Assembly: GCF_000374845.1 (NCBI RefSeq)
Contig: NZ_KB895418.1
Coordinates: forward strand, 248,001-312,000
DNA length: 64,000 nucleotides
Origin: Paenibacillus terrigena DSM 21567
GTDB taxonomy: Bacteria > Bacillota > Bacilli > Paenibacillales > Paenibacillaceae
Direction: 5' to 3'
Shown: in pieces, positions 1 through 64,000 of the stretch
Layout: every line of letters starts with the position of its first letter
Position numbering within the stretch: position 1 is the first letter of the stretch
Translations under genes and position numbers: made by a program
Notes under the pieces: generated by a model
The model's database searches: none
What the model was told of the DNA's origin: nothing
What the model saw: only the letters and a program-made list of their open reading frames with translations

Positions 1-2
1 CA

Positions 3-68
3 ATCATTGTAATTATCTATCAACGTGTTCAGACAAAGAAAAAAATGATAAAACCAATTTCAGGTTAA
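3..68 (+). CDS. efeU: C-terminal tail of an iron permease (EfeU/FTR1), partial
   Basis: An open frame enters from the left edge and stops with TAA at 66-68. It encodes a short hydrophobic stretch (IIVIIY) followed by a basic tail (QRVQTKKKMIK), which is what the last membrane helix and cytoplasmic end of an integral membrane protein look like. It sits 20 bases upstream of efeO and efeB, where Gram-positive efe operons carry the FTR1-type permease EfeU. The identity rests on context; only about 21 residues are visible. Confidence 0.55.
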   Translation: MIVIIYQRVQTKKKMIKPISG

Positions 69-88
69 TAGAGAGAGGGTCATAAAGA

Positions 89-1324
89 ATGAAAAATACA
101 AAATTAAAACTTGCATCCTACTTGTTATGCATCTCATTATTCGCAGCGGCATTGACGGCTTGTGGTACGAAAGAGGATGCTGCGAGTGAGAAAGCACCAA
201 CTACTGGAACGACGCAAACCGGTGAAAATGCGATCCAGATTGCAGCATCGACGGTAGATCCACAGACTGGAACAGACAGCATGATCGTGACTTCAGGCGA
301 GTTGAAGTCAGCATTAGAAGCGAAAGATGCTGCAAAGGTTCAAGAGCTGACGAAGAAAATCGATGAAGAATGGCTCTCCTTCGAGAATGACGTGAAGACC
401 AAATTGCCTGATCAATATGTGAATGTAGAGAAATATCTAAACACATTAATTGCTGGCGGCAAACAAACCGAACTCGAATACGATGTATTAACGACGTTAA
501 ATGATTCCCTCCTACCTGCCTTGCAGCAGCTTAGCGATACGCTGAAGTCCGGTGAGGGTGCGGTCAATAAAGATTCTCTGGAACAGTCAGCTGAAATTCA
601 AGCTGCGACGAAGGAATACGCGAAATATGTGCAAGAGCAGGGCGATGCTTTGGTTACTGGACTTGAAGCATTGCTCAAGGAGATTAAAGGCGGCGACTTG
701 AAGAAAGCTCAAGATCAATACGTAAAATCTCGTCTTCCTTATGAGCGGATTGAACCAGTGATCGAGCTATTTGCAGAGTTGGACGGTACGATGGATGCGC
801 GTGTGGATGATTTTGCGAATGAAGAAGATGAGAACTTTACAGGATATCACCGTATTGAACATTTATTATTCGTGAAGAAAGAGACGAAGGGCGCGGTGAA
901 GTTCGCAGAACGCCTTCTTGACGACGGTAAAAAAATGCGTGAAGAGATTGCAGCCATGCAGATTGATCCAACATTGTTCGTTACAGGCGTAGGTGAATTG
1001 ATGGAAGAAGCGCAGTCCAAAAAAATTACTGGTGAGGAAGAACGGTGGAGTCAAGCGACGCTTCCAGTTCTTAAAGCGAATGTGGATGGAGCACAGAAAA
1101 TTTTTGAACTCTTACGCGCAGAGCTGAAGAAGAAAGACGCTTCATTAGAAGAAAAAATTGATAAAAACCTGAAAACTGTGCTGAAACAGATCGATGATTT
1201 CACACCGAACGGCGTATATACACCTTATGATAAATTAAGCCAGACACAGCAAATGGACCTCAAGAATAAACTAGAAGCTTTGGCAGTACCCATGGTCAAA
1301 CTTCCTGGAACTTTAGGACAATAA
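89..1324 (+). CDS. efeO: EfeO/EfeM-type iron-uptake lipoprotein (imelysin/M75 domain)
   Basis: Predicted extracellular lipoprotein that passes ferric or ferrous iron to the EfeU permease. The N terminus has a signal peptide and a lipobox (LTAC, Cys25). The mature protein is charged and helical, as expected for the two-lobed imelysin fold. The family HxxE motif is present as HRIE in GYHRIEHLLF, near residue 255. The length of 411 aa fits the Gram-positive form, which has an extra helical region ahead of the M75 domain. The start is preceded by GAGAGAGGG. It lies between the efeU tail and efeB, and the three genes are tightly spaced, so one operon is likely. Any iron-responsive promoter lies left of the window. 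Confidence 0.9.
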   Translation: MKNTKLKLASYLLCISLFAAALTACGTKEDAASEKAPTTGTTQTGENAIQIAASTVDPQTGTDSMIVTSGELKSALEAKDAAKVQELTKKIDEEWLSFENDVKTKLPDQYVNVEKYLNTLIAGGKQTELEYDVLTTLNDSLLPALQQLSDTLKSGEGAVNKDSLEQSAEIQAATKEYAKYVQEQGDALVTGLEALLKEIKGGDLKKAQDQYVKSRLPYERIEPVIELFAELDGTMDARVDDFANEEDENFTGYHRIEHLLFVKKETKGAVKFAERLLDDGKKMREEIAAMQIDPTLFVTGVGELMEEAQSKKITGEEERWSQATLPVLKANVDGAQKIFELLRAELKKKDASLEEKIDKNLKTVLKQIDDFTPNGVYTPYDKLSQTQQMDLKNKLEALAVPMVKLPGTLGQ

Positions 1325-1336
1325 GGGGATAGATAC

Positions 1337-2614
1337 ATGTCTAAACAACTTAGTCGACGCAAATTTCTAGGCATGGCGGTTACTGGCGCAGCAGGTCTTG
1401 TCATTGGGAATATGATCGATCTGCCTAGCCGTGTGCAAGGTGTAGTGGATCCGACGCCAGAACCCCCATCGAACGCAACAGCAACAAACCCGAGAACAGC
1501 TCCCGATACGGAGCCGTTTTTTGGCGTTCACCAGGCTGGAATCGTAACTCCGGGACAGCAGTTTCTTAATATTACAGCATTTGACCTGATCTCGGAGGAT
1601 CGGAATGATGTCAAGGATTTACTTAAAACATGGACGAAAATGATCGCAAGGATGACAGCTGGAAAGCCGCCGAATGATGAAACTCAAAATGCGAAGTTTC
1701 CACCGCTGGATACAGGGGAAGAAGTTGGACTCAGCCCAGCTAAATTGACCATTACGATAGGATTTGGCGCGAGCTTATTCGATAAGCTCGGTTTATCCAG
1801 TAAAAAACCAAAAGGGTTCGGGCAAATGCCAATCTTCCATCTTGATGCACTCAAAGAGCCATTAACGCATGGCGATATCGTTGTTCAAGCTTGTGCAGAC
1901 GACCCTGTGGTCTGCTTCCATGCGATACGTAATCTATCGATTGCTTCGAGTGGGATCGCGCATATGCGCTGGCAGCATACAGGTCAGTTCGGCACGAAGC
2001 CCGAAGGTACCCCTCGGAATCTATTCGGTTTCAAGGATGGTACGAATAACCCGCGCTTGAACGATGATGCATTTATGAACAATAATGTATGGCTTAACGG
2101 CAAAGATGCACCAGCTTGGCTAGCTGGAGGGACGTACATGGTAGTCCGCCGGATTCAGATGCGTATCGAGACGTGGGATCAATTGTCTTATAAGACGCAG
2201 GAAGATACAATTGGACGGCAGAAGATTACCGGTGCCCCGATGGACGGTATCAATGAACATGATGAGCCTAACTTTAAGAACGATACGAATGGTAAAGTCA
2301 CACCGCTTGATTCCCACATTCGTCTGTCGAATCCGCGCAATGGGGAACAATCCGAACGCGAACGCATTCTACGCCGTGGGTACAACTTCATGGATGGGCT
2401 TGATGAGGTGGGACGAATGAATGCAGGACTCATGTTCATCTGCTTTAACCGAAATTTTCAGACACAATTCGAATCGATCCAGAATCGGTTAACGAATGCG
2501 AAGCAATTGGATCAGCTGATGAAATATACCCAGACGGTGGGTGGCGGTTATTTCGTCGTTCCGCCAGGTGTGAAGAATGCGAATTCTTTCATTGGCGAAG
2601 GCTTATTCAGCTAG
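1337..2614 (+). CDS. efeB: EfeB, Tat-exported Dyp-type heme peroxidase
   Basis: Dye-decolourising heme peroxidase of the EfeUOB ferrous-iron/heme-iron system, exported folded by the Tat pathway. The N terminus has a twin-arginine signal (SRRKFLG, Arg7-Arg8) followed by a hydrophobic stretch. The Dyp hallmark GFKDGTNNP starts at residue 231, placing the distal catalytic Asp at 234. The DSHIRLSNPRN block near residue 325 supplies the proximal heme histidine. At 425 aa it has the usual length. It follows efeO by 12 bases with a GGGGA ribosome site and appears to end the operon. The next promoter starts almost at once downstream. Confidence 0.93.
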   Translation: MSKQLSRRKFLGMAVTGAAGLVIGNMIDLPSRVQGVVDPTPEPPSNATATNPRTAPDTEPFFGVHQAGIVTPGQQFLNITAFDLISEDRNDVKDLLKTWTKMIARMTAGKPPNDETQNAKFPPLDTGEEVGLSPAKLTITIGFGASLFDKLGLSSKKPKGFGQMPIFHLDALKEPLTHGDIVVQACADDPVVCFHAIRNLSIASSGIAHMRWQHTGQFGTKPEGTPRNLFGFKDGTNNPRLNDDAFMNNNVWLNGKDAPAWLAGGTYMVVRRIQMRIETWDQLSYKTQEDTIGRQKITGAPMDGINEHDEPNFKNDTNGKVTPLDSHIRLSNPRNGEQSERERILRRGYNFMDGLDEVGRMNAGLMFICFNRNFQTQFESIQNRLTNAKQLDQLMKYTQTVGGGYFVVPPGVKNANSFIGEGLFS

Positions 2615-2621
2615 GAATTGC

Positions 2622-2650
2622 TTGAGATTGTTCACTGAACATGCTATGAT
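2622..2650 (+). promoter_or_regulatory. Sigma-A promoter of the ABC-F leader transcript
   Basis: A -35 hexamer TTGAGA (2622-2627) and a -10 hexamer TATGAT (2645-2650) are separated by exactly 17 bases. The spacer contains an 11-base dyad GTTCA-C-TGAAC (2630-2640) that could be a protein site. A start near 2657 gives a leader of about 310 nt before the ABC-F start codon. Confidence 0.7.
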
Positions 2651-2801
2651 GTCTTCATCTTATGAATTTACGGAGGTACACACAGTCCAATGAAGTAATT
2701 ACACGTTATTTTCGTCGCTAACTTGAATAAAGGTATTCAAGCGGCCTCTGCCGAGGGTAGAGTGAACGAGATACGTGTGTCTATTTACGGGGACTGATTT
2801 A

Positions 2802-2843
2802 ATGTGTACGAGTGAAGTGTTGCTGTTCACCTCATGGAGGTAG
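2802..2843 (+). CDS. Candidate 13-residue leader peptide of the ABC-F attenuator
   Basis: ATG at 2802 opens a frame for MCTSEVLLFTSWR, ended by TAG. A GGGGA sequence lies about 8 bases upstream as a possible ribosome site. The end of the ORF overlaps a small hairpin (ACCTC-ATG-GAGGT). Its position between promoter and terminator is where drug-sensing uORFs of ABC-F and erm genes lie. The peptide resembles no leader I know, and a minimal ATG-AAG-TAA frame at about 2690 is an alternative. Confidence 0.4.
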   Translation: MCTSEVLLFTSWR

Positions 2844-2908
2844 AGTAGGCGGCTTCTCTTATTCGTGTACTCATCTTGTCTTACCCCATACACATTTCGT
2901 TTGCGATA

Positions 2909-2939
2909 TCCACGGTCAGATGCGGCCGTGGATTTTTTT
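2909..2939 (+). terminator. Intrinsic terminator inside the ABC-F leader
   Basis: A nine-pair stem (TCCACGGTC with GGCCGTGGA, one G-T pair) with a six-base loop is followed by seven T residues. It stands between the promoter and the ABC-F gene with no complete long gene before it, so it should act as a conditional (attenuation) terminator. Confidence 0.8.
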
Positions 2940-2967
2940 GTTGTTCATGACGATTGGAGGAATGTGT

Positions 2968-4818
2968 ATGAAATCTACACTTTTAAAAGTAAATCAAGCA
3001 TCCAAAGAATATAATGGGAAAGTCATTTTTGAACAGGTCAACCTAGAAATCGTGGAAGGGGAGCATGTCGCGCTGTTCGGCAAGAATGGTGTCGGCAAAA
3101 CAACGTTGTTGCAAGCCTTGCTGGGTAGGTTGGAGTTGGATGGAGGAACCATACAACGTATGCTCCCTGTTACAGCATGGGGGACGTTAGATCAGCAATT
3201 GGAGATCGATTCGAATGTCCTGACACGCGACTTCGTTCAGCAAGGAATGACGGCGTGGTACGCAGCTAAAATAACGATGGAAAATTTACAATCTGCTCTA
3301 CAGCATGGATCCGATGACCATCAGCATGAAGATATATTCGTGATGTATGAAGCAGCGTATACGAGTTTTGAATCCTTGGGCGGTTATGAATTTGAAGTTC
3401 ACATCGACACATGTATGCAGCGTGTGGGATTACATATAGCCGTATGGAATCAACCCTACACCGATTTAAGCGGTGGTCAGAAGACCAAAGCCCAGCTAGC
3501 GCGCATTCTGGTCGCCAATCCTCGATTCCTGCTGCTTGACGAACCGACGAATCATCTTGATAGCGAGACGCTTGAATGGCTTGAGGAATGGGTCTCCTCT
3601 TATAAAGGAACGATTCTCATGGTCTCGCATGACCGTACATTTCTGGATCGGACAGCATCCGCGATTTTGGAGCTTACGCCGAAGGGCTGTACAAGATATG
3701 CAGGCGGGTATTCGGACTACCGTCGTCAGAAGGATATTGAATTGCAGACCCAGGCTGCACTCTACAAGAAGCAGGAGCAAGAGAAGGAAGCCCTGCTCGA
3801 ATGTATCAGGCGCTATCAGCAATGGTTCAATACCGCTGAACGTCGAGCTGGAACGCAGACGGAGGTGGCTATTACAAAATCATATTACAAAGCGCGAGCA
3901 ATGAAGAATATTACGCGCTACCATGCGAAGGAGAAGGAACTGGAACGTCTTGAACAGAATCGTGTTGAGAAGCCGAAAGACGATTCGAAAATCCATGTCC
4001 AGTTCGAAGCGGATTCGCTCGTATCCAATACATTGATTCGTATGGAGGAGGTTGCTTTTGCTTATCCAGATTCGGAAGCGATCTTTACGAATTTGAAGCT
4101 GCAAGTCGAGCGAGCAGATCGGATTGCGGTGATGGGAGCCAATGGTGCAGGAAAATCTACACTGTTAAAAGTAATGATCGGCGAACTCTCGCCTACCGAA
4201 GGATACGTGAAGCATCATCCTCAGCTTAAGATTGGCTATTTCTCGCAAGAGCTCGAGAATCTGGAAGAAGAGATGACGATCTTAGACAGCTTACTGGTGC
4301 TTCCGAATATGACGCAAACCTATGCCAGAACTATATTAGGCTGCTTCTTATTCTCGAGGGATGACGTATTTAAACAGATTAAAGACCTTAGCATGGGCGA
4401 ACGGTGCAGGGTTGCGTTCATCAAATTATATTTTAGTGATGCGCATATGCTGGTACTGGATGAGCCGACCAATTATTTGGATATTGCGACGCAGGAAAAG
4501 ATCGAAGAAGCATTCCGAGAGTATCCGGGCGCGATTGTCATCGTATCTCATGATCGATATCTAATTGGGCAATTGGCGAATCGAATCTGTCGGCTCGAAG
4601 CGGGTGAGGTCCAATTGTTCGATGGAACGTACGAAGAGTTTATTGCTCATCGGAATACGCGAACGCATGGCGGGTTGAATCGTGAAGACCAAGATCGCCT
4701 GCAGCGATTGGAGCTCGTGCTAACACAGAAGCTGATGGATCCATCGGAGAGCGAGTCCGAGGATTATATTGGCGAGATTCGCCAGCTTAAAGCAGAGATC
4801 GAAAGGTTAAAATCATAA
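2968..4818 (+). CDS. ABC-F ribosome protection protein (antibiotic resistance type)
   Basis: Soluble protein with two ATP-binding cassettes and no membrane segments, expected to bind the ribosomal E site and dislodge peptidyl-transferase drugs. The first Walker A is GKNGVGKT (about residues 38-45), with signature LSGGQ near 166 and Walker B LLLDEPTNHLD near 190. The second Walker A is GANGAGKS near 389, with variant signature LSMGE near 473 and LVLDEPTNYLD. A charged linker lies between the cassettes, and a short helical C-terminal extension is present. The start at 2968 has GGAGG seven bases upstream; a longer frame from 2812 runs through the terminator and is not credible. The inter-cassette linker and leader attenuator favour a resistance (Vga/Lsa/VmlR-like) role over a housekeeping one; the drug class cannot be told. 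Confidence 0.85.
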   Translation: MKSTLLKVNQASKEYNGKVIFEQVNLEIVEGEHVALFGKNGVGKTTLLQALLGRLELDGGTIQRMLPVTAWGTLDQQLEIDSNVLTRDFVQQGMTAWYAAKITMENLQSALQHGSDDHQHEDIFVMYEAAYTSFESLGGYEFEVHIDTCMQRVGLHIAVWNQPYTDLSGGQKTKAQLARILVANPRFLLLDEPTNHLDSETLEWLEEWVSSYKGTILMVSHDRTFLDRTASAILELTPKGCTRYAGGYSDYRRQKDIELQTQAALYKKQEQEKEALLECIRRYQQWFNTAERRAGTQTEVAITKSYYKARAMKNITRYHAKEKELERLEQNRVEKPKDDSKIHVQFEADSLVSNTLIRMEEVAFAYPDSEAIFTNLKLQVERADRIAVMGANGAGKSTLLKVMIGELSPTEGYVKHHPQLKIGYFSQELENLEEEMTILDSLLVLPNMTQTYARTILGCFLFSRDDVFKQIKDLSMGERCRVAFIKLYFSDAHMLVLDEPTNYLDIATQEKIEEAFREYPGAIVIVSHDRYLIGQLANRICRLEAGEVQLFDGTYEEFIAHRNTRTHGGLNREDQDRLQRLELVLTQKLMDPSESESEDYIGEIRQLKAEIERLKS

Positions 4819-4841
4819 ATATCGCAATCAGAGATATATAA

Positions 4842-4857
4842 TGTGAATATTATCACA
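4842..4857 (+). promoter_or_regulatory. Fnr/CRP-type box TGTGA-N6-TCACA with promoter
   Basis: A perfect TGTGA-N6-TCACA inverted repeat is centred at 4849.5. A -10-like TATAGT lies at 4879-4884, so a start near 4891 puts the box at about -41.5, the class II activator position used by Bacillus Fnr. The core also differs from the Rex consensus at only two positions, so Rex remains possible. Confidence 0.6.
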
Positions 4858-4914
4858 AACTATTGGAGTTCCTTATGATATAGTGGTGTCATAAACGAAA
4901 GGGAGTTGACGAAT

Positions 4915-5097
4915 ATGAAAAACGCGAACTTCACGGATGAAATGACACAAAACTATATGAGATTTTGCTATATGTGCGATGATGCATCGAAATGTACAAC
5001 AGAAGAGCAGTGCAGAGTTTGCTGGGCAGGTATGGCTGCGGAAGAAGAGCAAGAAAGCTGTGAGACAACAAAATACATGAAGCTTCAATACGCATAA
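4915..5097 (+). CDS. Small cysteine-rich protein of unknown function (60 aa)
   Basis: A 60-residue acidic protein with six cysteines, five of them in a run of closely spaced pairs: CYMCDDASKC, then CRVC, then a single Cys near the C terminus. The CxxC pairs suggest a bound metal or iron-sulfur cluster, or redox thiols. No signal peptide is seen. ATG at 4915 has AAAGGGAG nine bases upstream; an in-frame TTG at 4906 is too close to that site. It is a single-gene unit, ending in a terminator, with the Fnr-type box upstream. I do not recognise the family. Oxygen or redox-linked expression is inferred from the box. Confidence 0.7.
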   Translation: MKNANFTDEMTQNYMRFCYMCDDASKCTTEEQCRVCWAGMAAEEEQESCETTKYMKLQYA

Positions 5098-5135
5098 GTA
5101 AGTTGGCAACGACTAATTAATAGTTTTACACATTG

Positions 5136-5178
5136 AACCTCTAACTCATCCTTGAACCAAGGGTGGGTTAGAGGTTTT
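5136..5178 (+). terminator. Intrinsic terminator after the Cys-rich gene
   Basis: A long stem pairs AACCTCTAACTCA with TGGGTTAGAGGTT (inner CCTT with AAGG) and is followed by TTTTG. Confidence 0.85.
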
Positions 5179-5260
5179 GTGGTTTCATGGTGATTCTGGA
5201 AGTGTTATGATAGTACAATACCGAACAAGATGAAGAATTGAAATGGAAGTGAAAAAGGCT

Positions 5261-5689
5261 ATGATTCAACCGATTGTTACAGAAGATTTACCAGAACTCC
5301 AAGCACTCTATGAAGAATTAATTGGTGAAGGAAGCAATTTGGCGCAGGTGGAAGCTGTTTACCAGAAGATGCGTGGAAATGAGGCATACCATTTGCTTGG
5401 CTATAAAGTGGATGGCGTATTAGCCGGAACGGTCATGGGCATTCTATGCCATGATCTTGTAGGGTCCTGCAAACCGTTCATGGTCGTGGAGAATGTCATT
5501 GTTTCCTCCCGATTCCAAGGACATGGCGTAGGTAAGAAATTGATGCTTGCGATCGAAAAAATAGCAAATGCAAATGAATGCGGATATATCATGTTCGTAT
5601 CGAGTGCCTACCGTAAAGAAGCGCACCAATTCTATGCATCTTTAGGATACGCATTGGACGCTGTTCAAGGTTTCCGGAAGATGCTGTAG
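5261..5689 (+). CDS. GNAT family N-acetyltransferase
   Basis: Predicted acetyl-CoA-dependent acetyltransferase of about 142 residues. The acetyl-CoA site motif is visible as the V/I-rich strand VENVIVSSRFQG followed by HGVGKKLM (Q/R-x-x-G-x-G/A type), with a C-terminal FYASLGY segment typical of the fold. Two in-frame starts are possible: ATG 5243, with no clear ribosome site, and ATG 5261, behind GGAAG and AAAAAGG. The second gives the usual family N terminus MIQPIV. The substrate is unknown. It stands alone, facing a convergent DCC-family gene. Confidence 0.85.
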   Translation: MIQPIVTEDLPELQALYEELIGEGSNLAQVEAVYQKMRGNEAYHLLGYKVDGVLAGTVMGILCHDLVGSCKPFMVVENVIVSSRFQGHGVGKKLMLAIEKIANANECGYIMFVSSAYRKEAHQFYASLGYALDAVQGFRKML

Positions 5690-5702
5690 GTCAATCAATC
5701 GA

Positions 5703-6110
5703 CTAATCCAGGAAACGTGATCGTATTTCTGGTGAAGGTAGCATGCAGCTCTCACGTGTACCGAACCAACGGTATCGATTTTTGGCTATGATGTCATATG
5801 CGTGATCCCTTACTAGACGAGGCACCCATCGAAGGATGCGAGCCATTCGCCACAAGCCGTGAAAATGCCATATGATCTGCAATGCTGCGTCAGATTTCGT
5901 ATACAGCCGTCCTTGGTCGATCACGACGACACTGTTCAAGTCATTGGTATAAGAATGTTCGCGGAGTAGCTGTGCACCCGTCTCGCTCTGAAGAGAGACG
6001 AAGGAGAAGTATGCTTCTCGATCTCTACGAATAATAAATTGAACACTGTTATTGCAGAAATTGCATACACCGTCAAATAGAATTACTGCCTTTGAATTAG
6101 GGGTCATCAT
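5703..6110 (-). CDS. DCC-family thiol-disulfide oxidoreductase-like protein (DUF393)
   Basis: A 135-residue protein with the DUF393 signature DGVCNFCN near the N terminus (Cys16, Cys19), which gives the family its name (DxxCxxC). The family has a thioredoxin-like fold and probably acts on disulfides, but substrates are mostly unknown. TTG 6113 and ATGs at 6110 and 6107 are in frame; AGGAG at 6116-6120 favours 6110 or 6107. It is convergent with the GNAT gene and divergent from hisC. The two cysteines fit with the other redox genes in the window. Confidence 0.88.
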   Translation of the reverse strand: MMTPNSKAVILFDGVCNFCNNSVQFIIRRDREAYFSFVSLQSETGAQLLREHSYTNDLNSVVVIDQGRLYTKSDAALQIIWHFHGLWRMARILRWVPRLVRDHAYDIIAKNRYRWFGTRESCMLPSPEIRSRFLD

Positions 6111-6228
6111 CAACGCTCCTTACATGCAGGGCTATGGCTTGGCACAGACGTTTATCACAGCATACCATGACACAAGCACCTTCGCTACCTTGGGCAAGAA
6201 GTTACAATATCCATGGGAGGATCATGAA

Positions 6229-7287
6229 ATGAGTAAGTATTGGAATCAGGTGACGACATCTTTAACACCGTATGTGCCAGGGGAGCAGCCCAAGGATAAG
6301 ACGTATATTAAATTAAATACGAACGAGAATCCTTATCCACCGTCACCGCGTGTCTTGAATGCCATACAAGAGGTGGCAAATGATGACTTGCGGTTATATC
6401 CCGATCCAACCAGTGATGCACTGATTCGAACGATTGCAGACTATTATGCTGTATCGCCTAATCAAGTATTCGTAGGCAATGGATCGGATGAGATCCTTGG
6501 ATTCGCATTTGCAGCATTCTTCAGTCCGGAAAGCGCCATCCGGTTCGCTGATATTACATACAGCTTCTATCAGGTCTATGCCAAGCTATATGGACTTACC
6601 GTAGATCGAATTCCGCTGGATGCAGATTTCAACCTGCCGCTTGAGCGATTCTATGGCAGTGAGGGCGGTATTGTCATCGCGAATCCGAATGCACCCACGT
6701 CGACGTTTGTTCCTGTGGAGCATTTGCGTTCTGTTCTCGAGCATAATCCTGATCAAGTCGTCATGATTGATGAAGCATATATTGATTTTGGCGGGGAATC
6801 TGCGGTGAAACTTGTCGATGAGTTTCCTAATGTTCTAGTCATTCAGACTTGCTCGAAATCACGTTCCCTCGCCGGACTGCGTGTAGGGTATGCGATAGGA
6901 CACCCTGAATTAATTGAAGGGTTGAACCGAATTAAGAATTCGTTCAATTCCTATACCCTTGATCGACTAGCTCTTGCTGGGGCTGAAGCATCTTTTAAAG
7001 ATCAGGAATATTTCGCAGCGATGAATGCGAAGGTCATTACGACAAGAACATGGACGGTTAATAAACTGAGAGATCTTGGGTTCCTTGTGCCAGAATCCCT
7101 AGCGAATTTCGTATTTATTACACATCCTGATCATATGGCTAGCAGCTTATTCCAGTCGTTAAGAGAACGAGGAATCTTGGTGCGTTATTTTAACCAGCCT
7201 CGCATTGATCAATACTTGCGGGTGAGTATAGGGACAGATGAGGAAATGCAAGCATTGATCAACACGCTGGAAGAGATAATGAATTAG
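6229..7287 (+). CDS. hisC: Histidinol-phosphate aminotransferase (HisC)
   Basis: Class I/II PLP-dependent aminotransferase, 352 aa, that makes histidinol phosphate from imidazole-acetol phosphate and often also works on aromatic amino acids. Visible motifs are LNTNENPYPPSP at the N terminus, the cofactor-binding GNGSDE, NPNAPTS, DEAYIDF and the Schiff-base lysine in SKSRSLAGLRVGY (Lys210). The frame extends further upstream, but ATG 6229 has GGGAGG eight bases before it and the normal family N terminus. No other his gene is nearby, so it may be a second copy or serve tyrosine/phenylalanine synthesis. Confidence 0.9.
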   Translation: MSKYWNQVTTSLTPYVPGEQPKDKTYIKLNTNENPYPPSPRVLNAIQEVANDDLRLYPDPTSDALIRTIADYYAVSPNQVFVGNGSDEILGFAFAAFFSPESAIRFADITYSFYQVYAKLYGLTVDRIPLDADFNLPLERFYGSEGGIVIANPNAPTSTFVPVEHLRSVLEHNPDQVVMIDEAYIDFGGESAVKLVDEFPNVLVIQTCSKSRSLAGLRVGYAIGHPELIEGLNRIKNSFNSYTLDRLALAGAEASFKDQEYFAAMNAKVITTRTWTVNKLRDLGFLVPESLANFVFITHPDHMASSLFQSLRERGILVRYFNQPRIDQYLRVSIGTDEEMQALINTLEEIMN

Positions 7288-7604
7288 CTAATATGCTGCT
7301 TCATCTTTTCAAGATAGACGGATTTGGGCCGTAGTCCTACGAGCTTATCTTGCGGGACTCCATCCTTGAAGATCATGACGGTAGGAAGGGACATAATTTG
7401 ATATTGTGAACTGGATTCCGGAGAATCATCGACATTGATCTTGATAATCGATACGTTCGAACCGAGTTCTTGATCGAGTTCATCCAAGATTGGGAGAAGA
7501 GCTTTACATGGAGGGCACCATGGAGCGCCGAATTCGACGAGCGTCACACCGGTAGGTGTAAGGATTTGATTCAGGTTATCTTGATTTAATGTCATTATGG
7601 ACAT
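7284..7604 (-). CDS. Thioredoxin-family protein (WCPPC)
   Basis: A 106-residue thioredoxin with the active site WCPPC (Cys30, Cys33), differing from the canonical WCGPC by Pro for Gly. The cis-proline loop is present as SLPTVMIF. It is cytoplasmic, with no signal peptide. ATG 7604 has GGAG about ten bases upstream and lies inside the end of the MerR gene, so the two reading frames overlap by 29 bases and are probably translationally coupled. It overlaps the 3' end of convergent hisC by four bases. The overlap with a MerR regulator suggests redox-stress induction, unlike a constitutive housekeeping trxA. Confidence 0.88.
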   Translation of the reverse strand: MSIMTLNQDNLNQILTPTGVTLVEFGAPWCPPCKALLPILDELDQELGSNVSIIKINVDDSPESSSQYQIMSLPTVMIFKDGVPQDKLVGLRPKSVYLEKMKQHIS

Positions 7605-7977
7605 GGGATTCACACTCCAATAGGTTAGGATTTTCGTCTGTGACCGCTTCAATGCGATCCAGTAGATTTGCTCTGATCTGACTCAACAGTTGTATTTGAT
7701 CTTCGATCTCTGCAAGCTTTTGGCGATAGATGGGTACAATCTGACTGCAGAAGGATTCTTTGTTCATCATGACACAGTGCAAGAAGCTGGCGATCTGTTC
7801 TGTTGTAAAGCCAAGGCTTAGATAGAACTTAATCGTATTTACTTTCTCGATCATAAGCGGGTTATAGGTCCGGTACCCATTCTCTTGACGATCTGCAGCG
7901 ATCAGCCCCTGCTGCTCGTAGTAGCGTAAGGATCGAATGCTGACTCCCGTGCTTTTTGCTAATTCACCGATTTGCAA
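7576..7977 (-). CDS. MerR-family regulator in an operon with thioredoxin
   Basis: A 133-residue MerR-type regulator with an N-terminal winged helix (MQIGELAKSTGVSIRSLRYYEQQGL) and a dimerisation helix. Three cysteines are in the effector half: HC near residue 68, SFC near 77 and LLECESHVHN near the C terminus, which could sense thiol state or a metal. The start is TTG at 7977, with AAGGAG nine bases upstream. The promoter in front has a MerR-type dyad in an over-long spacer, which points to autoregulation. The effector is not known; the thioredoxin partner suggests an oxidant or thiol-reactive compound. Confidence 0.87.
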   Translation of the reverse strand: MQIGELAKSTGVSIRSLRYYEQQGLIAADRQENGYRTYNPLMIEKVNTIKFYLSLGFTTEQIASFLHCVMMNKESFCSQIVPIYRQKLAEIEDQIQLLSQIRANLLDRIEAVTDENPNLLECESHVHNDIKSR

Positions 7978-8025
7978 TGGTCAGGGCTCCTTTCTTCGAT
8001 GATTGTTGTACGGGATGATAACTTG

Positions 8026-8057
8026 ATTATAAACCCTAACATTAATGTCAGGGTCAA
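8026..8057 (-). promoter_or_regulatory. MerR-type promoter/operator of the merR-thioredoxin operon
   Basis: On the minus strand TTGACC (8052-8057) and TATAAT (8026-8031) are 20 bases apart, longer than the normal 17. A 22-base near-perfect dyad (8033-8054; arms ACCCTAACATT and AATGTCAGGGT, one mismatch) fills this spacer. An over-long spacer with a central dyad is the classic architecture of promoters untwisted by MerR-family activators. Confidence 0.8.
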
Positions 8058-8099
8058 TAGGTAACATACCGGTTCATTTCCTTCAATTTCAGAGTAAAA

Positions 8100-8115
8100 T
8101 GTGATCAATATCACA
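8100..8115 (+). promoter_or_regulatory. Second Fnr/CRP-type box TGTGA-N6-TCACA with promoter
   Basis: A perfect TGTGA-N6-TCACA repeat is centred at 8107.5. A consensus -10 TATAAT is at 8138-8143, giving a start near 8149-8150 and a box centre near -41.5. This is the same arrangement as at 4842-4857. Confidence 0.65.
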
Positions 8116-8175
8116 GGGTGATATGTTCGGTTGTGGTTATAATACATCATAGATAAGGATAGGGGTGAACTACAT

Positions 8176-8481
8176 ATGGAATGCATCGTGCATTTTGAAC
8201 TTGTTCGCAAAGATAAAGTGAGTCCGCTTCGGGGGATTGTTGATGTGGAGCCAGGGCAGAAGCCGTCGATCCATGATCTGGTTCAGATGTTTAAAGATAT
8301 CGATTTGGAAGTAACTGTGGAAGATCCGGAAAGTTATAGTTTTCGTTCGATTGTCCCACATGATCCCTACACGATCCGGGTGAAGAAATTCGATATGGGC
8401 GAGAAGACCGATGATTACGTTGAAGATACTGAATTGAAATCCGTCATTGCGAACTTTATTCCGAAGAGCAGACCTCTATAA
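8176..8481 (+). CDS. Protein of unknown function (101 aa) behind an Fnr-type box
   Basis: A soluble acidic 101-residue protein with no cysteines after the N-terminal MECIV, no signal peptide and no membrane segment. I do not recognise a family. The start at 8176 follows AGGGGTGAA. It is a single-gene unit ending in a clear terminator, divergent from the merR-thioredoxin operon. The upstream TGTGA-N6-TCACA box and TATAAT suggest anaerobic or redox control. Codon use is like its neighbours, so I take it as a real gene. Confidence 0.75.
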   Translation: MECIVHFELVRKDKVSPLRGIVDVEPGQKPSIHDLVQMFKDIDLEVTVEDPESYSFRSIVPHDPYTIRVKKFDMGEKTDDYVEDTELKSVIANFIPKSRPL

Positions 8482-8513
8482 AGTGGTTACTTGCTTTTAA
8501 TATGCGTGAAGTG

Positions 8514-8539
8514 AAATGCCTCCTTAGGGAGGCATTTTG
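8514..8539 (+). terminator. Intrinsic terminator
   Basis: Stem AATGCCTCC with GGGAGGCATT and a TTA loop, followed by TTTTG. Confidence 0.88.
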
Positions 8540-8649
8540 TTTGATGAAATCTTACGAATTTACCCTTGTATAATTTAACAATTCACGTTATGTTATTGAT
8601 CGGAGCATGTCTATGATTTCAAGTCGTATACCGGTGGAGGAAATGATCA

Positions 8650-10101
8650 ATGTCCAGTTCAATCAGTGGGAGTACAACAATTATTTTACGTCTCGAAATG
8701 GATAAGGAACTTGTTACGTTCGGAAAAGTTGCAACGCTGATCACAGAAGCGGGAGGGGATATCGTTGCGATTGACGTTGTGAAATCAACCAAGAAGACAA
8801 CAACAAGAGATATCACCATTCAAATTGGGGATGACGCTCAGCAAAATGCGATTGAAAAAGGGTTGAAAAGACTACGAGGCACACGCATTATTAATATATC
8901 TGATCAAATCTTCCTAATGCATTTGGGAGGTAAGATTGAGACGCTTCCGAAAATGCCAATTAAGAACCGCGCGGATCTATCCCGCGTATATACACCAGGT
9001 GTTGCAAGAGTTTGTATGGCGATTCATGAAGATCCTTTGAAAGCGCATTCGCTCACGATCAAACGCAACACGGTTGCTGTTGTATCAGACGGTTCCGCGG
9101 TTCTAGGACTTGGTAATATTGGGCCTGAAGCAGCCATGCCTGTCATGGAAGGGAAAGCCATGTTATTCAAGCAAATGGCGAATGTGGATGCGTTCCCGAT
9201 CTGTCTGAATACACAGGATACAGAAGAGATTATTCAAATCGTGAAGGCCATCGCGCCATCGTTCGGTGGAATCAATCTCGAGGATATCGCATCACCGCGC
9301 TGCTTCGAAATTGAACAACGTTTGATTGAGGAATTGGACATCCCTGTATTTCATGATGATCAGCACGGCACGGCTGTCGTCCTCCTTGCAGGTCTAATCA
9401 ATGCGCTGAAAATTGCCGGTAAGAGGTTAGAAGAGTGTAAAATTGTTGTCTGTGGCATTGGTGCAGCCGGTATTGCTTGTACGAAAATATTACTCGCTGC
9501 GGGTGCCGTGAACGTAATTGGTGTTGACAAGACGGGTGCAATTGTACGAGGGGATTATGAGGAAGATAGTGTGTTTGGTGCATATGCGGCCATAACGAAC
9601 CCGAATCTTGTTCAAGGGCAGCTGTGTGAAGTCATTCAAGGCGCAGACGTCTTTATCGGGGTATCTGGACCGAATGTTCTGAAGCTTGAAGATGTGAAGA
9701 ACATGGCAGCGGATCCAATCGTGTTCGCGATGGCGAATCCAACGCCTGAGATATCTCCAGAAATTGCAGAGCCTTATGTTCGCGTCATGGCTACGGGAAG
9801 ATCTGATTATCCGAACCAAATCAATAACGTGCTCTGTTTCCCTGGCATGTTCCGAGGTGTGCTCGATTGTAGAGCTTCTCGTGTGACGGAGAGTATGAAG
9901 CTGGCTGCTGCCTATGCGATTGCTTCTGTCGTTACGGATGAAGAACTGAATGAACAATATATCATTCCAAGCGTATTCAATTCCGAGGTTGCTGCGAAAG
10001 TTCGTGATGCGGTAAGCCATGCTGCCTATGAGGCAGGTGTAGCACGCCGTCATCGCCATGAGACATTCGCAGAGGATCCGGGGTATGCGGACTTGGTCTA
10101 A
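8650..10101 (+). CDS. NAD(P)-dependent malic enzyme with N-terminal ACT domain
   Basis: Oxidative decarboxylation of malate to pyruvate. Residues 1-90 form an ACT domain, a small-molecule regulatory fold; the catalytic part follows (SRVYTPGVARVC, the metal-binding EDIASPRCFEIE, FHDDQHGTA, and the Rossmann segment VVCGIGAAGIACTKILLAAGA). At 483 aa it matches the ACT-malic enzymes of Bacillales (YtsJ-like), not the larger MaeA type. The ATG at 8650 has GTGGAGG nine bases upstream. The next gene starts 22 bases after the stop and may be co-transcribed. Confidence 0.93.
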   Translation: MSSSISGSTTIILRLEMDKELVTFGKVATLITEAGGDIVAIDVVKSTKKTTTRDITIQIGDDAQQNAIEKGLKRLRGTRIINISDQIFLMHLGGKIETLPKMPIKNRADLSRVYTPGVARVCMAIHEDPLKAHSLTIKRNTVAVVSDGSAVLGLGNIGPEAAMPVMEGKAMLFKQMANVDAFPICLNTQDTEEIIQIVKAIAPSFGGINLEDIASPRCFEIEQRLIEELDIPVFHDDQHGTAVVLLAGLINALKIAGKRLEECKIVVCGIGAAGIACTKILLAAGAVNVIGVDKTGAIVRGDYEEDSVFGAYAAITNPNLVQGQLCEVIQGADVFIGVSGPNVLKLEDVKNMAADPIVFAMANPTPEISPEIAEPYVRVMATGRSDYPNQINNVLCFPGMFRGVLDCRASRVTESMKLAAAYAIASVVTDEELNEQYIIPSVFNSEVAAKVRDAVSHAAYEAGVARRHRHETFAEDPGYADLV

Positions 10102-10123
10102 ACCTAGAGAGGAGATTCTAGCA

Positions 10124-10756
10124 ATGACTTTGATTCAAGCAGGAGAAGTGGTGCTTTTTCAAGGGGATAGTGTGACTGATTGCGGTCGCGATTATCGTAA
10201 TTCGAAAGATTTGGGAAATGGGTACGCGAACATGGTAGCTGGCATGTTCAACGCACTTTACCCGAATCAACGTGTTCAGTTCTACAATCGTGGGATAAGC
10301 GGCAATCGTGTTGTCGACCTGCAATCCCGTTGGCAGGAGGATTGTATCGATCTCAAGCCGAACTGGGTATCGATCCTAATCGGGATCAATGATGTATGGA
10401 GACGATATGATTCTAATGATCCGACATCAGTTGAGCGATTCAAGGATGGCTACCGTGATCTTTTGCGTCAAACGAAAGAGCGTCTCGGTGCGAAGTTAAT
10501 CATCTGTGAGCCTTTTGTATTACCGGTTCCTGAGGATCGCAGAACATGGCGCGAAGATTTGGATCCTAAGATTCAAGCTGTGCGTGATCTAGCAGCAGAA
10601 TTTGAAGCGATTTATATTCCACTCGATGGCATATTCGCCCAACATTCCACGCAGACGCCTCCAGCGTATTGGGCTGAAGATGGAGTTCATCCATCGGTAG
10701 CGGGTAACGGATTGATTGCTAGAGCATGGCTGCAAGCGGTACAAGCTATTTCATAA
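10124..10756 (+). CDS. SGNH/GDSL-family hydrolase
   Basis: A 210-residue cytoplasmic esterase/lipase-like hydrolase. All four SGNH blocks are present: GDSVTDCG with the nucleophile Ser16, GISGNRV near residue 56, GINDVW near 87 and DGVHPS near 186 with the catalytic Asp and His. No signal peptide is present, which fits the sugar-ester or acetyl-xylan esterase-like cytoplasmic members in Bacillales. The frame opens at 10058 inside the malic enzyme gene, but ATG 10124 has AGAGGAG upstream and the standard N terminus. The substrate is unknown. Confidence 0.88.
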   Translation: MTLIQAGEVVLFQGDSVTDCGRDYRNSKDLGNGYANMVAGMFNALYPNQRVQFYNRGISGNRVVDLQSRWQEDCIDLKPNWVSILIGINDVWRRYDSNDPTSVERFKDGYRDLLRQTKERLGAKLIICEPFVLPVPEDRRTWREDLDPKIQAVRDLAAEFEAIYIPLDGIFAQHSTQTPPAYWAEDGVHPSVAGNGLIARAWLQAVQAIS

Positions 10757-10773
10757 CGGTATACTGATTAAGA

Positions 10774-10818
10774 AGAACGCTGTCCTGCCGCTGAAAGATG
10801 CACAGGCAGCGTTCTTTT
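10774..10818 (+). terminator. Intrinsic terminator
   Basis: Stem AGAACGCTG...CCTG with CAGG...CAGCGTTCT, then TTTTGTT. Confidence 0.85.
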
Positions 10819-10860
10819 GTTATGATAATTGGAAGGGCTTTATAGGAGGAGGATGATGGA

Positions 10861-11604
10861 ATGCAAAAAAGAACGAAGAAGATCATACTCGCCTTGTCCG
10901 TTGTGTTCTTATTTCTGCTCGGAACGGCAGCTTGGTATCTCTGGCCGTATAAGCCTGCTCCATCGGCAGTTCAAGCGATGCAAGGGAATAATACCATTAA
11001 AGTCACAACTGATTCTTATGGAATAACCATTGAACCTGCTTACGAACCCATCCAACAAGTCGGGATTATTTTCTTTCCAGGTGCAAAGGTAGAGCCCGAG
11101 AGCTACGCGCCGCTGGCAAGAGATTTTGCAACACTCGGGTACCGGACGATCATCGTTAGAATGCCACTAAATCTTGCTCAATTGGGGGAGAATCGTGCGA
11201 ATCTTCTAATGAATCGTTTCCCTGATCAGCCCTTTGTTATTGGCGGTCATTCCATGGGAGGTACATACGCAGCACGGTATACCGCGTCGAAACCAAGTAA
11301 CGTGAAGGGCTTATTCTTCCTAGGGGCCTATTCGGATCAACCACAAACCTTGCCTGTACTCTCGATCCTTGCTTCTCATGATCAAGTATTAGATCAAGAT
11401 ACTTATAACCGTTATCGTTCCAATCTCCCGAAGACAACTCAGACCCTGACGGTCGAGGGTGGAAATCATGCGCAATTCGGGGATTATGGTCCTCAAAAAG
11501 GGGATGGACTAGCTACGATCACACCGGAAGAACAACGTACGCAAGTGGTGCAAGCGGTCGTGAAGTGGGTTGCCAATATTGGTCCATCGAAGGTTCAACC
11601 GTAA
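10861..11604 (+). CDS. Membrane-anchored alpha/beta hydrolase
   Basis: A 247-residue protein with one N-terminal hydrophobic helix (residues 8-28), probably a signal anchor, and an extracellular alpha/beta-hydrolase domain. The nucleophile elbow is GGHSMGG (Ser131). The acid and histidine are probably in SHDQVLD and GGNHAQFGDY. The start at 10861 has AGGAGGAGG eight bases upstream. The domain resembles the small dienelactone hydrolase-like/Abhydrolase_5 group. The natural substrate is unknown. The acyltransferase downstream is only 31 bases away and likely in the same transcript. Confidence 0.85.
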   Translation: MQKRTKKIILALSVVFLFLLGTAAWYLWPYKPAPSAVQAMQGNNTIKVTTDSYGITIEPAYEPIQQVGIIFFPGAKVEPESYAPLARDFATLGYRTIIVRMPLNLAQLGENRANLLMNRFPDQPFVIGGHSMGGTYAARYTASKPSNVKGLFFLGAYSDQPQTLPVLSILASHDQVLDQDTYNRYRSNLPKTTQTLTVEGGNHAQFGDYGPQKGDGLATITPEEQRTQVVQAVVKWVANIGPSKVQP

Positions 11605-11635
11605 TACGTTATCAGTTATTTGGTAAGGAGTCCAT

Positions 11636-12784
11636 ATGAATCGAAAACCGAAGATATTAGAGATTCAATCGTTGCGTGGGCTGGCCTTTCTTGCTGTTGT
11701 CATGCAGCATGCTGTCGCCCACTATGCAGCGGTTCCTGAGATGCAGCTCGAGGATGGCGTGATGATGACTATTCTCCTCGTGCTTGCTAAATTTGCAGTG
11801 CCCGTGTTCGTATTCATTACGGGCCTTGTCTTGTTCTACAATGATAAAGACGATTTTAACTATGGAGATTTTATCAAGAAACGCTTTAGCGATATTATTC
11901 TACCCTATTTGATATGGTCTGCGATCTATTATGTTTCCACCTATGGGTGGAATGATCTGTGGCGGTTCCTGCAAATGGGCTTCACGGGTAAAGCTAGCTA
12001 TCATCTCTGGTACGTCGTGATGGTCATGCAGTTCTATCTGTTGTTCCCCTTATGGAGAATCGCGATTCGCTGGCTTCACGCGAAGCTGATGGGTTGGCGA
12101 GGAGTCGCTGCTCTGATGTTGGCAGGCGTGTTATATATTGTTCTTATGGGACATGTGTCTGATTTAGGGCAGTGGACGAAGCTGCATCCGATCCCCGTAA
12201 TTACAGATCTTTTCAACAAATATGCAGATCGGAACGCACTTTATTATTATTTTTATTTCGTGATGGGCGCAGCAGCTGGGCTGCATTTTGAACAATGGAA
12301 ACGAATCCTTGAGAGGTATAAATTCATCTATTGGACCGTATTCATCGGATTGTCCGGATATTATGTCTATATCTCTGTTGGGGCTTTTCAGACATCGCAA
12401 GGGATCAAATTCAATTTCTATCAAGTATTTTTGCTGAGGCCGCTAATGGCTGTATTATTAATGAGTTCCATTCTTGCGGTGTATCATCTCGCCATCATTT
12501 GCACACGTCAATCTACTGCTCACATCAATCGACTATTGACTTGGATCGGGATGTACTCCTATGGGGCTTATCTGGCCCATGCGGTCACGCTTCGACTAGG
12601 CTATATCGTGGATCGTTACCTATTGCTGGAACTATCCGTCACGGCGCGAATGTTGATTGTGATGGGGATTGCAGCAGGAACTTCCGTGTTATTAACCGTC
12701 ATGATAAGTCGAATCCCTTATGGAAAGTGGATCGTTGGCATACAGGTGCGAAACCCGAGGTCGAAGCAGAGAGTAGAGGCATAA
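11636..12784 (+). CDS. Acyltransferase-3 family integral membrane protein
   Basis: A 382-residue multi-pass membrane protein of the Acyltransferase_3 family (OafA/WecH-type), which transfers acyl groups to cell-surface sugars or other carriers. The family start is seen in EIQSLRGLAFLAVVMQHA, including the conserved RG and the catalytic His of MQHA. About ten hydrophobic segments follow. TAAGGAGT precedes the ATG. There is no glycan-synthesis gene next to it, so the acceptor cannot be predicted. It may be co-transcribed with the hydrolase before it. Confidence 0.88.
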   Translation: MNRKPKILEIQSLRGLAFLAVVMQHAVAHYAAVPEMQLEDGVMMTILLVLAKFAVPVFVFITGLVLFYNDKDDFNYGDFIKKRFSDIILPYLIWSAIYYVSTYGWNDLWRFLQMGFTGKASYHLWYVVMVMQFYLLFPLWRIAIRWLHAKLMGWRGVAALMLAGVLYIVLMGHVSDLGQWTKLHPIPVITDLFNKYADRNALYYYFYFVMGAAAGLHFEQWKRILERYKFIYWTVFIGLSGYYVYISVGAFQTSQGIKFNFYQVFLLRPLMAVLLMSSILAVYHLAIICTRQSTAHINRLLTWIGMYSYGAYLAHAVTLRLGYIVDRYLLLELSVTARMLIVMGIAAGTSVLLTVMISRIPYGKWIVGIQVRNPRSKQRVEA

Positions 12785-12933
12785 TTCGAACGGAGTCTAT
12801 GACAGTCAGCTATAAGATGGACAATATTTCTAACCAAATGGTACGATGAATGAGAATTGAATACGTGATGCATCAAGGTGCTGTGCATTCAAGGTGCAGC
12901 AGGCTTAGATGAACGATTAAGGAGGAGATGCGC

Positions 12934-13479
12934 ATGCCTCGGAAAATAGAACGGGGATTTACGCTTGTTTATACTGGGGATGGAAAAGGAAAGACGACAG
13001 CAGCTGTTGGACTATGTGTTCGTGCAGTAGGTCGTGGCTACAAAGCCCTAATTCTTCAATTTATTAAAAGCCCACAGCGCTCCTACGGGGAGCAAATCGC
13101 GCTCGAGAAGCTCGGTGTTGAAGTACGGCAGTTGGGTATTGGATTTACTTGGACGAAGACGCCGGAAGAGCACCGCGAAGCGTTCAAGACAGCTCTGGCT
13201 GCGGCGAAAGAAGCGATTCAATCGGGCTTGTATGATGTTGTGGTTCTCGATGAACTGAACAATGCACTTGCCATTACCAGTTTTCCAATTGATGATGTAT
13301 TGCCACTTGACGAAGTGCTCGACATGATCCAGAACCGTCCTGCTGGGATGCATGTTGTTATTACCGGTCGCTCAGCACGTCCAGAGATCATTGCGATTGC
13401 CGATTTAGTCAGCGAAATGCAGCCGGTCAAACATTATTATGAAGAAGGCGTCCCCGCTGTAATAGGTATTGAATTCTAA
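12934..13479 (+). CDS. cobO: Cob(I)alamin/cob(I)yrinic acid a,c-diamide adenosyltransferase
   Basis: ATP:corrinoid adenosyltransferase of the BtuR/CobA/CobO family, which makes the cobalt-carbon bond of adenosylcobalamin. The inverted-type P-loop GDGKGKTT is at residues 15-22, and the VVLDELNNAL and VITGRSARPEI blocks follow. At 181 aa it matches the family. Two ATGs (12928, 12934) are in frame; AAGGAGG at 12919-12925 gives proper spacing only for 12934. No other corrinoid gene adjoins it, but bluB lies at 61.9-62.6 kb. A terminator follows. Confidence 0.92.
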   Translation: MPRKIERGFTLVYTGDGKGKTTAAVGLCVRAVGRGYKALILQFIKSPQRSYGEQIALEKLGVEVRQLGIGFTWTKTPEEHREAFKTALAAAKEAIQSGLYDVVVLDELNNALAITSFPIDDVLPLDEVLDMIQNRPAGMHVVITGRSARPEIIAIADLVSEMQPVKHYYEEGVPAVIGIEF

Positions 13480-13497
13480 TGATGTGATTGTCACTTA

Positions 13498-13534
13498 CAC
13501 ACTCCGAGTCCATTTGGATTCGGAGTGTTGTTGT
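13498..13534 (+). terminator. Intrinsic terminator
   Basis: Stem ACACTCCGAGTCC with GGATTCGGAGTGT (one G-T pair) and loop ATTT, followed by a modest T-rich tract (TGTTGTT). Confidence 0.75.
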
Positions 13535-13628
13535 CTATCATGTTATTCTGGGCATGATTATGGTAAATTAATAAGGATTCATCATCATTCTAGCTGAATC
13601 AATACATAAGCTACAGGGGGATTATGAA

Positions 13629-14288
13629 GTGACGAATGAAAGGCTAAATCCTTGGCTTCATATTTGGACACGGCCAAGACAAGTCATCCGTGACATTCTA
13701 AGCGGCAAGGACTCCAGAAGAAACATCCTGATACTCGCAGGCGTTAGCGGTATTCTACGCGCATTAGATCAAGCGACAACCCGAAGCTTGGGCGATCATA
13801 TGGGAACGGCGACGATTATTCTCATGAGTCTTATTTTTGGATTCATTGGTGGATTAATTAGTCTGTACCTCATTAGCTGGATTATGTCATTCACTGGCAA
13901 GTGGGTTGGTGGGCAAGCTTCTTTTCATGAGGTGCTCACAGCAACGGCTTGGTCGAACGTTATCCTCATCTGTGTGGGTGTGCTCTGGATTCCAGAACTG
14001 CTGATCTTCGGGCACGAGATGTTCACGACAGTGACACCAATGATGGATGCGAATCCAAATTTGAAGCTGCTGCTGATTGTTTTTTCTTCTATTGAAATTA
14101 TCTTGTCGTTCTGGGCTGTTGTTGTCTATATTCTAACACTCAGTGAAGTTCAGAAATTTTCGGGCTGGATGGCGCTTCTGAATGTAATTTTAGCACTTGT
14201 TATTGCATTTGTTGTCATCTTAGTCCTTACACTTGTTATCGGTTTGTTGCTTAGCGTCTTCTCCTTCGGGTTCGGGTTTGGTGGTTAA
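13629..14288 (+). CDS. Yip1-domain integral membrane protein
   Basis: A 219-residue protein with a short cytoplasmic N terminus (LNPWLHIWTRPRQVIRDIL, typical for bacterial Yip1 proteins) and five hydrophobic segments. The bacterial family has no firm function; members occur beside envelope-stress and sensor genes. The start appears to be GTG at 13629 with AGGGGGA upstream. A histidine kinase starts one base after its stop, so the gene forms an operon with the two-component system and may be a membrane partner of the otherwise soluble kinase. That link is inference. Confidence 0.8.
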   Translation: MTNERLNPWLHIWTRPRQVIRDILSGKDSRRNILILAGVSGILRALDQATTRSLGDHMGTATIILMSLIFGFIGGLISLYLISWIMSFTGKWVGGQASFHEVLTATAWSNVILICVGVLWIPELLIFGHEMFTTVTPMMDANPNLKLLLIVFSSIEIILSFWAVVVYILTLSEVQKFSGWMALLNVILALVIAFVVILVLTLVIGLLLSVFSFGFGFGG

Positions 14289-14289
14289 G

Positions 14290-15912
14290 ATGAGCAAAGA
14301 ATTCAAAGTGCATGAGCTGCTCGTCATTAAATCCATTGCAGAGACGATTAATCAGACCAATGATCTGGAAATTCTATTAAATTCGGTTCTTCGTAAACTG
14401 GTTGAATTAACGGATATGCATGCAGGATGGATTTTTCTCGCTGAAGATTGCTCGGATTATTATTCTTGCCCTGCAAACTTTCAGCTGCCCGAAGCGCTTG
14501 AGGCCGATGATCGTAAGCTATTAACGACGGGGTCATGCTGGTGTCTAGATGGGTACTGGAATGGGAAGCTGAAAGCAGCTGTAAATACGATTTATTGTCA
14601 ACGGCTTGATCAGGCGGTTGCTTACAAATATGGCGATACCGAAGGGATTACGCATCACGCAACCATCCCTTTGACGGCGGGGAACCGGCGATTCGGGATC
14701 TTGAATGTTGCGGCAGCAGGTAAAGAGCATTTTAGCCAAGAAGAATTAACGTTAATGGAATCTATTGCTTTTCAGGTAGGAACCGCTGTAGAGCGAACGT
14801 TATTATATCAATCGCAGCAGAAGAGAGCTGACTTGTATTCGAAGCTAGGGGAATTGGCCCGCGACCTGGGTAAGCTGCTCATTACCGAGCAAATCCCGGA
14901 TCTTGTAACACGATGGATCGGCGAGCAACTAGGCTGTGACTACGCGGCCTTCTTCATGGAGGAGAATGGAGGGCTCTCCAGACGGACCTCATGGCAGGAC
15001 GGAAAAGTCCAACATCGACGTAAGCTCTATACGATCAAGCAAGCGAGCGAAGCAGGACTTGCCTTCCTCTCAGGAGAGACGCAGCAATGGAGACGCAAAC
15101 CGAAGGAACAACATAAGGACCATGCGATATCGAAAGACATTCGTATGACGATAGCCGTACCGCTGCAGTTCCGAGATAAGCCGATAGGGGTTATTTTCGC
15201 TGGCTCACAATGCCGAAACTTCGATGAGGTCGATGTGGAGCTGCTCGAAGCGCTCTCAGGTCATATTACACTAGCATACGAGAATGCCAGACTCCATCAA
15301 CAACAGCTTGATCTGCTGAAGTGGGAAGAGCGGAACCGACTTGCGCGCGATCTGCATGATTCGGTATCACAAATGTTGTTCTCGCTCCAATTTACGGCTC
15401 GCGGGATGGAGGCCATGCTCGAGAATCCGCCAGAGATGGTGAAACGTGCGGTGAAAGATATGCAGGATCTAACGCAGAGTGCGCTGACCGAAATGCGCTC
15501 ATTAATCTTACAATTACGTCCGGTAGGCCTAGAACAAGGACTCTTAACAGGATTATACCGATACGGCAAGGCACAAGGCCTCGTTGTGATCAATTGTGTC
15601 GAAGGGATGCTCGATCTCTCGAGCCGCGTTGAAGAAGCGCTGTTCCGCATTGGGCAAGAAGCGCTCAATAACACCCGGAAGTATGCTGGACACCCGCAGG
15701 TTCAGATTAATTTGAAACAACAGCAGCAGCTCGTCTGTATGGAAATTTCGGATCAAGGGGATGGATTCTCGCCGCTGAAGATCGATGGAACCAGTACGCT
15801 CGGGATGCGGACGATGCGCGAACGTGCTGAATCGCTCGGAGGTACATTAGTAGTAGATAGCCGTAAAGGCGAAGGAACGACGATTCGGGTATTGATACCG
15901 AATCATAAGTGA
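14290..15912 (+). CDS. NarL-type sensor histidine kinase with two GAF domains
   Basis: A 540-residue cytoplasmic kinase without membrane helices. Residues 10-185 form a GAF domain with several cysteines (DCSDYYSCP, GSCWC), and residues 200-350 form a second GAF. The HisKA_3 dimerisation box RLARDLHDSVSQMLF holds the phospho-acceptor His356, and a HATPase domain ends the protein (ALNNTRKYA, DQGDGF, GTTIRVLIP). Cysteine-bearing GAF domains in NarL-type kinases can bind ligands such as Fe-S clusters or heme, but that is not shown here. The upstream frame from 14233 overlaps the Yip1 gene; ATG 14290 is the sensible start. The response regulator follows directly. Confidence 0.9.
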   Translation: MSKEFKVHELLVIKSIAETINQTNDLEILLNSVLRKLVELTDMHAGWIFLAEDCSDYYSCPANFQLPEALEADDRKLLTTGSCWCLDGYWNGKLKAAVNTIYCQRLDQAVAYKYGDTEGITHHATIPLTAGNRRFGILNVAAAGKEHFSQEELTLMESIAFQVGTAVERTLLYQSQQKRADLYSKLGELARDLGKLLITEQIPDLVTRWIGEQLGCDYAAFFMEENGGLSRRTSWQDGKVQHRRKLYTIKQASEAGLAFLSGETQQWRRKPKEQHKDHAISKDIRMTIAVPLQFRDKPIGVIFAGSQCRNFDEVDVELLEALSGHITLAYENARLHQQQLDLLKWEERNRLARDLHDSVSQMLFSLQFTARGMEAMLENPPEMVKRAVKDMQDLTQSALTEMRSLILQLRPVGLEQGLLTGLYRYGKAQGLVVINCVEGMLDLSSRVEEALFRIGQEALNNTRKYAGHPQVQINLKQQQQLVCMEISDQGDGFSPLKIDGTSTLGMRTMRERAESLGGTLVVDSRKGEGTTIRVLIPNHK

Positions 15913-15929
15913 GAGGGGAGTCGGACCGA

Positions 15930-16592
15930 ATGAGCATCAAAGTGCTTATTGTAGATGATCATGCGATCGTCATACGCGGGCTTCAGTATTATCTGATGAC
16001 CCAACCAGATATAGAAGTAGTAGGTGAAGCAACGAGCGGACAATCGGCGATTGAGCAGATCGAGACGCTGCAGCCGGATGTCGTCCTTATGGATCTTCTC
16101 ATGCCAGGAATGACAGGAATTGAGGCGACACAGCAAATTCGGGTCAAACATCCGAATATTAAGGTTATTGTACTGACATCTTTCTCAGATCATGACCATG
16201 TGCTGCCTGCCATCCAAGCAGGAGCGAACGGTTATTTACTGAAAGACATCCAGCCGGATGAGCTGGCTCAAGCGATTCGTGGTGTATATCAGGGACAGGC
16301 GCAGTTGCATCCGCGCGTAACGGAACAACTGATGTCCCATCTTGTGGAGAAACCGGCCGCACCAGTCCAAGAGGATGAATTGGATAGCAACTTGGATGTT
16401 CTTACCCCGCGCGAGAAGGAAGTATTAGAATGGATTGCGCTTGGTAAGAGCAACAAGGAGATCGCTGCCGCGTTTCATATCACCGAGAAAACCGTGAAGA
16501 CCCACGTGAGCAATATTCTGAGCAAGCTGGGATTGACGGCACGTACGCAGGCTGCGATTATCGCCATCAAGCACGGTTTGACAGGCCAATAG
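15930..16592 (+). CDS. NarL/LuxR-type response regulator
   Basis: A 220-residue DNA-binding response regulator. The receiver domain has the acidic pair Asp9-Asp10, the phosphorylation site Asp55 in VLMDLLMPG, and the conserved Thr and Lys (VLTSF, LLKD). The C-terminal LuxR-type helix-turn-helix is seen in LTPREKEVLEWIALGKSNKEIAAAFHITEKTVKTHVSNIL. ATG 15930 has GAGGGGAG upstream; a GTG at 15909 overlapping the kinase gene is the alternative. It pairs with the kinase before it; its targets are unknown. Confidence 0.93.
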   Translation: MSIKVLIVDDHAIVIRGLQYYLMTQPDIEVVGEATSGQSAIEQIETLQPDVVLMDLLMPGMTGIEATQQIRVKHPNIKVIVLTSFSDHDHVLPAIQAGANGYLLKDIQPDELAQAIRGVYQGQAQLHPRVTEQLMSHLVEKPAAPVQEDELDSNLDVLTPREKEVLEWIALGKSNKEIAAAFHITEKTVKTHVSNILSKLGLTARTQAAIIAIKHGLTGQ

Positions 16593-16602
16593 CATAAGAC
16601 CA

Positions 16603-16651
16603 TCTACGACCAAAGTCGTAGAAATGCCCAACATTTTGTTGGGCTTTTTTT
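16603..16651 (+). terminator. Tandem hairpins and intrinsic terminator
   Basis: A perfect hairpin TCTACGAC-CAAA-GTCGTAGA (16603-16622) is followed by the terminator stem GCCCAAC-ATTTT-GTTGGGC and seven Ts ending at 16651. Confidence 0.9.
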
Positions 16652-16756
16652 GTAGTCCAAGTTCATCCGATGTGCTGAGGGAAGATTGTCATTCTGATGT
16701 TATCATAAGTACATAAGTTAACAAGACATCAACAACATATACCGGAGGTTACATCA

Positions 16757-17383
16757 ATGAGTAAGGTATTATTCGTAAAAGCAAATGATCGTACAGCAGA
16801 ACAAGCGGTGAGTGTGCAAATGTACAATGCATTCTTATCGAGCTATAAAGAAGCAAATCCATCGCATGAAATTATGGAACTAGATCTATTCGCTGAGAAT
16901 ATGCCATATTACAACGCAACAATCATGAATGGTATGTTCAAAACAGCTAACGGCTTCGAGACAACTCCTGAAGAGCAAACTGGCGCAGCTACGGTGAACA
17001 AGTACTTAGACCAATTCTTATCCGCAGATAAAGTCGTATTCGCATTCCCGCTATGGAATATGTCCGTCCCAGCAGTACTTCACACGTACATTGACTACTT
17101 GAACCAAGCAGGCAAAACATTCCGCTATACAGCACAAGGTCCTGTAGGGCTTGTAGGTGATAAGAAGGTTGCGCTTCTAAATGCGAGCGGCGGCGTATAT
17201 TCGGAAGGACCACGTATGCATGAAGAAATGGCCCTTAAGTTCATGGAATATAACATGAATTTGTTCGGCGTGACAAATATTGAGAAACTTGTGATCGAAG
17301 GACATAATCAATTCCCAGATCGTAGTGCAGCGATTGTAGCAGAAGGTCTAGAAGCAGCAGTGAAATTAGCGGCAAGATTCTAA
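16757..17383 (+). CDS. azoR: FMN-dependent NADH-azoreductase (AzoR)
   Basis: Flavodoxin-fold quinone/azo reductase of 208 aa that uses FMN and NADH and protects against quinones and other thiol-reactive electrophiles. Family motifs are MSKVLFVKAN at the N terminus, the FMN-binding FPLWNMSVPAVLHTYIDYL, and the LLNASGGVYSEG loop. The ribosome site is CCGGAGG. It precedes trxB by 33 bases and may share its transcript, which links it to the thiol-redox theme. In Bacillus related genes are controlled by MarR-type electrophile sensors; no such site is evident here. Confidence 0.92.
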   Translation: MSKVLFVKANDRTAEQAVSVQMYNAFLSSYKEANPSHEIMELDLFAENMPYYNATIMNGMFKTANGFETTPEEQTGAATVNKYLDQFLSADKVVFAFPLWNMSVPAVLHTYIDYLNQAGKTFRYTAQGPVGLVGDKKVALLNASGGVYSEGPRMHEEMALKFMEYNMNLFGVTNIEKLVIEGHNQFPDRSAAIVAEGLEAAVKLAARF

Positions 17384-17416
17384 TCCAAATTCGAGGATAA
17401 CAGGGGGAATGTATTC

Positions 17417-18343
17417 ATGACAACGTATAAATCTATTGTAATCGGGACGGGACCATCGGGACTCACAGCAGCTATCTATTTGGCTCGTGCGAATTTGAAT
17501 CCGCTCGTGATCGAAGGACCGGAACCAGGGGGACAGTTGACGACCACGACGGAAGTGGAGAACTTCCCCGGTTTTCCAGAGGGTATCCAAGGTCCAGAAT
17601 TGATGGACAATATGCGTAAGCAAGCGGAGCGCTTCGGTGCGGAGTTCCGTACAGGATGGGTGACGAATGTGGATACATCCGTACGTCCATTCACGTTAAC
17701 GGTGGAAGGGATCGGACAAATTTCCGCAGAGACACTCATTATTTCGACAGGGGCTTCAGCGAAATATCTTGGCATTCCTGGTGAAAAAGAAAACGTTGGC
17801 CGCGGTGTGAGCACCTGTGCGACTTGCGACGGATTCTTCTTCCGCAATAAGAAGATTATCGTCGTAGGTGGCGGGGATTCTGCCATGGAAGAGGCGAACT
17901 TCTTGACGCGTTTTGCCTCGGAAGTTGAGGTTGTGAATCGTCGTGATGAGCTTCGTGCCTCGAAGATTATGCAGGATCGTGCGCGTCAGAATCCGAAAAT
18001 CCGGTGGTCGCTGAACCGTACACCGCTTGAAGTGGTTGCTTGGGATCAAGGTGTTACAGGATTGAAAGTTCGTAACAATGAGACCGGTCAAGAGGAAATT
18101 ATCGAAACGGAAGGTCTATTCGTGACGATCGGTCATACGCCGAATACGAAATTCCTAGGTGGGCAAGTTACTACGGATGACCATGGCTATATTGTCGTGA
18201 AGCCGGGAACAACCGAGACGAATATCCCAGGGATCTTCGCTTGTGGCGATGTCCAAGATACGAAGTATCGTCAAGCGATCACAGCTGCAGGCAGTGGATG
18301 TATGGCGGCCCTAGAATGCGAACGTTTCTTAGAAGCACACTGA
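17417..18343 (+). CDS. trxB: Thioredoxin reductase
   Basis: NADPH-dependent flavoprotein that reduces thioredoxin, 308 aa. The FAD-binding GTGPSGLTAAIYLARA is at the N terminus, PGGQLTTTTEVENFPGF follows, and the redox-active CATC is at Cys134-Cys137. The NADPH-binding segment is VVGGGDSAMEEANFL, and the C-terminal FAD motif is FACGDVQDTKYRQAITAAGSG. AGGGGG precedes the ATG. Next to azoreductase and upstream of a glutaredoxin-like gene. Confidence 0.95.
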   Translation: MTTYKSIVIGTGPSGLTAAIYLARANLNPLVIEGPEPGGQLTTTTEVENFPGFPEGIQGPELMDNMRKQAERFGAEFRTGWVTNVDTSVRPFTLTVEGIGQISAETLIISTGASAKYLGIPGEKENVGRGVSTCATCDGFFFRNKKIIVVGGGDSAMEEANFLTRFASEVEVVNRRDELRASKIMQDRARQNPKIRWSLNRTPLEVVAWDQGVTGLKVRNNETGQEEIIETEGLFVTIGHTPNTKFLGGQVTTDDHGYIVVKPGTTETNIPGIFACGDVQDTKYRQAITAAGSGCMAALECERFLEAH

Positions 18344-18438
18344 AGTTCAAAAATCACCTTATGATCACGATGAAATACTGAGAGGTTACTCGACATCGAA
18401 TCTTGCATTCAAACTCGAAGAGCATATGCTTACGTAGT

Positions 18439-18457
18439 ATGTTTCCAATGGAAACAT
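18439..18457. promoter_or_regulatory. 19-base perfect dyad before the glutaredoxin gene
   Basis: ATGTTTCCA-A-TGGAAACAT is a perfect inverted repeat with nine-base arms in the 246-base gap between trxB and the glutaredoxin gene. No T-run follows it, so it is more like an operator than a terminator. The rest of the gap shows only A/T-rich sequence and no clear promoter hexamers. Confidence 0.4.
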
Positions 18458-18589
18458 TTCACGTGCTCATTTAGGTTTTGCCTAAACTCCGCTCCTCCTT
18501 CTTCGTTTTCAAGCAACCTTCTCGGTGCTAATAAGTCGATTTTTGAACACCTATTTTAATAAATTAATCAAAAAGGAGTGTATTTGAAC

Positions 18590-18826
18590 ATGGCAGATAA
18601 CAACGTCATTGTCTACTCGCGTAACTATTGTCCACACTGTGTACAGGTGAAGAAATACCTGGAGGAGAACAATGTTGCTTTCGAAGAACGCAACGTGGAC
18701 ACGAACGAAGCATACATGGAAGAACTGTTCAACCTTGGTATGCGCGCCGTGCCGGTAACGGTTGTTGGTGAGGAGAAAATCCTCGGCTTTAACACCACGC
18801 AATTGAAGCAAGTTCTAAGTATTTAA
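18590..18826 (+). CDS. Glutaredoxin-like protein (CPHC)
   Basis: A 78-residue glutaredoxin fold with active site CPHC (Cys14, Cys17) and the cis-proline/GxVGF region AVPVTVVGEEKILGF. The fold and length fit the YruB/NrdH-like group, reduced by glutathione, bacillithiol or directly by thioredoxin reductase. ATG 18590 has AAGGAG at the right distance; GTG 18578 lies inside that site. The position behind trxB suggests direct reduction by TrxB, which is inference. Confidence 0.9.
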   Translation: MADNNVIVYSRNYCPHCVQVKKYLEENNVAFEERNVDTNEAYMEELFNLGMRAVPVTVVGEEKILGFNTTQLKQVLSI

Positions 18827-18876
18827 TCGCTAGCGATTGAACTGCAATTGGTTTTAACATCATCCAAACTCCATTT

Positions 18877-18925
18877 ACCGCTTGTGCGTCAAGGGATTTC
18901 CCAGCGCATAAGCGGTCTTTTTTTT
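18877..18925 (+). terminator. Intrinsic terminator
   Basis: Stem ACCGCTTGTGCG with CGCATAAGCGGT (one G-T pair), followed by C and eight Ts. Confidence 0.88.
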
Positions 18926-18981
18926 GTGGAATAATTTAGGGTTAATTGGTAAAAATATGCTTCAAAAGGATGGTGTGGCCC

Positions 18982-19656
18982 ATGTGCAGACGATTTTCGT
19001 TAAGCGCCGATTTGAATGAAGTACAGGAATATTTTAAGATCGATACCGTATTAACTTACTACCGTAAACGGTACAATATTGCGCCTACACAGGATATGGC
19101 CATCATAATGCGGGAGGGGAACGAACGCAGATTAGATCAAAGTCGCTGGGGTCTATTTCCTTTCTGGGGAAAGGACGCGATCAATGCAGATATCGACGCC
19201 GTTCATCGGAACCCCGCTTATCCGAAAATGATCGATCGTCGAAGATGCATCATCCCGTGCAACGGATTTTACTATTGGAGAACAGTTGGTAAAAGAAGCT
19301 ACCCGATTCGGGTCGTCATGAAGAATCGTGGAATTTTCGGCGTTGCTGGGCTGTATGAGAACTGGCGGGATACACGAGGTGTAGAGGTCAGAACCTGCAC
19401 ATTGTTGATGACAAATGCGAATACGACGGTACGTGAATTCGATTCCCGCATGCCAGCAATTCTGGATGAAGAGGGAATGGAAGCTTGGCTGGATCCTAAC
19501 TTGCGCGGTGTCAATAATCTTAGATCCTATCTCAGACCGCATGAGGATACACGCATGGATATGTATCCCGTATCTCCACTGCTGGCGAATGATGCGTTCG
19601 ATACAATGGAATGTATTCAGCAGATGGATATGAAGATGGCTTGGGTGAAGGAATAG
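18982..19656 (+). CDS. SRAP (YedK/HMCES-like) family protein, divergent active site
   Basis: Member of the SOS response-associated peptidase family, which crosslinks abasic DNA through Cys2. The start at 18982 gives MCRRFSL with the required Cys2 and AAAGGA upstream. Family landmarks are YNIAPTQ, WGLFPFWGK, an Asn in AINADID, RRCIIPCNGFYYWR and FDSRMPAIL. Two residues taken as catalytic in E. coli YedK differ: the Glu of the GxYEW motif is Tyr98, and the His of the HxRMP motif is Asp154. The length of 224 aa is normal. It may bind or shield abasic sites with altered chemistry. No LexA-like box is visible upstream. Confidence 0.85.
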   Translation: MCRRFSLSADLNEVQEYFKIDTVLTYYRKRYNIAPTQDMAIIMREGNERRLDQSRWGLFPFWGKDAINADIDAVHRNPAYPKMIDRRRCIIPCNGFYYWRTVGKRSYPIRVVMKNRGIFGVAGLYENWRDTRGVEVRTCTLLMTNANTTVREFDSRMPAILDEEGMEAWLDPNLRGVNNLRSYLRPHEDTRMDMYPVSPLLANDAFDTMECIQQMDMKMAWVKE

Positions 19657-19678
19657 GAAGCGAAAGGGAGGGGGTGGC

Positions 19679-21061
19679 ATGAACGATCTTTCGGGGCAGA
19701 ATCCGTCGGTAATGCCTCTGCTTGACTATACGAAACGGATGTTTGAAGACAGCGAAGACATTGTTCATCGGACCTTTCCTGAGATTAGCTTGGAGATCAT
19801 CTATTCCAGTGTACTCATCGATAATAGCGCGATGTATCGTGAGGTTATTGTGCCGCTCAGCAACATTAAAGAGAGTGAAGTCAATGACCTCATGAAGCGC
19901 GAACAATTTGTCGCATTGGAATCGGGCGAAGATATCGTGGCGAAGATTCTAGATGGACATGTCGCGATTTTCTATCAGCAGCTAGCGTATGTCATCAGCG
20001 AATATGGGCCGGAATACCGAAGCATCAGTGTATCTCCGTCCGAAATGGTGGTTGCCGGGCCGAACGATGCTTTCGTGGAGTCGCTAAATACGAACATATC
20101 TTTAATTCGAAGAAGGTTGAAGAATCCGACCTTGAAGTTCAAGTCTTATGTGATCGGTTCACAGGCGAAATCCAAGATGGTTATTGCTTATTTGGAAGAT
20201 CATGTGAACCAGGATTGGCTCTCGGAGCTGGATCAACGCATTGAAGAGATTCAGACCGACAGCATTCAGGATACGCACATTCTCGTGCAATACATCGAAG
20301 ACGATCAAATATCGATGTTCCCGCAATTCCATATAACCCAACGCCCAGATGTCGTGATCTCGAAGCTACTGGAAGGCAAAATTGTTGGTTTGCTCGAAGG
20401 TAGTCCGAATGCGTTCAGCGCGCCAAGCCAGTTCTTTGATTTCCTGGAGTCGCCGGATGATTACGGCCAGAGGTGGATCTACGCGATAATTATCCGGTTT
20501 TTCCGCTATTTGGCGGTGATCGTCACGCTCTTAGGAACGGCGTTATATGTCGCGATTACGACATACCATTATGAGATGGTTCCGCAGGAACTACTCATTA
20601 GTTTATCGGAATCCAGGAGTAAAGTGCCGTTTCCCCCAGTGATTGAAGCGTTGATCCTGGAATTGACGATCGAATTTCTACGTGAAGCTGGCATTAGGCT
20701 GCCAATCCGCATCGGTCAGACACTTGGCATCGTAGGCGGTATTGTCCTCGGAGAGGCATCCGTCGCGGCAGGATTCACGAGCAATATTTTGGTTATCACT
20801 ATAGCAGGATCCACACTCGCTTCCCTGGTACTGCCGAATTACACGATGTCAATTGCATTCCGTTCCTTCCGATTTCTCTTTATCATACTTGCCGCATTGT
20901 TCGGTAATTTCGGGATATTCGTCAGCGTCATATTCCTGGTCAATCATCTTGCTGGCTTAACGAGTCTAAATACGCCCTATCTCTATCCGCTAGCTCCTGC
21001 CTATCCGAAGACTTGGAAATACACTTTCATGCGCTCCCCTTATCAAAAAAATAAAAAATGA
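19679..21061 (+). CDS. Spore germinant receptor subunit A (GerA family)
   Basis: A subunit of an inner-membrane germinant receptor in the spore, 460 aa. A soluble N-terminal domain of about 250 residues is followed by about five membrane segments in the C-terminal half. Family blocks seen are SEVNDLMKREQFVALESGEDIV, PNAFSAPSQFFDFLESPDDYGQRW and PVIEALILELTIEFLREAGIRLP. A strong GGGAGGGGG site precedes the ATG. First gene of a three-gene ger operon. GerKA-like by overall look; the germinant is unknown. Confidence 0.93.
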   Translation: MNDLSGQNPSVMPLLDYTKRMFEDSEDIVHRTFPEISLEIIYSSVLIDNSAMYREVIVPLSNIKESEVNDLMKREQFVALESGEDIVAKILDGHVAIFYQQLAYVISEYGPEYRSISVSPSEMVVAGPNDAFVESLNTNISLIRRRLKNPTLKFKSYVIGSQAKSKMVIAYLEDHVNQDWLSELDQRIEEIQTDSIQDTHILVQYIEDDQISMFPQFHITQRPDVVISKLLEGKIVGLLEGSPNAFSAPSQFFDFLESPDDYGQRWIYAIIIRFFRYLAVIVTLLGTALYVAITTYHYEMVPQELLISLSESRSKVPFPPVIEALILELTIEFLREAGIRLPIRIGQTLGIVGGIVLGEASVAAGFTSNILVITIAGSTLASLVLPNYTMSIAFRSFRFLFIILAALFGNFGIFVSVIFLVNHLAGLTSLNTPYLYPLAPAYPKTWKYTFMRSPYQKNKK

Positions 21062-21074
21062 GGTCGATTCTCGC

Positions 21075-22208
21075 GTGAATAAACGTCGGACGCAAGAAAA
21101 GGTCCATCCCATACATATCTCGATCTTGGTCTATAACATCCAATCGGGAATCGTTGTGTTCTACCTCCCCAATTACGCAGCCGCCGGATATGGAACGAAT
21201 GGGTGGATCAGTATCCTGTTCATGTCCGCGATCGTGATGCTGAATATCTTTGTGATCTCTTGGCTGTACCGGGCAGGCCATGGCGCATCCGTGTTCGATA
21301 TCGTTGAATCACGCGTTTCTCGTGGATTTGCCATCCCGTTCTACATGATTGTCGTTGTGCTCTGGTGCGCAATCGCAGCGATCGTATTGAAGGAGTTCGT
21401 GTTGTTGATTCAAGATAATATACTGCACATGACACCCAATTATATCCTGGTAGGGATCATGCTTCTTCTGGCATTGCAATTGGTAACCAAAGGAATTTAT
21501 AACATCGTTAAAGCCTCGACTATCTTTTTTGGTCTTACTGTATGGGTCATTGTTTTTTTGTTATTCAGCATTCAAGAAATCGATCTCGTTCGGTACACGC
21601 CATTTATATTTCAGGGCGGGAGCTCTACGCTGAAATACAGTTTCCAAATCTATAGCGCCTTTATTGGATTTGAGCTATGCATGCTGCTGTTTCCTTTTGT
21701 ATCATCCGCATCACAGCAGAGCGCTGAGAACCTGGAAACCCAGCCGAAAACGAAATTGTTCAAAGCGATGTATTTAGGAAATCTCTATACGACTGCGATC
21801 TATTTAACGCTTACCATTGTTTCATTCGGGTTCTACAATGCACAGGAACTAGCTAATATCACTACGCCGACGGTGTATCTATTCTCTTATTTTCAATTGC
21901 CATTCGTTGAGCGGATTGATCTTCTCTTATTCAGTCTCTATTTGCCGAAGCTTATTCTTACTGTCGTGATGTATTTATGGGGGGCGCTTCAATGTATGGA
22001 ACGAATCTATTCGAAGCGCAAATCGAAGCTTTTAGCGACATGGATTGTCATCTTCTCTTATGTGATCTCGCTGGTTCCAATTTTGGGAAGGACATTGATG
22101 CGGTGGATGGATATCTTGTTTATCATTGAAATCTGTTTGAGTTTTGGCATTCCGATCCTGTTAGTGCTGTTGCTTCGTCTGAGAAAACCGAGGGTACAGC
22201 AACCATGA
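21075..22208 (+). CDS. Spore germinant receptor subunit B (GerB-type permease fold)
   Basis: A 377-residue membrane protein with about ten hydrophobic segments, related to amino-acid/polyamine permeases and carrying the germinant-binding pocket in known receptors. GTG at 21075 is the likely start, with AGG about nine bases upstream. It begins 13 bases after subunit A and overlaps subunit C by four bases (ATGA), which indicates coupled translation. Confidence 0.92.
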   Translation: MNKRRTQEKVHPIHISILVYNIQSGIVVFYLPNYAAAGYGTNGWISILFMSAIVMLNIFVISWLYRAGHGASVFDIVESRVSRGFAIPFYMIVVVLWCAIAAIVLKEFVLLIQDNILHMTPNYILVGIMLLLALQLVTKGIYNIVKASTIFFGLTVWVIVFLLFSIQEIDLVRYTPFIFQGGSSTLKYSFQIYSAFIGFELCMLLFPFVSSASQQSAENLETQPKTKLFKAMYLGNLYTTAIYLTLTIVSFGFYNAQELANITTPTVYLFSYFQLPFVERIDLLLFSLYLPKLILTVVMYLWGALQCMERIYSKRKSKLLATWIVIFSYVISLVPILGRTLMRWMDILFIIEICLSFGIPILLVLLLRLRKPRVQQP

Positions 22209-23326
22209 AGCAGGTTCGGTGGGTGCTTGTCGTCTTGGTACTATCGTTCTGTGCAGGGTGCAAAAAAGATCAACATATTATAGGTCAAGTAGGATTCGTG
22301 AATTCGGTTGCGATTGATCAGGCGGCCGAAGGAGGGGATATGTTCCGTGTGAGCGTGTCTATTCCGCGAAGATCGGAGACCGATCGCAATAAAACATTAT
22401 CTGCAGCGGCTCACAATTTCCAGGAAGCGATGATTAATTTGACGCGTCAGACTGATTTTTATGTGGGGAGCGGGCAAATAAGAAGCATTCTGTTCGGCGA
22501 GAAATTAGCAAAGAAAAATATAGAATTAGTCGTAAAAAGCTTTTTTAATAATGCATCGATAGGTGCAAGAGTTAAATTGCTCATCGTGAAAGGGCGAGCA
22601 GAAGATATCTTTACCAATCGTCTCACGAAGGATCCGATCGCCAGAGAATATATCTCCAGAGCGATGGAACGGCTTATTCAAAATTATGGCGTGCAGGAGG
22701 TCAATATACACACCTTCATGCGAGATTTCTATGATGATGGCGTGGATCCATTTGTACCGATGATTAAGATCGAGAAGGATGAAATTGTACAGGATGGGCT
22801 TGCGATTTTTCGGTACGGTCAAATGAAGTATCATTTAGAGCCGGTGTTATCCCAGTATCTATTTATACTGAGCGGTGGGTTCTCGGGCGCATCGCTACAA
22901 CTAAATCTGGAAAATCCGAGTGGAAATCAGAAGCAAGGAAACTCGAAAATGAACATAGGGCTCGAGCATATCAGGAATCTCCGTAAAATTAGAGTTCAGA
23001 CGCAAGATCCCCGGCATATGCGAGCAACGATCAAGCTTCAGATTTATGGAGAAATCAATGATTATGTGCCGAATGTGGATCTGAACATCGGGTCCGAGCA
23101 GATCAAACTAGAGAAAAGGCTGAAGAAACAATTCGAGACCGAAGTCCAAGCGATGTTGAAGTTATTGCAGCAATTGGAGCTTGATCCGATCGGCATAGGC
23201 CAGTATGTTCGGAATCAAATGAGTTATACGGCATGGAAGGCGTTAGATTGGCGCAAAGCCTATTCCCAAATGGATATAACATGTGAAGCGGATATTCGGA
23301 TTAAGCATGTACCGCGTATCTATTAA
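22205..23326 (+). CDS. Spore germinant receptor subunit C (GerC lipoprotein)
   Basis: A 373-residue lipoprotein with signal peptide and lipobox (CAGC, Cys19) followed by the family start GQVGFVNSVAIDQ. The GerC family is bound to the outer face of the spore inner membrane by its lipid. Further blocks are LTRQTDFYVGSGQIRSILFG and DPIAREYISRAMERLI. It overlaps subunit B by the ATGA at 22205-22208 and ends the operon before a strong terminator. Confidence 0.93.
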   Translation: MKQVRWVLVVLVLSFCAGCKKDQHIIGQVGFVNSVAIDQAAEGGDMFRVSVSIPRRSETDRNKTLSAAAHNFQEAMINLTRQTDFYVGSGQIRSILFGEKLAKKNIELVVKSFFNNASIGARVKLLIVKGRAEDIFTNRLTKDPIAREYISRAMERLIQNYGVQEVNIHTFMRDFYDDGVDPFVPMIKIEKDEIVQDGLAIFRYGQMKYHLEPVLSQYLFILSGGFSGASLQLNLENPSGNQKQGNSKMNIGLEHIRNLRKIRVQTQDPRHMRATIKLQIYGEINDYVPNVDLNIGSEQIKLEKRLKKQFETEVQAMLKLLQQLELDPIGIGQYVRNQMSYTAWKALDWRKAYSQMDITCEADIRIKHVPRIY

Positions 23327-23329
23327 AGA

Positions 23330-23358
23330 GTCTGCTGTTATCACAGCGGACTTTTTTT
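23330..23358 (+). terminator. Intrinsic terminator of the ger operon
   Basis: Stem GTCTGCTGT with ACAGCGGAC and loop TATC, followed by seven Ts. Confidence 0.92.
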
Positions 23359-23449
23359 GTACAGATTAACTATTGCAGGGTGCAGGGTTGAAGAGCTTAT
23401 CTGCCCAATGGTACATTGGATGCAATAGACATAATGGAGACGATGGATC

Positions 23450-24334
23450 ATGCGACGTGAAGAGATAGAACAACGAATACAAATCGGACTTGCAGGCTGG
23501 GGTGACCATGACGATATCTATCCAAGCGGCAGCAAATCGGGAGAGAAGCTGAAGATTTACAGCAGCCGATTTCCCATCGTGGAGCTGGATAGCTCATTTT
23601 ATGCTATCCCTACTCCAGACAGGATGCTGAAATGGATCGAACAGACGCCCGAGACTTTTGGATTCATCGTGAAAGCCTATCAAGGCATGACGGGACATAC
23701 GCGTGGCAAAATTCCTTTCTCAGATCCAAAAACAATGTTCCAAGTATTCCGGGAATCAGCGGAGGAGCTCCTGCGGGCGGGAAAGCTGAGGGCGGTACTA
23801 TTTCAGTATCCACCTTGGTTCGGCTGCGAGCGGAAGCATGTGGATATTCTGCGCAGAACCCGTGATTGGATGGACGGGCTGCCGGTCGCGCTGGAATTTC
23901 GGCATCAGAGCTGGTTCCAAGGAGAGACGCGGGATAAGACCCTTCAATTTATGCGTGATGAAGGTTGGATTCATTCCATATGCGATGAACCTCAGGTCGG
24001 TGAAGGGTCGGTTCCGATGGTGTTAGAGCCAACGAGTGAGGACTGTACGATTGTTCGTTTCCATGGACGGAACGCTTCTGGCTGGCATTCCAGTGGTCAG
24101 CCCAATTGGCGTGAGGTCAGATATTTGTACCGCTATAACGCGCAGGAGCTGTTGGAATGGAAAGGGAACATCATTAATTTACTCGAATCGACGAAAACCT
24201 GTTGGATGATCTTTAACAACAATTCTGGCGGGGATGCGGCCGATAACGCTCTGCAGCTGATGGAGGCCTTGGGGATGGATTTGCCGGAAATGCCTGGTCC
24301 GCCACCGTACCAATTGTCTCTTTTTGAGGATTAA
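23450..24334 (+). CDS. DUF72 (YecE-like) protein
   Basis: A 294-residue TIM-barrel protein of the DUF72 family. Typical blocks are IGLAGWGDHDDIYP near the N terminus, YSSRFPIVELDSSFYAIPTP, FGFIVKAYQGMTGHTRG, ALEFRHQSWF and YLYRYNAQELLEW, ending with NNNSGGDAADNALQLMEAL. Function is not established in the family. The ribosome site before 23450 is weak. It appears monocistronic. Confidence 0.88.
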   Translation: MRREEIEQRIQIGLAGWGDHDDIYPSGSKSGEKLKIYSSRFPIVELDSSFYAIPTPDRMLKWIEQTPETFGFIVKAYQGMTGHTRGKIPFSDPKTMFQVFRESAEELLRAGKLRAVLFQYPPWFGCERKHVDILRRTRDWMDGLPVALEFRHQSWFQGETRDKTLQFMRDEGWIHSICDEPQVGEGSVPMVLEPTSEDCTIVRFHGRNASGWHSSGQPNWREVRYLYRYNAQELLEWKGNIINLLESTKTCWMIFNNNSGGDAADNALQLMEALGMDLPEMPGPPPYQLSLFED

Positions 24335-24424
24335 GGAACGCTTTATTTTTTTCTCGTAGGGTCTATTGAATGTTTCATTTCCATCGGGTATGATACGTTA
24401 GACTGATTCATGTGGAGGGAACTT

Positions 24425-24823
24425 ATGGAATCACTGTTGGATATTACCGTTCATTCATCTGATATTGATCTGAATGGTCATCTTAATCATGTGAGATATG
24501 TTGAATTCATGGAACGGGGACGAAAAGCTTGGTATGAGTTGATTCACTTTCCACTGGAATCGTTTCATTCCCAAGGAATCATGACCTCAATCGTGAACAT
24601 CAATATGAACTTCCGGCGTGAATGTCACGAACACGATGCATTGCAGGTCGTGACCAAGCCCGTCAAGGTAGGAAGATCCAGCTACGTCTTTGATCAGACG
24701 ATCATCAATAGCGATCAATTGGTCTGTGCAGACGCACGCGTCACTTGTGTCATCATGGATCTGGCGACTCGGCAGAGCACATCCGTGCCGGACAAGCTGC
24801 GTTCACATTTTCCAAGCGAATAG
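24425..24823 (+). CDS. Hotdog-fold acyl-CoA thioesterase (4HBT family)
   Basis: A 132-residue hotdog protein of the YbgC/FAT type. The active-site region SSDIDLNGHLNHVRYVEFMERGR contains the catalytic Asp and the HxN pattern; MNFRRECHEHD and RVTCVIMDLATRQ are typical later strands. It probably hydrolyses acyl-CoA or acyl carrier thioesters; the chain length is unknown. ATG 24425 has GGAGGG six bases upstream, while the longer start at 24410 lies before that site. Confidence 0.85.
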   Translation: MESLLDITVHSSDIDLNGHLNHVRYVEFMERGRKAWYELIHFPLESFHSQGIMTSIVNINMNFRRECHEHDALQVVTKPVKVGRSSYVFDQTIINSDQLVCADARVTCVIMDLATRQSTSVPDKLRSHFPSE

Positions 24824-24865
24824 AAGTTATCAATTGGGGTAAGAAGCGACTGGAGGACGTTATTT

Positions 24866-25321
24866 ATGATGCAAGAATTACAACTTAACAACCAAGCCGT
24901 GGCAGAGGAAATATTAGCACTTCAATTGCCAGCATATCGCGTGGAAGCGGAAATCATCGGATCGGATGCGATACCGGCACTGCGGGATACGGTTGAATCC
25001 ATCATGTCGTGCGGGGAGACCTTCTATGGATGGCGTGAAGACGGGGAATTGGCAGGTGCGATTGCATATAAAATAGAGGATGGCGCACTCGACATCCATC
25101 GGTTAATCGTACATCCGAATCATTTCCGTAAAGGGATCGGAAGAAGATTATTACAATATGTTCTGCAAGAACATACACAATTCAAGAAGTTCATCGTCGC
25201 GACGGGCTCCAAGAATGTTCCAGCGATTCAGCTTTATCTTTCGGAAGGATTTGTTGAAATTGGAGGCTTCGAGCCTGTGCCGGGTCTGCCGATTACGAAT
25301 TTGGAGAAGGTCATTGCTTAG
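24866..25321 (+). CDS. GNAT family N-acetyltransferase
   Basis: A 151-residue GNAT enzyme. The acetyl-CoA motif is in LIVHPNHFRKGIGRRLLQYVL (R-K-G-I-G-R), followed by VATGSKNVPAIQLYLSEGF, the typical motif B with the conserved aromatic region. GGAGG at 24851-24855 suits ATG 24866. The substrate is unknown. It lies 42 bases after the thioesterase and may be co-transcribed; a terminator follows. Confidence 0.88.
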   Translation: MMQELQLNNQAVAEEILALQLPAYRVEAEIIGSDAIPALRDTVESIMSCGETFYGWREDGELAGAIAYKIEDGALDIHRLIVHPNHFRKGIGRRLLQYVLQEHTQFKKFIVATGSKNVPAIQLYLSEGFVEIGGFEPVPGLPITNLEKVIA

Positions 25322-25354
25322 TAACACAGTAGGCGAATAAGGGTTGAAAGTCTT

Positions 25355-25396
25355 AGCAGCTATGGACATGTGATATGTTCGTGGCTGCTATTTTTT
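25355..25396 (+). terminator. Intrinsic terminator
   Basis: A long stem pairs AGCAGCTATGGACAT with ATGTTCGTGGCTGCT (several G-T pairs) and is followed by ATTTTTTG. Confidence 0.85.
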
Positions 25397-25449
25397 GCCC
25401 AGGATAAATGTATGGAGCTGGCGGTGAAAATCGCATGGGAGGGAAAGCA

Positions 25450-26277
25450 ATGAACGTAAAGGATTGTCCATTATTGACGGTAGAGAAAATCGAGAAGGAT
25501 CTTGTCACTTATTTATCAAGTATCGGGAACATTTTCACCGTATTTGACCAGCAAGATTCTGGTTGTATTTCCTATGGCGTTCAGGCTGCTGAGCAGAATT
25601 GGTTCGTCAAATATTCGGAGAATCGAGAAGCTATTGGATACATGAAAAATGCGGAAGCCATCCACCAGGAAGTGGCCCATCCCCAGATGCCGAAGTTGTT
25701 GAATTCGTTCACGACGGACCTGGGATTTGCGCTTGTCTATGAATGGATCGACGGCGAAGTGCTTGGTACACCTGCATTTCCAGGAAAAGAAGGACGGAAT
25801 CAGCCGGAATCCCCACATTTTCGGTTCAGACAGCTGCCGCTGTCGAAAGTGATCGCAGCACTGAATACGATCTATGATGTGCATGCTTATTTGGAGCAAA
25901 AAGGGTATGTAGCCGTTGATTTTTATGATGGAGGCATGATTTATGATTTTGATCGGGATGAACTACACCTCTGTGATTTTGATTGTTACACAAAGGGGCC
26001 TTTCATACTCGAGATGGACAGGTTGTTTGGCTCAAGTCGTTTCATGGCGCCAGAGGAATTTGTACGAGGGAGTCAAATCGACCACCTAACGAATGTGTAC
26101 ACCATGGGAGCTGCGGCGTTTGTGTTCCTAGCGGATGAAGGTGGGCGCGAGCTTCGCGATTGGAGAGCATCCGAGGCTCTATACCACGTAGCTCGCAAGG
26201 CAGCATCACCAGAGCGTTCCGAACGTTATGGCAGTGTTCATGAATTCTATCGTGCATGGTTGGAAGCGCAGAATTAG
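25450..26277 (+). CDS. Serine/threonine protein kinase-like protein
   Basis: A 275-residue protein with a compact kinase-like fold. A VAIK-like lysine is in NWFVKYSEN. The catalytic loop is VAVDFYDGG near residue 155 in place of HRDxxxxN, and the metal-binding motif is CDFD near 175 in place of DFG. The APE-like FMAPEEFVRGSQIDHLTNVYTMGAAAFVFLADE stretch is well preserved. No membrane helix or sensor domain is present. It may phosphorylate small molecules or proteins, as choline/aminoglycoside-kinase relatives share similar loops. ATG 25450 has GGGAGGG six bases upstream. Confidence 0.75.
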   Translation: MNVKDCPLLTVEKIEKDLVTYLSSIGNIFTVFDQQDSGCISYGVQAAEQNWFVKYSENREAIGYMKNAEAIHQEVAHPQMPKLLNSFTTDLGFALVYEWIDGEVLGTPAFPGKEGRNQPESPHFRFRQLPLSKVIAALNTIYDVHAYLEQKGYVAVDFYDGGMIYDFDRDELHLCDFDCYTKGPFILEMDRLFGSSRFMAPEEFVRGSQIDHLTNVYTMGAAAFVFLADEGGRELRDWRASEALYHVARKAASPERSERYGSVHEFYRAWLEAQN

Positions 26278-26299
26278 AGTTATACAAATTCCTTAATCA

Positions 26300-26740
26300 T
26301 TATCGTAACAGGTCTTGATAATTTGGAGGGAAGTCCATCTTATTAGGACCTTTTAAGTGTTTGAAATTAACAAGCTTAACCACAACACCTGGTGTAATCT
26401 CGAATGTGAATAGATCTTCGCCGACGGGGATATGGGGGCCTACGGTAGGGATAGCATGAAGTGTAATGAGAAAATCGAACCCACGAAAACCATTCACGCG
26501 TTCAACTTGTGAGACGTTAACAAAATAAGGGTACAATTCTGGTGATGCTTTTAAATCTTTGGCATACACCTCTCTGAGTTTGTCATTCATATGCGGTAGC
26601 AGGAAAAGGACGAGCATATCCTGAAATTGTAATTGTCTTGAATCCTGTTTTGGCTCAATTTTTGAAGCAATTGCTTGGGATTGCAAGTTAAGTACAAGTA
26701 GAAAAATGACTACATAAACAATAAAAGTTTTTCGGATCAT
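26300..26740 (-). CDS. Secreted DUF3888 protein
   Basis: A 146-residue protein with a signal peptide (hydrophobic residues 5-20, predicted cut after QAIA). The mature part has FQDMLVLFLLPHMNDKLREVY and FDFLITLHAIPTVGPHIPVGEDLFTFEI, as in the DUF3888 family of spore-formers; function unknown. ATG 26740 has GGGGG upstream. It lies 59 bases downstream of the multicopper oxidase on the same strand and probably shares its transcript. Confidence 0.78.
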   Translation of the reverse strand: MIRKTFIVYVVIFLLVLNLQSQAIASKIEPKQDSRQLQFQDMLVLFLLPHMNDKLREVYAKDLKASPELYPYFVNVSQVERVNGFRGFDFLITLHAIPTVGPHIPVGEDLFTFEITPGVVVKLVNFKHLKGPNKMDFPPNYQDLLR

Positions 26741-26799
26741 GATTGCCCCCAATTCATCGTCGCTGTACAATAATAATTTCTCCAAGAGGGATCCAATTA

Positions 26800-27696
26800 T
26801 TACCCACCATACACAATCGTCGTAAACATTCCCCCAGCAGGCTTCGTGAAGTTATTCGCCATATGATGCGGGATGTGGCAATGAAAGGGCCATATCCCCG
26901 GATTATTTGCTTGAAACATAATGTCGTAGGTCTCGCCTGATGCTACGTTAATCGTATTCTTGATCCGTTGGTGCTCCCAGCCGATGGGATTGCCATCCGA
27001 TGCGATAACATCGAATTGATGCCCGTGAAGATGGATGGGGTGCGCATTCATACCGAGATTGCCAAGGCGAATGCGAACGCGATCCCCGTGTTTCACTGGG
27101 AGTGGTTCGGTATGCGGGAAGCTGCGTCCGTTCATCGTGAAGAAGTTGAACGAGTCCGTGTAAGGATTGATATCGTACACCCCAGGGTTTAGTTCGAATT
27201 TCGGCATCCCGCTCAAGTGGAACTCATGCAGCATGATGAAATAATCTCGGTCTACGGCGAGACCATGACCTGGTGGGTCCAGAATAATAAAAGCACCACC
27301 CATTCCACCCATTTCTTGAGGAATCGCATTGTAATGGGAGTGATACATATGGGTACCGGGCGGATTCTGGACAGTGAATTTATAGGTGAAAGAGTAATAC
27401 GGCGGTATTAGTGGAGAAGGTTCAATGCAAGGCACGCCATCCATCATATTCGGGATATCCAGACCATGCCAATGGACGCTCGTACCCTCACTTAACAGAT
27501 TAGAGACACGAATTTGTACTTCATCTCCCGGGTAGACAAGGATCGTAGGTCCAGGAATCGACCCATTATAGCCAAGTCCACGCAGACGAATTCCAGGCAA
27601 TATCTCAAGCTCTACAGGTTCTGCAATTAATTCGAAATGCTTGACGCCATCCCGAATCTCGAAGGGTAGATTCGGCACTTGGGGCGTAATAACCAT
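26800..27696 (-). CDS. Two-domain multicopper oxidase
   Basis: A 298-residue multicopper oxidase, shorter than the three-domain laccases (about 500 aa). All four copper blocks are present: HWHG, HSHYN, HPIHLHGHQFD, and HCHIPHHMANN with the type 1 site. Two cupredoxin domains per chain suggest a trimer with the trinuclear cluster at subunit interfaces, as in two-domain laccases or nitrite-reductase-like folds. There is no signal peptide, so it may act inside the cell or be built into the spore coat as CotA is. The ribosome site GGAGGAAG precedes ATG 27696. Substrates (phenols, Mn, Fe or Cu ions) cannot be told. Confidence 0.9.
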   Translation of the reverse strand: MVITPQVPNLPFEIRDGVKHFELIAEPVELEILPGIRLRGLGYNGSIPGPTILVYPGDEVQIRVSNLLSEGTSVHWHGLDIPNMMDGVPCIEPSPLIPPYYSFTYKFTVQNPPGTHMYHSHYNAIPQEMGGMGGAFIILDPPGHGLAVDRDYFIMLHEFHLSGMPKFELNPGVYDINPYTDSFNFFTMNGRSFPHTEPLPVKHGDRVRIRLGNLGMNAHPIHLHGHQFDVIASDGNPIGWEHQRIKNTINVASGETYDIMFQANNPGIWPFHCHIPHHMANNFTKPAGGMFTTIVYGG

Positions 27697-27910
27697 ATGT
27701 ATCTTCCTCCATCAAAGATTGTTCCACTTTTTACAACAAGACTACATTCCACTATATGCAGATGCAAGGGTTGCCAATCCTTCTGAACAAGCATTTCTAA
27801 CTTTTTGATACATGATGTATCTATTCTGCAAGAATAAATCAAATAAACAATTTAAAAAGTCAAAATTTTGTCTAGGAAAAAACGGTTTCGTCCACTATCA
27901 TAGTGATAAG

Positions 27911-27927
27911 AGATACAAATTGTATCT
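27911..27927. promoter_or_regulatory. 17-base perfect dyad, candidate operator
   Basis: AGATACAA-A-TTGTATCT has eight-base perfect arms and sits six bases after a 13-base dyad (27893-27905). Either could bind a regulator of the GH31 operon or of the divergent oxidase gene. Confidence 0.4.
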
Positions 27928-27966
27928 TCGAATTGTGACAGATGCCTGAGTAATCGAAAGGAGGGA

Positions 27967-28008
27967 ATGAAGTCGCGCAAGGTGCGCCTGTGTTGTTGCC
28001 CAGCCTGA
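27967..28008 (+). CDS. Candidate 13-residue leader peptide with Cys-Cys-Cys
   Basis: ATG at 27967 directly follows AAAGGAGGGA and opens MKSRKVRLCCCPA, ended by TGA. The basic start and cysteine run resemble cysteine-responsive leader peptides described before sulfur genes in actinobacteria. The spacing between the ribosome site and ATG is short. No terminator follows, and the next gene is a glycosidase over 200 bases away, so a control role is unproven. Confidence 0.3.
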   Translation: MKSRKVRLCCCPA

Positions 28009-28238
28009 TTAACACAATAGCCGAATGACGATAACAGTGAAACTAAAAATCGATGTCTATTCCTTCTAATGATCCCCGCAACCGCTTACAATCACATTTT
28101 TGATTGATGTACGCATACTCTCGAGCATTTCCCTTCATTCAGCCTATAGTTATGGATTGCACCCAATGATCTCATCGCATACCGAAGAAGATTCTGGCAT
28201 GGAACCTGATTGATCTGCTAAAGGAGGCAAAATGTATC

Positions 28239-31200
28239 TTGAGAAATCTTAAATTTCTACTATTAACCACGTTTACGGTGATGATCGCCTTTACCATGTT
28301 CCTGATGAGCCAAGAGACGTCGCATGCAGCCGCTATCGGCGACATAACGAAGTTCGAGAAAACCGATGACATGACCTTTACGATTACGAGCGGGAATGAC
28401 AAAGTAAGAGCGATCTTCTATCGCGATGATATGGTTCGGATTTGGCTAGGCGTGAATGGAAGCTTTACCGATGCGCCAGGCAAGAACGGCGGTACGCCGC
28501 TAGAACCGATTGTAATTAAGAATGACTTTGGTCCGACGAATGTGACTTGGTCCGATGAAGGCGCCTACTACAAGATGAAAAGCGGTAAGTTTGTCCTGCG
28601 CGCATACAAGAGTCCGCTGAAATTCGCGATGTATAAGGCAGACAATGCGACCTTGGTATGGGAAGAGCAAGCAAGCCTGAACTATACAGGAACTTCCACC
28701 ACGCAGAAGCTTTCTAGAGGAGCAGATGAATATTTCTATGGTGGCGGGATGCAGAATGGCTACTTCTCGCACCGGGATAAGACAATCAAGATTGGTAATA
28801 ACTTCGGCGGATGGGGCGATGGGACAGTATCCAATCCATCTCCATTCTACTTAAGCACCAATGGATACGGTATGCTGCGGAATACGTTCCGTGAAGGCTC
28901 CTACGATTTTGGAAGCCCGCTAAGTTTGACACATAATGAGAATCGGTTCGATGCGTATTACTTCTACGGGGAGACTATGCGGGATATTCTGAATGGTTAT
29001 ACGGATCTAACCGGGAAGCCGTCGCTGATTCCGAGATGGGGGATGGGACTCGGCGATGCCGATTGTTATAACAAGGCACCGGATACGACCCTTGATGTGC
29101 TTAAAGTTGCTAAGGCTTATCGCGATAACGACATGCCAGGCGCGTGGATTCTCCCGAATGATGGCTATGGCTGCGGTTACGTCAATTTGACGGAGACGGT
29201 ACAGAAGCTGCATGAGCTAGGCTTCTATACAGGGCTCTGGACACAACAGGGTGTCGATCAGATTGCTACCGAAGTCGGTGTTCATGGCACGCGTCTGAAC
29301 AAATTGGACGTCGCATGGGTAGGTTCAGGCCATGATTTTGCGTTAAATGGCTCGAAGCAAGCTTACCAAGGCACCGAGAACAATTCGAATGATCGCGGTT
29401 ATGTATGGTCCATTGCCGGTTGGGCTGGTACACAGCGGTATTCCACCGTCTGGTCAGGCGACCAGGCTGGCGATTGGGAGTTCATCCGATTCCACATCCC
29501 TTCGATGATTGGTGCAGGCTTATCCGGTATGGCTTACTCGACAGGGGATATTGATGGCATCTTCGGTGGTAGCGCGAAGACACATGTGCGTGATTTGCAA
29601 TGGAAAGTATTCACGCCGATCCTGATGAATATGTCAGGCTGGGCTGAGAAGGACAAACAGCCTTGGGTATGGGGCGAACCCTACACGAGCTATAACCGAG
29701 ACTACTTGAAATTACGTCAACGTCTCACGCCGTACTTCTATACGTATTTACACGAATCGTACGTATCGGGAGCTCCGCTGATGCGCGGTATGGTGTACGA
29801 GTTTCCGAATGATCCGAATACGAAGAATACATTAACCCAGTATCAATTCATGTCGGGTGAGAACTTCTTGGTTGCGCCTGTATATACCGATACAACGTTG
29901 CGTAATGGCATTTATTTGCCGAAAGGAAAATGGATTGATTATTGGAGCGGGGCAGAACATTACGGCTCCAAAATGCTCGATGAATACGCAGCGCCACTGA
30001 ACAAATTGCCGTTGTTAGTCAAAGCGGGCGCGATTATTCCGATGTATCCAGAATCGCTCTATGACGGTCAAGTGCCGCCAAATCCGATTACGTATGACAT
30101 CTATCCGTACAAAACATCCAGCTTTAAGATGTATGAAGATGATGGCGTGACGAGAGAGCATCGTCAGGGCAAATATGCAGAGACTCTCATCAAATCGATT
30201 GCGCCAGAGATAGGAACAGGCGAACTTGTCATTCAAGTCGGCGCGACAGTTGGTGATTACAAGGGCAAGCTGGAAGCTCGTAAAAATCAATTTACCATTC
30301 ATATGCATAATAAGCCGGGCAACGTATCGTTAAGCGGTAAACCATTAAATGAATTGGCGAGCAAATCCGCATGGGATGCTGCTGCTAGCGGCTGGTTCTT
30401 CGATGCAGCAGACAAAGGCGGCATCCTGTATGTCAAGACGGAAGAATTACCGACAAATCTAGGATTCGAACTGCGCACGACAGGTTTCGTCGCGGATACA
30501 ACGCCGCTGAAAGACGCGGTTGTCATTGAGATCCCTCAGGAAGATACAGATCCGAGCCGGATTCCGCAAGAAGATATCATAGCAACGGCTTCGAATGCGG
30601 ACAGCTCGACACCTGCGTCCAATGTACTGGATGCAAGCCGTGAATCCATCTGGAGCACAAATCTCACGGGATCAGCTGCATTGCCACAATCCATTACGTT
30701 GAACCTAGGGTCGAATCATTTTATTAACCGGGTCAAAGTTCTTCCACGTCAATATGGTGGTACAAACGGCATCATTACGGAATATAAGCTGTACAGCAGC
30801 TTGGATGGCACGAATTATTCGCTGGTGACGAGCGGGCAATGGAATGAGGATAAGGAAGAGAAGACCGTTGCATTCGATACCGTGGAAGCACAGTACGTTA
30901 AGATTGAAGCCTTGAAGGGTGTGAACGGATTCGCGACAATCGCGGAAGCGAACGTCTATCGTGATCCGACCAAGCCGGCGCCTACGCCGATTAAGAAATC
31001 GGAGATGAAAGCAACCGCTGCAAGCTTCCAATCGGGTAGTGAGGCTTCCAAAGCGATTGATGGTAACTCAAGTACCGTCTGGCATACGAAATGGGATGGT
31101 TCGGATAAACTCCCTCAGTCCATTGTCATTGACCTAGGATCGATCCATGAAATCAGCCAAGTACGATACGCACCACGAACGGATGCAGGTAACGGGACAT

Positions 31201-33377
31201 TCACGAAATACAACTTGTACCTAAGTACAGACGGAACGAATTACACCAATGTGAGCAGCGGGGATTGGGTACGGAATAGCGCGAAGAAATATATCAAGTT
31301 CGCTCCAACGCTAGCTCGGTACGCGAAGCTAGAGGCAGTTCAGGCGGTAGGAGGCTTCGCATCCGCTTCAGAAATCGATGTCTATGACGCGCCGAAAGCG
31401 GAAATTGTGATCTCGAACATTTCCGAAGGCAAAGCGATCTCGGCAGATAGCAGTGATCCTGCTTTTCCTGCGAGCCATGCGAATGATGGCAAGCTGGAGA
31501 CGAGATGGTCTGCAGCAGATAATCTGACAGGTCATACGTTAACAGTGGATTTCGGTAAAATGTATTCGATCCAAGGCTCTGAGACCTCGTTCGAATCCAG
31601 CACGAAGGCTTATCATTACAAAATTGAAGTTCGTGAAGACAATACATCGAATTGGATTCAAGTTGCGAATCGTACAGCAAATACGGAAGCGGGTGCGGTG
31701 GTAAAAGACAACTTCGCCAGCCGCGGAAGGTACGCGCGTATTACGATTACTGGCTTGCCAGATGCGGCAGCGAAAGCGAGTATTTCGGAATTTAAGCTAT
31801 TCGGCTATTCGCTTGGCGGCATTACCAAGGTAACTGGCGTTACTTTGGATAAACCGACGCTTAGCATGGATGTGCTAGGAGCTTCAGCAACACTCATAGC
31901 GACGGTTGCCCCAGTAGATGCATCGATTAAGACCGTAACATGGAGCAGCAGTGATCCTTCCATTGCCATGGTCGATGCGCAAGGTGTCGTGACAGCGAAA
32001 GGTCAAGGTACGGCGACTATTACCGTAACAACGACGGACGGTAATTTCAAAGCAACGAGCGAAGTGACCGTGAAAGGACAAGAGAATTTGGTGAAAATAC
32101 CACAGTCTCAAATGACAGCAACGGCAACAAGCTTCGAAGCAGGCGAGAATGATCCGAAGTATGCGATCGACGGTGATTCTGAGACGCATTGGCACACGAA
32201 ATGGTATAACGTGGATCCACTGCCGCAATCTTTGATGATTGAGCTTGGGGGTACGTATACGATCAGTAAAGTCGACTACTTACCGCGACCAGAGGCGAGC
32301 AACGGTACAATTTTGGCCTATAATTTATATGTCAGTGAAGATGGTGTGAACTATACGAAGGTTGGAAGCGGCAAATGGCTGAGGAACAATCTGTTAAAAG
32401 AGATCAACTTCGCCCCTGTCAAAGCCAAGTTTGTGAAGCTCGAAGCGACGGAAGGTGTCGGTGACTTCGCTTCCGTAGCAGAGCTCAATGTCTATCGTTC
32501 TTCTGATTCCCAAGCGGAGCTTCAATCGATCGCATTGAACGCATCGAGATATACGGTCAAAGTTAATGAGTCGACTTCCGTTCAAGTGACGGCGAAATAT
32601 GCAGATGGATCGAGCAAAGAGGTTACCGCGCAAGTCCAATGGACAGTTGCTCAGCCAACCATTGCTACGCTGACTAGCGGTAGTCTGAAAGGGATTGCCG
32701 TAGGCGATACAGCTATCACAGCAAGCTTTGGCGGCAAAACAGCAACAGCAGATGTACATGTGAATCCTGCGGCTCCGACAAGCCCTGCGACATCCCTTAC
32801 AGGGGATAGCACAGTTCAAGCTGGTAAGGACTTTAAAGTTCGCGTTGGCTTAAACGGTGTAACAACCGACGTCTATGCACAAGAGCTTGCATTGACTTAC
32901 GATACAAGTGCACTTGAAGTGGTAGCCGTAAATCCTGTGAAAGATGGTTTGAATCTTCTACAAAAATCAGATATTAATGGTAAATTGCATTACATTATTG
33001 CAAGCGAAGGCCCAGGCAAAGCGATTAAAGGCGATGCACAAGTCTTGGAGATAACGTTCCGAGCAAAGAGTACGGAGCAAGATCGAACGGCGAACATCAG
33101 CTTGGTTAATGTAGTGCTGGGTGATGCAACAGGAGCAGAGGTTAGTGCGACACCATCATCTTTCCAAATTCAAATTGTAACGGTACCGCAAGGCATCCCA
33201 GGCGACTTTAACCATGACGGCAAAGTGTCGATCGGTGACCTTGCATTGATGGCGCTGAACTACGGTAAGACGACAGCAAGCCCAGATTGGGAGAAGATTA
33301 AACATATGGATCTGAAGAAAGACGGTGTCATCGATATTCTTGATCTGGCAGAAGTAGCGAGTCTGATTCTGAAGTAA
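28239..33377 (+). CDS. Secreted GH31 glycosidase with F5/8C repeats, cohesin and dockerin
   Basis: A 1712-residue extracellular enzyme. Order: signal peptide (1-30); GH31 N-terminal beta domain (about 35-240); GH31 barrel (about 260-600), with probable nucleophile Asp357 in NKLDVAWVG and acid/base Asp408 in WSGDQ; beta-sandwich domains to about 760; three F5/8C (CBM32-like) modules (about 770-1190); a Big_2-like domain (1193-1280); a fourth F5/8C (1285-1420); another Ig-like domain (1425-1505); cohesin (about 1515-1645); and dockerin (1656-1712) with the calcium loop DFNHDGKVSIGD. PNDGYGCGY and the F5/8C-rich layout recall GH31 alpha-N-acetylgalactosaminidases, but substrate is uncertain. The start appears to be TTG 28239 behind AAGGAGG; ATG 28232 is out of frame. 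A second cohesin-dockerin gene follows by 31 bases. Confidence 0.88.
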   Translation: MRNLKFLLLTTFTVMIAFTMFLMSQETSHAAAIGDITKFEKTDDMTFTITSGNDKVRAIFYRDDMVRIWLGVNGSFTDAPGKNGGTPLEPIVIKNDFGPTNVTWSDEGAYYKMKSGKFVLRAYKSPLKFAMYKADNATLVWEEQASLNYTGTSTTQKLSRGADEYFYGGGMQNGYFSHRDKTIKIGNNFGGWGDGTVSNPSPFYLSTNGYGMLRNTFREGSYDFGSPLSLTHNENRFDAYYFYGETMRDILNGYTDLTGKPSLIPRWGMGLGDADCYNKAPDTTLDVLKVAKAYRDNDMPGAWILPNDGYGCGYVNLTETVQKLHELGFYTGLWTQQGVDQIATEVGVHGTRLNKLDVAWVGSGHDFALNGSKQAYQGTENNSNDRGYVWSIAGWAGTQRYSTVWSGDQAGDWEFIRFHIPSMIGAGLSGMAYSTGDIDGIFGGSAKTHVRDLQWKVFTPILMNMSGWAEKDKQPWVWGEPYTSYNRDYLKLRQRLTPYFYTYLHESYVSGAPLMRGMVYEFPNDPNTKNTLTQYQFMSGENFLVAPVYTDTTLRNGIYLPKGKWIDYWSGAEHYGSKMLDEYAAPLNKLPLLVKAGAIIPMYPESLYDGQVPPNPITYDIYPYKTSSFKMYEDDGVTREHRQGKYAETLIKSIAPEIGTGELVIQVGATVGDYKGKLEARKNQFTIHMHNKPGNVSLSGKPLNELASKSAWDAAASGWFFDAADKGGILYVKTEELPTNLGFELRTTGFVADTTPLKDAVVIEIPQEDTDPSRIPQEDIIATASNADSSTPASNVLDASRESIWSTNLTGSAALPQSITLNLGSNHFINRVKVLPRQYGGTNGIITEYKLYSSLDGTNYSLVTSGQWNEDKEEKTVAFDTVEAQYVKIEALKGVNGFATIAEANVYRDPTKPAPTPIKKSEMKATAASFQSGSEASKAIDGNSSTVWHTKWDGSDKLPQSIVIDLGSIHEISQVRYAPRTDAGNGTFTKYNLYLSTDGTNYTNVSSGDWVRNSAKKYIKFAPTLARYAKLEAVQAVGGFASASEIDVYDAPKAEIVISNISEGKAISADSSDPAFPASHANDGKLETRWSAADNLTGHTLTVDFGKMYSIQGSETSFESSTKAYHYKIEVREDNTSNWIQVANRTANTEAGAVVKDNFASRGRYARITITGLPDAAAKASISEFKLFGYSLGGITKVTGVTLDKPTLSMDVLGASATLIATVAPVDASIKTVTWSSSDPSIAMVDAQGVVTAKGQGTATITVTTTDGNFKATSEVTVKGQENLVKIPQSQMTATATSFEAGENDPKYAIDGDSETHWHTKWYNVDPLPQSLMIELGGTYTISKVDYLPRPEASNGTILAYNLYVSEDGVNYTKVGSGKWLRNNLLKEINFAPVKAKFVKLEATEGVGDFASVAELNVYRSSDSQAELQSIALNASRYTVKVNESTSVQVTAKYADGSSKEVTAQVQWTVAQPTIATLTSGSLKGIAVGDTAITASFGGKTATADVHVNPAAPTSPATSLTGDSTVQAGKDFKVRVGLNGVTTDVYAQELALTYDTSALEVVAVNPVKDGLNLLQKSDINGKLHYIIASEGPGKAIKGDAQVLEITFRAKSTEQDRTANISLVNVVLGDATGAEVSATPSSFQIQIVTVPQGIPGDFNHDGKVSIGDLALMALNYGKTTASPDWEKIKHMDLKKDGVIDILDLAEVASLILK

Positions 33378-33408
33378 GCCAAATTTGAATTGGGGAGGAA
33401 GTTAGGCA

Positions 33409-36246
33409 ATGGACATCAAACCGAGTCGCTTCGGGATTTCACAAGTGATGTCGAAGTTACTTATAGCTGCGATGGTTCTTCAATTATTTACCATTTGGGT
33501 GGGTGTGGGTCAAGGGGATGCTGCGGAAGCAGCGTCCCACACCACTACGAAACGTCCAGACGGTAAGAATCTTGTTTTTCCGGTGCTAAGTGACATTCAT
33601 ATCGGTCATACACCGAAGGATGTTCCGAAATGGCAGATGGTATTGAACCAGCTGAAGGCCATTGCGCCGAACTATGACGCGTTAGCAGCAGTTGGCGATA
33701 TTACGGACAGTGGGACGGTTGCTCAATATGACACGTTAATGAGCAATTACAACAACTTGAAAGTCCCGAATGCAGTGTCACTCTTCACCATTGGGAATCA
33801 TGATTATATCAATGGATCAGCAGGTGCGATGCAGCAGCGCTTTAAAGACAAGACGGGTATGAGCGGCATCTATTATGACCAGTGGATCAACGGTTATCAT
33901 TTCATTATTCTGGGGAGCGAGGATGGTACGCGGGATGGTACGCTCTCTGATGCTCAGCTAAATTGGCTTGATACGAAACTCGCAGAGGAGGCAGATCCTA
34001 ACAAACCCATCTTCGTGTTCTTGCATCAACCGATTACGAATACGGTCTACGGCAGTGATTTATGGGGACATAAACAGAATGCAACGAAGCTGTACAATAC
34101 GATTGCGAAATATCCGCAAGTCATCACATTCTCAGGACATTCCCATTACGTTCTAGATGATCCAGGCTCTATCAACCAACGCGATTTCACAGCAGTCGGT
34201 ACGGCTGCAGTACGTTATCCAGAATTAGAGCCAGGCAAAATTCAGGGTATTCATCCGAGTGATGAGATCACACAAGGGCTTGTCGTTGAAGTGCTTGATA
34301 ACGAAGTACACATCAAACGGAGAGATTTCCATACCAATGCTTGGACAGGGGACGATTGGGTCGTCAAGTATCCAGCCGTGAAAAATCAATTCACGTATAC
34401 GGATGACCGGGACAAAATCAAGCCTTCATTTCCTGCATCGGCTAAAGCCACGATTGATCCATCCAGCATCGGTCCGAAGCAAATGCGTGTAACCTTCAAT
34501 CAAGCGACAGATAACTTGTTCGTTCGTTCCTATGAGGTGAAAGCGATTAACGTGGCAACTGGAGGGACGGTGCAATCGTTCCTCGCGTTCGCCCAGCAAT
34601 ATGACGATCCGGCGCCGACGCAGCTATCGTTCGATATTAGCGGACTTCAGCCGGAGACTAAATATCGGATTGAGGTCACAGCGATTGATTCCTTCAACAA
34701 CCGTAGCGACGCACCACTTCAAGTGGAGGCGACAACAGGGAACAAACCTGTAATTGAGAAGCCGGTTGCGGATGTCATCGATATTGACTTTATCGATGGC
34801 ACAGGGAAGGATCGTTCACCAGCACAGAACAACGCGACAACAACGGGCAGCAGCGCTAAGATTGTCTATAGCTCTGAATTTAAGAAGTATGTTGCCCGTA
34901 TGAACGGTACAACCGATGAATATTTCAGTATTCCGGTCAGCAGCTCGATCAAGAATGTGAAGAATCAATTTACGCTAGAATCCTTATTCAAGTTGAACTC
35001 CACGCGCAACCAAGATGTATTCGGAAATACGCAGAGCTCCGGTATGATATTTGAATCAACAACGACTGGGAAAATGGAGTTATGGGCACACATCGGCGGC
35101 AGCTATAAGCGTCTAGGCGTTCAATTGGAGCCGAACAAAATTCATAATCTTGTCGCGACCTATGACGGTGCTCAAATCCTCCTCTTCCTAAATGGCACTC
35201 AAGTTGGTTCGATGGCAGCGACGGGCACGATTGCTCAATCAGATATCCAATTTGCGATTGGTGCTGATCCTGAAGCAAATAATCGCGGGAACTATGTATT
35301 AGATGGCGATGTGAGCGTCGCGAGATTATACAGCTATGCGATTTATCCGGAGCAAGTACAAATGCTCTATAATGAACTGGCGCAGCGAATGTCTATCGAG
35401 GAAATGAATACGTTGTATAACGACATTCAGTCTGCCAGACAATTGGCAAGTGATACGTCTGTCGTCGGGACGAATCCGGGACAGTATCCTGCAAGCGCGA
35501 TGAATATGTACACAACGAAGATTAACGCAGCTGAGCTTGTAATTAAGACTAGAACCGTTACGCAGGCAGAGGTTCAAGCTGCAATTCAGCAGTTGAAAGA
35601 AGCCAAAACCGAGCTCGACAAATCGAAAAATGTACCTGAAGCGAATCACATAACAGCCCTAGCAGCAAGCAAGGATGCTGTAGAGGAAGGGCAACCGTTC
35701 ACGGTGAAGCTAGCTATTAATCGCGTTACCAAGAGCGTCTATGCTGAAGATGTGACGATTCAGTATGATGCGAGCTTGCTTGAATACGTGGATGCAAAGT
35801 CTTTGCAATCTAACCTTCATCTCATACCAAATGCATCCAAAACCCCAGGAACAGTAAGGTTCATTCTTGCAAGTATGGGAGCTGACAAAGGAATCTCGGG
35901 AGATACCGACGTGCTCGAGATGACATTTAAGGCCAAACCAGTTGATCAAGCTGCATCGGCAAAAGTAGCCGTCAACAAAACCGTGTTAGCGGATGAAAAT
36001 GGTCAAGAGCTTGAAGCAAGTCTTTCGACTATTAACGTGCAAGTCACACCAATTTCAGGACCAAGTTCACCGGACGTGAACCATGATGGAAAAGTTAGTA
36101 TCGGTGACCTCGCGATAATCGCAGCACATTATGGCAAGACAACAGCAAGCCTAGACTGGCAGCAAGTGAAGCAATATGACTTGGACCATGACGGCAAAAT
36201 TGACATCTCTGACCTTTCGGCAGTTGCGTCTCAGATTATTAAGTAA
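33409..36246 (+). CDS. Secreted metallophosphatase with LamG-like, FIVAR, cohesin and dockerin domains
   Basis: A 945-residue extracellular protein. A long signal peptide (about 1-42) precedes a calcineurin-type phosphoesterase (about 52-330) with DIH (Asp62, His64), GDITD (Asp97), GNHD (130-132), HQP (His206) and GHSH (243-246). Then come an FN3-like domain (about 340-445), a concanavalin/LamG-like domain (455-665), a helical FIVAR module (about 670-745), cohesin (750-875) and a dockerin (885-945) with DVNHDGKVSIGD and DLDHDGKIDISD loops. The dockerin is very close to that of the GH31 protein. GGGGAGGAAG precedes the ATG. It could remove phosphate from glycans or lipids; the substrate is not visible. 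It forms an operon with GH31 and ends at a bidirectional terminator. Confidence 0.88.
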   Translation: MDIKPSRFGISQVMSKLLIAAMVLQLFTIWVGVGQGDAAEAASHTTTKRPDGKNLVFPVLSDIHIGHTPKDVPKWQMVLNQLKAIAPNYDALAAVGDITDSGTVAQYDTLMSNYNNLKVPNAVSLFTIGNHDYINGSAGAMQQRFKDKTGMSGIYYDQWINGYHFIILGSEDGTRDGTLSDAQLNWLDTKLAEEADPNKPIFVFLHQPITNTVYGSDLWGHKQNATKLYNTIAKYPQVITFSGHSHYVLDDPGSINQRDFTAVGTAAVRYPELEPGKIQGIHPSDEITQGLVVEVLDNEVHIKRRDFHTNAWTGDDWVVKYPAVKNQFTYTDDRDKIKPSFPASAKATIDPSSIGPKQMRVTFNQATDNLFVRSYEVKAINVATGGTVQSFLAFAQQYDDPAPTQLSFDISGLQPETKYRIEVTAIDSFNNRSDAPLQVEATTGNKPVIEKPVADVIDIDFIDGTGKDRSPAQNNATTTGSSAKIVYSSEFKKYVARMNGTTDEYFSIPVSSSIKNVKNQFTLESLFKLNSTRNQDVFGNTQSSGMIFESTTTGKMELWAHIGGSYKRLGVQLEPNKIHNLVATYDGAQILLFLNGTQVGSMAATGTIAQSDIQFAIGADPEANNRGNYVLDGDVSVARLYSYAIYPEQVQMLYNELAQRMSIEEMNTLYNDIQSARQLASDTSVVGTNPGQYPASAMNMYTTKINAAELVIKTRTVTQAEVQAAIQQLKEAKTELDKSKNVPEANHITALAASKDAVEEGQPFTVKLAINRVTKSVYAEDVTIQYDASLLEYVDAKSLQSNLHLIPNASKTPGTVRFILASMGADKGISGDTDVLEMTFKAKPVDQAASAKVAVNKTVLADENGQELEASLSTINVQVTPISGPSSPDVNHDGKVSIGDLAIIAAHYGKTTASLDWQQVKQYDLDHDGKIDISDLSAVASQIIK

Positions 36247-36267
36247 TAGACACATTGGCTATACGGC

Positions 36268-36314
36268 AAAAAAAGGCTGCACCATTGTCGATTATGACAA
36301 TAGTGCAGCCTTTT
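36268..36314. terminator. Bidirectional intrinsic terminator
   Basis: Stem AAAGGCTGCAC-ATTGTC with GACAAT-GTGCAGCCTTT is flanked by an A-run and a T-run, between the convergent metallophosphatase and helD genes. Confidence 0.88.
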
Positions 36315-36330
36315 CCCATGATGAAGGATG

Positions 36331-38478
36331 TTAGTTCGTAATAAACGGTGTCAATTCGCCGTGGTAAAGGACCCATAACTCATGCAATGCACGGGTACAA
36401 CCGACGTAGAGAAGCTTCGCATCCATGGCGCCTTCCCGGTAGTGATGCGAATCGACATCCATGAGTAGTACAGCGTCGAATTCTAACCCTTTGGATAGAT
36501 AGACGGGAAGGACAGAAATACCTCCCAGATACTCACTCTTACTGCCATCGATCAGGTTGACGTTCACGCCGCTTGTTTCGAGCTTTGTGTAGAGTACTTT
36601 AGCTTCTTCTAACGTGCGTGTGAGCAGTGCCGTCGTATTATATTCCGATTGATGGAATTGCTCGATAGCCTTCTGAATGAAGGAGACTTCCTCTTCAGGT
36701 GCGACGGATTTTACTTGTACTTGATGACCGCTGCGGAAGACAGGTTCCGCGAGCAGGTCGGTCTGCACACCATGCTTCAATACGCCATTCGCAAAATCAA
36801 TAATCTCCATCGTCGATCGATAGCTGCGCGTTAATGCGAAATATGCCGTATCAGGGGCTTCGAATAAGGATTGCATCTCACGCCATTCATGAATGCCTTG
36901 GTAGGCGTGAATGCCCTGTGATAGATCTCCAAGGATGGTAAACGAATGATTCCGCACGAATAGATCGAGTACAGCCACTTGGAACGGTGAGAAATCCTGC
37001 GCTTCATCAATGACGATGTGGTCAAATCGCGAGCTACTCTCAATATCGTGCAATTTCACATGGATATAGAGCAATCCTGCAAGATCCTCATGGCGAATTT
37101 CGCCATTTTTGAGCGTCGCATTTGTCTGCTTCACGACACCCGCTGGAATGGATTCGAACCGGTCAGAAGGAAAGATGTCGCCTCGTTTACCCTGCTGGAA
37201 CAAACTTTTGTAAATCGCAAAGGCGTTAAATTCCGGCCATTTTTTCGTATACGCCTTGAGGCGTTGGCTGGACTTTTGCTTGAAATCCTTCAGCCTCACC
37301 TTATTCGTAATCGGCTTGAGCTCCATCTCAATCCAGCGATTGATTCTCGCGAGCACGCGTTCTTTACGTTTGGCTAATGCATAATGCTTATATTCTTCAA
37401 AGAACCATTGATGAATGGTCTGAAGCGGGAGGAGTTTGCCGTCCCAGGCTTCAAAATCGGTCTCAGGCACGCTAATTGTCCCGAGTTGTTCAAGGGATTG
37501 ATCGATCCAATCCCGGAATCGGATCGATCCTTTGTAACGACCAGATACATCATCATTGAGCACTGGCCGGTTATCAAGCGACTCGAACCAGATCGACCAC
37601 ATATCGGATGGCGGGAGCAGCTTTGCATCTAAATCAAGCAAGTTCATGGCCCAATCCGCGTATGTGTTCTGCTGGATGTTCCCGACGCCTAGTTCTGGTA
37701 ATACATCTGAGATATAATTCAAGAACATTTGGTTCGGTGCGAATATAATCATACGTTCTGCTCGTATTTGTTCTTGGTATTGATAGAGTAGGAAGGCAAG
37801 ACGGTGCAGGGCGACGGTTGTTTTTCCACTACCGGCTACCCCTTGGATCATTAATGCGGTATTTTTCGCTGCCCGGATGATCTGATCCTGTTCGGCTTGA
37901 ATGGTGGAGACGATATCACGCAAGCGGTTATCTTTGTTCTCACCCAGCCGATAGAGCAGGAATTCATCGGATACAGCAGGTTGATCATTATCGCTATCGC
38001 GGACATAGGTATCAACAACGCGCTGAAGTATTCTTTTGCGAATGACAAGATTTCGTTTGAGATAGACAAGGCCTTCGATGGTTCCGTCGGGCGCTTCATA
38101 CGATGCGGGTCCAAGACCGCCCGTGAAGGAGTAGAAGAGGCTGGCGATCGGCGCGCGCCAATCGACTACGAGCGGATTCTCCTGTTCGATCTCCTGATCT
38201 TCGCCGTGATTGACACCGACTTTGCCAATGTAGAGAGGAGAGGGGGCTGATGAATTTCCTGTCTGGAAATCCAGACGTCCGAAATACGGTTCGTTCTCTG
38301 CGCGACTTAGCCGCTGACGTCTTTGCTCTCTCGTGTCCTCTAACACTTGTTCCGTAAAATCACTTCCGGTATAGACCGGTGTATTACGTAGTTTGGCCAG
38401 CTGCCCATCGATTTGCGCTTGGGCAATTTCGAGCTGACGGAGTTCGTCTTGATAGGCACTTTGAAAAGTGTCTTCCAT
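36331..38478 (-). CDS. helD: HelD, RNA polymerase-recycling helicase-like ATPase
   Basis: A 715-residue UvrD/Rep-like superfamily 1 ATPase of the HelD type, which releases stalled RNA polymerase from DNA. The N-terminal coiled coil (QSAYQDELRQLEIAQAQID...), which probes the polymerase secondary channel, is present. Walker A is GVAGSGKTTVALHRLAFLLY near residues 213-221, Walker B is HIVIDEAQDFSPFQ, and further motifs are LTRSYRST and STKGLEFDAV-like SKGLEFDAVLL. AGGAGG precedes the ATG. In some actinobacteria HelD gives rifampicin resistance; here it is most likely housekeeping. Confidence 0.92.
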   Translation of the reverse strand: MEDTFQSAYQDELRQLEIAQAQIDGQLAKLRNTPVYTGSDFTEQVLEDTREQRRQRLSRAENEPYFGRLDFQTGNSSAPSPLYIGKVGVNHGEDQEIEQENPLVVDWRAPIASLFYSFTGGLGPASYEAPDGTIEGLVYLKRNLVIRKRILQRVVDTYVRDSDNDQPAVSDEFLLYRLGENKDNRLRDIVSTIQAEQDQIIRAAKNTALMIQGVAGSGKTTVALHRLAFLLYQYQEQIRAERMIIFAPNQMFLNYISDVLPELGVGNIQQNTYADWAMNLLDLDAKLLPPSDMWSIWFESLDNRPVLNDDVSGRYKGSIRFRDWIDQSLEQLGTISVPETDFEAWDGKLLPLQTIHQWFFEEYKHYALAKRKERVLARINRWIEMELKPITNKVRLKDFKQKSSQRLKAYTKKWPEFNAFAIYKSLFQQGKRGDIFPSDRFESIPAGVVKQTNATLKNGEIRHEDLAGLLYIHVKLHDIESSSRFDHIVIDEAQDFSPFQVAVLDLFVRNHSFTILGDLSQGIHAYQGIHEWREMQSLFEAPDTAYFALTRSYRSTMEIIDFANGVLKHGVQTDLLAEPVFRSGHQVQVKSVAPEEEVSFIQKAIEQFHQSEYNTTALLTRTLEEAKVLYTKLETSGVNVNLIDGSKSEYLGGISVLPVYLSKGLEFDAVLLMDVDSHHYREGAMDAKLLYVGCTRALHELWVLYHGELTPFITN

Positions 38479-38603
38479 TTTCAGTTACCTCCTAAGATTT
38501 ATTGGTTCCGTATGAAAGGAGTAAGTAATATATCATAAGGATTGGTAAAAAGCAAACGTTTCGATAAAAACTTCTTGGATGATAAGAGGGGCTCTTCCTG
38601 TTA

Positions 38604-38656
38604 TTGACAATTGTGAAAGAATGGCATAAGATAAAAATGTAAGTAAGTACTTGCAT
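38604..38656 (+). promoter_or_regulatory. Promoter and operator of the TetR gene
   Basis: TTGACA (38604-38609) and TAAGAT (38627-38632) are 17 bases apart. Directly downstream, at the expected start site, lies the operator-like dyad ATGTAAGT-AAGT-ACTTGCAT (38637-38656, one mismatch between arms). The same element recurs at 39262-39281. Confidence 0.78.
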
Positions 38657-38674
38657 TCAAGGTGGGCAGATCAA

Positions 38675-39244
38675 ATGACGAATAATCGTAGCACAAGTGA
38701 TAAAATACTCCAGGCAGCGATTGATCTAATGGCTGAGAAAGGGTATGACGGGACATCAACCAAGGAAATAGCTCAGGTTGCAGGCGTGAATGAAGTGACC
38801 GTATTTCGCCACTTCGGCACGAAAGGGAATTTGCTGGAAGCTGCGCTGAAGCGCAATCATTACGCGGAGGAAATGACGAAGCTGTTCCACGATCGTCTGG
38901 TCGGTGATTTGCATACAGATCTTCTATTGATTGGTAGAACATATCATCAGATCATGAACCAGAATCGTAAACTCATCTTAATTGCACAGAAGGGCGGCAG
39001 CAGCCTTCCAGAGGGGGTTAGTGAAGAGGCGGACCGACATCCGCAGCAGCTCAAGAAACTTCTGACGGACTATCTAATGGAGATGTCTAATGAAGGGAAG
39101 GTAATGATCACGAATCCGGAATTACAGGCATTATCATTCATGTGGATGCATTATGGTGCATTTAACAGCTGGCTTAGTACTCATGTGCTGGAAGAGTTTA
39201 TCGAGGAGAGTACGCGGCTATTCGCTAGGGCTTTAACGCCCTAG
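38675..39244 (+). CDS. TetR-family regulator of the adjacent MFS exporter
   Basis: A 189-residue TetR repressor. The helix-turn-helix is DKILQAAIDLMAEKGYDGTSTKEIAQVAGVNEVTVFRHFGTKGNLLEAAL; the rest is the ligand-binding half. ATG 38675 follows AAGGTGG; TTG 38651 upstream lies in the operator. Paired operators before this gene and before the MFS gene indicate autoregulation and control of the exporter. The stop codon is part of the terminator hairpin. The ligand is unknown. Confidence 0.9.
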   Translation: MTNNRSTSDKILQAAIDLMAEKGYDGTSTKEIAQVAGVNEVTVFRHFGTKGNLLEAALKRNHYAEEMTKLFHDRLVGDLHTDLLLIGRTYHQIMNQNRKLILIAQKGGSSLPEGVSEEADRHPQQLKKLLTDYLMEMSNEGKVMITNPELQALSFMWMHYGAFNSWLSTHVLEEFIEESTRLFARALTP

Positions 39245-39252
39245 TTTTTTTT
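39225..39252 (+). terminator. Intrinsic terminator overlapping the tetR stop codon
   Basis: CTAGGGC-TTTAAC-GCCCTAG is followed by eight Ts; the TAG stop (39242-39244) forms the stem's end. Confidence 0.88.
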
Positions 39253-39261
39253 CCGAGTAGT

Positions 39262-39281
39262 ATGCAAGTGTGTACTTGCAT
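39262..39281. promoter_or_regulatory. Second TetR operator, before the MFS gene
   Basis: ATGCAAGT-GTGT-ACTTGCAT is a perfect dyad with eight-base arms and matches the element at 38637-38656. It is 31 bases before the MFS start codon. A clear -35/-10 pair for a separate promoter was not found here. Confidence 0.75.
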
Positions 39282-39311
39282 TCATTTTATATTATCCAAG
39301 GAGTGATTCCT

Positions 39312-40703
39312 ATGACATTCGATTCGCGTCAGGAGAAAGGTTCCATCTTAATGCGTTTGTTAATGTTCACCGTTATGATTTCCTCCATGAGTGCCATCAT
39401 GTTCAATGTCGTACTTCCGCAGATCAGTCAGGAGTTCCAATTATCAATCGCAGAAGTAAGCTGGCTCACAACCGCCTATACGCTCATATATGCTTTTGGC
39501 ACGGTAACGTATGGGAAACTGTCTGATCGGTTTCAACTGAAGACGCTCATGACGTTTGGATTAACTTTATTTGCGATTGGGTCGCTGATTGGTCTTGTCT
39601 CTCAAGTCTTCTGGGTCGCACTTCTAGGACGTTGCTTGCAATCTGCAGGCGCTGCGGCTATTCCTGCGATGGCTTTGATGATACCGATTCGATACTTTGC
39701 GCCGGAGAAGCGGGGTTCTGCTATAGCTATGACAGCCGTTGGGATCGCGCTGGGTGGTGCTCTCGCCCCTGTGATTGCAGCAGTTCTCGTCAGTGTTGCG
39801 AACTGGAGATGGTTGTTCCTTCCCTCACTGCTCATCTTGGTATTGCTTCCGATCTATCGCAAACATTTAGAGTTCGAGCCGAAAAGTAAATCGACTACAT
39901 TTGATTGGCCTGGCGGCGTGCTACTCGCGGTATCCGTCTCAACCCTGCTGCTCGGCATCACGAACAAGACGTTCTGGTTGTTGATGATAGGCGCAGTGGC
40001 CTTGATCCTCTTCGTCTTACGCATCCGTACGGCTCATGAAGCGTTCATTCAACCCCAATTGTTCCGCAACACGAAATATACGACTGCTCTTGTGTTAGTA
40101 TTTCTTATCCATTGTATCGGGATATCGTTATACTTCTTAACTCCGATTTTGTTCGCGGACGTCTACCACTTGGATTCCGCTTGGATCGGGTTCGCGATGG
40201 TTCCTGCTGCGATCGCTTCCTCCATTCTGGGAAGACAGGGGGGCAAGCTCGCGGATAAGAAGGGAAATACGCATCTGTTCACGATTGCTTCCAGCAGTTT
40301 AATCTTGTGCTTCATCTTCATGTCCATCTTCGTAGGCATATCGCCGTTTTGGATATCGCTGTTCCTCATTTTCGGCAATGTTGGTCAATCCTTCATGCAG
40401 GTGGCTATGTCTAATTTCATTTCTACGACCTTGCCCAAAGACCAAGTTGGCGTAGGGATGGGCTTATTCTCGATGATCGGTTTTATTGCCCAAGGCGTCG
40501 CGGCCAGTCTCTACAGTATGGTGTTGGCAACGGGTTATACGTTGAATTGGAATCCGCTTCATCTAGATCTGAATAGTCAGTTGTATAGTAATGTGTATCT
40601 TGTTCTTGCTGCACTTCACGTAGGAATCTTATTGTTCTTCCGGATCCGATTCCGGGTGAAGCAACCAAGGACCGCTCTGGAGCGCACCGTCAAACAATCC
40701 TAA
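39312..40703 (+). CDS. MFS drug exporter (DHA2-like)
   Basis: A 463-residue proton-coupled exporter with about 14 hydrophobic segments. Motifs: NVVLPQISQEFQLSIAEVSWLTTAYTLIYAFGTVTYGKLSDRFQLK (motif A-like) and the drug:H+ antiporter motif C region (GIALGGALAPVIAAVL). ATG 39312 has AAGGAGTG upstream. Controlled by the TetR next to it through the operator at 39262-39281. The substrate is unknown. Confidence 0.9.
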   Translation: MTFDSRQEKGSILMRLLMFTVMISSMSAIMFNVVLPQISQEFQLSIAEVSWLTTAYTLIYAFGTVTYGKLSDRFQLKTLMTFGLTLFAIGSLIGLVSQVFWVALLGRCLQSAGAAAIPAMALMIPIRYFAPEKRGSAIAMTAVGIALGGALAPVIAAVLVSVANWRWLFLPSLLILVLLPIYRKHLEFEPKSKSTTFDWPGGVLLAVSVSTLLLGITNKTFWLLMIGAVALILFVLRIRTAHEAFIQPQLFRNTKYTTALVLVFLIHCIGISLYFLTPILFADVYHLDSAWIGFAMVPAAIASSILGRQGGKLADKKGNTHLFTIASSSLILCFIFMSIFVGISPFWISLFLIFGNVGQSFMQVAMSNFISTTLPKDQVGVGMGLFSMIGFIAQGVAASLYSMVLATGYTLNWNPLHLDLNSQLYSNVYLVLAALHVGILLFFRIRFRVKQPRTALERTVKQS

Positions 40704-40729
40704 TTCGATGTTTAGGGGAGAGATGAGAT

Positions 40730-41050
40730 ATGACTTTATCCGTGAAACAAATCATTAGCGAACAATTACTGACATGGTCAGACGTGACGAAGCAGCCCCA
40801 CCGTTTCGGTGGAATCGAATTTCTGTATCAAGGGAAGGAAATTGGACATTTCCACGGTGATTTCCTAGTGGATATCCTAATGTCCCGACCATCGCGAGAT
40901 CAGTTCATTGCAGAAGGGCGCGCAAAGCCTCATCATATCTATCCGGAATCCAATTGGATATCCGTGTATATCCAATCGGAAGAGGATCTCATGAACGCGA
41001 TCGAGTTATTGCGTTTCAAATATAATTATCTCGTGAGCAAGATGGAGTAG
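40730..41050 (+). CDS. Luciferase-domain (DUF5519-like) small protein
   Basis: A 106-residue protein. The segment HRFGGIEFLYQGKEIGHFHGDFLVDILMSRPSRDQFIAEGRAKPHHIYPESNWISVYI resembles the small 'luciferase domain' family, which has no proven luciferase activity; the Gly-His-x-His motif and PHHIYPESNW are the recognisable parts. No membrane segment. It starts 26 bases after the MFS gene with AGGGGAGA upstream and may share its transcript. It ends in a terminator. Confidence 0.72.
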   Translation: MTLSVKQIISEQLLTWSDVTKQPHRFGGIEFLYQGKEIGHFHGDFLVDILMSRPSRDQFIAEGRAKPHHIYPESNWISVYIQSEEDLMNAIELLRFKYNYLVSKME

Positions 41051-41064
41051 AAAGATAAACTCGA

Positions 41065-41109
41065 TAGCTGTGCTGGATGTCATTCTAGAACATTCAGCGC
41101 AGCTATTTT
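41065..41109 (+). terminator. Intrinsic terminator
   Basis: A long stem pairs ATAGCTGTGCTG with CAGCGCAGCTAT (one G-T pair), extended by ATGT/ACAT, followed by TTTT. Confidence 0.75.
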
Positions 41110-41130
41110 AATGAATATCATCATTAAAAT
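41105..41130. promoter_or_regulatory. Perfect dyad with ten-base arms
   Basis: ATTTTAATGA and TCATTAAAAT are separated by six bases. It overlaps the end of the preceding terminator and lies about 60 bases before the -10 of the toroid gene. A regulator site is possible; no poly-T follows the second arm. Confidence 0.4.
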
Positions 41131-41176
41131 GACTTAAATCGCATGAAATGTTGATACAAAATATGGTATAGTCTTC

Positions 41177-41196
41177 ACGAGAACAAAAGTTCTCGT
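41177..41196. promoter_or_regulatory. LexA-like box at the start site of the toroid gene
   Basis: ACGAGAAC-AAAA-GTTCTCGT contains the exact GAAC-N4-GTTC core of Bacillus LexA (DinR) boxes, five bases after a -10-like TATAGT (41167-41172). The flanking bases (AGAAC/GTTCT) match some natural SOS boxes but not the full CGAAC/GTTCG. The same dyad would also form a 5' hairpin in the mRNA. Confidence 0.4.
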
Positions 41197-41213
41197 TCAG
41201 AGGAGGGGCTAGG

Positions 41214-42116
41214 ATGGAAATGTTAACACAATCTCGCTTTGCTCATGCACAATCATTCATGAAAAAAGGGGCACGCGCACTGGAGAAAGCGCTGTTCGAA
41301 TATGAGTTTGAAGGTGGAAGCGCAGCTTCTGTCTTGGAACAGTTATCCCGTTATCAGAATCAGGACGGTGGATTCCAAAGTCTTGAACCGGATATTCGTA
41401 CCCCTGTGTCATCGGCGATTAGTACATCGATTGCTTTTCAAATCTTGGACAAGCTGAACGGAGAAGGGGAATATGAAGAAATCGCTCGAAATGCAATACA
41501 ATATTTAATCCATACCTATCGGCAAGATCGGAAGGGATGGGATATTACCCCACGAGAAGCGGATGAATCTCCTCGTGCGATATGGTGGAACTACGGCGCC
41601 TTTGATGAAACATGGGGGAACCCGAATGCGGAGTTAGCCGGTTATCTGTACAAATACCGACATCTAGTGCCTAGCGACTTCGTTCAGGATGTGGTGGATG
41701 AAGCAATGGACTACATCTTGCATCATTCCGCATGTAATGAGATGCATGAAATGTTCTGCTATCTTCGCCTAGCGGAGCAGCTGCCGGAAGATCAGGTTCA
41801 GCGAATGACTCACCGAATCGACCAATTCATCGACAACTGTGTGATCCATCAACCAGAGGAAGGGCAAGGGTATGGCGCTTATCCTTTGCAAGTCGCTGAG
41901 TCACCTGATACGAGATACTTTGATCGTTATGCTGAAGTCATTCCCGGGGAGCTTGATCGACTCATTGAATCGCAATTATCCGATGGATCCTGGGGACCGA
42001 ACTGGGCGTGGGGTCGCTTTGAAGACGAATGGCCTGCGGCTCGAGAAGAATGGAAGGGGATCATTACGTTGAATCATTTACGGATTCTACGCGCTTATGG
42101 TCGGATTCAGGAATAG
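41214..42116 (+). CDS. Prenyltransferase/squalene oxidase-like alpha/alpha-toroid protein
   Basis: A 300-residue soluble protein with repeat motifs of terpenoid-cyclase and prenyltransferase alpha/alpha toroids: QNQDGGFQSLEPD near residue 45 and QLSDGSWGPNW near 262, both QW-like. The DxDD catalytic motif of squalene-hopene cyclase is not present, and the protein is half its length, so cyclase activity is unlikely. AGGAGGGG precedes the ATG. Function is unknown. The LexA-like box may link it to DNA damage. Confidence 0.8.
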   Translation: MEMLTQSRFAHAQSFMKKGARALEKALFEYEFEGGSAASVLEQLSRYQNQDGGFQSLEPDIRTPVSSAISTSIAFQILDKLNGEGEYEEIARNAIQYLIHTYRQDRKGWDITPREADESPRAIWWNYGAFDETWGNPNAELAGYLYKYRHLVPSDFVQDVVDEAMDYILHHSACNEMHEMFCYLRLAEQLPEDQVQRMTHRIDQFIDNCVIHQPEEGQGYGAYPLQVAESPDTRYFDRYAEVIPGELDRLIESQLSDGSWGPNWAWGRFEDEWPAAREEWKGIITLNHLRILRAYGRIQE

Positions 42117-42138
42117 GTAGGGTACCGCATAAATGACA

Positions 42139-42186
42139 AAACGAGGCGCGATCCGTCGGACATCAGACGAATTGTGCCTCGTTTAT
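42139..42186. terminator. Bidirectional terminator
   Basis: Stem AACGAGGCGCGAT with ATTGTGCCTCGTT, with an inner GTC/GAC, between convergent toroid and gcvPB genes. A and T runs flank both sides. Confidence 0.75.
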
Positions 42187-42202
42187 TATTGTCATGCCAG
42201 GA

Positions 42203-43660
42203 TTAGCCGCAGCTGCAATTGAGTACAGGTTTCCGAGCGGCCTGCGTCTCATCAAGACGCCGAACGACAGTATCGTATGGCGCATTCAGCAACAATTCTG
42301 GATTAGTGGCTGCCTCTTCCGCAATTAGAATCATCGTATCAATGAAGGCATCCAGTGTCTCTTTGCTCTCCGTCTCTGTAGGCTCAATCATGATGCATTC
42401 CTCAACATTCAATGGGAAATAAATCGTAGGTGGATGATAACCGAAATCGAGTAGTCGCTTGGCAATATCTAGTGTTCGGATGCCATATTGTTTGAAGCTC
42501 TTGCCGGACATGACAAATTCATGTTTGCACACGCCTGGATATGAAATCTCGTAGTAAGGAGCAAGCCGGTGCATCATATAGTTCGCGTTCAATACGGCAT
42601 ATTCCGAGACTTGGCGTAATCCTTCTGGGCCATAGGTACGGATATACGTGTAGGCGCGAACAAGGATGCCGAAGTTGCCATAGTAAGCTTTGACTCGACC
42701 GATAGACTGCGGGATGTTGTCATCCAAGTAATAGCTGCCATCCTCTCGTTTTGCGACGATCGGTTTGGGGAGGAATGGGGTGAGGATTGCTTTGACCCCA
42801 ACAGGTCCCGCACCCGGTCCGCCGCCGCCATGTGGCGTGCTCATTGTCTTGTGGAGATTCAAATGGACGACGTCGAAGCCCATATCTCCTGGTCGCGTAA
42901 TGCCCATGATCGCATTCGAGTTGGCACCATCATAATAGAGAAGACCGCCTGCTTCATGCACGATACGAGCAATCTCTACGATCTGCTCCTCGAAGAGTCC
43001 AAGTGTGTTCGGATTGGTGAGCATCAAGGCTGCCGTATCTTGACCTACAACAGAACGGAGGGCTTCAAGGTCAACATGTCCGCGATCATTCGAAGGAATC
43101 GTGATGGTCTCGAAGCCGGCGACGGTTGCGCTAGCTGGATTCGTACCATGAGACGTGTCCGGCACGATCACCTTCGTACGTACTTCGCCTCGGCTCTCAT
43201 GGTAGGCTCGAATCATCATGAGTCCTGTCCATTCCCCATGCGCTCCCGCAGCAGGCTGAAGCGTGACTTGATCCATCCCCGTTAACGCCGCGATATCTTG
43301 CTGAAGGGTGTACATGAGGCCTAGTGCGCCTTGGATGCTCGCTTCCGGCTGGTAAGGATGGATCTTAGCGAAGCCTGCAAACCTTGCCACATCTTCATTG
43401 ATCTTCGGATTATATTTCATCGTACAGGATCCTAGTGGATAGAAGCCATTATCGATCCCGAAGTTCCGACGCGAAAGGGCGGTATAATGCCGGATGACAT
43501 CGACTTCATAGACCTCTGGCAGCGCCGCAGGTTCTGTGCGTAGGAAGGATGACGGAATCATTTCTGATAGGTTCACTTCAGGGACATCGCATTCAGGCAG
43601 TGCGTAAGCGACGCGTCCTGGTTGACTTAACTCGAAGATTAAAGCTTGGTTCTGGCTCAT
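42203..43660 (-). CDS. gcvPB: Glycine dehydrogenase (decarboxylating) subunit 2
   Basis: P-protein subunit 2 of the glycine cleavage system, 485 aa, PLP-dependent. The cofactor lysine is in [20 protein letters not shown]. Other blocks are [27 protein letters not shown] and [13 protein letters not shown]. It ends with a C-terminal CSCG. The start at 43660 has GGAGG seven bases upstream (ATG 43666 is too close) and forms an ATGA overlap with the end of gcvPA, indicating coupled translation. Last gene of gcvT-gcvPA-gcvPB. Confidence 0.95.
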
Positions 43661-45009
43661 AGACATGCCTCCAAACGCGTTACGAATTGATCGATCTCAT
43701 CTTTGGTTCTCCGTTCGGTTACAGCAACTAACAGATGCCCTTGCAATTCTGGATAGGCAAGACCAAGATCATACCCGCTGAGGTAACCAGCAGCAAGTAA
43801 TTGTTCATTGATTTGAGTGACTTTCGCTTCTTCTGGCAGCTTGATGACGAATTCATTGAAGAACGGCGATGTGTTGGCGATAGCAAGCCGTTCTGAATGG
43901 CGGATTGCATTTGCCGCATAGTGCGCTTTCTGGATATTCAATCGCGCTACATCTTGAATTCCTTGCTTGCCCATGGTAGACAGATAGACGGATGCACATA
44001 ATGCTAATAGAGCTTGGTTCGAGCAAATATTGGAGGTCGCTTTTTCCCTGCGGATATGTTGTTCTCTGGCTTGTAAGGTCAAGACAAAGCCACGCTTCCC
44101 ATCGCGGTCAAGGGTCTGTCCAACGATACGACCCGGCATTTTACGCATCAAGGCTTCTGTTACTGCGAAATACCCGCAGGTAGGACCGCCAAGCGATGCT
44201 GCAATTCCAAATGGCTGCGCATCTCCGATGACGACGTCAGCACCCAACTTGCCAGGACTTTCAAGCACCCCGAGCGAGAGCGGGTTGCTACTAACGACGA
44301 GTAGTCCTTTGTGTGCATGAATCATGTCGCCAATCGTGCGAATATCTTCAATACAACCGAAGAAGTTAGGGGACTGGATAAGGACTGCCGCAGTGTCAGG
44401 TGAGATCATTGATTCCAGGTGCTCAAGATCCGTAACGCCGTTCTGAACATCGATTTCTATGATATCCAGATTCAACCCGCGAGCGGAAGTCTGCAGAATT
44501 TGACGTGCTTCGGGATGAACGGCCCGGGATACGATGAGCTGTTTTCTTCTCGTCGCGCTAGCTGCGAGAGAGCCAGCTTCTGCGAGGGCTGTTGCTCCGT
44601 CATACATACTTGCATTCGCGACAGCCATGCCTGTTAACTCACAAATATAAGATTGAAATTCGAAAATCGCTTGCAGTTCGCCCTGACTGATCTCGGGCTG
44701 ATATGGTGTGTAGGCGGTATAGAATTCAGAGCGGGAAATGACATGGTTGATGACGACTGGGACATGATGATCATAGATACCTGCCCCGAGGAAGCTTGTA
44801 TACCGGTCAAAATCAGCATTCTGATCGGACAATTGCTTCATATGGCGCAGTAAAGATATTTCATCCAGTGCTTCAGAGATGGGAAGCGTGCCTTGATAGC
44901 GTATTTCTGTCGGGATGTCTTGGAATAATTGTTCCATGGAATCCATTCCGATGACTTGTAACATATCGGCTTGGTCTTGTGGTGTCATAGGCAGATAGCG
45001 ATGTTTCAT
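43657..45009 (-). CDS. gcvPA: Glycine dehydrogenase (decarboxylating) subunit 1
   Basis: P-protein subunit 1 of the glycine cleavage system, 450 aa, which pairs with GcvPB to decarboxylate glycine and load the lipoyl arm of GcvH. The N terminus [21 protein letters not shown] and the blocks [36 protein letters not shown] and [14 protein letters not shown] are standard. It overlaps gcvT by the ATGA at 45006-45009 and gcvPB by four bases. Confidence 0.95.
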
Positions 45010-46133
45010 ATTGTTTTCGTGCCTCCTGTCGAACGTGTCTTGTTTCGATAGAATGGAGCGGGTACAATTTTGGCGCGGAGCAGTTTGCCGCGAATTTCTA
45101 CTTCGACTTCGGTATCTATCGCCGTGTATTTCATATCGATCAATGCAAGACCCAGATTTCGTTTGAGGGTAGGAGATTGTGTCCCCGTCGTCACTTCGCC
45201 TATCCGGTTTCCGTTCGCAAAGACGGGATAATGGGATCTTGGGATGCCGCGATCGACCAGTTCAAGCCCCACTAATTTACGAGACAATCCTGATTGCTTC
45301 TGGTAAGCGAGTGCTTCCTGTCCAATAAAATCCCCTTTATCAAGCTTAACGAACATCCCTAGACCAGCTTCGAGCGGTGTGATTTGGGCCGATAATTCTT
45401 GACCGTAGAGCGGCAGCTTGGCTTCAAAGCGCAATGTATCGCGAGCGCCGAGTCCAGCTGGCACGAGTCCCAGCCCTTCACCTAGTTCTAACAGTCCATT
45501 CCACACAGCAGGGGCGTCTGAATCACGAACATACAATTCGAATCCGTCTTCCCCGGTATATCCTGTACGCGAGATGAGTGTTCTTACCCCGCAGACAGAC
45601 GCTTCTTTCATGAACTCAAATCCAGCGAGTCCCGCGAGTGGTGTCTCGGTTGCTTGCTGTAAGATCGCTTCCGCCAGAGGACCTTGGATGGCGAGGAGCG
45701 CGGTCTGATCGGATACATTCTCTATCTGCACGCTGCTAGGTTGATGTATTTTGAGCCAATCCCAGTCTTTATCGATATTGGAGGCGTTGACGACAAGCAT
45801 ATAATTCGACATCGATAGGCGATACACCAATAGATCATCGACGACACCACCCGTTGGGTAACACATGCAAGTATACTGTGCTTGACCATCCTGTAGCTTG
45901 GTGACATCGTTCGTCGTCATATGCTGGAGAAAAGCTTCGGCACCTTCGCCAGTGACGATAAATTCGCCCATGTGGGAGACATCGAACAACCCGGCTTGTT
46001 GTCGTACGGCTTCGTGTTCTTTCTGGATGCCAAGAAATTGAACAGGCAATTCCCATCCGCCAAAGTCAATACATCTTACACCGGAATGGTTAGCGTAGAG
46101 CGGGTAGAGTGTCGTTCTGCGAAGCTGAGTCAT
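45006..46133 (-). CDS. gcvT: Aminomethyltransferase (glycine cleavage T-protein)
   Basis: Folate-dependent T-protein, 375 aa, that releases ammonia and makes 5,10-methylene-tetrahydrofolate. Blocks: [72 protein letters not shown] and [23 protein letters not shown] precedes ATG 46133. First gene of the gcv operon and directly behind the glycine riboswitch. Confidence 0.95.
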
Positions 46134-46181
46134 GCATTCACCTCATCTGATTGGATTGTGTAGAGCGCACGCGATAACAAC

Positions 46182-46250
46182 AAAAAAGGACAGGCAAAAG
46201 AAACGATAGATGCCGCTACGCATCCCATTTCCTTCGCTCTGTCCTTTGTA
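46182..46250 (-). terminator. Terminator of the glycine riboswitch expression platform
   Basis: On the minus strand AAAGGACAG (46240s) can pair with CTGTCCTTT followed by a T-run (46182-46187). The 5' arm overlaps the 3' strand of the second aptamer, so ligand binding should free the transcript from termination (an ON switch). Confidence 0.7.
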
Positions 46251-46430
46251 CCTGAGAGTTACCTTATGGGCTGGTTCTCCCATAAGTTTCCCCTTGGGTG
46301 ACTCGATCAGCTAGAAGCCTCGAATACTCTCCAGAGGTGCGTCCGGTAAAGGTCCTTTTGCCTGAGAGATTCACCTATGCAGGCTTACTCCTTCGGCGTT
46401 ACCTAGGTTCGGTAATCTCTCCCGTTACCA
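46232..46430 (-). ncRNA. Tandem glycine riboswitch
   Basis: Two consecutive glycine aptamers lie in the gcvT leader. The first reads (minus strand) GGGAGAGATTACC, then GCCGAAGGAGTAA and TGAATCTCTCAGGCAAAAGG; the second reads CTGGAGAGTATTCGAG, then CACCCAAGGGGAA and GTAACTCTCAGGTACAAAGG. These are the conserved elements of the gcvT motif. Glycine is expected to turn on gcvT-gcvPA-gcvPB by preventing the downstream terminator. Confidence 0.95.
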
Positions 46431-46459
46431 TCATCCGCTATTATTTTTCCATTACTCCA

Positions 46460-46489
46460 TTAATACTCGACCGTTCACCACATTGTCAA
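46460..46489 (-). promoter_or_regulatory. Promoter of the gcvT operon
   Basis: On the minus strand TTGACA (46484-46489) and TATTAA (46460-46465) are 18 bases apart, just upstream of the riboswitch. Confidence 0.7.
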
Positions 46490-46528
46490 TCAATTTTTTT
46501 GGTAATGAAAATAATTTAATACCGGATA

Positions 46529-46558
46529 TTGACAGCTTTGTTCTCGTTGTTCTACGCT
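46529..46558 (+). promoter_or_regulatory. Promoter of gcvH
   Basis: TTGACA (46529-46534) with a weak -10 TACGCT (46553-46558), 18 bases apart, divergent from the gcvT promoter about 40 bases away. No riboswitch is seen before gcvH. Confidence 0.5.
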
Positions 46559-46642
46559 AATAGGGAATTAGACCTCCGGAGCTAATACAAGCAAACGATA
46601 TGCAATCCGATACAGTGACATTTCGAGAAAAGAGGCGTTCAG

Positions 46643-47035
46643 ATGAGTGAAGTAAAACCAAACTTGCGGTACAGTGAAGAGCACGAATGGGCTGAAGTGA
46701 TCTCGGAGAATACGATCCGAATTGGCATTTCCGATCATGCGCAGCATCAGCTTGGGGATATTGTATTCATTGAATTTCCTGAAGTCGGCTATGAAGTGAC
46801 AGCAGGAGACAGCATGGGATCGATCGAATCGGTAAAGACGGTCTCGGAATTGTACAGCCCTATTACGGGAAAAGTAACTCGCGTCAACGCGCAATTGGAG
46901 ACAGAGCCAGAACTCGTGAACAATGAGCCTTATGCAGGTGGATGGCTTGTTGAGGTGGAGGTTGACGGAACGACGGCAGATGCGGTTCAACATTTGTTAA
47001 CGGCAGATGCTTATACAGAGCTGACCAAGGACTAA
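46643..47035 (+). CDS. gcvH: Glycine cleavage system H protein
   Basis: Lipoyl carrier protein of the glycine cleavage system, 130 aa. The lipoylated lysine is Lys65 in the conserved IESVKTVSELYSP. The start YSEEHEWAEV and end LLTADAYTELTKD are typical. It is divergent from the gcvT operon, from which it is usually separate in Bacillales. GAGGCG precedes the ATG. It may also serve lipoate relay to other complexes. Confidence 0.95.
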   Translation: MSEVKPNLRYSEEHEWAEVISENTIRIGISDHAQHQLGDIVFIEFPEVGYEVTAGDSMGSIESVKTVSELYSPITGKVTRVNAQLETEPELVNNEPYAGGWLVEVEVDGTTADAVQHLLTADAYTELTKD

Positions 47036-47068
47036 TGGTATAGTGAATAGTGAATATTTCTAAGTAGA

Positions 47069-47110
47069 AGAGTTGATTCGCGGTGAGTATGCGGCGGACA
47101 GCTCTTTTTT
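47069..47110 (+). terminator. Probable terminator after gcvH
   Basis: AGAGTTG pairs with CAGCTCT (one G-T pair) around a long loop and is followed by six Ts. Confidence 0.6.
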
Positions 47111-47235
47111 GCCATGTCTACGTATTTTGGAATATAACGGGGGATTCAACCCACTCTTGAGTATACTGCGTATGGAAAAAGACGACACTGACTCTAAGTG
47201 ATATATCCGATAATTTGCGATGGTGCTCATCTTCA

Positions 47236-47276
47236 TTGACACTTCAACATGAACATGATAATTTTAGATTATCTAA
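47236..47276 (+). promoter_or_regulatory. Promoter and candidate operator of the MarR gene
   Basis: TTGACA (47236-47241) and TAATTT (47259-47264) are 17 bases apart. The perfect 13-base dyad TTAGAT-T-ATCTAA (47264-47276) covers the expected start, as for autoregulated MarR genes. Confidence 0.65.
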
Positions 47277-47324
47277 TTGTTGAAGATCAAAAATAATTTT
47301 GATAAGGGTTTTTGGGGAGGAACT

Positions 47325-47759
47325 ATGGAGTCATATCTAGAAAGATTTCAGAAAGCAATGGATCTCGTACACAAGAAATTGAATAGTGAAGTGATGGAGA
47401 AGCTACCCGCTGGGATTACACCGCCTCAAATCATGATGCTGTTTCGTTTGTACAAATTAGGATTGTGCAAACTATCACAGCTCGCTGAATGTCTGGAAGT
47501 GAAGCCAAGCTCGATTACAGTCATGATCGATCGACTGGAGAAAAGCGGCTATGTCGCACGTCAATCCGATCCGAATGATCGTCGTATTGTACTCGTGCAG
47601 CTCACGGACAAAGGACGTGAAATTCTGAAATCAACAGGAGAGCTACGTGATCAAGCGCTTGAACCTTTAGTGCAAGACCTTACGAAAACTGAATTGGTCG
47701 CGCTCGTCGAGACATTTGAGAAGATCACCTCGAAGTTCACGAATCAGGACAAAGAATAG
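47325..47759 (+). CDS. MarR-family regulator
   Basis: A 144-residue winged-helix regulator. The DNA-binding part is LCKLSQLAECLEVKPSSITVMIDRLEKSGYVARQSDPNDRRIVLVQLTDKG, including the DxRR wing. The single Cys in LGLCKL could be redox-active but is not in the OhrR position. ATG 47325 has GGGGAGGA upstream; a longer frame from TTG 47277 lacks a ribosome site. The cls gene begins 43 bases after it and may be a target or share its transcript. Confidence 0.9.
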   Translation: MESYLERFQKAMDLVHKKLNSEVMEKLPAGITPPQIMMLFRLYKLGLCKLSQLAECLEVKPSSITVMIDRLEKSGYVARQSDPNDRRIVLVQLTDKGREILKSTGELRDQALEPLVQDLTKTELVALVETFEKITSKFTNQDKE

Positions 47760-47802
47760 AACTCATTAAAATCAAATGGATTAGAAGGGCAGGCCAGACA
47801 AT

Positions 47803-49248
47803 TTGAATATATGGAGCTCTGGTTTTTCAATGCTCTCAATATTGAACATGGTCCTGGCGATCGCGGTCATTTTCATTGAGAGACGTAATGTCGGAAATAC
47901 ATGGGCTTGGCTAATGGTCCTGTTATTTCTCCCAGGGGTTGGATTTATACTATATCTTATGTTCGGTCAGAACATTAGCAAACGTAAAATCTATAAGATT
48001 CCCAAAGAACAGCATGAAAATATGAATCATATGGTTCGAGCACAACAACAGCTTTTCAGAGAGGGTAAGGTTAAATTCCACGATACATCCATTACGGAGT
48101 ACCAGGATATGATCTACATGAATTTGTCGGCGGCTAAATCGATCCTTACGCAAGATAACGATATCACGATTTATACGGATGGTCATGAGAAGTTTGATGC
48201 GCTCATCGAATCGATTCTGCAGGCGGAGCATCATGTGCATGTGATGTATTATATCGTTCGGGACGATCATCTCGGACGCCGACTGTTGGACGCACTAACG
48301 CTGAAAGCACGCGAGCATGTTCATGTTCGATTTTTGTATGATGATATTGGGAGTGCAGGCTTGTCGCGAGATTTCTTCAAACCGCTTATCGAAGCGGGCG
48401 GACAAGTCGCTGTCTTTTTCCCGTCGCGGATACCTTACGTGAATTTTCGATTGAACTATCGGAATCATAGGAAGCTGGCCATTATCGATGGGACGATCGG
48501 ATTTGTTGGCGGATTTAACGTGGGGGATGAATATCTCGGTCTAGATTCCCGTTACGGCTACTGGAGAGATACCCATTTGAAGGTGAATGGAAGCAGTGTG
48601 TTTCAGATGCAAGCACAATTTATTATGGACTGGGATCTGGCCTCGACACAGCGTCTAACAGAGATGGAGCAGTATTTCGTCCCTGTGGGACGTTCGGGTC
48701 TTAATGCGATGCAGATCGTATCCAGCGGACCCAATAGTACCCAAGAACAGATCAAGAATGCATGTATCAAACTCATTAATTCCGCGAAAGAAACGTTGTA
48801 TCTGCAATCACCGTATTTTGTGCCGGATGAAACGATGCAGAATGCACTTCGGATGGCCATTTTGTCTGGGGTGGATGTTCGGATTATGATACCGGCTGTT
48901 CCAGATCATAAAATCGTCCATCTGGCAACGTACTCATACTTAGGAGAGCTGCTTAAAATCGGGGCAAAGTGTTACCTGTACCAGAAAGGGTTCTTACATG
49001 CCAAGACCATGGTCGCTGATGGCAAAGTTGCTACCGTGGGTACAGCGAATATGGATATCCGCAGCTTTAAGCTGAACTTTGAGGTGAACGCGTTTCTATA
49101 TGGAGGAGAGGCGCCTTCCAAGCTGCATGCCATTTTTGAAGAGGATATGAAGGATTCCATCCGTCTAACACGCGAGATTTACGAATCGAGGCCGCGGTTG
49201 CATAAGATTGGAGAATCAGTGACACGATTAATTTCCCCAATCCTATAG
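47803..49248 (+). CDS. cls: Cardiolipin synthase
   Basis: A 481-residue phospholipase D-type membrane enzyme that condenses phosphatidylglycerol to cardiolipin. Two N-terminal membrane helices (about 10-30 and 36-55) are followed by two HKD motifs: NHRKLAIIDGTIGFVGGFN near residue 220 and LHAKTMVADGKVATVGTANMD near 397. The start appears to be TTG 47803; the ribosome site is weak (AAGGGCAGG some distance upstream). Co-transcription with the MarR gene is possible. Confidence 0.93.
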   Translation: MNIWSSGFSMLSILNMVLAIAVIFIERRNVGNTWAWLMVLLFLPGVGFILYLMFGQNISKRKIYKIPKEQHENMNHMVRAQQQLFREGKVKFHDTSITEYQDMIYMNLSAAKSILTQDNDITIYTDGHEKFDALIESILQAEHHVHVMYYIVRDDHLGRRLLDALTLKAREHVHVRFLYDDIGSAGLSRDFFKPLIEAGGQVAVFFPSRIPYVNFRLNYRNHRKLAIIDGTIGFVGGFNVGDEYLGLDSRYGYWRDTHLKVNGSSVFQMQAQFIMDWDLASTQRLTEMEQYFVPVGRSGLNAMQIVSSGPNSTQEQIKNACIKLINSAKETLYLQSPYFVPDETMQNALRMAILSGVDVRIMIPAVPDHKIVHLATYSYLGELLKIGAKCYLYQKGFLHAKTMVADGKVATVGTANMDIRSFKLNFEVNAFLYGGEAPSKLHAIFEEDMKDSIRLTREIYESRPRLHKIGESVTRLISPIL

Positions 49249-49292
49249 TGCACACGCAAGCACTGAATCAAATATTGTTTTAAAATTACAGG

Positions 49293-49333
49293 AGAAACGC
49301 TTATCGCCCTATTGGGACGACAAAGACGTTTCT
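49293..49333. terminator. Possible terminator between cls and the Cof gene
   Basis: AGAAACG pairs with CGTTTCT around an inner TCGCCC/GGGACGA hairpin; T-rich on the plus side. It reaches into the 3' end of the Cof-type gene, between convergent genes. Confidence 0.35.
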
Positions 49334-50127
49334 TCTTGTTTTTGTAGGACAGGTGCGATTAGACCGAGCTTCACCAGCCCGTGATAGATGCCGTCTTCAT
49401 TGCATGAAGTTGTGATCATGTCTGCCACTGCCTTGGTCTCCGGGAGTGCATTGCCCATGGCGACACCTGTTCCAACAAGTGAGAGCATCTCAAGATCGTT
49501 GTTATTGTCACCGAAGGCATAGCTGTCTGCAAGTTCAAAGTCTCCGTATTCTAACATTTTGGTAATCCCAATGGCTTTGGAGCAGCCTTTGGGAAGAATA
49601 TCTAATGCATACGTATGCCAAGGCAAAAATGTGAAATGGGGGAAACGGTCGATGTAATGGCTGCGCTCATCTTCTTCACAGAATACAATTGCTTGGTAGA
49701 TCGGAGCACGCAGATGGAAGGTCGGATCAACCTCCGGATAGACGATTTTTGTATCACCAAAAGAATCTCGAATGTAAGGATGGTTCGCAACACTTGATTT
49801 GAAATCGTCATGACTCACATGGGCATACGGGTGATTATTGCGCTGCATTTCGATCTGAAGATTGATAAGCTCTTCTTGCGGAATGGGATTGTCGTAAATA
49901 ACTTGTCCTTCGAAGACGACATACTGCCCGTTCAATGCAACATAAGAATCGATTCCCAGCGACTGCCGAATTTCTTCGAACAAGATTGGAGTTCTTCCGG
50001 TTGCAATGGCTGTATATATGCCTTGTTGCTGAAGCTCATGAATGGCGATGCGAGTTGATGCTAGAATTTCTTTATTTTCATTCAGTAATGTACCGTCAAT
50101 ATCGAAGAATACGATAGGTCTTCCCAT
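49309..50127 (-). CDS. Cof-type HAD phosphatase
   Basis: A 272-residue HAD-superfamily hydrolase of the Cof/YidA type with a C2B cap. Motif I is FFDIDGTLL, motif II is AIATGRTP (Thr), a lysine is in the KGCSKAIGI segment, and motif III is AFGDNNNDLEML. Members dephosphorylate sugar phosphates, FMN or nucleotides; the substrate cannot be told. AGGAGG precedes the ATG. It is divergent from the LacI regulator gene. Confidence 0.9.
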   Translation of the reverse strand: MGRPIVFFDIDGTLLNENKEILASTRIAIHELQQQGIYTAIATGRTPILFEEIRQSLGIDSYVALNGQYVVFEGQVIYDNPIPQEELINLQIEMQRNNHPYAHVSHDDFKSSVANHPYIRDSFGDTKIVYPEVDPTFHLRAPIYQAIVFCEEDERSHYIDRFPHFTFLPWHTYALDILPKGCSKAIGITKMLEYGDFELADSYAFGDNNNDLEMLSLVGTGVAMGNALPETKAVADMITTSCNEDGIYHGLVKLGLIAPVLQKQEETSLSSQ

Positions 50128-50241
50128 GGTAACGTTCCTCCTCTATGATGATAAAAGAAAGGGTGCGGCCATGACGCCCAATGAAGGTAACGCTGACCGC
50201 ATTTGATGACTGCACTTGATGTTACAACTAATGATAAAATA

Positions 50242-50255
50242 TGAAAAGCTTTTCA
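50242..50255. promoter_or_regulatory. Palindromic operator before a LacI-family gene
   Basis: TGAAAAGC-TTTTCA style perfect 14-base palindrome (TGAAAAGCTTTTCA), 41 bases before the LacI start codon. A partial second copy (CTTTTTTCAGAAAAG) follows at about 50266-50280. This looks like an autoregulatory LacI-type operator. Confidence 0.6.
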
Positions 50256-50296
50256 GGTCAAGAGTCTTTTTTCAGAAAAGGTGGTGAACGTGTTTC

Positions 50297-51274
50297 ATGG
50301 CCAATATTAAGGAAATCGCAAAATTAGCGGGTGTATCGATTGCAACGGTATCACGTGTACTGAATCAGCATCCTTATGTGCGAGAAGACAAACGGGCCGC
50401 TGTCCTTGAAGCGGTGGAGAAGCTCAATTATTCGCAGAATATGAATGCGGTCCATCTCGTGAAAGGGAAGACATCGATGATCGCCGTCGTCTTGCCGTAT
50501 GTGAATCACCCCTATTTTGGGGGCATTACTGACGGGATCGCCAATGCTTCCTTAGCGTGTAATTACAAGCTAATCCTATGTCAGACTGATTATCGGGCAG
50601 AAGAAGAACAGAAGGTGCTTGATATGCTTCGTATGAAGCAAGTTGACGGCATTGTTTTCTGTTCGAAAACGATGACATGGGATGAAATTGAACCCTATAC
50701 GGTCTATGGCCCGATTATTGCCTGTGAAAATGCAGGGGATCGTGCGGTTTCATCCGTCTTTATCGATCATTACGGCAGCTTCAAGCTGGGGATGGATTAT
50801 TTGATTGCTAAAGGGCATCGGAAAATTGGATATTTCATCGGTCGAGGAGATAGCTACATTAATATGAACCGAAAGCTGGCTTATATGGATGCGCTTCAAG
50901 CGATTGGCGAGGAGCCTTACGCAGAATGGCAATTCGAGCGCATATTCGATTTTGAACGCGGGATTGAAGTGGTTCGCAGGCTCTTAGCCATGAAGAACCG
51001 ACCGACGGCGATCCTCGGGAGTGGAGATCATCCCGCTGCTGCGATCGTCGCAGAAGCTAGAAAGCACGGCATTCGTGTCCCTGAGGATTTAGCAGTGATT
51101 GGATCGGATAATCACCCCATTGCGGAGGTGCTTGGCATTACGACAATCGAACTATCGATGTATGACGTTGGGAAAAATGCCTTCGAAATTTTATTCGAAC
51201 GGATGAATGATAAGTCGTTGCCTTCAACGCGAAAAGAGTTGACGTATCGGCTAATCGAGCGGTCGACTGTCTGA
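50297..51274 (+). CDS. LacI-family transcriptional regulator
   Basis: A 325-residue LacI/GalR regulator. The helix-turn-helix IKEIAKLAGVSIATVSRVLN is at the N terminus with a hinge near residue 50, followed by a periplasmic-binding-like sensor domain (MIAVVLPYVNHPYFGGITDGI). No sugar operon is next to it; a palindrome upstream suggests autoregulation. AAAGGTGG precedes the ATG. The ligand is unknown. Confidence 0.92.
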   Translation: MANIKEIAKLAGVSIATVSRVLNQHPYVREDKRAAVLEAVEKLNYSQNMNAVHLVKGKTSMIAVVLPYVNHPYFGGITDGIANASLACNYKLILCQTDYRAEEEQKVLDMLRMKQVDGIVFCSKTMTWDEIEPYTVYGPIIACENAGDRAVSSVFIDHYGSFKLGMDYLIAKGHRKIGYFIGRGDSYINMNRKLAYMDALQAIGEEPYAEWQFERIFDFERGIEVVRRLLAMKNRPTAILGSGDHPAAAIVAEARKHGIRVPEDLAVIGSDNHPIAEVLGITTIELSMYDVGKNAFEILFERMNDKSLPSTRKELTYRLIERSTV

Positions 51275-51289
51275 GGAAGGAGGAGTAAA

Positions 51290-51834
51290 ATGGAGCCCAT
51301 TGAAGTCGTGGTATACCGACCCGAATGGAGGATTCAATTCCTGGAGCTGGGAAGTGCTTTGCGAAGTGCACTAGATGATACTGTAATGCGTATTGATCAC
51401 GTGGGTTCGACTTCTGTGGTCGGGTTAGCAGCGAAACCGATTATTGATATTCTCAAATATCTGTTCCAAACTTGAGTGAAATGGAACCATATCAGACAAC
51501 TCTGGAACGTGTAGGTTATCGTTACCGTGCAGATAATGACGACCTTAGCAAACGTTATTTTCGTGAGTTGCCGGGAAAGCCAAGAACCCATATTCATGTT
51601 CGTCAGGCAGGCAGCTGGTCTGAGCAATTGAATTTATTATTTCGTGATTATGTAAGACGACATCCCGAAGCATGTCATACATATGGACAAGTAAAATATC
51701 ACCTCGCGGAAAGGTATCGTGATGACCGTGAGGCCTATGTACAGGGGAAAGAAGAGATCGTCTGGAAGATCCTCAGGGAGGCCCATGTCTGGAGTATGGC
51801 TGTTGGTTGGAAGCCAGAAAAATCGGATGCTTAG
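51290..51834 (+). pseudogene. GrpB (UPF0157) family nucleotidyltransferase-like gene with frameshift
   Basis: The first frame (51290-51475) gives EVVVYRPEWRIQFL and RIDHVGSTSVVGLAAKPIIDI, the GrpB start with its GS nucleotidyltransferase-like motif. It then ends early. From 51454 a second frame continues exactly where the family would: QISVPNLSEMEPYQ through THIHVRQAGS and RDYVRRHPEA to 51834. Removing two bases (near 51452-51453) restores one frame of about 180 codons. Either the gene is broken or the sequence carries an error. GGAGGAG precedes the start. Confidence 0.85.
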
Positions 51835-51968
51835 TCTTGCGTGAACGATTAGTTGCATCAAGCGCAGACGAGGGAATACAAGCATATCGCCGAGCGATCG
51901 AATTCTATACCGATAAATTGGAGCAGCGATGGGATTTAGCGGAGAGGGCAGGGAAGCTCTTTACATGA
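51835..51968 (+). other. Open-frame remnant after the GrpB gene
   Basis: One frame stays open for about 42 codons to TGA at about 51968, giving a coding-looking stretch with ERLVASSADEGIQAYRRA then IEFYTDKLEQRWDLAERAG. No start codon with a ribosome site is seen. It may be the 3' end of a decayed gene. I do not recognise it. Confidence 0.25.
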
Positions 51969-51994
51969 TAGGAAATGAATGTTATTATACATAC

Positions 51995-52006
51995 ATCTAA
52001 TTAGAT
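51995..52006. promoter_or_regulatory. Palindrome before the ArsR gene
   Basis: ATCTAA-TTAGAT is a perfect 12-base palindrome 31 bases before the ArsR start codon, directly after a TATTATAC stretch that could be a -10. ArsR repressors usually bind such sites in their own promoters. Confidence 0.5.
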
Positions 52007-52037
52007 AATTATTTAAATGGATTTGTAGGTGAAAGCA

Positions 52038-52640
52038 ATGCAATTAGATCGACTTGTTCGATTCCATAAAACGATAGGCGATGTAACGCGAATACGCATC
52101 CTTGCGCTCCTAAAGAACGGACCACTGCACGGACAGGCGCTTGCGGATAAATTATCTGTGTCGGCGCCGACAATCACGCATCATATGGCTAAATTGCGGG
52201 AAGTGGATTTGATCTATGAACGTCGGGATAAGAATACAATTTACTTTTACTTGGATGAGAAGAGTCTCATTCAACAATCCGAGGCGATTGTGAAGAAGGT
52301 ACAGTCTGCAGCTGAACTGGTGACAAGTGCGGATCAGGAAAAGGTAAGGCAAGATGAGCTGAAGGCGGAGAGCATCTTGCGTAATTTTTTCACGAAAGAA
52401 GGTACGCTCAAGCATCTTCCTGCACAACATAAGAAAAAATTGCTGGTGCTTCATCATCTTGTTGAAGGTCTGCAGCCAGGCAAGAAGTATTTGGAGTCTG
52501 AATTAAATGATTACATTCGCCAATTTCATCCGGATTTTGCAACCATTCGAAGAGAGTTTATCATGAACCATTTTATGTATCGCGAGCAGGATATTTATGA
52601 ATTAAACCCGCGAGAATTGTGGGGAACAAGTAAATTATGA
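52038..52640 (+). CDS. ArsR-type regulator with C-terminal DUF2087
   Basis: A 200-residue fusion. Residues 1-95 form an ArsR-like winged helix (DVTRIRILALLKNGPLHGQALADKLSVSAPTITHHMAKLREVDLIYERRDKNTIYFYL). Residues 110-200 form DUF2087 (LKHLPAQHKKKLLVLHHLVEGLQPGKKYLESELNDYIRQFHPDFATIRREFI). The usual ArsR metal-binding CxC motif is absent; the protein has no cysteine. ATG 52038 has AGGTG six bases upstream. The MFS exporter downstream is a likely target. Confidence 0.9.
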   Translation: MQLDRLVRFHKTIGDVTRIRILALLKNGPLHGQALADKLSVSAPTITHHMAKLREVDLIYERRDKNTIYFYLDEKSLIQQSEAIVKKVQSAAELVTSADQEKVRQDELKAESILRNFFTKEGTLKHLPAQHKKKLLVLHHLVEGLQPGKKYLESELNDYIRQFHPDFATIRREFIMNHFMYREQDIYELNPRELWGTSKL

Positions 52641-52649
52641 GGAAGATCC

Positions 52650-52687
52650 AAGGGCAGTTACTGTGACGGGTAGACTGCCCTTTATTT
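52650..52687 (+). terminator. Intrinsic terminator
   Basis: AAGGGCAGT pairs with ACTGCCCTT, followed by TATTT. Confidence 0.75.
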
Positions 52688-52757
52688 CGCTAAACAAATT
52701 AGATGCTCGTATAATTAGGTGTATATCGTATTAGATATGATAAAGGGGAATGCCAAC

Positions 52758-54050
52758 ATGAAATGGAGTAGTTCAATTTTTAGGCAAGCTACGGGATATC
52801 GGCAATTGTTCTGGGCTGGCCTCGTTAATGGGATCGGAGATCGATTCTCTCAAGTTGCCACATTAAGCTTGATTCTTACTTTGACAGGATCGGGTATGGC
52901 TGTTGGCTTTGTCTTTGCCATCCGGTTGATTCCAAGCCTCATCTTTGCACCGATCGGTGGGATGCTGGCGGATCGTTATTCGCGAACCAAACTCATGATC
53001 TATTCAGATATCATACGTGCATTTGTTGCGCTATCATTTCTATTCGTTCAAGATGCTGCTGATATGTGGGTGATCTATGTCGGATCATTCCTATTGTCTG
53101 CGGGTGAAGCGATCTACGCGCCAATTCGAACATCCTCGATTCCACTCCTTGTGAAGAAGGAACAGTTATTGAAGGTGAATGGTCTGGAGGAGCGTATGAT
53201 TGGATTTGTGTTAATATTAGGGTCAATGACAGGCGGGGTCGTCGCGATGTTAGGTGGTACTCAGGCTTCATTTGTTGTAAATGCAGCATCCTTCTTGATC
53301 TCTGCGATGCTTTTACGCTCAATTGTCTTATCGTCTGCGCGTGGTGGAACAAATAAGGAAAATGAGGAGCCTACAGATCAAAAGATTCGAATCGGGACTT
53401 TGCAAGAAATACGTACACTCTGGCAATCATCCCAATTTTTGCGCGCAATGATCATCGGATATATGTTGTGGCCGCTCGGATATGGGATTTTCAACATTTT
53501 ATTGAGTGTCTATGCCGTTCAAGTTTTTCAGATGGGGGATCTTGGCATGGGACTCATGTATGGTTCACTTGGTCTCGGTTTGGTTATTGGTTCACGATGG
53601 ACGGATAAATTCACGAATGTACTGAGAGGTGCCGTAGTCATTGGTTTCCTGTTGGAGGGGGTTTTTCACATCGGGCTAAGTCTAGCGAACCATTTCGTAT
53701 TAGCGATTGTCATGCTGGTGTTGGCTGCGATCTGTTCTGCCATCGGAAATGCGGGCAATCATACGCTATTAATGCAACATGTTCCAAGCAGATTCTATGG
53801 CCGTTTTTTTGGATTCATGTCTGCAATGCATACGAGTATTATGGGCGTAACGATGCTAGTAGCAGGATTCATGCTTGATTTCATAACGCCACGAATGCTC
53901 GGGTTGATAGGCGGGGGAATCATCGTCGCAGTAGCAACATGTCTTGTTTACGTGGTCCTTCGTACCCGTTCTGAGGATCCATCGAAATCTATCGATTCTA
54001 AATCAAGATCACATACTGAGCGCAGTGAAAATCCAATGAATTTAGAGTAG
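52758..54050 (+). CDS. MFS transporter (MFS_3/EntS-like)
   Basis: A 430-residue transporter with about 12 hydrophobic segments. The start FRQATGYRQLFWAGLVNGIGDRFSQVATLSLIL and the motif A-like GGMLADRYSRTKLM place it among MFS_3 proteins, which export siderophores, macrolides or other drugs. ATG 52758 has AAAGGGGAA seven bases upstream. It follows an ArsR-DUF2087 regulator, but a terminator stands between them. The substrate is unknown. Confidence 0.88.
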   Translation: MKWSSSIFRQATGYRQLFWAGLVNGIGDRFSQVATLSLILTLTGSGMAVGFVFAIRLIPSLIFAPIGGMLADRYSRTKLMIYSDIIRAFVALSFLFVQDAADMWVIYVGSFLLSAGEAIYAPIRTSSIPLLVKKEQLLKVNGLEERMIGFVLILGSMTGGVVAMLGGTQASFVVNAASFLISAMLLRSIVLSSARGGTNKENEEPTDQKIRIGTLQEIRTLWQSSQFLRAMIIGYMLWPLGYGIFNILLSVYAVQVFQMGDLGMGLMYGSLGLGLVIGSRWTDKFTNVLRGAVVIGFLLEGVFHIGLSLANHFVLAIVMLVLAAICSAIGNAGNHTLLMQHVPSRFYGRFFGFMSAMHTSIMGVTMLVAGFMLDFITPRMLGLIGGGIIVAVATCLVYVVLRTRSEDPSKSIDSKSRSHTERSENPMNLE

Positions 54051-54062
54051 TTAACGGATCGG

Positions 54063-54185
54063 ATGATTCGTTTCCAGCAGGAGCAATGGAAGGCTCAGAT
54101 TCTCTTGTCGCAAGGTGAGAATATTGATTATGCGCTGTATCAATACCGGACGAATGAGGGAGATGCGGAGAAGGCTCAAGTCTAG
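54063..54185 (+). CDS. Possible small ORF (40 aa)
   Basis: ATG 54063 opens a 40-residue charged frame that begins MIRFQQEQWKAQILLSQG and ends in GDAEKAQV. Codon choice looks like the neighbours, and a terminator follows. There is no convincing ribosome site, so it may be a remnant of a larger gene. No family recognised. Confidence 0.3.
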   Translation: MIRFQQEQWKAQILLSQGENIDYALYQYRTNEGDAEKAQV

Positions 54186-54210
54186 GGAATATGATTAATG
54201 CTGAGAAGGT

Positions 54211-54233
54211 CGAGCCAAGGGCTCGGCTTTTTT
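54211..54233 (+). terminator. Intrinsic terminator
   Basis: CGAGCC-AAG-GGCTCG is followed by GC and six Ts. Confidence 0.85.
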
Positions 54234-54247
54234 AACGACCTTAAATA

Positions 54248-54269
54248 CGAACTTACGTTCTGATATAAT
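54248..54269 (+). promoter_or_regulatory. LexA-like box with -10, orphan promoter
   Basis: CGAACTTACGTTCT (54248-54261) has the CGAAC-N4-GTTC core of LexA boxes and is followed two bases later by a consensus TATAAT (54264-54269). TTAAAT at 54241-54246 would be a weak -35 at 17 bases. The transcript would start near 54276 and enters no recognisable gene. Confidence 0.5.
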
Positions 54270-54333
54270 GGTGAAAGTAGATAACAACAAAAAAAGTAGA
54301 GACAGCAATTTCGCGTGATATAAAAATACGTGT

Positions 54334-54417
54334 TTACACATGATTGTCCTGCGTCTTCGCATCATCCATCCGTTTGCGGTATCTATCATCGTTATTCTCT
54401 ACCCATCCATACCACAT
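54334..54417 (-). CDS. Possible minus-strand small ORF (27 aa)
   Basis: ATG at 54417 (minus) opens MWYGWVENNDDRYRKR continuing to TAA at 54334. The frame is also open for about ten codons upstream (CVPISQYLD), with AAGGA before it but no standard start codon at good spacing. The composition looks coding-like. It may be a small protein or a remnant; no family recognised. Confidence 0.25.
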   Translation of the reverse strand: MWYGWVENNDDRYRKRMDDAKTQDNHV

Positions 54418-54484
54418 ATCTAAATATTGCGAAATCGGTACGCATCCTTAAAAAATCTTGAAAAATAAAATCCAATAACTTAAC

Positions 54485-54567
54485 ATTTGGGCCCAAATAT
54501 ACCCAAAAATATTCGTTGACACCTCCCCAAATGCCCCTTATATTAAATGTAAATCACCCAAATTTGG
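54485..54567 (+). promoter_or_regulatory. Promoter with two operator palindromes for the LacI/oxidoreductase operon
   Basis: TTGACA (54516-54521) and TATATT (54539-54544) are 17 bases apart. A perfect 14-base palindrome ATTTGGGCCCAAAT lies upstream (54485-54498), and CCAAATTTGG lies downstream of the start (54558-54567). Two related sites about 70 bases apart suggest repression by looping by the LacI protein encoded next. Confidence 0.72.
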
Positions 54568-54616
54568 AGAAGATAGAGACTCATAGAGATTATCGAAGGA
54601 GTATGGGAGGTGGAAC

Positions 54617-55681
54617 ATGCCGTCTTTGAAGGATATTGCCCAAATGGTTGGGGTATCGATTTCCACGGTATCTCGCGTCATCAATAACGATACGAGTAAG
54701 CATATCAGCGCGGATACGAAGAACAGAGTATGGGAAGCTGTGAAAGCGTTGAACTATAAACCGAATGAAACACCAAGACGGTTGATGCAGAAGAAAATGA
54801 ATCAAGTCGAACCAGAGTCACAACCGCTAAGAATTGGGTGTATTCTATCACTTCCGAACAATAAGTATAACCACCCGTACTTCTCACCCATTCTGGCTGG
54901 CATTGAAGATAAATTGAAAAGCCTGGGTTGTGTGATGCATTTCATTCGAACGGAAGATGAGATTCGTGAAGATCTGGAGAATCATCAATTCGAAGGTGAT
55001 GGGAAGCCGGATGGCTTGATTTTCGTCGAAGGCGTCGAGAAATCGCTCTATCAGAGGTTAAAAGAAGTTGTTCCATTCAGTGTTGGGATTGATATCTCTG
55101 ACCCGACGGTACCCGTGATTGCATATGATCGTGTGATCGCGGCGAAGGCTGCGACCCAGCATCTGATTGAACAAGGTCACGAGCAGATTGGTTTTATCGG
55201 TGGCGTGGGTCTAACAGGCGACATGATGAGGGAGAAAAGATTCCGAGGATTTCGCGAAGCCTTAGAGCGTGCCGGTCTTCCGGTAAATCCAGATTGGATC
55301 ATGAACTCCGAATGGGATGTCGATCTCAGCTATGCATGTATGAAAAATTTGCTGCACGAGCATCCGGATCATCTGCCTACTGCTATGTTCTGTGCGAGCG
55401 ACATGATGGCGATTTCAGCGATGAGAGCGGTTACTGAGGCAGGTCTGCGTATCCCTGAAGATATTGCATTTATTGGTCTTGATAATATCGATTTTGCTAA
55501 ATATACATCTCCAGCACTCTCATCTGTACATATTCCGAAATACGAGATGGGGCTGGCCGCAACGAAGACGCTTCTAGATTGGATGGACGGAGCGTATCCG
55601 ATGCCCTTTAGAATGGTATTACCCTTTGAACTGATGATAAGAGAATCCTCTATTCATAGCCAAATTCTTATCGAAAGGTAG
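54617..55681 (+). CDS. LacI-family regulator of the adjacent oxidoreductase
   Basis: A 354-residue LacI/GalR regulator. The helix-turn-helix is LKDIAQMVGVSISTVSRVIN, and the sensor domain starts at about residue 75 (LRIGCILSLPNNKYNHPYF). It ends in a GLAATKTLLDWMDG effector-domain segment. GGGAGGTGG precedes the ATG. It heads an operon with a Gfo/Idh/MocA oxidoreductase nine bases downstream, so a sugar or polyol is a likely ligand. Confidence 0.93.
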   Translation: MPSLKDIAQMVGVSISTVSRVINNDTSKHISADTKNRVWEAVKALNYKPNETPRRLMQKKMNQVEPESQPLRIGCILSLPNNKYNHPYFSPILAGIEDKLKSLGCVMHFIRTEDEIREDLENHQFEGDGKPDGLIFVEGVEKSLYQRLKEVVPFSVGIDISDPTVPVIAYDRVIAAKAATQHLIEQGHEQIGFIGGVGLTGDMMREKRFRGFREALERAGLPVNPDWIMNSEWDVDLSYACMKNLLHEHPDHLPTAMFCASDMMAISAMRAVTEAGLRIPEDIAFIGLDNIDFAKYTSPALSSVHIPKYEMGLAATKTLLDWMDGAYPMPFRMVLPFELMIRESSIHSQILIER

Positions 55682-55690
55682 TGTACACGT

Positions 55691-56962
55691 ATGAACAAAA
55701 TTACAGCAATCCTATTAGGTGCAGGAGATCGAGGAGCTAGAGCCTATGGTCCTTATGCCATCAATTTTCCACACGAGCTGCAGATTATCGCTGTAGCCGA
55801 GCCGAATGAAGAACGTAGAGTGAGCTTTATGCAAGATCATGGCATCCCAGAATCGATGGCATTTATCGATTGGAAGGATGTCCTGAATAAGCCGAAAATG
55901 GCGGATGTCATGATTATTTGTACCATGGATCGCATGCATTATGAACCTACTTTGAAGGCACTCGATCTCGGTTATCATGTTCTGTTGGAAAAGCCAATGT
56001 CGCCAGAACCGCGTGAATGTATCGAGATGGAGCTTGCAGCGAAACGGAACAACAGACTTCTAATCATTGGACATGTGCTTCGTTACACGAGTTATTGGTC
56101 CACAATCAAACGCTTTCTTGACGAAGGACGAATCGGTCAAATTGCTTCGATTCAACTGAATGAAAATGTCGAGCATATGCATATGTCCCATAGCTTCGTT
56201 CGCGGCAACTGGAACAATTCGGATGTGTCAAGTCCGATGATTCTCCAGAAGTCCTGTCATGACATGGATGTGCTCTCATGGCTTATGAATCAGCCGTGTA
56301 TGCGAATTAGCTCATACGGATCACTGATGCATTTTAATGAGAAGAATGCGCCTGAAGGGGCACCGCTTCGTTGTCTTGACGGATGTCCTGTCGAGTCCAC
56401 TTGTCCGTATCATGCGGCACGTTATTACCTCGGTGAAGGGAAAGGATGGGCTCGCAAGTTCACTTTAGATAATAGCCGTGAAGGCATATTGGAAGCGCTT
56501 CAGACCAATAGCTACGGTCGTTGTGTATACCATAGCGACAATAATGTCGTGGATCACCAAGTGGCGTCCATGGAATTCGCGGATGGTGCGACAGCAACCT
56601 TCAGCATGTGTGGGTTCACACATAATCAGACACGGACCGTTCAGATTATGGGTACCAAAGGCGAAATTCGCGGCGATATGGAGAATAACTCGTTCACGAT
56701 TTATGATTTCCTGACGAAAGAGCAGCAGACGATCAAAGTCAATCCGGGCACATTCGGACATGGCGGAGGCGATGAAGGTATTGTGAGAACATTCCTGAAA
56801 GAAGTCCGTGAGTATGTCGGCGGTGAAGGTCTTACTTCGGCATCGGCATCTGTACGCAGTCACTTGATGGCTTTCGCTGCGGAAGAATCAAGATTGAATA
56901 ACGGCAAAGCGATTGAGATTGATGCTTATTACAGAAGCTTCATTCCGGAAGGCGCAGTCTAG
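55691..56962 (+). CDS. Gfo/Idh/MocA-family oxidoreductase
   Basis: A 423-residue NAD(P)-dependent sugar or polyol dehydrogenase. The Rossmann start is ITAILLGAGDRGARAYG; the catalytic/nucleotide-binding EKPM is in HVLLEKPMSPEP; the HDMDVLSWL block carries the family's DxxH-like residues. An insert with four cysteines (RCLDGCPVESTCPYHAARYY) is typical for a subgroup in Paenibacillus and may bind a metal. The ribosome site is GAAAGG. Co-transcribed with lacI; terminator follows. Confidence 0.92.
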   Translation: MNKITAILLGAGDRGARAYGPYAINFPHELQIIAVAEPNEERRVSFMQDHGIPESMAFIDWKDVLNKPKMADVMIICTMDRMHYEPTLKALDLGYHVLLEKPMSPEPRECIEMELAAKRNNRLLIIGHVLRYTSYWSTIKRFLDEGRIGQIASIQLNENVEHMHMSHSFVRGNWNNSDVSSPMILQKSCHDMDVLSWLMNQPCMRISSYGSLMHFNEKNAPEGAPLRCLDGCPVESTCPYHAARYYLGEGKGWARKFTLDNSREGILEALQTNSYGRCVYHSDNNVVDHQVASMEFADGATATFSMCGFTHNQTRTVQIMGTKGEIRGDMENNSFTIYDFLTKEQQTIKVNPGTFGHGGGDEGIVRTFLKEVREYVGGEGLTSASASVRSHLMAFAAEESRLNNGKAIEIDAYYRSFIPEGAV

Positions 56963-56992
56963 AACATAACAACATGTATATTCCATTTGAAC

Positions 56993-57028
56993 AAAGCGAC
57001 CTAGCCATTTAAGGCAGGTCGCTTTTTT
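56993..57028 (+). terminator. Intrinsic terminator
   Basis: AAGCGACCT pairs with AGGTCGCTT, with an inner GCC/GGC, followed by six Ts. Confidence 0.88.
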
Positions 57029-57046
57029 GTGCTGCATGTGCGGAGG

Positions 57047-57709
57047 TCATTCCGACCAATTATTCGCGATATTGCCAATCACACGGGAGAGTTCAGGCAG
57101 CAGCTTGATGTCGAAGGCGCCTTTTGCCGTCCCGAGCAGGTTCTCCAGAATATCGCTGATCCCTACCAGTTTGTCCAACACTTCTTGGGTTGACCAGGAG
57201 AATATACCCGGGTCAAACAGGAACAGCATGCTCACCAACAGAAATTCGGCAACAGTTCGTGGATGGCTCGCATGAAAATCGCCTTCCTGATTGCCTTGTT
57301 CGATGACGGATGTCATCGGTGGCGTAAATGCCTTGACGGTCTTGACAAGCAGCTTCTGGTGCAGGACGGCATTGTTCTCATGGTGCAAATAATGGACGGC
57401 TTTGTCTTCGCCTCGATGCGCGAAGTTATCGATGAGGATGCGGAGCATCTTCTGATAACCAGATTGCGCGGGATCTTCAGCGATGCGTTCGATGGTCGCC
57501 AGGTCACGCTGCAGGATGTTGTCGATTAAGGCTTCTGCGATTTCCTCTTTGGATTTGAAGTAATAATAGAACGTGCCTTGTGCTACGCCGATATGCTTCA
57601 CGATATCGCTAATCGAGGTGCGTTCATACCCTTTATGTTTAAAAAAATGCTCCGCAGCTTGCAGGATTTCATTTTTACGTTCAATAGGGTCTTTCGAAAT
57701 GCGTGCCAT
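57047..57709 (-). CDS. TetR-family regulator of the divergent exporter
   Basis: A 220-residue TetR regulator. The helix-turn-helix is EILQAAEHFFKHKGYERTSISDIVKHIGVAQGTFYYYFKSKEEIAEAL. AAGGAGG precedes ATG 57709. It is divergent from a DHA2 exporter, and a 29-base dyad lies between them, as in QacR/QacA-like pairs. The ligand is probably an exported compound; identity unknown. Confidence 0.92.
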   Translation of the reverse strand: MARISKDPIERKNEILQAAEHFFKHKGYERTSISDIVKHIGVAQGTFYYYFKSKEEIAEALIDNILQRDLATIERIAEDPAQSGYQKMLRILIDNFAHRGEDKAVHYLHHENNAVLHQKLLVKTVKAFTPPMTSVIEQGNQEGDFHASHPRTVAEFLLVSMLFLFDPGIFSWSTQEVLDKLVGISDILENLLGTAKGAFDIKLLPELSRVIGNIANNWSE

Positions 57710-57746
57710 AGCGAGCCTCCTTAGGTCAGTTACCTAATTCTAATTT

Positions 57747-57811
57747 AACTATTGACTGTCAGTCAGTCAATAGTTTATGATGATGCCAATAACTGATTGA
57801 TAGTCAGTCAA
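57747..57811. promoter_or_regulatory. Operators between tetR and the DHA2 exporter
   Basis: AACTATTGACTG-TCAGT-CAGTCAATAGTT (57747-57775) is perfect with twelve-base arms. A second copy of the half site, GTCAGTCAAT, recurs at 57803-57812 with a partial TTGA partner. The GTCAGTCAAT motif is the probable TetR recognition sequence controlling both genes. Confidence 0.8.
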
Positions 57812-57834
57812 TTAATTAATGGAGGTTGTGTAAC

Positions 57835-59538
57835 ATGAAAAAACAGCATCATGTGCTGGCAACGGTGACTCTGCTCATCGGGTTTTTTATGGCGATTCTG
57901 GATACGAGTATCGTCAATGTCGTTCTTCCTAAGATGGCATCCCATTATGGGGCGAGCGTCCAGAACATTGCGTGGGTGGCGAATGGCTATAGTCTGTCCT
58001 TCGCTGTATTTCTGCTAACGGCTTCGCGTCTTGCCGACCAGTTCGGACGCAAGAAATCGTTCATGATCGGCTTGCTTGTGTTTACACTGAGCTCGCTGTT
58101 ATGCGGTACGGCAACTTCGATCGAGATGCTCATTACGTATCGCATACTTCAGGGTGTGGGAGCAGCGTTGATCGTGCCTTTGGTTGCGCCTTTGCTGATG
58201 AATTTGTATCCGCCTGAGAAGAAGACACTCATGGTTGGCATTATGGGAGCACTCGGAGGACTCGCGGCAGCGAGCGGGCCGGCGTTAGGCGGCATCCTGT
58301 CGGATCAGTTAACTTGGCAGTGGATTTTCTATATCAATGTTCCGTTAGGTGTGGCAGCGTTCTTGACGGCTATGGCTGTGCTGCGCGAATCAAGTGACCC
58401 CACCGCGAGTCGGCGGTTGGATGTCCTGGGCATGCTGAGTGTTACGATCGCAGCTCTGTCGCTGACGCTCGCATTCATGCAGGCGAATGATAAAGGCTGG
58501 TCATCGATCTATATCATGTCACTGTTCGCGATCGGAATCATAAGTCTCTTTGCTTTCCTATGGGTTGAAGCTAAGGCGAAGGAACCGATGATGCCGTTAT
58601 CGTTGTTCCGTCCTATCCGGTTTACCGCCGGTAATGCCGGATTGTTCCTGCTGGGGATCGGGATGACGGGGCCAACATTCGTGCTCGCATTCTTCCTGAC
58701 GGCAGTGGGGGGCAAATCCGAGCTGCACGCGGGGTTCATTATCAGCGTACTTGCCGTTGCTTCCATGTTCAGTTCCATCCTCTCCGCTAAATTCGTAGAC
58801 CGGTTAGGCTCAAGAATGTTCACGGTGGCCGGCATGCTGCTGCTGGGGCTAGGAACGTATTTACTCTCGGGGTTGAATGAGAGCTCCACCACGTTGGATT
58901 ATGTATGGCGGTTGATCATTGCCGGGATGGGGACCGGGATGACGATCTCGACGCTCACCGCCACGACCTTGCTGTTAGCCCCGATGGAGAAAGCGACGAT
59001 TGCGATGGGCATAGGTACGATGGCGCGTACGATGGGAACGGTCTTCGGCATCGCAATACTTGTGGCATTACTCACGTCCACGACGCGAACCGAGATGAAG
59101 TCAGCGGTCGTCGAAGCCGTGCAGCAGGTTAAGTCCAGCTCGTTAGACATTTCGCTTCAGCAGCAACTCATCGCAGCTCTTCAACAGGCAAATGTAAGTT
59201 CAGGACAGGGTGACACGAACACAGCATGGACGAAGATGACAGGTGTCATGAAGCATAAAGAGCAAGATGCATTGGCCGCAGCGCCAGCAACGGAGCAAGG
59301 GAAGGTTAAGGCTAAATTCGCGGCGGTGCAAGACCAACTGGAGCAGCTCTGGTCCCGTATTCAGCAGACGATGCATCATCACCTGACGATGGCCTTTAGC
59401 ACGGTGTTCAAGTTTAGCTGCCTATCGTTAGTCCTAGGTGCCATATTTGCATATATCAATGGAGAAGGCGGTCTGGGATCACATCGTCGACAGGAGAAGA
59501 AGGCTCGGGAACAGGAGATTGTCACGGTGCGTGCATAA
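57835..59538 (+). CDS. DHA2-family MFS multidrug exporter (EmrB/QacA type)
   Basis: A 567-residue exporter with 14 hydrophobic segments. Motifs: DTSIVNVVLPKMASHYG (motif D1-like), ASRLADQFGRKKSFMIG (motif A) and GALGGLAAASGPALGGILSDQLTWQWIFYINVPLG (motif C). A long extracellular or periplasmic loop lies near residues 420-520 before the last helix. ATG 57835 has GGAGGT upstream. Regulated by the divergent TetR. The substrate is unknown. Confidence 0.92.
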   Translation: MKKQHHVLATVTLLIGFFMAILDTSIVNVVLPKMASHYGASVQNIAWVANGYSLSFAVFLLTASRLADQFGRKKSFMIGLLVFTLSSLLCGTATSIEMLITYRILQGVGAALIVPLVAPLLMNLYPPEKKTLMVGIMGALGGLAAASGPALGGILSDQLTWQWIFYINVPLGVAAFLTAMAVLRESSDPTASRRLDVLGMLSVTIAALSLTLAFMQANDKGWSSIYIMSLFAIGIISLFAFLWVEAKAKEPMMPLSLFRPIRFTAGNAGLFLLGIGMTGPTFVLAFFLTAVGGKSELHAGFIISVLAVASMFSSILSAKFVDRLGSRMFTVAGMLLLGLGTYLLSGLNESSTTLDYVWRLIIAGMGTGMTISTLTATTLLLAPMEKATIAMGIGTMARTMGTVFGIAILVALLTSTTRTEMKSAVVEAVQQVKSSSLDISLQQQLIAALQQANVSSGQGDTNTAWTKMTGVMKHKEQDALAAAPATEQGKVKAKFAAVQDQLEQLWSRIQQTMHHHLTMAFSTVFKFSCLSLVLGAIFAYINGEGGLGSHRRQEKKAREQEIVTVRA

Positions 59539-59555
59539 TACCATGAATTGAAGCG

Positions 59556-59585
59556 AAAGAGTCAAGGTGACTGCCTTGACTCTTT
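59556..59585 (+). terminator. Terminator-like hairpin
   Basis: AAAGAGTCAAGG pairs with CCTTGACTCTTT around TGACTG; the T-tail is short (it lies within the second arm). Confidence 0.7.
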
Positions 59586-59684
59586 GATGTGCGGTAACAT
59601 GACAGACTTTCGCATGATTCATGTTTTTGGTATCGTTATATGTATGCAGCAACGCATGGATGACGGAGAATAGAGAGGAGAGCA

Positions 59685-60284
59685 ATGATGGAGCGATTGG
59701 GATTCATTCGACATGGTGTTACCCCTTGGAATCAAGAAGGCCGATTTCAAGGTCATTCGGATATAGCATTAGCGCCAGAGGGGGTCAGGCAAGCAGAAGC
59801 GCTCGCGGCCAGATTGCGAGCGGATGAAGGGGCATGGGATATAATCTACACCAGTGATCTGTCACGTGCTGCCAAGACCGCACAGATCATCGCAGATGCA
59901 CTCGGCTTGAAGGAAATTCACTTCGATGCGCGCCTTCGCGAAGTGTCTGGCGGATTGCTCGATGGAACGACGGAGGAGGAGCGCGTCTCCAAATGGGGCG
60001 AGGATTGGTATGATTCTGTGACAACACTCGGATTAGAGACCGAAGAACAAAGTGTAAGGCGAGGTCTCCAATGCATTGAGGATATAGTGAGCCAGCATCC
60101 GGCCAAGCGAATTCTGCTCGTTAGTCATGGTACCTTTCTAAGCTACATGCTGAACCAATTGATTCCGAATGATCCGAACCGACCTCACTTAAACAACACA
60201 TCACTTACAACGTTGATCCGAGATGTAGAGGTATGGCAATGTGAATTGTATAATTGTACGAAACATTTGGTGAATATATCATGA
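59685..60284 (+). CDS. Histidine phosphatase family protein
   Basis: A 199-residue member of the phosphoglycerate mutase-like histidine phosphatases. The catalytic RHG is in LGFIRHGVTPWNQEGRFQGHSDIALAPEG; YTSDLSRAAKTAQ and LREVSGGLLDGTTEEE follow, and the second histidine is in LLVSHGTFLSYML. AGAGGAGAG precedes the ATG. Probably a sugar-phosphate or cobalamin-type phosphatase; there is no evidence for a specific role. It lies 24 bases before a HAD gene, likely in one transcript. Confidence 0.9.
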   Translation: MMERLGFIRHGVTPWNQEGRFQGHSDIALAPEGVRQAEALAARLRADEGAWDIIYTSDLSRAAKTAQIIADALGLKEIHFDARLREVSGGLLDGTTEEERVSKWGEDWYDSVTTLGLETEEQSVRRGLQCIEDIVSQHPAKRILLVSHGTFLSYMLNQLIPNDPNRPHLNNTSLTTLIRDVEVWQCELYNCTKHLVNIS

Positions 60285-60308
60285 AAATCGCAACCAGGAG
60301 GTGCAGAG

Positions 60309-61034
60309 ATGAAAAAGGTTTTGTTCTGGGACTTCGACGGCACACTAGGGGGCCGAATGGATGGTCTGAAAGGTAAAGCATGGAGCGCCTCGATATGGGA
60401 AGCATTGGTTGAACATCACTTGCAGCATGACGTAAATCGTGATGATATTTTGCCGCGGTTAGGGCAAGGATTTCCTTGGCAAGAGCCGGAGAAACCTCAT
60501 ATCCATCTGAACACCCCAGCCTTGTGGTGGGCGCACATAGAATCGATCTTTAAGCAAATTTATGAGGATCTCGGTTTCTCAAATGATATAGCCAATCGAC
60601 TATCCGCTACCGCGCGGATCAAATATGTGGATCTACCGATGTGGGAATTGTACCCCGATACACTGCCCGTGCTTCAATCGTTAGCCGAACAAGGTTGGTC
60701 ACATATGATTGTATCCAATCATGTTCCAGAATTACGCACGATTGCAGCCCACTTAGGGCTTCAAAACGTGATATCTGAGATTGTGAACTCGGCAGAGGTT
60801 GGCTATGAGAAGCCGAATCCCGAAATATTTCATATTGCGATGAAGAAGGCTGGAACACCTCATGAAGTATGGATGATCGGTGATAACATCGATGCGGATG
60901 TATTCGGTGCACGACAGGCAGGGATTCCTTCGATCCTGGTTCGTGAGAAGGATCCGAGGGCTGAACTTCAATTCGATGACTTCTATGGCGTAGCGAGGTT
61001 CTTGGCCGAACGTGGCACGACAGGGCACCAATGA
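60309..61034 (+). CDS. HAD-family hydrolase
   Basis: A 241-residue HAD phosphatase with an alpha-helical cap. Motif I is FWDFDGTLGG, motif II is MIVSNH, the lysine is in GYEKPNPEIFHIA, and motif III is MIGDNIDADVFGA. AGGAGG precedes the ATG. It overlaps the DUF817 gene by the ATGA at 61031-61034 and follows the histidine phosphatase, so three genes form a unit. The substrate is unknown. Confidence 0.9.
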   Translation: MKKVLFWDFDGTLGGRMDGLKGKAWSASIWEALVEHHLQHDVNRDDILPRLGQGFPWQEPEKPHIHLNTPALWWAHIESIFKQIYEDLGFSNDIANRLSATARIKYVDLPMWELYPDTLPVLQSLAEQGWSHMIVSNHVPELRTIAAHLGLQNVISEIVNSAEVGYEKPNPEIFHIAMKKAGTPHEVWMIGDNIDADVFGARQAGIPSILVREKDPRAELQFDDFYGVARFLAERGTTGHQ

Positions 61035-61825
61035 GCAGGTTACGACAACTTTGGTTATTCGGATGGAATCAAGCACTCTGCTGTATTTTTCCTGTCGTCA
61101 TATTCTTAACCTTAGGCCTTACGAAGTTCATCTCACTGCCCTACATCCATCGCTATGACTTGATTCTGCTGGTCTGCATCCTAGCGCAGATCGCCATGGT
61201 GAAGTTCAAGTTCGAGACGATGGACGAGCTGAAAGTGATCATGTTATTCCATTTGATTGGTCTCGCACTTGAATTGTACAAGGTTCATATGGGATCTTGG
61301 GCATATCCCGGAGAAGCGTGGTCTAAGATTGGTGGTGTACCGCTCTATAGTGGGTTTATGTACGCTAGCGTAGCGAGTTATATTTGCCAAGCTTGGAGAC
61401 GGTTCGATTTGTACTTGGTCGCATGGCCGCGGCAGGTGATAGCCGTAACCATTGGGGTAGGCATTTATCTGAACTTTTTTACGCATCATTTCATGATGGA
61501 CCTACGATGGATATGGATTGTTTTGTTATTCATTGCCTTCTGGCGGACAAAAGTTTATTACACGGTGGGTCAAGTTCGCTATCAGATGCCACTCATCTTG
61601 TCCTTTTTCCTAATTGCGTTCTTCATCTGGATTGCAGAGAATATTTCAACCCTGCTCGGTGCGTGGAAGTATCCGGATCAGATGGCAAAGTGGACCTGGG
61701 TACATCTCGGGAAATTAAGCTCATGGTTCTTACTAATCATCATAAGCATCATCATCGTTGCTTATTTGAAACAGATCAAAATGCAGACGCGAGGTATGAA
61801 TAGAGAGGAAGTTCCTCGCTTATAG
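61031..61825 (+). CDS. DUF817 integral membrane protein
   Basis: A 264-residue protein with about seven hydrophobic segments. The blocks LELYKVHMGSWAYPGE, SGFMYASVASYICQAWRRFDL and ENISTLLGAWKYPDQ are those of the DUF817 family, whose function is unknown. It is translationally coupled to the HAD gene. A weak stem (CCACAT/ATGTGG near 61845-61884) follows without a T-run. Confidence 0.88.
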   Translation: MSRLRQLWLFGWNQALCCIFPVVIFLTLGLTKFISLPYIHRYDLILLVCILAQIAMVKFKFETMDELKVIMLFHLIGLALELYKVHMGSWAYPGEAWSKIGGVPLYSGFMYASVASYICQAWRRFDLYLVAWPRQVIAVTIGVGIYLNFFTHHFMMDLRWIWIVLLFIAFWRTKVYYTVGQVRYQMPLILSFFLIAFFIWIAENISTLLGAWKYPDQMAKWTWVHLGKLSSWFLLIIISIIIVAYLKQIKMQTRGMNREEVPRL

Positions 61826-61911
61826 ATGTTGGTACAGCAAAGAACCACATCGCATCGGAGCTGGCGGTTCTCGCTGTTATGTGGCTCTAATTCATATACT
61901 GATCATGATCG

Positions 61912-62571
61912 TTACGTCGTTCTTGGCATTCCCCATTGGTCTTGATAGATTAGTTCGTTCATCGCACGACGTCGCTCCCAATCGTGAATTTCGAGCAAAG
62001 GGCGATCTGGGTAAGAATCCGTATATCCTAGGGATAGCAGAGCTACAGGATCGATATGAGGTGGAATACCGAGAATGCGGCGGACATCCGGTTTCTTATA
62101 AAAGCTGACCCAGCCCATCGCGATGCCTTCGGCGTAAGCAGCAAGCCACATATTCTGAATCGCGCAGCTCACGGACATCATATCGGTCTCAGGAATGGAG
62201 TTTCGTCCGAGGACATGATCACCTGCTCGTGATGGATCACAGGTTACGCAGATGGTCAGAGGTGCTTCCTGAATGCCAGCAATTTTAAGTGCAAGGAATT
62301 TAAGATCACGGTCTGTATCTTCATAATGAATGGCAAGCGCTCGGCGTTCTTTATCGACGATGTATGCGAGATCATCCTTCGTCTTCTGCTGCTCAATCAT
62401 GATGAAATTCCACGGCTGCATAAAGCCAACGGAAGGAGCATGATGCGCACTCTCTAGAATGCGTTCTAGCGCAGCTGAAGGGAGGGGATCGGGTAGAAAT
62501 GATCGTATATCCCTGCGTTTGAAGATCGCTTTATAGACACCTTGCTTCTCTTCTTCGGTTAAGTGTTCCAT
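61912..62571 (-). CDS. bluB: 5,6-dimethylbenzimidazole synthase (BluB)
   Basis: A 219-residue flavin-destroying nitroreductase-fold enzyme that turns FMN into the lower ligand of cobalamin. The blocks FKRRDIRSFLPDPLP, ESAHHAPSVGFMQPWNFI and DMMSVSCAIQNMWLAAYAEGIAMGWVSF are diagnostic of BluB. The start at 62571 has GAGGTTG upstream (minus strand). It stands alone here, with the adenosyltransferase gene some 49 kb away, suggesting at least partial cobamide synthesis or remodelling. Confidence 0.92.
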   Translation of the reverse strand: MEHLTEEEKQGVYKAIFKRRDIRSFLPDPLPSAALERILESAHHAPSVGFMQPWNFIMIEQQKTKDDLAYIVDKERRALAIHYEDTDRDLKFLALKIAGIQEAPLTICVTCDPSRAGDHVLGRNSIPETDMMSVSCAIQNMWLAAYAEGIAMGWVSFYKKPDVRRILGIPPHIDPVALLSLGYTDSYPDRPLLEIHDWERRRAMNELIYQDQWGMPRTT

Positions 62572-62805
62572 GGATCAACCTCCATTATTGAATTGTAGGA
62601 TGCGTATCTCAATTCTAACGTATGACCGATAGGATCACAAATGGCACTGTTCAGAATAAGTTGTTTCATTAATGTCGTTAAATAAAAAAGAATACGGATT
62701 AATTAAGAGATTAGATATAATCAGGTTTTTTGACGAACACAGTCGTGTCAGGGGTTTTGGTAGTTTATTAATGATATTAACTATTAGTTGAAAAGGAGAA
62801 TGAAG

Positions 62806-63054
62806 ATGTCCTTACCTGTTAAAATGCCCAGAGAGCAAAAAGAGATGATTATTCGCAATGTTCAGTTGTTTTTTGAGGAAGAGCGTTCTGAAACGTTAGG
62901 AAACATTGCTGCGGAATCGATCGTTGATTTTATGCTTAAGGAGCTAGCACCTCATCTATACAACAAAGGGGTAGCAGATGCGAGAAACCTGTTGATGCAG
63001 AAGATGTCGCAAATCGAAGATGAATGCTATGCTTTAGAACAACCGATTCGTTAG
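62806..63054 (+). CDS. DUF2164 protein
   Basis: An 82-residue protein with PREQKEMIIRNVQLFFEEERSETLGNIAAESIVDFMLKELAPHLYNKGVADAR, the DUF2164 family. Members are small, helical and of unknown function. ATG 62806 has AAGGAG seven bases upstream; ATG 62800 and TTG 62788 are poorer. No nearby partner suggests a role. Confidence 0.88.
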   Translation: MSLPVKMPREQKEMIIRNVQLFFEEERSETLGNIAAESIVDFMLKELAPHLYNKGVADARNLLMQKMSQIEDECYALEQPIR

Positions 63055-63159
63055 TATACATCAAAAATAAACATATTTAGATCAAAAATCATAATACCAT
63101 GCCATGATCTGTACGTTATAATAGAAACATTACTAGATTAAGGAAAAAGGGTGACCGAC

Positions 63160-63594
63160 ATGTTGAAAGGGATTTCATCAATCATTTCGCCGGAATTACT
63201 AAAAATCTTAATGGAGATGGGGCATGGAGATACAATCGTACTGGCTGATGGCAATTTCCCATCCGCAAGTCATGCTGCGCGCCTCATTCGTGCAGATGGA
63301 CATGGCATACCACAATTGTTAGATGCGATTCTCCAGCTTATGCCGTTAGATACATATGTTGAACATCCGGTTGCGCTCATGGATCTTGTTCCGGGAGATA
63401 ACGTAGAGACACCGATTTGGGATGAATATCGTGCGATTGTGCAACGTCATGAAGGACAAGACGTATCGTTCGAGATGATTGAACGGTTCGCATTCTACGA
63501 AGAAGCGAAGAAATGTTACGTGGTCGTCGCAACAGGTGAGCGTGCGCTGTATGCGAATATCATCTTGAAGAAAGGGGTTATCGCGTCCTCATGA
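63160..63594 (+). CDS. fucU: FucU/RbsD-family sugar mutarotase
   Basis: A 144-residue RbsD/FucU fold protein that interconverts alpha and beta anomers of L-fucose or a related sugar. Blocks: MLKGISSIISPELLKILMEMGHGDTIVLADGNFPS with the catalytic His, and ALYANIILKKGV at the end. ATG 63160 has AAAGGG eight bases upstream; GTG 63151 is the alternative. A TATAAT at 63117-63122 could be its -10. The next gene overlaps by four bases (ATGA) and is a lactonase-like amidohydrolase, so a fucose- or rhamnose-type degradation operon is likely. Confidence 0.9.
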   Translation: MLKGISSIISPELLKILMEMGHGDTIVLADGNFPSASHAARLIRADGHGIPQLLDAILQLMPLDTYVEHPVALMDLVPGDNVETPIWDEYRAIVQRHEGQDVSFEMIERFAFYEEAKKCYVVVATGERALYANIILKKGVIASS

Positions 63595-64000
63595 CAGCCA
63601 TTCGAATTGATGCACATCAGCATTATTGGTCGATTCAAAGAGATGATTATGGTTGGTTAACACCGGAACTACCCACACTTTATCGAGATTATCTTCCCAC
63701 AGATCTGGAAGCACTGCTTAAGGAGCATCAGATTAACGGATCGATTGTTGTTCAAGCGGCAGAGAGTATCGCGGAGACAGACTTTATGTTGGGATTGGCT
63801 GCACAGCATCCGAGTATTCTCGGGGTTGTTGGGTGGCTTGATCTGCATGCACCAGATTATATGCAGCAATTAGAGCGATTTCGTGCACATCCCAAATTCG
63901 TAGGCATTCGGATCATGATTCAAGAAATGAAGGATAGCAATGAGGTTCTTGAACCCGGGATACTGCGAGCGATTACAGATCTTGCAGATACGGGAGTACC
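63591..64000 (+). CDS. Amidohydrolase (L-fuconolactonase/rhamnonolactonase-like), truncated by the window edge
   Basis: The gene starts at ATG 63591, overlapping the fucU stop as ATGA, and is still open at the right edge after 136 codons. The start MTAIRIDAHQHYWSIQRDDYGWL carries the metal-binding HxH of amidohydrolase-2 enzymes, and WLDLHAPDYMQQLERFRAHPKFVGIRIMIQ matches sugar-lactone hydrolases. Beside fucU, hydrolysis of L-fuconolactone or a similar aldonolactone is the best guess. Confidence 0.85.
   Translation, partial: MTAIRIDAHQHYWSIQRDDYGWLTPELPTLYRDYLPTDLEALLKEHQINGSIVVQAAESIAETDFMLGLAAQHPSILGVVGWLDLHAPDYMQQLERFRAHPKFVGIRIMIQEMKDSNEVLEPGILRAITDLADTGV

Follow-up and report, generated by a model that had tools for sequence, protein, structure and literature searches.

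The analysed window, a stretch of 64,000 nucleotides from the genome of Paenibacillus terrigena DSM 21567 (G000; 6.36 Mb, 40 contigs, 99.99% complete), harbours two adjacent genes on the plus strand, whose products both end in a cohesin followed by a dockerin. According to Pfam and PDB comparisons, the first gene (P1, 28239..33377, plus strand) encodes a GH31 protein of 1712 aa with a signal-like start, the GH31 part, four F5/8 type C stretches, a Big_2 domain, the cohesin and the dockerin. The catalytic part (28413..30302, residues 59-688; Pfam, PDB) comprises mutarotase-like, TIM barrel, C-terminal and DUF5110 domains (Pfam). Among solved structures it is nearest to the GH31 alpha-N-acetylgalactosaminidases 6M76 (8e-127) and 7F7R (4.1e-126), whereas the next solved GH31 of a different kind reaches only 1.2e-63 in the PDB comparison. 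The P1 cohesin lies at 32793..33173 (residues 1519-1645; Pfam E 3.1e-14, 53.8 bits, cut-off 24.1) and the dockerin at 33198..33365 (residues 1654-1709; Dockerin_1, E 1.5e-6, 28.7 bits, cut-off 22.9). P1 uses TTG as start codon, preceded by AAAGGAGG. A frame of six codons (28232-28252) begins at an ATG just behind AAAGGAGG, out of frame with P1, and overlaps this TTG at 28239.

Only 31 bases separate the stop codon of P1 from the start of the second gene (P2, 33409..36246, plus strand), which encodes a phosphoesterase-like protein of 945 aa (Pfam, NCBIfam, PDB). Behind a signal-like start, judged by eye as in P1, follow the phosphoesterase domain, a laminin-G-like domain (LamG; 34912..35361, residues 502-651; Pfam E 3.9e-14), a weak FIVAR (35440..35619, residues 678-737; 25.7 bits, below the Pfam cut-off of 29.2), the cohesin (35674..36021, residues 756-871; E 7.9e-15, 55.7 bits) and the dockerin (36073..36237, residues 889-943; Dockerin_1, E 1.2e-7, 32.2 bits). 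The phosphoesterase domain (33628..34161, residues 74-251) has no Pfam match at E<=1; it was placed by the NCBIfam cyclic-AMP phosphodiesterase model PRK11148 (E 1.1e-13; 51.4 bits, below the cut-off of 225) and by the solved phosphohydrolase 2ZO9 (6.0e-6), and also matches 2DXL (6.1e-6). All four cohesin and dockerin matches exceed the curated Pfam cut-offs, and the first-pass annotation, which had read both C-termini as cohesin then dockerin, was correct in this respect. Among solved structures, glycosidases of Clostridium perfringens (2VO8, 2W1N, 2JH2) have the nearest cohesin folds; the first-pass annotation had mentioned comparable modules in these enzymes. A second fold comparison covers mainly residues 1-133, so that the dockerin fold is assigned from sequence. 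Besides, the minus strand of the window holds a 298-aa frame (26800-27696) with the motifs HWHG, HSH, HPIHLHGH and HCHIPHH, which we take to be typical for multicopper oxidases.

P1 and P2 share the calcium loop NHDGKVSIGD and the linker motif YGKTTAS. This likeness had been pointed out beforehand and is real, yet it extends across the family: the P1 and P2 tandems are 43% identical, while the other 22 sequences of the alignment are 32-44% identical to P2. Since both are thus no more alike than the others, the shared motifs are a property of the family. For the same reason, together with the signature common to all 35 tandem dockerins of the genome, a neighbour-specific P1-P2 pairing read from the motifs was rejected. 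In these 35 dockerins, aligned from their Pfam matches, the D and N of loop 1, the Y-G and the W are invariant. Position 10 of loop 1 is always I or V and position 11 is G (32) or A (3), while position 11 of loop 2 is free to vary. We counted in the own-genome set, as per-position conservation among the relatives is biased at positions 141-150, where the pattern used for choosing their loci is located. A single signature in all dockerins suggests that the paralogues could be interchangeable, and the asymmetry of a constrained loop 1 and a free loop 2 position suggests one binding face. In P1, the second loop DLKKDGVIDILD has K at a position that is usually N or D, and that is N, D or T in 34 of the 35 tandem dockerins; this imperfect loop counts against the plug role proposed below.

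The genome search for further cohesin and dockerin genes, advised in the first-pass annotation, returned 38 cohesin matches (Pfam, E<=1) and 38 dockerin matches above the cut-off, with three more dockerins below it. They fall into 41 frames: 35 carry one of each module, three a cohesin only and three a dockerin only. Among the 38 cohesin matches, and hence for Pfam-detectable cohesins of this genome, no frame holds two cohesins, and neither a classical scaffoldin with several cohesins nor glycosidase-free scaffoldins with tandem cohesins of the Limousia type were found. The cohesin-only frames are two SLH proteins and one frame interrupted by the end of contig C5, of which the dockerin-only frame at the end of contig C33 seems to be the remainder. 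The second dockerin-only frame (L077, 5396-5848 of G000:C8; 151 aa) has a start that resembles a cohesin tail, followed by a dockerin; it comes immediately behind a full tandem gene and is read as a decayed or frameshifted second copy. The third (L088, 2608-3690 of G000:C5; 361 aa) has a signal-like start, Big_2 and a dockerin; as the sole clear lone dockerin of the genome, it is a possible chain end. The spacer between the Pfam matches of the two modules measures 7-19 residues in 24 frames; in the 11 others it is 82-92 residues long (one wrong pairing at -1025 bases was omitted) and by eye resembles a FIVAR-like insert. Genome G001 has 36 cohesin and 28 dockerin matches.

The cargo scan covered 33 of the 35 tandem frames, and beyond P1 and P2 the first 975 residues or fewer; the remaining two are a short piece of 199 aa where a contig ends and a frame of 315 aa that lacks a start. 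At least 22 of the 33 carry a GH or PL family (E<=1e-6), namely GH31, GH20 (three), GH101 (two), GH95 (five), GH29 (two), GH43 (two), GH2 (two), GH84, GH85, GH38, GH116 and PL8. One further tandem protein has a GLAA-B barrel, presumably that of GH110-like enzymes, and the remainder have beta-helices, SpoIID, DUF4855, accessory domains alone or no match. The SpoIID frame (L080, 1002-6779 of G000:C5; 1926 aa) shows no glycosidase in its first 975 residues and perhaps acts on peptidoglycan. GH101, GH84, GH85, GH20, GH29 and GH95 target animal-type glycoproteins and mucins. Together with the alpha-N-acetylgalactosaminidase-like GH31, these families form a mucin-type set on dockerin proteins (GH101 twice, GH20 three times, GH29 twice, GH95 five times, GH84 and GH85 once each), which points to mucin-type glycans as substrates; the GH43 pair allows for other substrates as well.

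The first-pass annotation saw no anchor and expected a released complex, an expectation contradicted by the two SLH proteins with cohesin in the same genome. One of them (L070; 348 aa) has a signal-like start, one cohesin and three SLH, and is encoded downstream of two tandem enzymes (GH20, GH101). The other (L087, 608-7051 of G000:C1, minus strand; 2148 aa) combines NAGPA and metallophosphatase domains with three SLH stretches and a weak cohesin (29.2 bits) that does not reach E<=1e-5 in the family scan, and would be enzyme and anchor in one. In a midpoint-rooted tree of 130 cohesins, built from the genome's own cohesins, the anchors and 69 of 138 enzyme cohesins of relatives, 23 anchor cohesins of relatives and that of L070 form a clade without enzyme cohesins (support 1.0). 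At conserved positions they read YGYE/FAHTKIG against YAQD/RFILAS in the enzymes, and due to this divergence one dockerin may not bind both kinds.

Across the family, 35 of 118 genomes contain anchor-type cohesins (78 matches at >=76 bits; 24 of 102 matches below this threshold were left out, which lowered the number of genomes from 43 to 35). Among the tandem matches listed, which for G000 and G001 are a few only, including those adjoining anchors, an anchor-type cohesin occurs in 24 of 27 genomes with a full tandem versus 11 of 91 others (Fisher value 1.2e-13, relatedness ignored). The full-tandem genomes G057, G112 and G119 have no anchor-type match at >=76 bits. A listed tandem or cohesin lies within 2.5 kb on the same strand for 35 of the 78 matches, and the anchor is downstream in 34 of these; for the other 43, no tandem lies within 2.5 kb among the matches listed. 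SLH was checked in the loci that were read, and each of the nine anchor proteins of set A1 has three SLH stretches by a custom profile, of which three of the nine are seeds. At least two of the 78 matches belong to large frames, of 1644 and 3027 aa.

For the relatives, we examined 64 loci selected by the tandem search from the best 80 of 213 relatives, with 28 records labelled Paenibacillus, 'Bacillus' or Cohnella as their source; frames were taken from stop to stop (>=100 aa), and repeats were removed by their last 150 residues. The distinct frames comprise 138 with cohesin and dockerin, two with an additional weak cohesin-like signal, 22 anchors with three SLH, a further anchor truncated at the locus border and three partial cohesins. 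Each of the 23 anchors has a dockerin frame at most 338 bases away (stop to stop), in 21 cases on the same strand. L128 and L143 came up as candidate polyvalent scaffoldins with three and two cohesins and were rejected, as their extra matches reach just 9-14 bits.

Two groups of relatives are informative about the partners of the modules. Three genomes (G013, 99% complete in one contig; G017 and G045, 87-89% complete) have one above-cut-off dockerin each, located on a cohesin protein, and a second cohesin on an adjacent protein with three SLH stretches; G017 holds one further half-dockerin match below the cut-off. In these genomes no partners were therefore found except the anchor and proteins of the enzyme's own kind. 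Besides, several proteins with cohesin and dockerin are too short for a catalytic domain (L104, 245 aa; L145, 296 aa; G067, 245 aa; G108, 244 aa). They have a signal-like start and are encoded between larger tandem genes (L104, L145) or beside a tandem gene (G067, G108). Two others carry both modules twice as Coh-Doc-Coh-Doc (G048, 472 aa; G106, 550 aa), and in G106 three genes in a row encode a tandem protein (truncated at the locus border, with no catalytic domain in view), an anchor and the Coh-Doc-Coh-Doc protein. Such enzyme-free proteins make sense as links; as they are hard to explain otherwise, they argue that the modules connect different molecules.

Some gene pairs deviate from this scheme. 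In L100 (G006:C1, about 4670993-4672751), the gene in front of the anchor gene encodes a cohesin protein; its dockerin-like end is without most of the usual calcium ligands and has no Pfam dockerin match, and in this pair the plug may be on its way to loss or change. Another, divergent form of the pair, a Coh-Doc protein next to a cohesin protein of 412-420 aa, is found in L095 (G004:C48) and, going by the match entries, similarly in G012 and G022. In L095 the dockerin is without the IGDLA signature, and the partner has three SLH stretches.

Based on these genes, we lean towards a genome-wide, scaffoldin-free cellulosome-like system, in which the enzymes would dock both to S-layer anchors and to one another. 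Each enzyme, probably secreted, would bring a dockerin as plug and a cohesin as socket to mucin-type glycans, while a separate protein with a single cohesin and three SLH would present its socket on the S-layer or the cell wall. The dockerin of an enzyme would enter either the anchor socket or the socket of an enzyme already docked, and promiscuous paralogues could in this way grow into head-to-tail chains of mixed composition hanging from the wall. The complex is probably tethered to the cell, and some enzyme molecules may form free oligomers too. The assembly without scaffoldin proposed in the first-pass annotation is the best reading, Pfam finding no two-cohesin frame in the genome, but it would involve dozens of proteins. 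In a broader and more tentative reading, for which we see somewhat less than an even chance, the Paenibacillaceae would own a class of daisy-chain megacomplexes in which each enzyme scaffolds the next. Their starting point would be an SLH cohesin, frequently the product of a gene immediately downstream; links of the enzyme-free Coh-Doc and (Coh-Doc)x2 kind would lengthen them, and the rare proteins with a lone dockerin might terminate them. Expression levels rather than a fixed scaffoldin would determine how long these chains are and what they contain.

A simpler arrangement, which we consider unlikely, is that the dockerin fixes each enzyme singly on an SLH cohesin, whereas its own cohesin stays idle or binds a glycan or another protein. 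The single-dockerin genomes require just this anchor contact. Moreover, in C. perfringens the cohesins of GH3 and of a GH31 with both modules bound no dockerin, the latter in an ELISA (PMC12997984, section 22), which counts against a simple reading of P1. However, anchoring alone leaves unexplained why all 140 dockerin frames in the 64 loci keep a cohesin (a count biased that way by the tandem-based selection), what the enzyme-free Coh-Doc and (Coh-Doc)x2 proteins are for, and how 35 tandem proteins are served by just two SLH cohesins. The opposite case, the earlier proposal of enzymes that pair or chain mutually and are then released, appears improbable to us: it agrees with the lack of a multi-cohesin frame in the genome and with the pairing described for C. 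perfringens enzymes (PMC12997984), but not with the SLH cohesin proteins of the genome or with an anchor-type gene downstream of tandems in relatives.

We give still less credit to an intramolecular latch, in which the dockerin fills its own cohesin and yields a compact, stable C-terminal end. The modules do adjoin, with a commonest spacer of 8 residues, and AlphaFold3 predicts that the cohesin of the C. perfringens GH31 contacts the dockerin of the same protein, the two being modelled as separate domains, and also that of GH2 (PMC12997984). Nevertheless, spacer length in the relatives' tandems varies between 1-17 residues in 128 of 138 and 75-90 in 10 of 138. Our AlphaFold2 models predict well-folded modules both for cohesin plus dockerin (pLDDT 91.7, pTM 0.67) and with the FIVAR in between (pLDDT 96.1, pTM 0.73); the structure alignment held 100 of 110 sequences, and alignment A4 held 54, including eight of the ten long-spacer tandems. 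Due to the modest pTM, the relative placement of the modules is not confidently predicted; the models show no confident self-closure, which is weak evidence against a latch and none on binding. The scavenging of dockerin enzymes shed by other microbes seems very improbable to us: it has been raised in print as a possibility for P. guangzhouensis (PMC11557425), but the genome itself encodes dockerins and cohesins in equal number (38 each).

In cellulosome theory, the scaffoldin sets the number and order of the enzymes. If every enzyme were its own adaptor, as in the chain model favoured here, scaffoldins would be dispensable for a tethered multi-enzyme complex. Nature would then supply units, each a single protein, from which enzyme polymers can be built, and the enzyme pairs of C. 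perfringens would be connected with anchored machines. For the question of what the enzyme cohesin binds, the three relatives that possess a single dockerin enzyme and a single anchor provide a minimal set of two proteins.

The system resembles several known ones. C. perfringens has five cohesin and five dockerin glycoside hydrolases in pairwise contact (PMC12997984). Their modules are mostly on different enzymes, as the first-pass annotation had stated, and a GH31 with both modules is reported there and in Akkermansia. Shared features are the X82-kind cohesin, with C. perfringens providing the nearest sequences to the P1 cohesin, mucin-type hydrolases and the FIVAR-dockerin 2JNK/2OZN, which is the best dockerin match of P1 and the second of P2. 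Here, in contrast, 35 frames hold both modules versus one GH31 there, and SLH, present here, does not appear in the main text of PMC12997984. The Limousia mucinolysome also combines Coh-Doc modules on mucin-type hydrolases with a wall-anchored cohesin, in our case deduced from genes, but differs by glycosidase-free scaffoldins (two with tandem cohesins), an LPxTG anchor and hydrolases as dockerin carriers (PMC12997984). With classical cellulosomes and monovalent adaptor scaffoldins, it shares the module types, proteins with one cohesin and one dockerin, and enzymes with dockerin; unlike there, no multi-cohesin frame occurs here and the adaptors are themselves enzymes (PMC11557425). The multienzyme complex of P. 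curdlanolyticus B-6 has the genus and the extracellular location in common, SLH is a frequent word in its description, and its hypothetical scaffold S1 is characterized by cellulose binding and xylanase activity, while the literature entry shows no cohesin-dockerin pairs (PMC6823336).

The closest system in print is that of P. guangzhouensis, in which 35 proteins contain a cohesin (PMC11557425). Of these, 28 have one dockerin-cohesin pair, in many cases together with an N-terminal glycoside hydrolase including GH31; there are five SLH-anchoring cohesin proteins, and just one dockerin occurs outside the cohesin proteins (PMC11557425). Its authors suggest an enzyme-rich surface, regard a conventional cellulosome as unlikely and offer undetected dockerins or scavenging as explanations (PMC11557425). 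Our genome likewise has the single dockerin-cohesin pair with N-terminal hydrolases and SLH proteins with cohesin, and the type of system is therefore already known. A literature search by titles and abstract openings, which covered few subscription papers, found no family-wide system of this kind. Unlike that account of one species (PMC11557425), our data include an anchor clade and, new as far as this search shows, the spread across the family, the gene order of the anchors, the single-dockerin genomes and the enzyme-free links.
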